Shown here piece by piece: positions 1 through 39,030 of a DNA stretch of 39,030 nucleotides. Origin of the DNA: Treponema sp. (lineage in GTDB: Bacteria > Spirochaetota > Spirochaetia > Treponematales > Treponemataceae); assembly GCA_018385395.1 (NCBI GenBank), contig JAHBAD010000013.1, positions 1-39,030 of the forward strand, written 5' to 3'. The notes under the pieces were generated by a model. The model ran no database searches. It was given only the letters and a program-made list of their open reading frames with translations, and was not told the origin of the DNA. Position numbers and translations under genes: made by a program. Numbering within the stretch: the stretch's first letter is position 1; every line of letters starts with the position of its first letter.

Positions 1-65
1 GAAATGTATGTCTCAAGTGATTATAATTCACTATTATTTCATATCACTTTTAAAGGACACAAATC

Positions 66-1406
66 ATGGTAATTTTAACTTTGAACTGCGGATCGTCATC
101 TGCAAAGTATCAGGTTTATGACTGGGACAACAAAGAAGTTCTGGCCAACGGTGTAGTAGAAAGAATCGGCATCGAAGGTTCTTGCATCACACACAAAGCA
201 AAGGGCAACAAAGTAGAAATGGAAAGCCCTTGTCCTACACACAAAGAAGCAATCGAACTCATCCTTAAGATGATTACAGATAAACAAACAGGTGTTATTG
301 ATTCTCTTGATCAGATTGGAGCTGTCGGACACCGGGTACTCCATGGTGGAGACAAATTCACAAAATCTGTTCTGGTTACTCCTGAAGTTCTGGATACATT
401 CAAAAGCGTTATTGATCTTGGTCCGCTCCATATGCCTGCTAACATTATGGGTATTGAAGCTGCACAGAAAGTTATGCCAAACGTTCCACACGCTGCAGTT
501 ATGGATACAGCATGGCACCAGACAATGCCTGCAGAAAACTTCATGTACGCTATTCCCCACGAATGGTACGAAAAATATGCTGCACGCAAATACGGTTTCC
601 ACGGAACATCGTTCCTTTACACTGCAAAACGTGCATCAGTTCTTCTTGGAAAGAAACCTGAAGATACAAACGTTATCATCTGTCACATCGGAAACGGTGC
701 TTCTATGTGCTGTGTAAAAAACGGTAAATGTTATGATACAACAATGGGCATCACTCCTCTTGAAGGTCTCGTAATGGGAACACGTTCTGGTGACCTGGAC
801 CCTGCTCTTCCATTCTACATTATGAGAAAAACAGGCATGACTGCTGACGAAATGGATACAGCTCTTAACAAGAAGTCTGGATGTCTTGGTGTTACAGGCA
901 AATATGCTGACCGCCGCGACGTTGAAATTGCCGCAAAAGACGGTGACGAAAAAGCAAAGCTTGCCATTGAAATGGAATCTCTCCGCATCAAGAAATACAT
1001 AGGTGCATATATGGCAGAACTTGGCCGTGTAGATGCAATCGTATTCACAGCAGGTGTTGGCGAACGCGGACCTATCTATCGCCAGAAATCTTGTGAAGGC
1101 CTCGAATCTTATGGTATCAAAATTGATGCACAGAAAAACGAATGGTCTTTCACAGGAAATGCTGAAACATGTATTTCTGCTGACGATTCAGCAACAAAGA
1201 TTTTCGTTATTCCAACAGACGAAGAACTTGTTATGACAGAAGATGCATACGCTCTTATGAAAGGAACATATGACGTTCATACAAACTTCACATACTCTTT
1301 CCAGAGTCCTGATTACGTAAACAAAGCACGTGAAGAAGGCCTGAAAGGAGACCTGGTAAAACGTCCTAACATCGCAAAAGTTATTGCACGTCCACCAAAA
1401 TGCTAA
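66..1406 (+). CDS. ackA: Acetate kinase, with a C-terminal extension
   Basis: N-terminus [41 protein letters not shown] and GTRSGDLDP motifs of the acetokinase family. Confidence 0.96.
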
Positions 1407-1436
1407 CAATTTGAATCCAAAGTGATCTAAGCTGAA

Positions 1437-1473
1437 TCAAATGGATCCTTCGACAAGGTCAGGGACCATTTGA
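1437..1473. repeat. Intergenic palindrome TCAAATGGaTCC-TTCGACAAGGTCA-GGGACCATTTGA
   Basis: Inverted arms TCAAATGG(a)TCC / GGACCATTTGA around a TTCGACAAGGTCA core. Confidence 0.75.
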
Positions 1474-1477
1474 TTAA

Positions 1478-1512
1478 AAAAACGGCGTCTTGAAAAACAA
1501 GACGCCCTTTTC
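1478..1512. terminator. Rho-independent terminator, probably bidirectional (ackA and the convergent 1536-4070 gene)
   Basis: GGCGTCTTG-aaaaa-CAAGACGCC stem with a T-run on one side and an A-run on the other. Confidence 0.88.
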
Positions 1513-1535
1513 ATTTAACAGATTTTAAGCCCAGA

Positions 1536-4070
1536 TTAATTTTCAATTATCTGAACTATATAATCTGCGGCAATTTCGGAAATAGCCGGTTCAAAAGAAA
1601 CAACGCCTTTTTTATTCTGAAGAACTTCAAGATCAAAAGGGATTTCAAGAACTTGCTCTGTCTCGCCCGTCGTTATATTTACCAGAGCCAGTTTTATCAT
1701 ATCAGAACTGTTTTCAGCCCAGTTTCCTGAAACAATAAACTCACAGGTCATAATCTTTGTTTTCTTTACAAACGAAGTTCCTGTTATAAGACCGTAATAA
1801 CATGGTTTTGTAAAAACAGGATTATAAATTTTACAGGAAGTTTTTGTTGCAGAAAGTTTTTCAACATCAGCAATATCCCAGCCTGGAATTTTGCAGCGAT
1901 CCGGAATAAAATGAAACAAAGCGTTAAAATCAAATTCCTTTTCGTCAAAATCTCCTGTTTCATATTCATATGAAAGTTCAAGATAATTGTCAGAAAAGTC
2001 ATATTCAACTGTTACTTTTTCTATATTATCTTCATACCCTTCACACGATTCTGTAACGACAACTTCTGTGACAGGAGCTTTAACTTTAAGCCCATTAGAT
2101 GTTCCAAGTGTATATGTGACCTTCTGGCTTTTTCCTTTTGTTGTTACAAAAATATCGCCAAAGGCAAATTTTGGAATACCCATTGTGTATTTTGCATCAT
2201 AAAAAGCAAACTCACTGTTTGGCTTCATTTTTGGAAGCTTGATATCTGCAAGGATATCTTCCACAGGAACTACGCCGTCTTTTCCTTTAAGTTTTTCATA
2301 AATCCCCGAAACAGTATAAACAGTTCCTGGATAAAAGTTATCTTTATATGTTACCTTACCAGCTACAGTTTTGAATTCATTTTTAATTATTACATCAAGC
2401 CCCTGTGCAATTCCAAGACCAAGATTTTCGATTTCTACATCAAAGTGAACGGAATTACCTGGTTTCTGAAGATCCATTTCATTTGCCCACATTTTTCTTG
2501 TTACAATACAAGGCTCTGCATTTACTCTGGAAACACAAAGATTATAGCCCTTATCTGTATCAAGAACATATGTAAAAATCCATTCACCAGTATCACGAAC
2601 ACTGGCACAAGGAGAAAGAATGTTACATTTTTCTTTTGATGGATTCTGATAAATTACCGGAACACTTTCAGTCCAGATCATTTTTTTAGTATCAGGACTT
2701 TTCAGATATGCTTTGGCATAAACTTCAGTTCCTTCACTCCACATGGCACCGGAAAGTACACCCATTCTGTTGTAAACATACCGGACATTTTCTGGAACAG
2801 GACGGAGGCTGTCTGTTAATGGGAACAAAGCATATGTATCAGGAAATTCAAGAGCACCACAGTTTTCCCACACCCCTTTTTTATTCAGCATAAAATAGAA
2901 CTGTTTTTCTTCAAATGCAGGATTATCTTCCTTTGAAAAGAATGTATTGTCGGGACGGTTACGGATTTTCAGAACAAGACCATTTTCACCCGTACAGAGA
3001 ACAGGATCAAACTGAAGACTTCCTTTCAGATCAGAAATACATTCTACCTTATCCCATCTTTCATCATTCTCTTTCCATGAAGACCAGTAAACAGCTGTCT
3101 TTTTAAGAATATCTTCATCATCTGTTTCATCAGTTTTCTGAATTGTAGCCTGAGTCCAAACCAGAACAAGTTTCTGTTTCCCGCCAACAGTTGTTACGCT
3201 TCCTGTAAAATCAAGCATATTGGTAAGTTTGCCGTTGATTTTTGGATTTTCAATTACGCGCTTAGGCTGACTGAAATCTTCATCACGGCCATAGCGGCGT
3301 GTTGAATAAAAAAGCGTATAACAATTGTCATCTGCTTTAAGAGAAAGATCAGGTCCGATGAAAACAAGAACTTCAAGCCCGTTCATAAGGAAAATCTGAG
3401 GTTTTGTTCCTTCAGGAAGATTTCTTACAACAGTCTGAATATTTGTCCCCTTTTCAACCTGCTGTTTTGAAAGACCTGCAAATTCCGAAACAGGATTTTT
3501 TCCTTCAGGAAGATAACTGGAATCGCGAAGGAAAATAAAATCAAAACCATCTTCTATTTCTACTTCCGGAGTTACTTCCATAAATTCTTCGACAGAATCT
3601 TCATCAACAGTCACAGTCAAAGCAGTTTCCGAAACAGGCAAAACAAGGTCATCTTCTGAAATCACTTTAATACTTGTTGGAAGACTATACTTTTTCTTAT
3701 CAGGAGCTGTGAAAGAAAGCCATACAAGCCCCCCATCTTTTTTAAACACTTTTCCGGGAGTAATTTTCTGTTCTTTCCCGTTTGCATTTACACTTACAGG
3801 CTTTACTTCGGGAGCTTTTGGCTGATAAAGGGCAAAAGCACTATACCCTTTTTTCACATTGGAACACTTAAGAAGAAATTCCTGAGGGCTTCCTTCGGTG
3901 ACAACATTTTCTGCATAAAGCACATTTCGCCATGCAAACTTTGTAGGGTTTGCATCATTTTTTTTCATAAGTACATCAGTTTCAAAAGTGAAATCTGTAA
4001 ACTTTACATCCTGAGCAAATGCAGCTACAGCAAGAAGAACAACAGCCAGGGTTACGAAAAACTTTTTCAT
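1536..4070 (-). CDS. Predicted secreted protein of unknown function (844 aa)
   Basis: Long ORF; N-terminal signal peptide MKKFFVTLAVVLLAVAAFAQ; no family recognised. Confidence 0.85.
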   Translation of the reverse strand: MKKFFVTLAVVLLAVAAFAQDVKFTDFTFETDVLMKKNDANPTKFAWRNVLYAENVVTEGSPQEFLLKCSNVKKGYSAFALYQPKAPEVKPVSVNANGKEQKITPGKVFKKDGGLVWLSFTAPDKKKYSLPTSIKVISEDDLVLPVSETALTVTVDEDSVEEFMEVTPEVEIEDGFDFIFLRDSSYLPEGKNPVSEFAGLSKQQVEKGTNIQTVVRNLPEGTKPQIFLMNGLEVLVFIGPDLSLKADDNCYTLFYSTRRYGRDEDFSQPKRVIENPKINGKLTNMLDFTGSVTTVGGKQKLVLVWTQATIQKTDETDDEDILKKTAVYWSSWKENDERWDKVECISDLKGSLQFDPVLCTGENGLVLKIRNRPDNTFFSKEDNPAFEEKQFYFMLNKKGVWENCGALEFPDTYALFPLTDSLRPVPENVRYVYNRMGVLSGAMWSEGTEVYAKAYLKSPDTKKMIWTESVPVIYQNPSKEKCNILSPCASVRDTGEWIFTYVLDTDKGYNLCVSRVNAEPCIVTRKMWANEMDLQKPGNSVHFDVEIENLGLGIAQGLDVIIKNEFKTVAGKVTYKDNFYPGTVYTVSGIYEKLKGKDGVVPVEDILADIKLPKMKPNSEFAFYDAKYTMGIPKFAFGDIFVTTKGKSQKVTYTLGTSNGLKVKAPVTEVVVTESCEGYEDNIEKVTVEYDFSDNYLELSYEYETGDFDEKEFDFNALFHFIPDRCKIPGWDIADVEKLSATKTSCKIYNPVFTKPCYYGLITGTSFVKKTKIMTCEFIVSGNWAENSSDMIKLALVNITTGETEQVLEIPFDLEVLQNKKGVVSFEPAISEIAADYIVQIIEN

Positions 4071-4105
4071 TTTTTTACACCTTTATATTTTTTTTTATAT
4101 TTTAA

Positions 4106-4708
4106 TTATTCAGAAACTTTTCTTTGACAAGAGCCAATTCTGATTGATTCTGCTTTCTCTTCGCCTGCAAAAATACGGACAAGCTCCATAGCGAAAAGCT
4201 CAGCAGTTCCAGGACCGGAACCAGTTACGATATTTCCATCTGTAACGAAAGGCACTCCTGAACAATGTTCACTGTCTTCAACCATTTCAGGATCAACATC
4301 ATTTTCCATTCCAGGATAACAGGTCCAGTTCTTTCCTTTAAGAATACCTGTTGGAGCAAGTACCAGAGCCGGACTGGCACAACAGGCAGCAACATATTTA
4401 TTTGCCGCAAAACATTTCAGAATAAGATTTTTCAGATCTGAAGATGCTGCAAGATTTGTTGCTCCAGGAAGTCCTCCAGGGAAGAAAACTGCATCTGGAA
4501 GAGAACCATTCAAACCTGAAAGGAAATCTTCAAGTGTTTTATCAGCAAAAACAGATACACCATGGGAGCTTTTTACAATTCTCGGATCAACCGGATTATT
4601 TGATGTTACTGCAACAAGAGTAACTTCTACTTTTGCTCTTCTAAGATAATCAACAGGCGAAAGAGCTTCGATTTCTTCAAATCCTTCTGCAAGAAAAACT
4701 GCTATCAT
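4106..4708 (-). CDS. DJ-1/PfpI family protein
   Basis: MIAVFLAEGFEEIEALSPVDYLRRAKVEV, nucleophile elbow AACCASPALVLAP, FPGGLPGATNLA. Confidence 0.9.
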   Translation of the reverse strand: MIAVFLAEGFEEIEALSPVDYLRRAKVEVTLVAVTSNNPVDPRIVKSSHGVSVFADKTLEDFLSGLNGSLPDAVFFPGGLPGATNLAASSDLKNLILKCFAANKYVAACCASPALVLAPTGILKGKNWTCYPGMENDVDPEMVEDSEHCSGVPFVTDGNIVTGSGPGTAELFAMELVRIFAGEEKAESIRIGSCQRKVSE

Positions 4709-4764
4709 ATAACACCTCCAAACTAACTATTTAATTTTACACTAAGATGTGCTAAAATTCACCT

Positions 4765-6012
4765 ATGAAAAGTGTTTTAATAATTGATGCACACCCTTTG
4801 TTCCGCGACTTTATGAAAGATAAGCTTTCTGCGGGAAAAATCGAAGTAAACACCGCTACAGAAAACCGCGACGCTTTTACAAAAATGATTACCTCTCTGC
4901 CAAACCTTATTATCATGGACAGAGTTGATACAACGAACCAGATATCAGACTTTTTACAGAAAAAAATCTCTGACCCCAATACAGCATCAATTCCAATTAT
5001 CATGACAGGACCTCTTATCGATAAAAACCAGATTGGCGCCCTTGCCCGTTACGGAGTTGTAAAGTACTTTACCAAGCCAATCAAATTTGACCTTTTCTTT
5101 GAAGCTGTAGGAAATATTCTTCACCTTTCGGTTGTCATGGACTCAACCCCTTGTGTTCTGGACATCCACCGTAACGGCAACCTTATTTTTATCGAAGTTG
5201 CCCTTGGTCTTAACAGAGAAAAACTTGCACTTCTTAAATTTAAACTTGCAGAAATGATTGAACGGGAAGAACTTGAAAGTCCGAAAATCATCATTATGCT
5301 TACAAACCTGGACCTGACATTCATAGACGGACTGAACCTTGAATACCTTATAGACAACGTTCTGGATAACCCGAAAGTTCACAGAAAAAATGTGAAAATT
5401 CTTTCATTAAATGAATTCGTTCATGACCTTGTTGACGGACACTCTGAATACGACGGCATTGAAGTAACAGACAACCTGCCGCACATTCTGAATACTCTTG
5501 TAGAAAGTTCAATTACAACCAGCGTTTCAGACCTTATTGCAGAAAGAATTCTTTCGGGATCTTCCGGAGAAGAAATGAGTAGTTCTATCGAAACCCGTTT
5601 CTATTCAGATAACGGCTCTATGGAAAAAGATGATTCTGTAGGCTCCGTATTCTCTGTTGCAGTAATCGATTCTAATCCACAGTCTGCAGATAATATTCAG
5701 AAAATCTTCAGTTCAGTTGGAGCTCAATCTGATATTTTCAAATCAGGCCAGGAGTTCAAAGATGCTTATACAATGGACAAGTACAGTATAGTTATTCTTG
5801 ATATCCTTGACCCAGCCTCAAATGGTTTCGATATTTTAAAAGAATTCCGTGCTGACCGCTTTGCACCACCAGTAATTGTTTACTCTGCAAGTGCACAGCG
5901 TGACGTAATTGTAAAAGTCCTCAGTTTAGGAGCATCACTTTACCTTATGAAACCACAGAAGCCTGAAGTGCTTCTTGATAAAGCAATTTCACTTTTGAAC
6001 AAGAAAATCTGA
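4765..6012 (+). CDS. Response-regulator-like protein with two REC-like domains flanking a middle domain
   Basis: N-terminal VLIIDAHPLFRDF...LIIMDRVD...FTKPI and C-terminal VAVIDSNPQ...IVILDILDP...LMKPQ. Confidence 0.8.
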   Translation: MKSVLIIDAHPLFRDFMKDKLSAGKIEVNTATENRDAFTKMITSLPNLIIMDRVDTTNQISDFLQKKISDPNTASIPIIMTGPLIDKNQIGALARYGVVKYFTKPIKFDLFFEAVGNILHLSVVMDSTPCVLDIHRNGNLIFIEVALGLNREKLALLKFKLAEMIEREELESPKIIIMLTNLDLTFIDGLNLEYLIDNVLDNPKVHRKNVKILSLNEFVHDLVDGHSEYDGIEVTDNLPHILNTLVESSITTSVSDLIAERILSGSSGEEMSSSIETRFYSDNGSMEKDDSVGSVFSVAVIDSNPQSADNIQKIFSSVGAQSDIFKSGQEFKDAYTMDKYSIVILDILDPASNGFDILKEFRADRFAPPVIVYSASAQRDVIVKVLSLGASLYLMKPQKPEVLLDKAISLLNKKI

Positions 6013-6026
6013 TTTCGGATAAAAAA

Positions 6027-6854
6027 ATGGAAAAGATTAATTTTCACACTCACTCAAGTTTCTGTGACGGAAAGAACACTCCTGAAGAAATGGTTCTTTC
6101 TGCAATTGAAAAGGGGATTTCTGTTCTGGGATTTTCAAGTCACAGTATGTTTCCTTTTGCAGGGAAATGGCATGTTGCACCAAATGGTTTTGAAAACTAT
6201 GTTTCAGAAATTAACCGGTTGAAAGAAAAATATGCTGACAGAATTAAAATCTTCTGCGGATTTGAATGTGATTATTATCCTTCCCTCACCTGCCCTGATA
6301 AAGAATTCTATAAAGAACTGAATCCGGATTTTTTAATTGGATCAGTTCATTATGTTGCTAAAGATAAAAAGCACTATTCCGTAGACAATAAAACTGAAAT
6401 GGTAAAACGAGGCCTTGAACTTCTTTACAACAATGACGGGAAACAGGCAGTCATGGATTACTTCGAAGCAGAAATGGAAATGCTCCGCTACGGGAACTTT
6501 GACATTATCGGACACCCGGATCTTATAAGACTCAGAAATAAAGACCTGCACTTTTTCGATCTTTCAGAAACCTGGTACAAAGATCTGCTTAAAGATTTTA
6601 CAAAAGCTGTGAAAAATGCCGGTGTAATAGCCGAAATCAACACAGGAGGAAAAGCAAGATCCGGCATGGAAGAATTTTATCCGAGCAATTACTTGCTTGA
6701 ACTTTTCTTCAACGCAGGCATCCCGGTCTGTGTAAACAGCGATGCTCATAAAACAGAACTTCTGGACTGGGGCTTTGAAGAAGCTGTTGCACTTGCAAAA
6801 AAGACCGGCTACAAAGAACTGGTCTACCCTTGTATCGGTGCTGTAAAAATTTAG
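6027..6854 (+). CDS. PHP-domain phosphatase, histidinol-phosphatase type
   Basis: MEKINFHTHSSFCDGKNTPEEMV, GFSSHSMFPF, IIGHPDLIR, VNSDAHKTE motifs of the PHP/HisK family. Confidence 0.88.
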   Translation: MEKINFHTHSSFCDGKNTPEEMVLSAIEKGISVLGFSSHSMFPFAGKWHVAPNGFENYVSEINRLKEKYADRIKIFCGFECDYYPSLTCPDKEFYKELNPDFLIGSVHYVAKDKKHYSVDNKTEMVKRGLELLYNNDGKQAVMDYFEAEMEMLRYGNFDIIGHPDLIRLRNKDLHFFDLSETWYKDLLKDFTKAVKNAGVIAEINTGGKARSGMEEFYPSNYLLELFFNAGIPVCVNSDAHKTELLDWGFEEAVALAKKTGYKELVYPCIGAVKI

Positions 6855-7822
6855 ATTTTCTTTAAATCAGAAAAATCACAAGTCACAGTTATTTCTTCGC
6901 CGCTTACAGGATGTTTAAAAATAAGTTTATCAGAATGAAGCATTATGCGGCTGTAGTTTCTGCCACCGTAAAGTGTGTCGCCTAAAAGCGGATATCCGCT
7001 TTCTGAAAGGTGCACGCGAATCTGGTGTGTTCGGCCGGTGTATAATTTACAATTCACAATGCACAATTCACAATTGTTTTTCATAGAAGATAGAGAAGCG
7101 TTTTTTAAGTTATTCCGCTGTAAAGGTAAACAAACAAATGAAGTCTTTGCATAAAGCCCCCCACGGCTTTCCGGTAAACTTCCCCACTTTGCAGCCTGAC
7201 TTTTAGAAGAAACACGTCCGATATAATTTTCTACTGTGAAAGTTTTTTTCTTTGGTTCTCCGCAGGCGACTGCAATATATGTTTTTGTGATTGTATGTTT
7301 TTCAAACTGTTCGAAAACACTTTTATTTACAGTTCGTTGTTTTGTAAAAAGAATGACCCCGCTTGTTTCACGGTCCAGCCGATGCATTATTCCAACATAA
7401 GGCGGATTTCTGAGAGACGGATTTTTCTTCCATAAATAATCCACTACACAATCATGAAGATTTTTTCTGTTTCCCACAATTGTCTGTTCAACTGGAAGAA
7501 AAGCAGGTTTATTTACGCAGATGATATATTCATCTTCAAAAAGAACATCTTTTTCTGTAAGAGTAAAATCAATGTCATCAGGCTGTTTTTCAAAAAAGAA
7601 TTTTTCAAGATCCATATCACAGCAAACAAAACTTTTTCCCCGAAGTTCAAAACCAGGTCTTGTAACAACCCGGCCGTTTACACAAACACAGCCTGCAACA
7701 ATCAGGCGCCTGATTTTTGAATTACTAACTTCTTTATCCCATAATTCAGGAATCTTCGTTAATTCAATTTTCAGAAAATCATTTAAAGATTGCTTTTGTG
7801 ACGTACAGAAGGATTTCTTCAT
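6851..7822 (-). CDS. RluA/RluD-family pseudouridine synthase with N-terminal S4-like domain (start moved from the TTG at 7834 to the ATG at 7822)
   Basis: GIMHRLDRETSGVILFTK catalytic motif, LYTGRTHQIRVHLSESGYPLLGDTLYGG. Confidence 0.92.
   Translation of the reverse strand: MKKSFCTSQKQSLNDFLKIELTKIPELWDKEVSNSKIRRLIVAGCVCVNGRVVTRPGFELRGKSFVCCDMDLEKFFFEKQPDDIDFTLTEKDVLFEDEYIICVNKPAFLPVEQTIVGNRKNLHDCVVDYLWKKNPSLRNPPYVGIMHRLDRETSGVILFTKQRTVNKSVFEQFEKHTITKTYIAVACGEPKKKTFTVENYIGRVSSKSQAAKWGSLPESRGGLYAKTSFVCLPLQRNNLKNASLSSMKNNCELCIVNCKLYTGRTHQIRVHLSESGYPLLGDTLYGGRNYSRIMLHSDKLIFKHPVSGEEITVTCDFSDLKKI
7042..7076. repeat. Five tandem heptamers (ATAATTT, ACAATTC, ACAATGC, ACAATTC, ACAATTG) inside the pseudouridine synthase CDS
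   Basis: Direct reading of tataatttacaattcacaatgcacaattcacaattg. Confidence 0.85.
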
Positions 7823-7837
7823 TATAAATCTCAATTG

Positions 7838-8743
7838 TCAATTGATTTCATAATCTGGACCATCTTCTGTTACAAAGAGACGAACCTTGCTTTCTTCCAT
7901 GCAGACATTTTCAAAGAAATATTCAAGATCCATCACTTCCTCGCTGAAAAGATCATCAGGATTATAAGAAGTAGTCAGCTTGATTTCAGGATTCTTTCCG
8001 GAAGTATCATCACAAAGGCGGCTCATAGCGCCGTTTACACGGACAACGTCAGACACAAGTGTAAACATATCAGACTTGCCCTTTTCTTCATATTTCTGTT
8101 CCAGGAAAAGAAGCTGCATTTTTTCTATAGCTTCGTGCTTTTCTTTTTCAGCATTGAAACCGCTTTTATAATCACAATTATTTACCCGCTGCCATTCAGA
8201 AAAATCTGCAAAAAATGCAGAAGGTGTAATGCGTAAAGGTTTCAAAACAGAAAGGAACCAGGGTACAGCGCGGCCTGCCGAATAAAAAGTCTTAGCGGCA
8301 AATGCCAGGTCTCTTGCCTTACGGATATCCTGGGCCGAAAAAATGCCCGAAACTTTCGGTTCGCCCCTTTCGCCCGGATTCAGATCAAACTGTGGAAACT
8401 CAACATGATTCGGATACTGGTTCAGAGCAAAGTCGAAGCGGTCAGAAAAAAATTTAAAAGTATCGCCTTCATCTTTTGCATAATAAAGACAGAAACCAAA
8501 AATAAGACCTGCATTGTTCAGGAGATTTGCTTTGGAGGCATAACTTTTTTTATCAAACAAAAGCTTGTCTCCTTTTTTTGAAGGGTTCAGAGGAATATCA
8601 AAAGAACAGAAAATATTCTGAGCTTCACGGCAGACAGCATTGTCTATGCAGGAAGCATCTACAAAGAAACTTGTAAAAAGATTCTTATTCTGTCGTTTTT
8701 CAGATTTAATCTGAGCCAGAAGCTCCTCTTTATTCTTTATCAT
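7838..8743 (-). CDS. Hypothetical protein (start trimmed to the ATG at 8743; the longer ORF begins inside a repeat)
   Basis: AAAGGAAGAG Shine-Dalgarno immediately before ATGATAAAGAATAAAG. Confidence 0.75.
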   Translation of the reverse strand: MIKNKEELLAQIKSEKRQNKNLFTSFFVDASCIDNAVCREAQNIFCSFDIPLNPSKKGDKLLFDKKSYASKANLLNNAGLIFGFCLYYAKDEGDTFKFFSDRFDFALNQYPNHVEFPQFDLNPGERGEPKVSGIFSAQDIRKARDLAFAAKTFYSAGRAVPWFLSVLKPLRITPSAFFADFSEWQRVNNCDYKSGFNAEKEKHEAIEKMQLLFLEQKYEEKGKSDMFTLVSDVVRVNGAMSRLCDDTSGKNPEIKLTTSYNPDDLFSEEVMDLEYFFENVCMEESKVRLFVTEDGPDYEIN

Positions 8744-8774
8744 TTCTCTTCCTTTAAAAAAATGCCCAGAATTC

Positions 8775-8837
8775 CATGTCATCCCGAACTTATTTCAGGA
8801 TCTCAAAAAGATGCTGAAATAAATACAGCATGACATG
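8775..8837. repeat. 63 bp intergenic palindrome CATGTCATcccGaacTTATTTCAGgATCT-caaaa-AGATgCTGAAATAAatacagcATGACATG
   Basis: Inverted arms read directly; same flavour as the common TGTCATCCTGAACTTGTTTCAGGATCT intergenic palindromes (from memory). Confidence 0.85.
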
Positions 8838-8863
8838 TTTTCTGGACAACCCAAAAAAATTAT

Positions 8864-9895
8864 TTACAGCAAAGTAATTCCACGTTTTTTACAGTCTTTA
8901 AGAATTTCGTCATTCCACATTGAAACCTGTGTTTCACCAATGTGTGCTTTGCGAAGCAGGAACATACAAAGACGTGACTGACCGATACCGCCACCAAGAG
9001 TCTGTGTAAGTTCGCCTTTAAGAAGTTTTGAATGGAATTCAAACTTAGCACGTTCAGGGCATCCTCTTTCTTCAAGCTGCATTTTAAGGCTTTCTGGAGA
9101 AACACGAATACCCATTGAAGAAAGTTCGAAAGCAGAGTTCAGAACAGGATTCCATACAAGGATGTCTCCGTTCAGACCACGATGTCCGTCGCCTGTTTCT
9201 GTAATCCAGTCATCATAATCAGGAGCGCGTCCGTCATGGATTGTTCCGTCAGGAAGCTGTCCGCCAATACCAGTAATAAATACTGCACCGTATTCTTTTG
9301 CAACTTTGTCTTCGCGCTGTTTTGGTGTCAGGTCAGGATATTTTTTCTGAAGATCATCGGCAAAAAGAATAGTAATATCTTCAGGAAGAACTGGTTCAAG
9401 GCTAGGATATCTGTCATAAAGGAAGAATTCAGTACGTTTGATACAGCGGTAAACTTTTTTTACAATTTCATGAAGATAGAATACTGTACGGTCTTTTTCA
9501 TCAATAGCCATACACCAGTCCCATTGGTCTACGTAAATTGAATGGATAGCATCAAGGTCTTCATCAGGACGCAGAGCGTTCATATCAGTATAGATACCAA
9601 AACCAGGTTTAAGTCCCATTTCAGTAATTTTCAGTCTCTTCCATTTTGCAAGTGACTGAACGATTTCCATTTTCTGACCGTTCATAAACTTTACATTAAA
9701 AGAAACAGGCTTTTCAACTCCGTTCAGGTCATCATTAATACCCATTCCAGACTTAACAAAAAGTGGAGCTGTAACACGAGACAGATTCAATTCTGTTGAA
9801 AGTGCTGTCTGGAAAAAATCTTTAATTGAAACAATTGCATGTTCTGTTTCTTTTGAACTGAGAATACTTTTGTATTTTGCTGGTAACTTAATCAT
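8864..9895 (-). CDS. asnA: Aspartate-ammonia ligase (asparagine synthetase A); start placed at MIKLPAKYKS
   Basis: NLSRVTAPLFVKSGMGINDDLNGVEKPVSF, SIYVDQWDWCMAI, LGGGIGQSRLCMFLLRKAHIGE. Confidence 0.93.
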   Translation of the reverse strand: MIKLPAKYKSILSSKETEHAIVSIKDFFQTALSTELNLSRVTAPLFVKSGMGINDDLNGVEKPVSFNVKFMNGQKMEIVQSLAKWKRLKITEMGLKPGFGIYTDMNALRPDEDLDAIHSIYVDQWDWCMAIDEKDRTVFYLHEIVKKVYRCIKRTEFFLYDRYPSLEPVLPEDITILFADDLQKKYPDLTPKQREDKVAKEYGAVFITGIGGQLPDGTIHDGRAPDYDDWITETGDGHRGLNGDILVWNPVLNSAFELSSMGIRVSPESLKMQLEERGCPERAKFEFHSKLLKGELTQTLGGGIGQSRLCMFLLRKAHIGETQVSMWNDEILKDCKKRGITLL

Positions 9896-9993
9896 AACTT
9901 TTGACCCAGATGGGTCCTCCTTTTTCTGAACAATAATTTTATTACAAAATAGTGCTTTTTTCAATTATACGATTCTGCTAATATAGAAGAATC

Positions 9994-10833
9994 ATGATTA
10001 TCGACTTTCATTCCCATATTTTCCCGGACAAAATAGCTGAAAAAGCAGTCCAGACCATGCAGCAGAACACCGGCTTCCCGATTAATATGATCCCGACAGA
10101 GAGTTCTCTTACTGAAAGCATGAAAAAATCTACTGAGAAAGACGGAAACGGCATTGACCTTTCTATCCTGCTTCCGGTTTGTACAAATCCTGAAAAATGC
10201 TGGAGCCTGAATGAATTTGCCCGCGGCATAAACGAAAAATATGCTTCGATTCCAGCTGATTCAAAAGAACCGCGTCTTCTTTCCTTTGGAGCAATTCATC
10301 CTGCCATGGGCGACTTACGAAATGCAATTTACCGCATTAAAGAAATGGGCTTCAAAGGAATAAAACTTCATCCCGATAACCAGAACACTTTCTTTGACGA
10401 CGAAAACTACATAAAAATCATTCAGTATGCAGAAGAAAATGACCTGATTACCGTAATTCATTCAGGCTATGACGGAACTGATTTTCACGAAATCCGCTGT
10501 ACTCCATTCCGCATTCTGAATGTACTCAAAAAAATCCAGCCCAAAAAACTGATTATGGCACACATGGGTGCTAACTACATGTGGTATGACGTGGAACAGA
10601 CAATCTGCGGGAAAGGTCTTTATTTTGATACAGCCTTTGTAAACAAAAGAATCTCAACAGAACAGATGATGCGCCTTATAGAAAAAAACGGACCTGAAAA
10701 AATTCTCTTTGGTTCTGACAGTCCATGGGACAGCCAGAGCGAGGACATGAATTTCATAAAAAATCTCCCTCTGAGCGAGGGAGACCGAAAACTGATTCTA
10801 GGCGATAACGCCGTAAAACTTCTTGGATTATAA
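9994..10833 (+). CDS. Amidohydrolase (TIM-barrel, amidohydrolase_2 type)
   Basis: MIIDFHSHIFPDKIAEKA, GFKGIKLHPDNQ, LIMAHMGANYMW, ILFGSDSPW. Confidence 0.87.
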   Translation: MIIDFHSHIFPDKIAEKAVQTMQQNTGFPINMIPTESSLTESMKKSTEKDGNGIDLSILLPVCTNPEKCWSLNEFARGINEKYASIPADSKEPRLLSFGAIHPAMGDLRNAIYRIKEMGFKGIKLHPDNQNTFFDDENYIKIIQYAEENDLITVIHSGYDGTDFHEIRCTPFRILNVLKKIQPKKLIMAHMGANYMWYDVEQTICGKGLYFDTAFVNKRISTEQMMRLIEKNGPEKILFGSDSPWDSQSEDMNFIKNLPLSEGDRKLILGDNAVKLLGL

Positions 10834-10843
10834 AATCTGAAAA

Positions 10844-11758
10844 CTAATTGTATTCCCAGCCTGCTTCTGTAATTGCTATAAGTTTTTCCAGAAGGGCACA
10901 GGTTGGTGTTGCAATTCCATGCTTTGCACCAAGTTTTACCACAGTGCCGCAGAACCAGGCATTTTCAGTTTTACGTCTTGCTTCAATATCCTGATACATG
11001 GAAGTTTTTCCTCTCGGATCAATTGAATCCATAATACGGATATTAACTTCCATATGTTCGTCTTCAAGAGCAATTCCTTCTGCATTTGCAACGGCAATCA
11101 CTTCCTTTGCTGCCTGTCGCACAACATCACAGAGAGCGTCATTTTTGAAAGTTCCGTAAGGAGCGCGACAAAGGGAAGTTACTGTATTACAGGTAACGTT
11201 CATAAGATATTTTTTCCACTGTTCAAGATGAATATCTTCAGGGTTACGGGACTTCTGCCCTGCTTCATCAAAAAGCTTTCCGATTGCAATAATGCGTTCA
11301 CTTTTTGAGTTGTCATTTTCCCCATAAACAATTGTTCCTGTATCAGTACAGATAATATTATTTTTTTCGTGAACCGAAGAAAGTCCGATAATGAATCCGT
11401 AAATCACTTTTTCTTTTCCGTAAACTTCTTCAAGTTCCTTTTCACTCTGGATTCCGTTTAAAAGCGAAAGGATTGTTGTGTCTGGTCCAACAGCATTTTT
11501 TATCTGAACAAGGACCTGATCCATCTGAAGATTTTTTGTAGCAATGATTACAAAGTCCGAAACCTGAACTTCTTCGGGAGTAACATAATTGAAATCCTGG
11601 CGGACACCGTTAATGAGAATTCCGTCTTTCTCATAACGAGCTTTTCTTTCTCCTTCACAAATACATTCAAGATTTTCTTTCCCAAGAACCTTTTGAAGAG
11701 CCTGTCCGACCATCGCACCTACAGCACCCATTCCAATCATTGTTACTTTCTGAATCAT
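10844..11758 (-). CDS. 2-dehydropantoate 2-reductase (ApbA/PanE family)
   Basis: MIGMGAVGAMVGQAL Rossmann motif, VIIATKNLQMDQVL, SLLNGIQSE, WKKYLMNVTCNTVTSL, GKTSMYQDIEARRKTE. Confidence 0.9.
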   Translation of the reverse strand: MIQKVTMIGMGAVGAMVGQALQKVLGKENLECICEGERKARYEKDGILINGVRQDFNYVTPEEVQVSDFVIIATKNLQMDQVLVQIKNAVGPDTTILSLLNGIQSEKELEEVYGKEKVIYGFIIGLSSVHEKNNIICTDTGTIVYGENDNSKSERIIAIGKLFDEAGQKSRNPEDIHLEQWKKYLMNVTCNTVTSLCRAPYGTFKNDALCDVVRQAAKEVIAVANAEGIALEDEHMEVNIRIMDSIDPRGKTSMYQDIEARRKTENAWFCGTVVKLGAKHGIATPTCALLEKLIAITEAGWEYN

Positions 11759-11792
11759 TTTATTCTCCTTCCTTCTAAAAATATAAATACGT

Positions 11793-12716
11793 TTACTGTT
11801 TTACTTTTGCAAGATACTTCTTTATTTCTTCAAGATATGCTTCGCCGGTTTTTGAAAGCACCACATTCTTTTTGAGGATATAGCCGATTTCCATTTTACT
11901 GTTCGGGTTTTCTGCATCGGCTTCGTAAGGAACAGCAACAAAGTCTTCGCCGTTCAATTCTTCGCAGATAATCCCTGAACAAAGTGTGTAACCGTTGAGC
12001 CCGATCATAAGGTTCAGGTTTGTGGCACGGTCTGTTGTCTTGATGATTTTCGGATATTCATTTTCTGTAAGGATTTCTTCTGCATAATAAAATGAAGAAT
12101 TTCCCTGATCAAAAGTGAGGCAGGGATAGTCTTTAAGCTGTTCAAAACTGATGGATTTTGCCTTTGCAAGAGGATGCTTTTTATAAAGGTAAACATAAGC
12201 ATCACAGATAATAAGCGGTTCAAATACAAGATCATTTGAGTTGAAAAGTTTTCCAAGAACCTTACGGTTAAAATCACTCAGGTACAGAATCCCGATTTCG
12301 CTCCGACCTGTTGAAACGTCGTCAATAACAGATAGAGTTCTTGTTTCATTTATAGCAAACTCATATTCATCAGTATTAAATTTCTTTACCATTTCGACAA
12401 AAGATTTTACGGCAAAGGAATAATGCTGGGTTGAAACACCAAAACGTTTTTTCCGTGTTCCCCCCTTCCCGTATTTTTCCATCAGATTATCATACTGAAC
12501 ATAAACCTGGCGGGCATATTGAAGAAATTCCTTTCCTTCCTGAGTCAGACTGATACCGCGGCTTGAACGGTTAAAAATAGTAATATCAAATTCGTTTTCA
12601 ACATCTTTGATTGCCGCAGTAAGTGAAGGCTGTGAAATATAAAGGGCTTCTGAAGCCTTGTTCAATGAACCGATTTCCGAAACTCCGATAATATATTTTA
12701 ACTGCTGAAGTGTCAT
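11793..12716 (-). CDS. LysR-family transcriptional regulator
   Basis: MTLQQLKYIIGVSEIGSLNKASEALYISQPSLTAAIKDVENEFDITIFNRSSRGISLTQEG. Confidence 0.95.
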   Translation of the reverse strand: MTLQQLKYIIGVSEIGSLNKASEALYISQPSLTAAIKDVENEFDITIFNRSSRGISLTQEGKEFLQYARQVYVQYDNLMEKYGKGGTRKKRFGVSTQHYSFAVKSFVEMVKKFNTDEYEFAINETRTLSVIDDVSTGRSEIGILYLSDFNRKVLGKLFNSNDLVFEPLIICDAYVYLYKKHPLAKAKSISFEQLKDYPCLTFDQGNSSFYYAEEILTENEYPKIIKTTDRATNLNLMIGLNGYTLCSGIICEELNGEDFVAVPYEADAENPNSKMEIGYILKKNVVLSKTGEAYLEEIKKYLAKVKQ

Positions 12717-12729
12717 ACGTCTCTCCTTG

Positions 12730-12966
12730 TTACAAAGCCTGCATTTTCTGTGAAAGGCTCAATCCTATTTTCATAATCCAGGTAATTACAACACAACCCA
12801 TAAAACAGTATATGCTGTAGACAAGTGCATTTATTACATATTTTTTTGCAGCTTCCTTTCTGATTTTTTTTATCAGTGCAATAATCATAAAGGTAATAAA
12901 TACTATGACAGCTGCCCCAAGGCAAAGAATATCAAGAATCAATAATATAGAAGTAAGTAAACTCAT
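12730..12966 (-). CDS. Small membrane protein (78 aa), hypothetical
   Basis: Two hydrophobic segments; same strand as and just upstream of the LysR gene. Confidence 0.55.
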   Translation of the reverse strand: MSLLTSILLILDILCLGAAVIVFITFMIIALIKKIRKEAAKKYVINALVYSIYCFMGCVVITWIMKIGLSLSQKMQAL

Positions 12967-13005
12967 TTGATTTTATTTTAGCGGATTTTTCAGTAAAATA
13001 TAACT

Positions 13006-14658
13006 ATGACAATTCAGAAAATACTTTCAAGGATAGCACAAAAAACTTCTCTCCCCGAAAACCTTGATGACTACCTGAATAGTTTTGACCGAAACTGCGT
13101 CTTTGTTACTGTAGCCGCCGTAAACGGACTTGAAATAGAAACTCCAGAAGAGCTGAACCATATAGAAGAACTGCTTGAACTGAACTTTTCCCGCGCAAAA
13201 GAAAATCTTTCATATGAAGATTTTTTTGAAAGCGCCGTTCTGGACACAATCTCTCAAGATGCATTCTCCCTGGACTTTGACGAAGAAATTATCCGAAAAG
13301 CCATAAGCCTTGGGCTTTATCCTATGGCAGGAAAAATCGATGTACTGAATATTTTTTCAGTAAGGCATCACAATAAAAAGCTTATAATTACGCCGGAAAG
13401 TTTCCGAATTCCACATAATATAAAATCTCTCATAGAAAAAAAATTCAGTGACTACACCCTTACATTCAATAAAGCCTTTACACAATGTATAGAAGAAATC
13501 AGAACCGCTTATCCTGACAACTGGCTTGTTCCCGACCTTACTGACGTATTTGAAATCATCCACAAAAATCCTGATGAAAAAATCAGTATGAACAGTGTGG
13601 AAATCTGGCACGACGGAAAACTTGTGGCAGGAGAAATCGGATTCATAAGCGGAAATGCATACGCTTCCCTTTCAGGTTTCCATAAAGAAAATGACATAGG
13701 AAACGTGCAGATGGCGCTTCTTGGAAAATATCTTTTTGAAAACGGATTTGCCTTCTGGGACCTTGGAATGACCATTCCATATAAATTCCGTTATGGGGCT
13801 TTTGAATGTGACAGGAAACTTCAGAAAGATTTCTACGACAACATAAAAAATAAAAGACTTTCGTTTACCACAAAAGAAACAAAACTTTCTGATTTTCTGA
13901 AATATGATTTATCTTGCAGAAAAGAAGAAATTGATTTTGAACATCTTATCACTTTTTCAGAACCCAACACAAAATGGGCTGCCTACGGCAGACAGATTGT
14001 AGAAATCACCGATTACATCAACATGCAGATTCTTTATTCCGCCTACATGCAGGGCGTTTTTCCATGGTTCTCGGAAGAAGACGGAGAGCCTGTCACCTGG
14101 TATTCCACAGACCCCCGATTTGTCCTTATGCCTGAAGATTTTCACTGTCCTAAAAGCCTGAAAAAATTCTTAAAGAAATCTCCGTATACCTACACTATGG
14201 ACAAATGTTTCCGCAAAGTTATAGAAGAATGCGCAAAAATGAAACGCCAGGGCCAGAACGGAACCTGGATTGGAAACAAAATGATTGATGTGTACACAAA
14301 GTTTCACAAAGCAGGTTTTGCCCACAGCTTCGAAGTCTGGCATGACGGCAAACTTGCAGGAGGGTTTTACGGCGTTCTTATAGGCAGCGTATTCTTTGGC
14401 GAAAGCATGTTTACCATAGAACCGGATTCTTCAAAAAGTGCCTTTGCATTATTTATGGAAGCTTTTAAAAATTGCGGTGGAACTATAGTAGACAGCCAGA
14501 GTTACACAGATAACATTGCACGGTACGGCGGAAAAAATATTAGCCGGGATGCATTCCTCAGGATAGAAAAAGAAGCCCTCTACAAACCTCTTTCTACCGA
14601 TTTTAAATCCGAATTTCAAAATGTTGTAAATTCACATTTTATAGAAATTCATAAATAA
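13006..14658 (+). CDS. aat: Leucyl/phenylalanyl-tRNA-protein transferase-like protein, apparently with two Aat-like halves
   Basis: C-terminal half LYSAYMQGVFPWFSEEDGEPVTWYSTDPRFVL, HSFEVWHDGKLAGGFYGVLIGSVFFGESMF, SQSYTDNIARYGGKNISRDAFL; N-terminal half has a similar order of elements. Confidence 0.88.
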   Translation: MTIQKILSRIAQKTSLPENLDDYLNSFDRNCVFVTVAAVNGLEIETPEELNHIEELLELNFSRAKENLSYEDFFESAVLDTISQDAFSLDFDEEIIRKAISLGLYPMAGKIDVLNIFSVRHHNKKLIITPESFRIPHNIKSLIEKKFSDYTLTFNKAFTQCIEEIRTAYPDNWLVPDLTDVFEIIHKNPDEKISMNSVEIWHDGKLVAGEIGFISGNAYASLSGFHKENDIGNVQMALLGKYLFENGFAFWDLGMTIPYKFRYGAFECDRKLQKDFYDNIKNKRLSFTTKETKLSDFLKYDLSCRKEEIDFEHLITFSEPNTKWAAYGRQIVEITDYINMQILYSAYMQGVFPWFSEEDGEPVTWYSTDPRFVLMPEDFHCPKSLKKFLKKSPYTYTMDKCFRKVIEECAKMKRQGQNGTWIGNKMIDVYTKFHKAGFAHSFEVWHDGKLAGGFYGVLIGSVFFGESMFTIEPDSSKSAFALFMEAFKNCGGTIVDSQSYTDNIARYGGKNISRDAFLRIEKEALYKPLSTDFKSEFQNVVNSHFIEIHK

Positions 14659-14750
14659 TCCTATAGCGTTTTTTTAAAAATCTCCAATTCCTCTTTGATT
14701 TTATTCTATAACCATGAGATAATAAATTTAGAGATTTTTAGGAGAATCTT

Positions 14751-16619
14751 ATGGCCGCAGCAATCAATCCAAACACACCAAAACCAAAAAAACGCATTTT
14801 TGTTTATACTTACTGTACTTTTTTCATTCCAGCAATTCTTTTTCTTGTTGGAATTAAAGGAGCCAGGTTTCTTACCCCTGAAGAATTTATACGATACAAT
14901 TCCAGCATCACCCAAAAAATTCTTTTTTTAATTATGATTATTGCACCAGCAATCATTTACGAAAACTGCATAAGAAATATTCGCAGTTATGACGGTTCTG
15001 AAGAGTCGTTAAAACGGGCAAATTCATACTACAAGCTTTTTACATGGGTCAGTTCCGTCTTTCCGGCAACTTTCCTTTTTTTAGGAACAATCATTACCTG
15101 TGTTCACTTAAAGATCAGTTTAGGAAATGGTCATGCGCTGGCAATTATCGGAACTTCCCTTTCTTCTTTCTTCTCCATCGGAACATTATTCTTTGTAATT
15201 CTCAACGCACAGCTTTCCCGTTACATGAGTTTCATTAAAGTAAAAAGAGAATATATGGGTATTAAAATGTCCAGGCTTGTTCAGATTGTTTCAGTACAAG
15301 CTATAATTGGGCTTGCCCTTTCCATCCTGTGTCCTGCTACCATGCTCTTCACAAGTTCTCAAGGTGAATCTATGAGATACTTCCTGAATTATATGATTCC
15401 ATCTGCTATAGTTCAGGGAGCATTTGGCTGTGTTGCCATTTATGTCTGCATCTGGGAAAAACAAAGAATGATTGATGAAATGGAACGGGTTATCAACAAA
15501 GTTGCAGAAGGTGATTATACAGACTGCCACATTAAAGTTGAAACTCGAGACAACCTTGGTCTTGCCCTTCACGCCATGAACCGACTTACAAGAACAAACA
15601 TTGAAATCCTTAATGGAATTGTAGATGCCGGAAACAAATCACACAAAATGGCAAAAATTCTTTCTGATGATGTTGATTCTATAAAAAACGGAATGTCTAT
15701 TGTTTCTGAAAAAGTAACAAATGTTCAGTCTGATATGCAGACACAATCTGTATCTGTTACCCAGACCCAGACCACAATAAAAGAGATCGTTGAAAATATC
15801 AGCACCTTGAATGATCATATTCACAGTCAGGCTGCCAGTGTCACACAGTCTTCGGCCGCTATTGAAGAAATGGTTGCTAACATAAATTCTGTTACAAACA
15901 TCCTTAAGCAGAACGGCGTTACTGTAGAAAACCTGAACAACGAATCTTCAACAGGCCAGAAAAAAGTTGAAGCGGCAGTAGAAATTTCACATCTGATTTC
16001 TGAAGAATCCAAAGGAATGCAGGAAGCATCTGAAATGATTCAGAATATTGCAGAACAGACAAACCTTCTGGCAATGAACGCTGCAATTGAAGCGGCTCAC
16101 GCAGGCGACGCAGGAAAGGGATTTGCCGTTGTTGCAGATGAAATCCGTAAGCTTGCAGAAGATTCAAACGAACAGTCAAAATCTATTTCAAATCGTCTTG
16201 GGGCCCTTGGAGATTCTATTGAAAATGTTACTAAAAACATTACTGCAGTACAGGAACAGTTCTCTAAGATTTTTGAACTTACACGAAAAGTCCAGCACCA
16301 GGAAGAAGCCATTATGGCCGCAATGCAGGAACAGAACGCCGGGTCAAGCCAGATTCTTGAAGCCATCCGCCTGATTACTGAATCAACTCAGGTAGTTCAG
16401 GACAATTCAAACAATATGTTAAACGGTTCTGATACAGTTCTTTCTGAAATGGAACGACTTGCATCCATTACACTGGAAATAAATGACTCAGTTTCAGCTA
16501 TTTCCGAAGCCACTGCAATTGTAAATCAATCTGTAATCGAAGTAAAATCTTCTGCAGATGAAAACATTGAATCCGCAGAAAGCCTGGCAGCACAGACTGA
16601 AACCTTTAAACTTCCATAA
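14751..16619 (+). CDS. Methyl-accepting chemotaxis protein
   Basis: Multiple N-terminal TM segments, HAMP-like region, hairpin tip [36 protein letters not shown]. Confidence 0.96.
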
Positions 16620-16664
16620 AGATTCATATTCTTTATTACACATTTTTTTTGGTGCCAATAAACA

Positions 16665-16724
16665 TGAAGTGCACCCCCTAAAGCTGGACAAATAAAGTTC
16701 AATTTTAGAGGTGCATTTTTTTTT
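16665..16724 (+). terminator. Intrinsic-terminator-like hairpin whose 5' half resembles an IS3-family end (TGAAGTGCACCCCCTAAAGCTGGACA)
   Basis: TGCACC(cc)CTAAA...TTTAG(a)GGTGCA followed by 9 T, downstream of the MCP. Confidence 0.6.
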
Positions 16725-16742
16725 CTTAGGATTGTCCATTTC

Positions 16743-16850
16743 TTAATGTAGATCCGAAACGCTGACTCTTTTCATTGCTTCATCAATCACTTTTTCATCC
16801 AATAAATGTTCTTCAATATAATTGATAGTGTCGTTTAATTGCTTAAGCAT
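16743..16850 (-). pseudogene. 35-codon ORF resembling the start of an AraC-family HTH regulator; probable truncated remnant
   Basis: AGGAGGTAAGGAAATG; translation MLKQLNDTINYIEEHLLDEKVIDEAMKRVSVSDLH*. Confidence 0.5.
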
Positions 16851-17020
16851 TTCCTTACCTCCTTGCCTCAAATTATAGTAGCTTTAGGAAACCTTTGCTC
16901 GACTTTATCATTATAAAAAAATCGAATTATCTTTTTACACATCTGCAAAATTCAGTTTGGTGTAGTCGGTATCTCTCTGCTTTTTGAGGCCAGCGTATTA
17001 CTGTTTCCATACAGGCTTTT

Positions 17021-18970
17021 TTATTTGCAGCGTAAAGCACGGATTGCATTAAGGACTGCAAGAACCATTACACCAACATCGGCAAAAATGGCAGTCCACA
17101 TATTTGCAATACCAAAAGCACCAAGAACAAGACATAGAAATTTTACCCCAATGGCAAATACTATATTTTCATAAACAATTCGAATGCACTTGCGGCTTAT
17201 CTTTATTCCACGGCTGATTTTTACTGGATTATCATCCATAAGAACAATGTCAGCCGCTTCAATTGCCGCATCACTTCCCATTGCCCCCATAGCAATACCT
17301 ATATCTGCACGGCTTAAGACAGGAGCATCGTTTATACCGTCTCCAACAAAAGCAAGTTTTCCGCTGTCTTTCTCAGAAGACTGAACTTCAAGAAGCCGTT
17401 CAACCTGGCTGACTTTGTCCTGAGGAAGGAGTTCAGCATGAACTTCCGTGAGTCCAAGCGCCTGCCCTACTTTTTCGGCAACAGCTCTGGCATCTCCTGT
17501 CAACATTACGGTTTTACGAACTCCCGCCTTCTTAAGATTTTTGATTGCATCTTTTGCTTCAGGCTTTATAACATCACTTACCAGGATGTGACCGGCATAT
17601 TCACCGTTTACAGCAACATGAATAACAGTCCCTGTATGTGAACACGGTTTATATTCCAGGTTCAGACTTTCCATTAGTTTTCCGTTCCCGCATGCAACTT
17701 TATTTCCGCAAACCAGAGCGGTAAGTCCGTGGCCTGCAATTTCCTGAATATCGGTTACCAGGTTACGGTCAATTTCTTTTCCATATGCATCTCTAAGGCT
17801 TACTGCAATAGGATGATTTGAACTGCATTCTGCAAGTGCTGCATATCCCAGAAGTTTTTCTTCTTCTATCTTATTGTGGTGAACACCTGCAACTTCAAAA
17901 ACACCTTTTGTTAAAGTTCCGGTTTTATCAAAAACAACGGTGCGGACCTTACTCAAAGTTTCAAGATAATTTGAACCTTTAATCAAAACCCCTTCTTTAC
18001 TTGCGGCACCAAGACCTGCAAAAAACGAAAGCGGAATACTTACCACCAGAGCACAAGGACAGCTGATTACAAGGAAAGTAAGGGCACGGTAAATCCATTC
18101 TGCCAACAGAGCTTCATTTCCTGAAACAAGATTAATTACAGGTGGAATGATTGCCAGTACCAGAGCGCCGACACAGACAATGGGGGTGTACACGCGGGCA
18201 AATTTTGAAATGAAGTTTTCCGATTTTGATTTTCTTGAACTTGATTCTTCTACAAGTGTCAGGATTTTTGAAACAGTTGAATCTCCATAAGCTTTTGTTG
18301 TCTGAACTTTTAAGACACCAGTCATATTGATACAGCCTGATATTACTTCATCATCAACTGAAACTTCGCGGGGAAGACTTTCCCCTGTCAGTGCACTTGT
18401 ATTAAGTGTTGAAGTTCCTTCAAGAATAAAACCGTCCAATGGAACACGTTCGCCAGGCTGCACAATAATTACAGAACCAACAGCCACTTCTTCAGGATCA
18501 ACCTGGAAAAGCTTTCCGTCTTTTTCAACGTTTGCGTAGTCCGGGCGAATATCCATAAGGGCTGTTATGCTTTTACGGCTTTTTCCAACAGCTACAGACT
18601 GGAAGAATTCGCCAATCTGATAGAAAAGCATTACGGCAACGGCTTCATTGAAATCATAATCTGTACTTCCCTTGGCCGTTGTGTTGTAAATGGTTACGCC
18701 AATGGCTCCAAGGGTTGCAACGGCCATAAGAAAATTCTCATCAAATACCTGACCTTTTATGATTCCTTTAAAAGCTTTTTTCAAAATATCGTAACCGATT
18801 ACAAAATAAGCTCCGGCGTAAAATGAAATCAATATCACTTTATACCAGAGCTGACTTTTAAGCTCTCCGCCGGCAAATACTTTATTTATGATGTTCAGAA
18901 AAATAAAAAGAACAGATGCGGTGACAATCCGCTTAAGCATTTTTTTCTGTTTTTTTGTCATATCAACCAT
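17021..18970 (-). CDS. P1B-type heavy-metal (Zn2+/Cd2+/Pb2+) translocating ATPase without N-terminal HMA domain
   Basis: SCPCALV, DKTGTLTKG, SSNHPIA, GDGINDAPVLSRADIGIAMG, K and DVG residues in the last TM segments. Confidence 0.95.
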   Translation of the reverse strand: MVDMTKKQKKMLKRIVTASVLFIFLNIINKVFAGGELKSQLWYKVILISFYAGAYFVIGYDILKKAFKGIIKGQVFDENFLMAVATLGAIGVTIYNTTAKGSTDYDFNEAVAVMLFYQIGEFFQSVAVGKSRKSITALMDIRPDYANVEKDGKLFQVDPEEVAVGSVIIVQPGERVPLDGFILEGTSTLNTSALTGESLPREVSVDDEVISGCINMTGVLKVQTTKAYGDSTVSKILTLVEESSSRKSKSENFISKFARVYTPIVCVGALVLAIIPPVINLVSGNEALLAEWIYRALTFLVISCPCALVVSIPLSFFAGLGAASKEGVLIKGSNYLETLSKVRTVVFDKTGTLTKGVFEVAGVHHNKIEEEKLLGYAALAECSSNHPIAVSLRDAYGKEIDRNLVTDIQEIAGHGLTALVCGNKVACGNGKLMESLNLEYKPCSHTGTVIHVAVNGEYAGHILVSDVIKPEAKDAIKNLKKAGVRKTVMLTGDARAVAEKVGQALGLTEVHAELLPQDKVSQVERLLEVQSSEKDSGKLAFVGDGINDAPVLSRADIGIAMGAMGSDAAIEAADIVLMDDNPVKISRGIKISRKCIRIVYENIVFAIGVKFLCLVLGAFGIANMWTAIFADVGVMVLAVLNAIRALRCK

Positions 18971-19012
18971 CCGTTTGGCGCATAATTTTAAAATGAAAAA
19001 TTTTTCATTATT

Positions 19013-19231
19013 CTAATATTCAATTTCGAAATCGTCTTCTACTTTTTTTCCGGCTTTTTCTACAGCTTTCATAATTTTCTTTTCATCGGCATCATCTGCC
19101 ATTTCTACAGTCATTTTCTGAGTCATGAAGTTCACTGTAAGTGAAGCAACGCCTTCTACTTTTTTTGCTGCATCTTCAACTTTCTGAGCGCAGGCTGCAC
19201 AATCTACTTCGATTTTGTATGTCTTTTTCAT
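19013..19231 (-). CDS. Stand-alone HMA (heavy-metal-associated) domain protein
   Basis: MKKTYKIEVDCAACAQKVEDAAKKVEGV, CxxC in HMA context; GGAGG upstream of ATG. Confidence 0.9.
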   Translation of the reverse strand: MKKTYKIEVDCAACAQKVEDAAKKVEGVASLTVNFMTQKMTVEMADDADEKKIMKAVEKAGKKVEDDFEIEY

Positions 19232-19246
19232 CTTTCACCTCCACGA

Positions 19247-19294
19247 TTAAACGATTGTTTAATTATATAATTAAATATATGTTTAATCGTTTGA
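19247..19294. promoter_or_regulatory. AT-rich palindromic operator/promoter between the HMA and ArsR genes
   Basis: TTAAACgattGTTTAA, TTAATTATATAATTAA, and outer AAACGATT...AATCGTTT arms. Confidence 0.75.
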
Positions 19295-19325
19295 TTTGTC
19301 AAGGATTTTGCAGTATTATTTAATT

Positions 19326-19745
19326 ATGGCTCAGGACAAAACAAAATATCATATTGATCACTTAAACTCTTACACATCCGAAAAATCTCTTCCCCACAAT
19401 CATGGGGAACATGAAATAGTACCTTTCATAAAAGAAACCCTTTCAAAAACAGAAGATTTCCAGATTCTGTCAGAAATGTTCAAGCTTCTTGATGATTTTT
19501 CACGACTGAGGATTTTCTGGCTTTTATGCCATTGCGAAGAATGTGTAGCAAACATTTCTGCAATTGTTGATATGTCCAGCCCTGCGGTCAGCCATCATCT
19601 TAAGCTTCTCAAAACCGCCGGCCTTATAGAAAGCCGTAGAGATGGAAAAGAAGTTTATTATAAAACTCCCGACACCCCTATTTGCCGCCTTCTTCACCAC
19701 GGAATTGAAGAAATGATGGAAATAAAATGTAAAAATAAGGATTAA
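19326..19745 (+). CDS. ArsR/SmtB-family metal-sensing repressor
   Basis: MFKLLDDFSRLRIFWLLCHCEECVANISAIVDMSSPAVSHHLKLLKTAGLIESRRDGKEVYY winged helix. Confidence 0.93.
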   Translation: MAQDKTKYHIDHLNSYTSEKSLPHNHGEHEIVPFIKETLSKTEDFQILSEMFKLLDDFSRLRIFWLLCHCEECVANISAIVDMSSPAVSHHLKLLKTAGLIESRRDGKEVYYKTPDTPICRLLHHGIEEMMEIKCKNKD

Positions 19746-19880
19746 ATCAAAAAAAAGAATAAAAATTTAGAAATATTTAATAACTTTAGTATTATTAAAG
19801 TAGTCATATTCTTGTAAATGCTATATAATTGAAACATAGTATTAAAATGCTAATAATAAAATCTAAATAGAGGTATAAAA

Positions 19881-21359
19881 ATGGGAAACAACTATTTTAA
19901 CGCTATCCCTTGGCGTGTTGCTAAGCTTCAGCTTGGACACTGCCGCTCAATGGCTAAAGAAGAGTTTGCTGACGGAGTAAACGCTCTTAAAGGCAAAAAA
20001 ATCGTAATCGTAGGATGTGGTGCTCAGGGGCTTAACCAGGGTATGTGTCTGCGCGCTGCAGGACTTGATGTATCTTATGCACTCCGTGAATCTGCAATTA
20101 CAGAAAAACGCCAGTCATGGAAAAACGCTACAGAAAACGGTTTCAAATGCGGAACATACGAAGAAATGATTCCAACAGCTGACCTTGTTGGAAACCTTAC
20201 TCCAGACAAGCAGCACACTCCTGTTATTACAGAAGTTATGAAATACATGAAACAGAACTCTGCTCTCTGGTACTCTCATGGATTCAACATGATCGAAGAA
20301 GGAATGCAGATCCGCAAGGACATTACAGTTGTTATGTGTGCTCCTAAAGGACCAGGTACAGAAGTCTGGCACGAATACGAACGCGGATTCGGAGTTCCTG
20401 ATCTTATCGCTGTTCACCCTGAAAATGACCCTGAAGGAAAAGGATGGGCATACGCTAAAGCTCTGGCTGTAGGTATGGGTGGTTCAAAAGCCGGTGTTCT
20501 TGAATCAGACTTTGTTGCTGAAGTTAAATCTGACCTTATGGGCGAACAGACAATCCTCTGTGGTATGCTCCAGGCAGGTACAATCGTATGTTACGACAAA
20601 ATGATTGAAGAAGGCATTTCACCTGAATATGCAACAAAATTCCTTATGCACGGTTGGAACGTAATTACTGAAGCCCTCAAATGGGGTGGAATTACAAACA
20701 TGATGGACCGTCTGTCTAACCCTGCAAAAATCCGTGCTAACGCACTTTCTAAAGAAATCAAAACACTCCTGGCTCCACTCTACCAGAAACACATGGACGA
20801 CATCATCAGTGGTGAATTCTCATCAACAATGATGAAAGACTGGGCAAACAAAGATGCTAACCTTCTGGCATGGCGTGAAGAAACAGGTAAACTTGCTTTC
20901 GAAAACAACAAAGAATCTGACGAAGAAATCACAGAACAGGAATTCTTTGACAAAGGTATCCTTATGGTTGCTATGGTTAAAGCTGGTTGTGAACTTGCCT
21001 TCGAAACAATGGTTGACGCTGGTATTAAAGAAGAATCTGCTTACTACGAATCACTCCACGAAGTTCCTCTTATTGCAAACCTTATTGACCGCAAACGCCT
21101 GTACGAAATGAACAAAGTTATTTCTGATACAGCTGAATACGGATGCTACCTCTTCGCCCGCGTTGCAGCTCCAATGATGGCAAAAGACCTTATGCCAAAA
21201 CTCCACACAGATGTTATTGGTAAAGGCCTTGAACTGAAAGACTGCTCTGTAAACAACGGTGAACTTGTTGCCGTAAACGCTGAAATCCGCAACCACCCAA
21301 TCGAAGTTGTAGGACGCAAGCTCCGCGCATATATGACCGCAATGAAACCAGTTCTTTAA
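19881..21359 (+). CDS. ilvC: Ketol-acid reductoisomerase, long class II type
   Basis: [49 protein letters not shown]; 492 aa. Confidence 0.97.
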
Positions 21360-21383
21360 TTTGAACTAGTTTAGAATTACAAA

Positions 21384-21412
21384 GCCTTCCAGAAATGGAA
21401 GGCTTTTTTTTT
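21384..21412 (+). terminator. ilvC rho-independent terminator
   Basis: GCCTTCC-agaaat-GGAAGGC followed by a T-run. Confidence 0.93.
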
Positions 21413-21434
21413 GCGGTCATATATGCAACGGGTT

Positions 21435-21718
21435 TTTGCGATTTGCAACGCAAAGGGCGAATCTTATGAGCCCAGCAAAAACTTGTAATCAGTTTGCTTT
21501 TGCAAACTGAAAGCGTGGCTGAACTCCCCATGACGTGTAAGTGCCGGAACGGCCACGCTAGCAATGAAGCCTGTACTCTAACGTGGCATTACGGGTAATT
21601 TAAATTCACGAAAGCGTTTGTTCGCTTTCGTGTACAAAGTTTTGTTAGCCTCGCAAAGGCTCGGCTTCTGCTCTGCAGACCACAAAACTACTATAAAGCT
21701 GCTCTACTCAGGGCAGCT
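21435..21718. repeat. Hairpin-dense intergenic region (at least seven inverted repeats)
   Basis: TTTGCG/CGCAAA, GGGC/GCCC, CAGTTTGC/GCAAACTG, GCGTGGC/GCCACGC, CACGAAAGCG/CGCTTTCGTG, AGTTTTGT/ACAAAACT enclosing two hairpins, AGCTGC/GCAGCT. Confidence 0.75.
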
Positions 21719-22640
21719 ATTTTTTTGCGCTGTTTACGATGAATATTCCCGCAGAAGTCAGAAGAAGTGCTGCCACACTGGTAAGTCCAAGAACGGAACC
21801 TTCATTAAGGAATATAGCAGAAAGGATTACGCCGAAAACCGGATTCATAAATCCAAAGACGGCAACTTTCGAGATAGGATTATATTTCAAAAGAATTCCC
21901 CAAAGAGAATAAGCTACAGCCGAAACAAAGGCAAGGTAAAGAAGAAGCCAGATCCCTTGTACTGTTACCACAGGAAGAGTTCCACCGCCCAATAAACCGA
22001 TTATTGTCATAATGACGCCACCAATAATAAACTGGTACCCGCTCATAGTGACAGGATCTTCTACTACTGAATATCGTTTCAAAAGAACGGATGAAATGGC
22101 ATAACAGAAGGTTGAGGCAAAAACCAGAAGGTCTCCAAGCCATAAAAGTCCTTCTCCGCCAAGGCTGTTTCCTGAAAGATTAATCAAAACAACACCAGAA
22201 AACCCGATCACCGTCCCAATCAGTTTCCGCTTTGTAAGTTCCTCCTGATGAAAAATAAGGCTTGCAATAAAGATAGCAACAAAAACATTTGTTCCTTCAA
22301 CAATAGAACCACGAACTCCGGTTGTAAAGGCAAGTCCTATGTAAAAGAAAATATACTGGCCTATTGTCTGAAAAGAAGAAAGCTTCAGAACCTTTCCCCA
22401 GGCTTCCTTTTTTGGAAAAAGAAAACAGCGTCTTGTAATACTTCCGATTATTACGGCAAGCCCCCCTGCAAGAAAAAACCTTATTCCCGCAAAAAGGATT
22501 TGCGAAAAGATTTGAGAGCTTTCGATCTGAAATAAAGAATACCCGATTTTAATTGCAGGAAAAGCACTTCCCCATAAAAGACAGCAGATAAGAGCTCCTG
22601 CCCAGACTACAAAAGAGTTTGTAAAAAATTTTTCTGACAT
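21717..22640 (-). CDS. EamA/DMT-family transporter
   Basis: 10-TM pattern, LICCLLWGSAFPAIKIGY, VEGTNVFVAIFIASLIFHQEELTKRKLIGTVIGFSGVVLI. Confidence 0.92.
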   Translation of the reverse strand: MSEKFFTNSFVVWAGALICCLLWGSAFPAIKIGYSLFQIESSQIFSQILFAGIRFFLAGGLAVIIGSITRRCFLFPKKEAWGKVLKLSSFQTIGQYIFFYIGLAFTTGVRGSIVEGTNVFVAIFIASLIFHQEELTKRKLIGTVIGFSGVVLINLSGNSLGGEGLLWLGDLLVFASTFCYAISSVLLKRYSVVEDPVTMSGYQFIIGGVIMTIIGLLGGGTLPVVTVQGIWLLLYLAFVSAVAYSLWGILLKYNPISKVAVFGFMNPVFGVILSAIFLNEGSVLGLTSVAALLLTSAGIFIVNSAKK

Positions 22641-22659
22641 ACTTCCCCTACCAGAAATA

Positions 22660-23181
22660 TTAATCTACAGCAGAAATTTCATTGAACAGAGCTTCGTAGA
22701 GAGTTGCTTTATCGCGGTTTACATTACGAATTGTCTGAGCCATACGGTTTGCAAGGACAGTCAGAACTCTGTAACCAAGGACAGGTTCCTTCTTACACAT
22801 TTCATGAAACTTCTTACTTGAAAGAACAAGAATACGGCAGTCTGTTAAAGCGGAAACCGTAGCATTACGGGTATCGTCACTGATAAGGGCTGTCTCACCA
22901 AAGAAAATATTCATTGACGAATCCAGAGTAGCAAGGGCAATAACATCTCCAGCCGGTGTAAGACGAGAAACGTGAACGGTTCCTTGTGATAATATATAAA
23001 ACTCGTCTCCAGTATCTCCTTCCTTAATTATCACCTCACCTTTTTTGTAGTGGCGGATAAGAGTATTGTCATAAACCATTTTTAAAATGGCTTTATCATG
23101 CTCATCAATAATATCAAAATCTGCAAATAGTGCTATTTTTACAAGCTTTGGAAGTACTTCATCAAAATTTCTGTTTTCCAT
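22660..23181 (-). CDS. Stand-alone cyclic-nucleotide-binding domain protein
   Basis: YKKGEVIIKEGDTGDEFYILSQGTVHV...FFGETALISDDTRNATVSALTDCRILVLS. Confidence 0.92.
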   Translation of the reverse strand: MENRNFDEVLPKLVKIALFADFDIIDEHDKAILKMVYDNTLIRHYKKGEVIIKEGDTGDEFYILSQGTVHVSRLTPAGDVIALATLDSSMNIFFGETALISDDTRNATVSALTDCRILVLSSKKFHEMCKKEPVLGYRVLTVLANRMAQTIRNVNRDKATLYEALFNEISAVD

Positions 23182-23182
23182 T

Positions 23183-24355
23183 TTATTTACCTCTTACAAA
23201 AATAGCCTTTGCATTTTTAGGAATAATAAAATCACCTTTTGGTGCAAGAACAGGTTCATTACTTTTCAAAAGTTTAACTTTCTGAAGGTTACTGATTACT
23301 GTATTGATATCAGGATTTTTCTGGGCTTCACGGAGTGCTTCTTTACGTCGCTGATGAAAATTTCCACTGTTCAAAAGAAGGCCGACAAGAACTCCTTTCT
23401 CTTTTTTATTTGCAAGCTCTGCTTTTCGGAGTTCTGCATAAGTTTTGCCAATCATTTCTTTTCCAATATCAAAAATGAGAATTCCCGAATCTGCATCATC
23501 ACTAATAAGACTTTTGATTACATTTGAATAACCTGCACCACTTGAAGCAGTTGCAAGAAGACTGTATTCATAATCCTGTGTCAAAATAATTTCATCACAG
23601 TGTGCCATTCGGAGATGCTTTTCAAACTTTGCACTTTTCAGTTCGGCAACAACATAAATCCCACGGTTCAAATTTTCCATTGTAAGAACCGCAAGAACAG
23701 TACGGGAATCTGTTTCAAGTTCAGAATATTTTTTTGACTGGTCACTTATAACCATGGCGCGGGCAGCAGTTTCGATATAAGCACGTTTCAAAGTTGATTC
23801 ATCCGTAAAGTCTCCTGCTACATAATGAACTTCTTTAAATCGTATATCATCCCTCAAAGCTTCCATCTGTTCAACAGGTGCTTCATTTACAAGAACTATC
23901 ATATCCGGTGTAATTTCTGGATTTGAAACAAGTACAGTTTCAAGAATTTTTTCAAAACCGGGTCTCCAGCCGCACAAAACAAAATGTCCTTCCATATTTT
24001 TCAATCTGCTTAATCCTTTATTTTTTTTATCTTGAATATCAACAAAAACAGAAGCCACCTGACCTCTGATATAGGCAAAAACCATGGTTCCGATTATTAA
24101 AAGTGTAATGGCAGCAGCACGCCCCGGGTAAGATTCACAAACAAATTCAAAATACCCTGCGCACACTGCAACACACATAAACCAGAAAGTATCCATTTTT
24201 GTTGTGATACCGCTTCCGGTCTGAGTTTCAAATTTATAAACAACGGCAAGAAGACAATAAACCAAAACCACAAGACCAATATAGCCAAGTACCATAGGAT
24301 TTTTGAAAACTGCTTTTACGTGCCGTGAAAAATCAGTCTTTCGTTTATTCTTCAT
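23183..24355 (-). CDS. 2TM ion-channel-like protein with TrkA-N/RCK domain
   Basis: Two TM segments flanking a pore-loop-like segment (CVAVCAGYFEFVCESYPGR), then GHFVLCGWRPGFEKIL RCK nucleotide-binding region. Confidence 0.85.
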   Translation of the reverse strand: MKNKRKTDFSRHVKAVFKNPMVLGYIGLVVLVYCLLAVVYKFETQTGSGITTKMDTFWFMCVAVCAGYFEFVCESYPGRAAAITLLIIGTMVFAYIRGQVASVFVDIQDKKNKGLSRLKNMEGHFVLCGWRPGFEKILETVLVSNPEITPDMIVLVNEAPVEQMEALRDDIRFKEVHYVAGDFTDESTLKRAYIETAARAMVISDQSKKYSELETDSRTVLAVLTMENLNRGIYVVAELKSAKFEKHLRMAHCDEIILTQDYEYSLLATASSGAGYSNVIKSLISDDADSGILIFDIGKEMIGKTYAELRKAELANKKEKGVLVGLLLNSGNFHQRRKEALREAQKNPDINTVISNLQKVKLLKSNEPVLAPKGDFIIPKNAKAIFVRGK

Positions 24356-25481
24356 TTCTTCCCCGAATTACTACTGCCTTTGAAGCTTCCGGAATAATGT
24401 AATCTTCTGCAGGAGTAAGCAAAGGTTGATTTATTGAACCATTTTTTAAACTATGGTTTCCTGCATTCAAAAGAAGGCCTACAAGAACATCCCCATCATC
24501 AATATCACTGTCATACCATGAAACCAATTCCCCGTATTTTTTTCCAACAAAGTTCTTTTCTATATCTTCTATAATAATACCTGTATCTGCATTGTCACTG
24601 ATCAAAGCTTTAATTACATTACTGTAACCAAGACCACTGGATGCCGTTGCAAGCAAACTGTGTTCATAATCCTGAGTCAAAATAAGCTCATCCACATTTG
24701 CCATGCGAAGATGTTCTTCAAACTTATCACTTAAAAGCTCTGCGGAAACATAAACTTTTGCATTAAGATTTTTCATTGTAAGAACAGAAAGAACTGTTCT
24801 TGAATCAACTTCCATATTAGAAATATCAGTACCTGCAGAATAATCGGCCATAACAAGTGCACGGCTTGCCGTCTGAATAAACGCACGTTTCAAAACATCG
24901 GCATCGGAAAAATCCCCGGCAACATATTTAATTTCTGTAAAACGGGAATCAGAACGGAGGATTTCCATCTGATCTGCAGGTGCATTGTTCACAACAACAA
25001 TTCTGTCCGGACTGATATCAGGATTCTGAATCATTACCGCTTCAAGAATTTTTTCAAAGCCAGGTCTCCAGCCGCAAAGTAAAAAATGTCCTTTCATACG
25101 CTTAAGTTTTTTTAACCCCTTATTATTTTTTGACTGAACTGCCAGAATGGCTGACGTTATTTTTCCAAGAACGATTGTCCAGAAAGCCATACCAACAAGA
25201 AGCAGAACAAGAGAAGCAAGTCGTCCTGGAACGGTTTTCATATAATAGTCATAATATGCGGCAACAACTGCAACAATTGAATGCCAGATTGCATCTTTCC
25301 AGTTTGTTACTTCTCCTTCAGGATGATAAGGTTCCGTATTTCCAACAACGATAGTTGCAGCAACCAGAAGAAGCACTATGAGAATAAATAAATATGTGAA
25401 AGGATTTTTAAGAGAATATTTTATGTTTTTTTTGACTTTCCGCCAGAAAGATGAACTCTTTGTCTTAGACTTTTTAGACAT
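24345..25481 (-). CDS. 2TM ion-channel-like protein with TrkA-N/RCK domain, paralogue of 23183-24355
   Basis: IVAVVAAYYDYYMKTVPGR pore-like segment, GHFLLCGWRPGFEKILEAVMIQNPDISPD; strongly similar to its neighbour. Confidence 0.85.
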   Translation of the reverse strand: MSKKSKTKSSSFWRKVKKNIKYSLKNPFTYLFILIVLLLVAATIVVGNTEPYHPEGEVTNWKDAIWHSIVAVVAAYYDYYMKTVPGRLASLVLLLVGMAFWTIVLGKITSAILAVQSKNNKGLKKLKRMKGHFLLCGWRPGFEKILEAVMIQNPDISPDRIVVVNNAPADQMEILRSDSRFTEIKYVAGDFSDADVLKRAFIQTASRALVMADYSAGTDISNMEVDSRTVLSVLTMKNLNAKVYVSAELLSDKFEEHLRMANVDELILTQDYEHSLLATASSGLGYSNVIKALISDNADTGIIIEDIEKNFVGKKYGELVSWYDSDIDDGDVLVGLLLNAGNHSLKNGSINQPLLTPAEDYIIPEASKAVVIRGRNEE

Positions 25482-25502
25482 AGTGCTATTTTAACAGAAA
25501 AG

Positions 25503-25540
25503 TCACATAAAAAAAAAGTGGGGCTATAAGCTGCCCCACT
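25503..25540 (-). terminator. Rho-independent terminator of the MFS gene
   Basis: AGTGGGGC...GCCCCACT followed on the minus strand by a T-run. Confidence 0.9.
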
Positions 25541-25577
25541 CATTCCAGAAATTTAATCTTTTTATCAGAAAAACATT

Positions 25578-26924
25578 CTATTTATTTTCTGCATCTTTTC
25601 CAGATTTACGAACCAGGCAAAGAGAAAGCAGAAGTGCTACAGCATAAAGAACCAGTGTAGCAACCATGATTCTCTGCATACCAACAGGATTAATAGACAT
25701 CATCTTTCCGTGGTATTCAACTTTCTGTACTTCTCCACCAAAGTGTTTGATAATGAAAGCTGCAAGCTGAGGTCCTGCAATACCTGCGAATCCCCATGCA
25801 GAAAGTGTAATTCCGTGAATAGCAGAAATAGAACCCATTCCGTAGTGGTCTGAAAGAAGTGTTGGAACGTTAGAGAAACCTCCGCCGTAACCAGCGTTTA
25901 CAACCATAATCATACAAACAACGATAACAGCAAGAATCATATTATTTGGTGCATTTACGATTCCATTTGTACAAATTACAATTGCAGTAAATACAATAGA
26001 AAGAATGAAAATCATTTTGTAGATTGTATTTCTATCTTTCATTGTGTCAGCCCAAGCAGAGAAACCAAGACGTCCGACTGCATTAAATACAGCAGAAATA
26101 GCACCAAGTGTACCGGCAATAGTAACAAATCCTGCAGTGATGAAAAGCTGTTTTTCGTAAGAAATAATGGCAAGCCCACAAGTAATGTTCAGGAAGAACA
26201 TAAGCCAGATGCCGACATAGTTTCCAATAGGTTTTGTTTTAAGAACTTCCATGATTGTAGGTTTCTTTTCATTTCCAGAAGGTTCATGCCAGTCAGCTGG
26301 TTTTGCAAGAAGAAGGTGTCCAACAAACATCATTACAAAATAAACAGCACCAAGGATATAGAACATTTTGTCGATATCCATATGTTTCTGCATTTCTTCC
26401 ATAATAGGAGCACCAATAGCTTTTGCAGCACCGAATCCGGCAACAGCAAGACCAGTTGCAAGCCCCTTACGATCCTGGAACCACAGCATAAGTGTCTTAA
26501 CTGGTGAAAGATAACCTGTACCAAGTCCTACACCCATTACAAATCCGTAAGAAACGAAAATACCAATAAGGGCCAGAATGCTTGGAGCACCATTTCCACC
26601 GTTATAAGCATTTGTACCAAGCTTAACAAAAAGACCTGTACCAATCATACCCGCAGCAAAACAGATTGTTGCAATAAGAGAAGACTTATGAATATCTTTT
26701 TCAACAACGTTTCCAAGGAATGCAGCTGAAAGCCCAAGGAAGAGAATAGCAAGGCTGAATGCCCAGTTTACTGTAGAAACTTCGAAACCAATCTGATTTG
26801 CAATTCCTGTACTAACATAAGACCAGCAGTAAACAGTACCGATACTGCAGTGAAGCAGAAGACCTGGAATAGCGGCTCTTACCCATTTGTTTGCACGCCA
26901 TCCGCCTTTTGTTGTGTTTGCCAT
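25578..26924 (-). CDS. MFS transporter, OFA (oxalate/formate antiporter) type
   Basis: IPGLLLHCSIGTVYCWSYVSTGI, VSYGFVMGVGLGTGYLSPVKTLMLWFQDRKGLATGLAVAGFGAA. Confidence 0.9.
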   Translation of the reverse strand: MANTTKGGWRANKWVRAAIPGLLLHCSIGTVYCWSYVSTGIANQIGFEVSTVNWAFSLAILFLGLSAAFLGNVVEKDIHKSSLIATICFAAGMIGTGLFVKLGTNAYNGGNGAPSILALIGIFVSYGFVMGVGLGTGYLSPVKTLMLWFQDRKGLATGLAVAGFGAAKAIGAPIMEEMQKHMDIDKMFYILGAVYFVMMFVGHLLLAKPADWHEPSGNEKKPTIMEVLKTKPIGNYVGIWLMFFLNITCGLAIISYEKQLFITAGFVTIAGTLGAISAVFNAVGRLGFSAWADTMKDRNTIYKMIFILSIVFTAIVICTNGIVNAPNNMILAVIVVCMIMVVNAGYGGGFSNVPTLLSDHYGMGSISAIHGITLSAWGFAGIAGPQLAAFIIKHFGGEVQKVEYHGKMMSINPVGMQRIMVATLVLYAVALLLSLCLVRKSGKDAENK

Positions 26925-27073
26925 TTGTTAAAACCACCTTATTTAAGTTTTTTTACTTATTTTACTTATTAAATATTGTATCTAATTTTTCCAAAGTCGT
27001 AAATGAATAAAATCACTTAAAGAATTCCTTGAATTTTCTTGTTATTCACAATTTTTCACAATAAAATATTCTT

Positions 27074-28969
27074 ATGACTTTATATTTAAATTTTATTCTT
27101 TTCTTTATTCCGGCAACTTTTGCTACAACTTTTCTCATTCGCTGGTATGCTCTGGCTTTTTTGTACCGTGACTTAGAAAGGTACTGGAAAGGTTTTGGCA
27201 GTACCCTTGCAATTCTTTTAATTCTTTTGATTGCGGTCGTCATTTTAATGTATTTCTTTTTTCTTCCATTTGATAAAGCGATAAAAAAAGAGAAAGACAC
27301 GGGGATAAAACCAAGTACAGAGGAAAAAGAAAAATGCCTTGCTGCCTACCATAAAGTAAGTATTGCTATCTGGACTGTAGACATCATCGGTTTCTTTATT
27401 GGTCAGCTTGCGGTTATGATTATTGGAATCAAAGCTGGACGCGCCGAAAATTATATGCCTCGTCTCGTCATGGTTATGGCACAGTGTCTTTGCTGTGCAG
27501 TTTTCTCTGCAGTTATCGAAATGCAGATTGCAAATGAAATTTTTGCAAAAGGCCGTAAACTTCTTGATATTCGTTCTATAAAAGATTTCGAGAACAAAAA
27601 ATCAATAAAATTTTCAACTTCTTCAATTATACTTGTATTAACCTGTTTCTTTTTCATCATTGTAAATATGATGACAGTTCCATTTAATCTTATTGCCCGT
27701 CCGTCTATGGGAAACGAAGAGGCTATCAGAGTTTATTTAAAAGAAAGTGTTTTCTCAGGCATAATCGTATTTTTAATGACTGGAGCTGTTTGCACTTATA
27801 TCTTTGGAGTTTTTTCAAAACGAATTGAAATGAATCTGAACCGCGTTTCGGATATTGCCCGTGAAGGAAACCTTACATCACGCTTAAGTCTCACAATGCT
27901 CGATGACTATGGCGCACTTTCCGGCTCTATTAATGAATTGATTGACAAACTTTCTCAAATGATTGGAACCCTTAAAACTGACACTTCAGTTGTTGGCACA
28001 CAGTCTAAAACTCTGGCTCAAGTTGCAGAATCAGCCACAGCTGCACTAGAACAAATGCGCCTTTCGTTCAAAAAAATAGAAGAAAGCAGTAACACACAGA
28101 ACAATCTTGTTTCTGAAGCAGAAAAAGATGTTATTGCATTAACCGAAGATGTTGAACGAGTAAAAGAACAAGTTATTGCTCAGACTGCCTCTGTTGAGAT
28201 GGCCAGTGCTGCAATTAACCAGATGAGTGCCAATATTTCAAGTGTTGCAGAAATGACACGTAAAGCCGATCAGGTTTCATCTGCTCTTTCACAGTCAAGT
28301 TCAGAAGGCCGCGAATCTATTAAAGGAGCTGTGGCGGCAATCAGTGAACTCCAGAAAGTTTCTTCAGAAGTTGAGGAAATAGTAAAAGTAATTCAGGCCA
28401 TTGCAAGCCAGACAAACCTTCTTTCAATGAATGCTGCAATTGAAGCTGCCCATGCAGGAGAATTTGGTGCTGGATTTGCTGTAGTTGCCGATGAAGTCCG
28501 AACTCTTGCACAGTCATCTTCTGAAAGTGCAAAAGATATCCGGGACAAGATTAAAGATATGGTTGATAAAATCAATGCAGGGGTTAACTCCATTACAGTA
28601 GCTGGAAAAAGCTTCAAAGACATCGAAGAAAATGTTATTGCAACAAGTGAACTTGTTCGTACCATCGCTTCCTCTATGGAAGAACAACGTCAAAGCACTG
28701 AAGATACTCTCCGAACGACAACTGAAATGGTTCATGCTATTCAGTCTGTAAAATCCCTCGCGGAACATGAAAGTCAGAGAGCGGAAAGTGTCCGTTCAGC
28801 AATGAAGGATGTTGTCTGCTCTTCAAATAATGCCCTAAGCCTTGTCAGTGATGGAGTACATGCTTCAGAACAACTTAACTCTGCTATAATTCAGGTTAAT
28901 GAAAGTGTTCAAAGTAACCAGAAAGCAGTTTTAAGCATGAAGCAGACTGTTGAAAGCTACAAAGTTTAA
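27074..28969 (+). CDS. Methyl-accepting chemotaxis protein
   Basis: N-terminal TM segments, [40 protein letters not shown]. Confidence 0.96.
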   Translation: MTLYLNFILFFIPATFATTFLIRWYALAFLYRDLERYWKGFGSTLAILLILLIAVVILMYFFFLPFDKAIKKEKDTGIKPSTEEKEKCLAAYHKVSIAIWTVDIIGFFIGQLAVMIIGIKAGRAENYMPRLVMVMAQCLCCAVFSAVIEMQIANEIFAKGRKLLDIRSIKDFENKKSIKFSTSSIILVLTCFFFIIVNMMTVPFNLIARPSMGNEEAIRVYLKESVFSGIIVFLMTGAVCTYIFGVFSKRIEMNLNRVSDIAREGNLTSRLSLTMLDDYGALSGSINELIDKLSQMIGTLKTDTSVVGTQSKTLAQVAESATAALEQMRLSFKKIEESSNTQNNLVSEAEKDVIALTEDVERVKEQVIAQTASVEMASAAINQMSANISSVAEMTRKADQVSSALSQSSSEGRESIKGAVAAISELQKVSSEVEEIVKVIQAIASQTNLLSMNAAIEAAHAGEFGAGFAVVADEVRTLAQSSSESAKDIRDKIKDMVDKINAGVNSITVAGKSFKDIEENVIATSELVRTIASSMEEQRQSTEDTLRTTTEMVHAIQSVKSLAEHESQRAESVRSAMKDVVCSSNNALSLVSDGVHASEQLNSAIIQVNESVQSNQKAVLSMKQTVESYKV

Positions 28970-28988
28970 TAAAATTTGTTAACTAAAA

Positions 28989-29107
28989 GGGGCTGTCCCA
29001 AAAGTAATGAGTGTAGCACTCATTGAGCTCGTCGAAATGACCGCTACACTAAATGTGGTAGTTTCGATAAACTCAACCACCGTAATGCAAACTTATTGGA
29101 CAGCCCC
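28989..29107 (+). mobile_element. MITE-like non-coding element, copy A (119 bp)
   Basis: Imperfect terminal inverted repeats GGGGCTGTCCCAAAAGT / GGGGCTGTCCAATAAGT; matches the reverse complement of 36760-36878 at about 113/119 positions. Confidence 0.85.
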
Positions 29108-29116
29108 TTTTTTCTT

Positions 29117-29140
29117 AATTCTGCAATTCTACAATTCTAC
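29117..29140. repeat. Three tandem octamers AATTCTGC-AATTCTAC-AATTCTAC overlapping the stop codon of the MCP at 29137
   Basis: Direct reading. Confidence 0.8.
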
Positions 29141-31221
29141 ACAGTAAACAATCCAATCTGTTCTTTTATCTGTTCCATAACAGAATTAACCTGGCCCACA
29201 ATATCACGAAGAACATTTGCAGTTTCATTGATTTTGCCAGCGCCTTCTGCCATTTCAGTCATACTGTTTTTCATAACCACCGAAGCATTCTGAAGATAAT
29301 TCATTTCAGTCATAATGGCACGAGAACCTTCCGTCATTTCTGCCGAAGCCTGACGAACTTCAGAAGTACTGTCATTCATAGAATGAAGGGCCTCGCCAAT
29401 CTGTTTAGAACCTTCCTGCTGCTCTGACATTGCACTCTTAATATGCTGCACAAGTTCATCTGTTTCAGAAATACGGCTTGTAACAGAACTGAAAGCATCA
29501 CGCGATTCAAGAGAAGCTTTTACAACACTTCCAATTGATTCCATAATAACTGTAAGCTGCTGCCCGATTGTATTAGACTGTGTTGAAGATGTTTCAGAAA
29601 GCTTTCTGATTTCATCTGCTACGACAGAGAATCCTTTACCCGCTTCACCGGCGTGAGCCGCTTCAATAGCAGCATTCATAGCCAGAAGATTTGTCTGTTC
29701 TGCAATGGCAGCAATTGAAGCGTTTGCTTCTTCAAGAGTCTTTGACTGATCCTGAATTTCCTGAATTCTCTGGTTTACATCATCCTGCTTTGCGATACCA
29801 TTTTGTGTATCGTTCATAAGACTTGCAAAAGATTCAGCCATTTTTGTTACAGATGCATCAACAGAAGCAATATTTCCAATCATTTCTTCTACTGCTGAAC
29901 TTGCCTGAGCCACACAAGCCACCTGATTTTCAATCATTCTTTCAAGGCTCTCAATATTTGAATTGATCTGGACCATTGTGCCACTGGTTTCTTCAACTCC
30001 TGCTGCCTGATTTGAAATCTGAACACCAACACTATCGATATTTGCGAGAATCTGTGTAACAGAACTTGTTGTATCCAGTGCAGAAGCAGTAAGATCGTCA
30101 CCACTTTTTGCAAGAGAGCCTTGTGAAGATTTTAACTCTCTCACTATGCTCTGAAGCTTTGCAACGAAAGTATTGAATCCGATTGCTACCGACCCGATTT
30201 CATCTTTTACCTTAAGATTCAACCGTTTTGTAAGGTCCGCATTTCCTGTTGCAATTTCATTTATTGCTTTATCGATTTTATGAAGATTCTTGGTCATTAA
30301 AACTAAAACAACAAGAATAAAACCTACTCCAAAAATCATACATATAACAAGAACTGCAATTGAAGAAACCTTCATATTTTGTACTTCATCGAAGAAATCA
30401 ACATATGCTCCAGGACAGATAATAGACCAGTCTGTTCCCTCAACTGGCATATAACCAAATACTGTTTTTTCATTTGTTTTAGCATCAGTTACAATTTCAA
30501 AACCATGTTCACCTTTTGAAGCTTTTTCAATTACCGGCTTAACACTTTCTGAAACAGAATCTTTGTATAAAACTTCGTCATTTGTCAGTTTTGCAGTAGC
30601 ATCACCAATTACTTTTGTTGTTTTTTTATTAATGATTACCGGATGATTTGATTTTCCGATATTTAATTTTGCTACGATTTTACAAAGGGCTTCCCCATCA
30701 ACAACTGACATAAGAACTCCAGTTATTTTACCATCAGGTGCACGAACAGGAACTGAGTAAGTAATAGTAAATTTTCCTGTTACAGGATTCAAATAAGGTT
30801 CCATAATATGATTTTCGCCTTTTATAGACGACTCATAAAACTCACGGCCCTTTCCTGAAATAACTGTGTTTAATTCTGTATACGCATCTCCATTAAGATC
30901 GTAATATGCCATATTCATATAATGATCATCCCCTTTAATAAGAGGTCGCAGATTCAGGCACTTATCAATAAAAGACACGTCCGGATCATTCATGAAATCA
31001 AATTTAGAAATACGATTAAGAACATTAAATTCCTTATCATTAAAAGCAGCAATTTCTTTTTCTGCTTCAATCATTATTTCATCAAAATAAAGGTTTACTA
31101 CTGTTCCGATATACTTGTCTGCTTTATCGTTCAGCGAATATGCCATAAATGCCAGAGAAACGAAGATAATACCAGAAACAGATGCTCCGAGTTTGAATTT
31201 TAGTGAAGAAAAAATACTCAT
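29137..31221 (-). CDS. Methyl-accepting chemotaxis protein with Cache-like periplasmic sensor domain (start moved to 31221)
   Basis: Periplasmic region between two TMs, [52 protein letters not shown] start context. Confidence 0.95.
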   Translation of the reverse strand: MSIFSSLKFKLGASVSGIIFVSLAFMAYSLNDKADKYIGTVVNLYFDEIMIEAEKEIAAFNDKEFNVLNRISKFDFMNDPDVSFIDKCLNLRPLIKGDDHYMNMAYYDLNGDAYTELNTVISGKGREFYESSIKGENHIMEPYLNPVTGKFTITYSVPVRAPDGKITGVLMSVVDGEALCKIVAKLNIGKSNHPVIINKKTTKVIGDATAKLTNDEVLYKDSVSESVKPVIEKASKGEHGFEIVTDAKTNEKTVFGYMPVEGTDWSIICPGAYVDFFDEVQNMKVSSIAVLVICMIFGVGFILVVLVLMTKNLHKIDKAINEIATGNADLTKRLNLKVKDEIGSVAIGFNTFVAKLQSIVRELKSSQGSLAKSGDDLTASALDTTSSVTQILANIDSVGVQISNQAAGVEETSGTMVQINSNIESLERMIENQVACVAQASSAVEEMIGNIASVDASVTKMAESFASLMNDTQNGIAKQDDVNQRIQEIQDQSKTLEEANASIAAIAEQTNLLAMNAAIEAAHAGEAGKGFSVVADEIRKLSETSSTQSNTIGQQLTVIMESIGSVVKASLESRDAFSSVTSRISETDELVQHIKSAMSEQQEGSKQIGEALHSMNDSTSEVRQASAEMTEGSRAIMTEMNYLQNASVVMKNSMTEMAEGAGKINETANVLRDIVGQVNSVMEQIKEQIGLFTV

Positions 31222-31323
31222 ATTACCCCCAAAAATTGTTATATGTATAACATATCTTAGCACGATATTTCCAATATCTCCATACGTTTATTCAAAATTC
31301 TCAAAATTTTATGGACATTCTTG

Positions 31324-31355
31324 ATAAAAAAAGCCCGCTACATAAGAAGCGGGCT
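31324..31355 (-). terminator. Rho-independent terminator downstream of pgk and the hairpin array
   Basis: Minus strand AGCCCGCTtcttatgtAGCGGGCTTTTTTTATC. Confidence 0.92.
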
Positions 31356-31445
31356 CTGGTTAGTTTTGCAAAAGCAAACTGTTACATTTATTTAGTAGCG
31401 GCCCACCTGTCCATTGTCCAACGCCTAAACGTTTATTTCAGGTGG

Positions 31446-31680
31446 GCGAAACCTGCGGTTGCTTACCGAGTTTTGCATCCGCAAAACTCGCACGCTATAT
31501 TGTCTACTTTGTAGCCAATATAGCTATTCTCCGCAAACCACGTTTGCTCCTCAGTTTTCGTAGAAAACTGACACGGAATTGCTATTTTGTAGCTAAAATA
31601 GGTCGCAACCTGCGGTTGCTTACCGAGTTTTGCGGATGCAAAACTCGCACGCAATATTAGCAACTATTTAGTTGCTAATA
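31446..31680. repeat. Three tandem copies of a ~75-85 bp three-hairpin module, between the pgk stop and its terminator
   Basis: Units begin near 31446, 31531 and 31603; each has GC(A)AACC/GGTTGC, AGTTTT-/-AAAACT and TATATT-/-AATATA-type hairpins. Confidence 0.85.
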
Positions 31681-32932
31681 TTGCTATACCTGGGAGTGTT
31701 TTTCCTTCCAGGAATTCGAGGGAAGCACCACCACCTGTTGAAACGTGGCTCATTTTGTCTGCTAAGTTGAACTTGTTAACAGCAGCAACAGAGTCACCAC
31801 CACCAACTACAGTCATAGCACCTTTACCTGTAGCTTCAGCTACGAGACGTGCAACAGCTTCTGTACCTTTTGCGAAGTTTTCGAATTCGAATACTCCAAC
31901 AGGTCCATTCCATACGATTGATTTAGAGGCAAGAATTGCATCTTTGTAAAGAGCAACTGTTTTTGGACCAACATCAAGACCCATAAGGTCAGAAGGAAGA
32001 TCAACTGCATCTACTGCAACTGGATCTTTGTCTGCGAATTCTTTAGCTCCTACATGGTCAACTGGAAGAAGAATCTTAACGTTCTTTTCTGCAGCTTTTG
32101 CCAGAAGGTCTTTTGCTGTGTCGAGGAAGTCATCTTCTACGAGAGATTTTCCTACTTCGTGTCCCTGAGCTTTAAGGAATGTGTAAGCCATACCACCACC
32201 AACGATAAGTGTTGAAGCGTTCTTCATAAGGCTTTCAAGAACAGCGATTTTTGATGATACTTTTGCACCACCGATGATAGCTGTCATTGGTTTTTCTGGG
32301 TTTGTTACCATTGGCTGAATGTATTTAACTTCTTTTTCCATAAGGAATCCACCAACTGATTCACATCCCATGAATTTAGCGATAGAAGCTGTAGAAGCCT
32401 GATCGCGGTGAGCTGTACCGAAAGCATCGTTTACGAAGATGTCTCCGTATGAAGCAAGTTCTTTTGCCATTACGTCGCGTTCGCCAGAATCTTTTGAAGT
32501 TTCTTCTTTGTGGAAACGTGTGTTTTCAAGCATTGCAACTGCGCCTTCTGGAAGAGCATCGATTGCAGCTTTCTGTCCAAGAGCATCTGGAAGGAATGTA
32601 ACTTCTTTTCCAAGTTTTTCTGCAAAGTATTTTACAACTGGAGCCATGCGGTTTTTTCCGTTGATGAATTTTTCAGCATCAGCGTCTGTCCATGTTTTTC
32701 CAGCTTTTTCTGCTTTTTCCTGAGCTTTTTTTACGTCCTTTTTAGGATCTCCAAGGTGGCTCATAAGAACGAGAGAACGTGGGCTCTGTTCCAGGATGTA
32801 TTTAATTGTTGGGAGAGCAGCCATGATACGAGTATCATCCTGTACAACTCCATCCTTCATTGGAACGTTGAAGTCAACACGCATAATGATGCGTTTGCCT
32901 TTAAGATCAACATCTTTTACTGTTTTGATCAT
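31664..32932 (-). CDS. pgk: Phosphoglycerate kinase
   Basis: [65 protein letters not shown]. Confidence 0.97.
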
Positions 32933-33027
32933 TTTGTAACTCCTTATATTTAGAGCGTAAAAACGCCTTATTTACTTAGTAATATTTTACTGAAATTCAA
33001 AAGTGAATTCTACTTAAGAAAAAATCC

Positions 33028-35448
33028 TTAGCGTTTCAACTTTTTCAAAGCACCTTTCAATGCTTCTTTTGTCTTTTCCCCATCAGGTATTTTTGTTGTA
33101 TCTACCCCTGCATTTTTCAAAACCTCATTAACAGGTTCCGCATCCGGAACCTTAGCCGGATCAATTCCAGCATTCTTTAACGTTTCATTAACTGTTTCAT
33201 TTATTTTTTCAGTAACAGCCTCATTTACTTTTCCGGTTACAGCATCAGAAATTGTTTCAGCGTCAGGAATCTTTGATAAATCGACCCCCGCATTTTTCAA
33301 TGCATCATCTACCGCCTTAACAGCCGCATCTTTCAACTTTGCGGTCTGGATTGCTATGATTTCATTTTTCTTTGCTTCAAGCTGATTTCGAATATCATCC
33401 ATATTTGCCTGCAGTTCTTTTATTTTTGCAGCAATTTCATTGAACTTTTTAATAGCATCTGCAGCAGCTCCGGTCTTTTCTGTCAGGAATTGAACTGCAT
33501 CTTTTTTAGCCTGCGAAACAATTCCTGTAAGTTCCTTCTGCAAGGCATTTACAACAGGATCAGCCAGCTGATGAGTCAGTTTTTCAAGATTTTTTATTTC
33601 CATCTTGAGCTGACCTTCACTATCCATTCCGATTCCAAAACAAAAAGTCAAAGTCTTAATTTCTGAAAGTGCATTATTATAAACTCTTGAAACAATTGCA
33701 GGTTCAAACTCCATTCCTTTAATTTCAGAAATATCCATATCAAGGATGCCACCGACATCAAAAGCCCCTGTCTTTTCAGCATTTACCATTGCTGTAATAT
33801 TTGACATAGAAGTAAAATTGAAAACTTCGGCATTTGCATAAATCGGGTAACCTTTTCCATTGTAATTTGCAACAACAAGAGGAACACCTGCATTTTTTCG
33901 GTTATCGATTATTGCATTTGCAGAATTCTCACGACCTAAAATTTTAAAATCTATTTTAACTGATGTATCTTTATCAATTATATTCTGATCTGATGTTATA
34001 TTTTTTATAATTCCTTTAAAAAGCAATTCCTGAGTGCCTTTTTCATATCCGGAAGCAAGAACTTCATCAACCAGAATTTTTGGAATCCTGTCTTTTCTAT
34101 AGTAAATATTTCTTCCATCTAAACGCTGGCGTTTTGTTTTATCTTTATCGGATTTCTTCTTTTCAACCTTTGTTTTAGCTTTTGCGCCAGCAGCAGCCTG
34201 TTTTGCGAAATCCAAAGCCTGTACAGCATATGGATAGTAAGCGCCAGTAATATCATAAAACATTGAATTAATGGCATCATTCATAACTTCATTAATTCCA
34301 TCTTTACTAAAGAGGTGTCCAATTTCAGCAATTTTCTGATCAATCAGTTTCTTATCTGAATTAATTGCCGTCTGAATGTCTTTAGCAATCTGAATATATT
34401 TATCAGTATCCTTTTTAATATCTTCCCCGGTTCCCACAAAGCTGTCTTTTAGTGACTGCCCCTGAGTAATTGCAGTATTAACAGTTTCAAGAGCTGATTT
34501 AAGACTTGTCAAATCCTGAACGCCAGTCCAGTCAGCATTAATTACATTCTGAACACTTACAGTAAAATCTCTGATTTCCTGTTCCATTTTTGCCGGAACT
34601 GCCTGCCATTTAGAAACAGTATTTTGAACTTCCCCTTCAATTTCTTTTGCCAAAGCCGGAGAATCAAGCTTATCCTGAATTTCTTTTATCATAATATCAG
34701 GATTATAGGACGCAAACATATTTTTCAGTTTATCAGATGCGCCTTTTGCATAATTCGTTTTCTTTTCTTCTATTTTCTTTTTCTCAGTTTTTTCTTCTTT
34801 ATCTTTCTTTATTTTCTCAATTATAAAACCTTCTTTTTCACGTTTTGAATCAAGAACAACTCCTTCAATTCCAATTTTTTCTGCATGAAATTTACCACGA
34901 AGAAGATCTGTAAGATTAAAGTCCAGTGAGATTTTATCTATAGAAAAAAGATTGTATTTAGGTTTATTTTTATTAGTCTGCTGGATTCCAGAAAGTACAA
35001 GAGATGAATCAAAAATCTGCAAATCCACATTTTTAACATTTGCTTCGGCACCAAAAATACCTTGCATAGAAGAAACCACAGTCTTTCGTACAATCACATT
35101 TTTGAACATTGCAATAATAAGCCCTGCAGCAATCAAAAAGGAAACAGAAACCAGCAGAGGTAGAAGTTTTACAGCCCCTCTCTGTTTTTTGATTTGTTTC
35201 GAAACAAGTTTTAATCTTTTTACTGTATTCTGCTCAACTGGTTTGGTAAGATCCACAACATAAATATCGCGACCTTTTTCATCAGTCTGTTTTTCGTAAA
35301 GACCGCTTACAAGAGTTTTATCAGCATCAATATATATTTTTTTGAGAATCTTTCTTTCGAATTTTTTTGCCTTGTAATTCTTCCTGAAAATTTTAGGAAG
35401 TTTTTCGGCTTTTATTTTTTTAGGTGTCTTTTTCTTTGCCATATTCAC
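33028..35448 (-). CDS. TIGR03545-like protein (large, N-terminal TM, coiled-coil rich)
   Basis: TM anchor LLPLLVSVSFLIAAGLIIAMF followed by a long charged region; adjacency to a TIGR03546-like membrane protein. Confidence 0.7.
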   Translation of the reverse strand: MNMAKKKTPKKIKAEKLPKIFRKNYKAKKFERKILKKIYIDADKTLVSGLYEKQTDEKGRDIYVVDLTKPVEQNTVKRLKLVSKQIKKQRGAVKLLPLLVSVSFLIAAGLIIAMFKNVIVRKTVVSSMQGIFGAEANVKNVDLQIFDSSLVLSGIQQTNKNKPKYNLFSIDKISLDFNLTDLLRGKFHAEKIGIEGVVLDSKREKEGFIIEKIKKDKEEKTEKKKIEEKKTNYAKGASDKLKNMFASYNPDIMIKEIQDKLDSPALAKEIEGEVQNTVSKWQAVPAKMEQEIRDFTVSVQNVINADWTGVQDLTSLKSALETVNTAITQGQSLKDSFVGTGEDIKKDTDKYIQIAKDIQTAINSDKKLIDQKIAEIGHLFSKDGINEVMNDAINSMFYDITGAYYPYAVQALDFAKQAAAGAKAKTKVEKKKSDKDKTKRQRLDGRNIYYRKDRIPKILVDEVLASGYEKGTQELLFKGIIKNITSDQNIIDKDTSVKIDFKILGRENSANAIIDNRKNAGVPLVVANYNGKGYPIYANAEVFNFTSMSNITAMVNAEKTGAFDVGGILDMDISEIKGMEFEPAIVSRVYNNALSEIKTLTFCFGIGMDSEGQLKMEIKNLEKLTHQLADPVVNALQKELTGIVSQAKKDAVQFLTEKTGAAADAIKKFNEIAAKIKELQANMDDIRNQLEAKKNEIIAIQTAKLKDAAVKAVDDALKNAGVDLSKIPDAETISDAVTGKVNEAVTEKINETVNETLKNAGIDPAKVPDAEPVNEVLKNAGVDTTKIPDGEKTKEALKGALKKLKR

Positions 35449-35451
35449 TCC

Positions 35452-35958
35452 CTATTTTTCCAGTTCCTGAATTTTCTGAACAAGAGGAACTTTATAAAAA
35501 GCTGTCATTATTTTTGATTTTAAGAAAACCGGAGACACATAACGGCGCCATAACATAATTAAACCTTCAACAAGAAAGAACACAGGGATGTATGCAAGAA
35601 GTCCGCAAACTAAAGACCCCATTACTATAGTATTGTTAAATCTTGTAAATCCAACAAAAGGAATTTCCAGGAGATCTGCAAAAGTATTTTCCAAAGGCCC
35701 ATAAGTAAGAATCATATAACCTATTTTATCAAAGAAGGGATCAAGACTCGGAGCAATAAGTGCACCTAAAAGGATCATAATTCCGTAACAAGCCTTGTGA
35801 ATTCGGACAAACATAAAGAAAACAAGAACTACATACCACAACAGATTATTTTTTGGCAGAAGTCCCAAAATCATTCCAATGCAAAAAGAATTTGCAATCT
35901 GACTTGCCTTTGAGTTCGAATTAAGAAATTTCAAAAGCTTTATTAGTTTTTTTAACAT
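35452..35958 (-). CDS. TIGR03546-like membrane protein
   Basis: ANSFCIGMILGLLPKNNLLWYVVLVFFMFVRIHKACYGIMILLGALIAP; pairing with the TIGR03545-like gene. Confidence 0.75.
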   Translation of the reverse strand: MLKKLIKLLKFLNSNSKASQIANSFCIGMILGLLPKNNLLWYVVLVFFMFVRIHKACYGIMILLGALIAPSLDPFFDKIGYMILTYGPLENTFADLLEIPFVGFTRFNNTIVMGSLVCGLLAYIPVFFLVEGLIMLWRRYVSPVFLKSKIMTAFYKVPLVQKIQELEK

Positions 35959-35982
35959 ATTTCCCTCAAAGAGATTTTTTAA

Positions 35983-36642
35983 TTATTTCGTAATTAAAGT
36001 GGTTTTCGAATCAAGACAAAGAAGTCCTTCAACAGGTTTCAGCACTTTCATAAAAAGGTCTTTTCCGTTAGAGAAAAGATGCGAAACCTGAGCAAAGCAT
36101 TCAAGTTTATCGGAAGAAAGCTGTTCTGAAAGATTTTCTGCTTCATTTGTATAACTGAACCAGGCAGTAAGCCCTGCTTCTTTGACATATGCAAAAACAC
36201 AATCCAGGTCGGCTTTTCCTGTTTTTTCCAGATCCAGACCATCAATAACAAGAGTTTTTACATTTATTCCGCCGTCTCTAAGGGCCTGAATGTTTTTTAC
36301 AACTTTTGGAAGATTAAAAGTTTCCTGATTGAAATTCACAATAGTACGTTCACGGACAATATCTTCTGTCAGGTCTGAGATTTCTACATGCTTTTTCTTT
36401 GCAAGTTCTGCAAGAATACTGTCATACCAGGCAATTACATTTGACGAGTGCTGATCAAAAGAAATATGAACAACATGTTTTTCTTTAAGAAGGGAATCAA
36501 TTCCAAACTGAACTAGAACAGAAGTTTTTCCAAGGCCTTTTTTTGCAGTTACAAGCCCCATTTCACCTTCTTTAAGGCCTCCGTTTGTAACTGAATCATA
36601 AATGCGTATAGGACTTAAACTGATAAGGTCTTCTTTTTTCAT
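35983..36642 (-). CDS. RecA/KaiC-like ATPase (start moved to the ATG at 36642)
   Basis: MGLVTAKKGLGKTSVLVQFGIDSL Walker A-like motif, VKTLVIDGLDL Walker B-like motif; AAGGAG before MKKEDLISL. Confidence 0.75.
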   Translation of the reverse strand: MKKEDLISLSPIRIYDSVTNGGLKEGEMGLVTAKKGLGKTSVLVQFGIDSLLKEKHVVHISFDQHSSNVIAWYDSILAELAKKKHVEISDLTEDIVRERTIVNFNQETFNLPKVVKNIQALRDGGINVKTLVIDGLDLEKTGKADLDCVFAYVKEAGLTAWFSYTNEAENLSEQLSSDKLECFAQVSHLFSNGKDLFMKVLKPVEGLLCLDSKTTLITK

Positions 36643-36689
36643 GTTTTTCTCCTTAGAATTTTTAAATATGTGCGTCAATTTAAAACAAA

Positions 36690-36726
36690 AAAAGTGACCT
36701 TACAATTATAATATAAGGTCACTTTT
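36690..36726 (-). terminator. Terminator hairpin downstream of fusA
   Basis: AAAAGTGACCTTA...TAAGGTCACTTTT with a T-run on the minus strand. Confidence 0.85.
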
Positions 36727-36759
36727 ATTAAAAGTCTAAAAAGTCTAAAACTTTTGTTA

Positions 36760-36878
36760 GGGGCTGTCCAATAAGTTTGAATTACGGTGGTTGAATTTAT
36801 CGAAACCACCACATTTAGTGTAGCAGTCATTTCGACGAGTTCAATGAGCGCTACACTCATTACTTTTGGGACAGCCCC
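36760..36878 (-). mobile_element. MITE-like non-coding element, copy B (119 bp), opposite orientation to copy A
   Basis: Same terminal inverted repeats and same length as 28989-29107. Confidence 0.85.
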
Positions 36879-36923
36879 CCATCAGGTAAGAAGGCTTTCG
36901 ATTAAGACGCACTAAAAATGCTC

Positions 36924-39020
36924 TTATTTCTGAGCAGCCTTTCTTGCTTCCTGGTATTTCTTTGTCAGTTCTTCTGCTACTGCGTTTGGAACTTTACCGT
37001 ATTTTTCGAATTCCATTGTGAATTCACCTTTACCCTGTGTAGAAGAACGCAGGATTGTAGAGAATCCGAACATTTCTGAAAGTGGAACTTCAGAGTTTAC
37101 AGTTGTTGTTCCGTTTTCATCTCCAGAATCAACGATTACACCACGACGCTGGTTGATAAGACCGAAAATAGCACCCTGGAATTCGTTTGGAGCTGCAATC
37201 TGAACTTTCATTACAGGTTCAAGAATAACTGGTTTTGCTTTAGCGTAAGCTTCACGGAAAGCACCAATAGCTGCAATCTGGAATGCGTTATCGTTAGAGT
37301 CAACCGGGTGGTACTGACCATCATTGATTGTCATTTTAACACCTACGATTGGAGCACCAATGAGTGAACCTTCTTTCATTGCTTTCTGGAAACCTTTGTC
37401 ACAAGAAGGAATGTATTCGTTAGGAATTGCACCACCCTTAATTGCGTCTACGAATTCGTAGTCTTTTTCTGTGATTGGTTCCATGATACCTGCTACACGA
37501 CCGTACTGACCAGAACCACCAGTCTGTTTTTTATGTGTGTAGTTGAAATCTGCATTTGCTGTAATAGATTCACGGTATGCAACCTGTGGAGCACCTGTTA
37601 CAACTTCACATTTGTATTCACGGCGCATACGTTCAACGTAAACGTCAAGGTGAAGTTCACCCATACCCTTAATGATTGTTTCATTTGATTCAGGGTCTGT
37701 GTATACACGGAATGTTGGGTCTTCTTTTGTAAAGCGGTTAAGAGCTTTAGACATCTGCATAGCATCCTGTTTGTCTTTTGGAGTAATAGAGTAAGAAATA
37801 ACAGGTTCTGGAACGTACATAGATGCCATTGAGTAGTTGATGTCGCCGTCAACGAATGTATCACCAGATGCACAGTCAACACCGAACAGAGCAACGATAT
37901 CTCCTGGAACACCTTCGTTAATATCTTCCATTGCTGCAGCATTCATACGTACAAGGCGTCCAACCTTGAACTTTTTCTTTGTACGTGTATTGTAGAGTTC
38001 TTCCCCCTTCTTGATTTTTCCCTGATAGATACGTGTGTATGTAAGCTGACCGTACTGTCCGTCATCAAGTTTGAATCCGAGAGCAACACAAGGAAGTCCT
38101 TCACGACATTCCAGTTTAACTTCTGCTTCATTGTTGTCCAGGTCGAGAGCAACGTTTTCAACTTCATCTGGAGCTGGAAGGTAACGGATAACACCGTCGA
38201 GAAGTGGCTGAATACCTTTGTTAGCATGTGCTGAACCACAGAATACACCAACAAACTGTTCTGCCAGTGTTCCTTTACGGATAGCTGCAATAACTTTTGC
38301 TTCGTCCAGGTCGTTGTATCCTTTTTCCATGATATCTTCCATGAGTGAATCATCAAACATAGAAACAGCATCCATAAGTTCTTCACGGTACTGGTTTGCC
38401 TGATCAATCATGTCTGCAGGAATTTCTTTTTCAATTACATTTTCACCACTGTTTCCTTCGAAGTACAGTGCTTTCATTCCAACCAGGTCAACAACACCCT
38501 GAAGTTTGTCTTCCAGACCGATTGGAAGTTCCATCATGTGAGCGTTAAGACCGAGTTTTTCACGAATCTGTCCACAAACGCGGATTGGGTTAGCACCCTG
38601 ACGGTCACATTTGTTTACGAATGCAACGCGAGGTACATGATAACGTTTCAGCTGGCGGTCAACAGTGATAGACTGTGACTGAACACCTGCTACGGCACAA
38701 AGAATCATGATAGCGCCGTCAAGAACGCGAAGTGAGCGTTCAACTTCAACAGTGAAGTCAACGTGGCCCGGAGTGTCGATAACGTTGATTGTGTAATCTT
38801 TCCAGTTAACCTGTGTTGCTGCTGACTGAATTGTGATACCACGTTCACGTTCCAGTTCCATTGAGTCCATAACAGCACCAACACCGTCCTTACCGCGAAC
38901 TTCATGAATCTGGTGGATCTTGTTACAGTAGAACAGAATACGTTCTGTTGTTGTTGTTTTACCAGAGTCAATGTGGGCACTGATACCGATATTTCTCATT
39001 TTAGAAATATCAAAAGCCAT
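36924..39020 (-). CDS. fusA: Elongation factor G, EF-G1 of the spirochaete/mitochondrial type
   Basis: [85 protein letters not shown]. Confidence 0.96.
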
Positions 39021-39030
39021 AATATTACCT

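Follow-up and report, generated by a model that had tools for sequence, protein, structure and literature searches.

The window analysed is a 39,030-nucleotide stretch of a contig from a gut Treponema; among named organisms, Treponema MAGs recovered from horse faeces and other gut samples come closest to it. Three adjacent genes, A, B, and C, encode two paralogous channel-like subunits and a stand-alone protein with a cyclic nucleotide-binding domain (CNBD) (Table 1). The initial annotation described these genes as almost fused, and its spacing proved exact: A and B overlap by 11 bp (A stop, 24345; B start, 24355), and a single base separates the end of the B stop (23183) from the start of C (23181). 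The A-B-C order was kept in relatives that are only 55–70% identical, while the flanking MFS, EamA, and MCP genes were neighbours of A-B-C in the closest relatives only; therefore, the grouping is not due to chance. The neighbourhood comparison proposed in the annotation thus upheld the three-gene set, and its channel-CNBD core was adjacent across the whole phylum, as described below. Behind the MFS gene upstream lies a hairpin resembling an intrinsic terminator, which suggests a separate transcript start for A-B-C. On the downstream side, an EamA-type transporter gene (21717–22640) begins 19 bp past C and may share the transcript in the window; of the three closest relatives, two have it at the same place. 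It was rejected as a fourth member of the unit because it was undetected in the third relative and in more distant ones.

Table 1. Features of the A-B-C locus (positions in the window) and a related chimera at another locus.
Feature	Position	Strand	Description
Gene A	24345..25481	minus	378-aa 2TM-RCK channel-like subunit; filter AAYYD; without the ~35-aa RCK C-lobe segment
Gene B	23183..24355	minus	390-aa 2TM-RCK paralogue of A; filter AGYFE
Gene C	22660..23181	minus	173-aa stand-alone cyclic-nucleotide-binding protein; no HTH
Pore-loop codons of A	25248..25262	minus	residues 74-78, AAYYD, at the position of the K+ signature TVGYGD
Pore-loop codons of B	24146..24160	minus	residues 66-70, AGYFE
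RCK C-lobe segment of B	23258..23362	minus	about residues 332-366, NFHQRRKEALREAQKNP..NLQKVKLLKSN
Phosphate-binding cassette of C	22861..22902	minus	FGETALISDDTRNA; includes E96 and R105, which hardly vary among 22 homologues
Conserved C-terminal tail of C, past the C-helix	22675..22719	minus	NRDKATLYEALFNEI
Intrinsic-terminator-like hairpin	25516..25541	minus	behind the upstream MFS gene
6TM-RCK chimera	L070:6418-8001	minus	also at L198 and L199

A and B share 49% identity over their full length, and both had been described as carrying a 2TM pore module with TrkA-N/RCK domains. The cytosolic part of this description held, as Slo-like_RCK and TrkA_N were found above the Pfam cut-off in both proteins, whereas the pore family Ion_trans_2 stayed below the cut-off in the protein scan. 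This weak score is explained by the absence of TVGYGD from both pore loops. The reading of A and B as channels stands for their architecture, a 2TM pore followed by RCK, but the K+ selectivity filter is gone from both subunits. In the alignment, the canonical TTVGYGD corresponds to A-AYYD in A and A-GYFE in B, both of which are one residue shorter. Single-chain AlphaFold models, among them that of C, were shallow and of low confidence (pLDDT 56 and 63) and were used for topology only. When the window was compared with three orthologues, dN/dS of A and B ranged from 0.035 to 0.10, and the 35 P-loop codons showed 0–1 amino-acid changes vs. 8–20 synonymous ones. Judged from these codons, the A/B pore is under strong purifying selection, and pseudogene decay is ruled out by the dN/dS values together with the constancy of the P-loop. 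Furthermore, the loss of the filter is not a sequencing accident, because the orthologues keep the same altered loop and its codons are constrained.

Filterless channels formed one clade (SH-aLRT 100) nested inside the canonical channels in a tree that was computed without the filter columns. Among the 55 members of this clade, 54 lacked the filter, and the exception was a 6TM chimera with TVGYGD. Every member of the main filterless clade has F or Y in place of the second filter glycine, with one residue deleted, and the Y plus D/E of the filter are retained throughout. The inner helix and the hinge glycine are also retained. A and B constitute sister clades of 14 members each (support 98 and 98, joined at 87), and the remainder of the filterless clade consists of single-copy channels; the filter was therefore lost before A and B were duplicated. 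Three further genomes yielded A/B pairs, bringing A to a total of 17, with B downstream of A in every case. The chimera occurs in three MAGs from one genus of the same family, where the filterless 2TM pore has given way to a 6TM TVGYGD pore with voltage-sensor-like segments (voltage-gated type), which is fused to a filterless-clade RCK region, with C following. Chimeric assembly was rejected as its source, since the fusion recurs in three MAGs, at 89–90% identity in the other two. Judged by this chimera, the RCK/C module seems able to gate a conducting pore.

C contains a single cNMP_binding domain (Pfam, 5e-23). Its phosphate-binding cassette, which had been called plausible, is intact and reads FFGETALISDDTRNATVSA, exactly as earlier quoted. 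The predicted fold, a low-confidence model, comprises a beta-roll, the C-helix, and one more helix, and lies near the domains of CRP, HCN, and PKG. No DNA-binding or HTH domain was detected in C, in which Pfam found cNMP_binding alone and whose 173 residues finish in helices after the beta-roll; the Pfam scan likewise found no effector domain. A CNBD fold does not guarantee ligand binding, which can be lost. The genome itself encodes three class III cyclase domains, one of which has the catalytic motifs GINTG...MEYTVIGDAVNLASR. Class III cyclases are abundant in spirochaetes, with 9 in T. denticola and 18 in L. interrogans (PMC1183210). Given the near-invariant Glu and Arg of the cassette, the three cyclases in the genome, and the cyclase-rich spirochaete background, cAMP or cGMP would be the natural candidate ligand of C. 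Action of c-di-AMP on the RCK domain is conceivable.

The association between the channel and C extends far beyond the A/B pairs. A C-type CNBD gene adjoined the channel gene on the same strand at 63 of 64 order-level loci. The remaining one (L035) is the only locus with A and B at which C was not adjacent, and a C-type gene was located on another contig of the same genome (G145:C78). Strong channel matches were present in 72 of the 294 genomes of the order, and all 72 contained a C-type CNBD; only one genome had C without the channel. In the wider phylum Spirochaetota, the CNBD gene directly followed the channel gene at 60/60 loci, mostly overlapping it or only a few bases apart; in three of them, C is truncated by the end of the contig or by a stretch of N. 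Nearly all of these 60 channels have a TVGYG- or TTGYG-type filter, and no channel-CNBD fusion of the Rosetta stone type was found at the order-level and phylum loci examined. The phylum-wide adjacency, the canonical filters, and the absence of a fused gene at these loci point to an ancestral system composed of a K+ channel and a detached CNBD. Outside Spirochaetota, plasmid homologues at 26–28% identity were among the matches listed, and one Rhizobium homologue locus had no annotated CNBD neighbour.

The CNBD tree parallels the channel tree. Tandem double units (L080:6116-9589, L074:611-4014, L084, and L071) contain a channel with a GVVRF pore and its CNBD beside a canonical TVGYGD channel and its CNBD, and the CNBD tree groups each CNBD with the kin of its own channel. 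Together with the phylum-wide adjacency and the co-occurrence in 72/72 genomes, these parallel trees give good support to the separate CNBD partner proposed in the initial annotation. A second ancient pair family has the RCK C-lobe segment S/AIDxFIKRKF and the CNBD tail LKLS/TTALSIALS (L087-L097; L180-L182, L184-L187, L189-L191, L193, L194, and L196), and one genome (G324: L174, L180) carries both pair families. The matching of insert and tail types was rejected as covariation, as the tree shows a single origin for each type and the match therefore counts as one event. One further genome held a channel gene fragment with frame breaks (G149:C3:125434-125955), and no C-type CNBD was found in it, an apparent decay of the channel-CNBD system.

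Adjacency, co-occurrence, and co-duplication, all read from the genomes, are indicative of functional linkage rather than of contact. Regulation of the channel by C is nevertheless very probable. Alternatively, C could be a cyclic-nucleotide receptor that works apart from the channel and shares only its transcript, a reading for which the absence of fusions at the loci examined may be cited. This is improbable in view of the phylum-wide adjacency, the co-duplication as a unit, and the lack of an effector domain in C. As a channel regulator, C would act as the cyclic-nucleotide sensor of the complex itself, binding cAMP or cGMP, and would dock on the RCK ring, with B as the likeliest point of contact. 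In the RCK C-lobe, B, the single-copy channels, and the canonical family-I channels keep a conserved stretch of about 35 residues that A has lost in 17/17 A/B pairs; in B, it is a candidate docking site for C. Such docking would open or close the pore.

The invariable pairing of A with B and their fixed asymmetry make the heteromer proposed in the initial annotation fairly probable, and A and B would then form a joint tetramer that bears an RCK gating ring. Besides the C-lobe segment, the two subunits differ at the outer mouth, where Lys82 of A, a lysine in almost every A, corresponds to Glu74 of B, possibly as a complementary pair in the heteromer. On the other hand, singleton filterless relatives exist and are presumably homotetramers, so A and B could each assemble into a homomeric channel of its own, as simple paralogues that divide roles and share one C. 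This is somewhat unlikely, as A was never found without B (17/17 paired), the genes overlap, and the asymmetry in the C-lobe and at the outer mouth is fixed. A partner channel elsewhere in the genome was also considered and rejected. In their own MAG, Ion_trans_2 matched no gene other than A and B, which makes the borrowing of a canonical subunit unlikely, although this MAG is 84% complete and may lack another channel.

The heteromer would have a pore with altered ion selectivity, which is probable given the changes in its filter. The remodelled pore would probably pass cations with less preference for K+, or cations other than K+. The plant nuclear channels CASTOR/POLLUX/DMI1 resemble A and B in having RCK domains (profile match E 6e-18) without TVGYG, but their filter differs from that of A/B and the second half of their soluble region is distinct. 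Castor_Poll_mid (PF06241) was absent from A and B, and one canonical relative had a sub-threshold match (17.6 vs. 26.7 bits). CASTOR, which has an RCK gating ring, is Ca2+-selective (PMC6697748). Among 2TM channels, TbIRK and NirBac lack the K+ signature as do A and B, but they are of the Kir type and have neither RCK nor a CNBD partner; NirBacs are non-selective, whereas TbIRK from Trypanosoma, with GGYVG in place of TXGYG, prefers K+ to Na+ by a factor of more than 7 (PMC5429665).

TbIRK also illustrates how the A/B pore might still select K+ by an unorthodox filter, and G-Y plus an acidic residue are kept in B and many singletons. Such a filter is distinctly unlikely, however, because A reads AAYYD, the second glycine is F/Y in the entire main clade with one residue deleted, and CASTOR sets the precedent of an RCK channel without TVGYG that conducts Ca2+. 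A and B could also be non-conducting, receptor-like channel relics whose pore anchors an RCK-CNBD sensory complex or has a regulatory or dominant-negative role. The K+ signature has indeed been lost from both subunits, the tandem double units place the third variant (GVVRF) next to an intact TVGYGD unit, and one lineage has put an intact 6TM pore in place of the filterless one. However, purifying selection on the altered P-loop is very strong, Y plus D/E are kept across the main clade, the inner helix and hinge glycine are retained, and many genomes maintain a filterless singleton by itself; a non-conducting role is hence unlikely. The most specific form of the conducting reading, a cyclic-nucleotide-gated heteromeric cation channel that is not K+-selective, is possibly permeable to Ca2+ or Na+, derives from a bacterial K+ channel through loss of the filter, and has a separate RCK-docked subunit as nucleotide sensor, can be proposed only tentatively.

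MthK is the nearest solved structure to A and B, which match its pore and RCK together (profile E 9e-26; fold match E 1.4e-11) and share with it one RCK per subunit. MthK and the canonical relatives have the TVGYG(D) filter, whereas A and B do not. The RCK ligands to which the initial annotation ascribed gating were not specified there, and the MthK Ca2+ site is kept only in part: its residues (D184/E210/E212) correspond to N222, E248, and L250 in A, so that only the equivalent of E210 is kept. The present system further differs from MthK in its two paralogous subunits, the CNBD gene that is always alongside, and the helical segment in the RCK C-lobe. In SthK, MloK1, and HCN, a CNBD with an intact cassette gates a tetrameric P-loop pore, the same role as is proposed for C, which folds like the CNBDs of HCN and SpIH in a low-confidence model. 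However, the CNBD of those channels is fused behind a 6TM pore, whereas in the present system it is encoded on its own and the pore protein has RCK. KtrAB and TrkAH likewise encode a ligand-sensing cytosolic protein apart from the membrane pore, but the detached part is the RCK protein in those systems and the CNBD in this one, where RCK is fused. C also differs from CRP/FNR regulators, which have a C-terminal HTH.

The whole model, an A/B tetramer with a remodelled pore whose RCK ring is set by the separate protein C, is judged somewhat more probable than its contrary. Its ancestral form, still found across Spirochaetota, is a TVGYGD K+ channel with a separate CNBD protein. On the Treponema branch, the sequences show that the filter was remodelled through the deletion of one residue and the replacement of the second glycine by F/Y, with D/E kept, and that a duplication into A and B followed. 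An RCK-gated P-loop channel is of a known kind, but regulation by a separate CNBD is apparently undescribed, and no description of a channel with a separate CNBD was found in the open-access literature. As the sensor is a separate protein across the phylum and the pore protein has RCK, the coupling between RCK and CNBD can be tested by supplying or withholding one small protein. The Treponema branch represents an ordered natural experiment, with a single loss of the filter, a split into constant partners, and a 6TM pore swap on the RCK/CNBD module, which bears on the change from a K+ channel to a non-K+ channel and on the origin of heteromers. If the model is true, an RCK-docked separate nucleotide sensor would be a gating architecture that is ancestral across the whole phylum.
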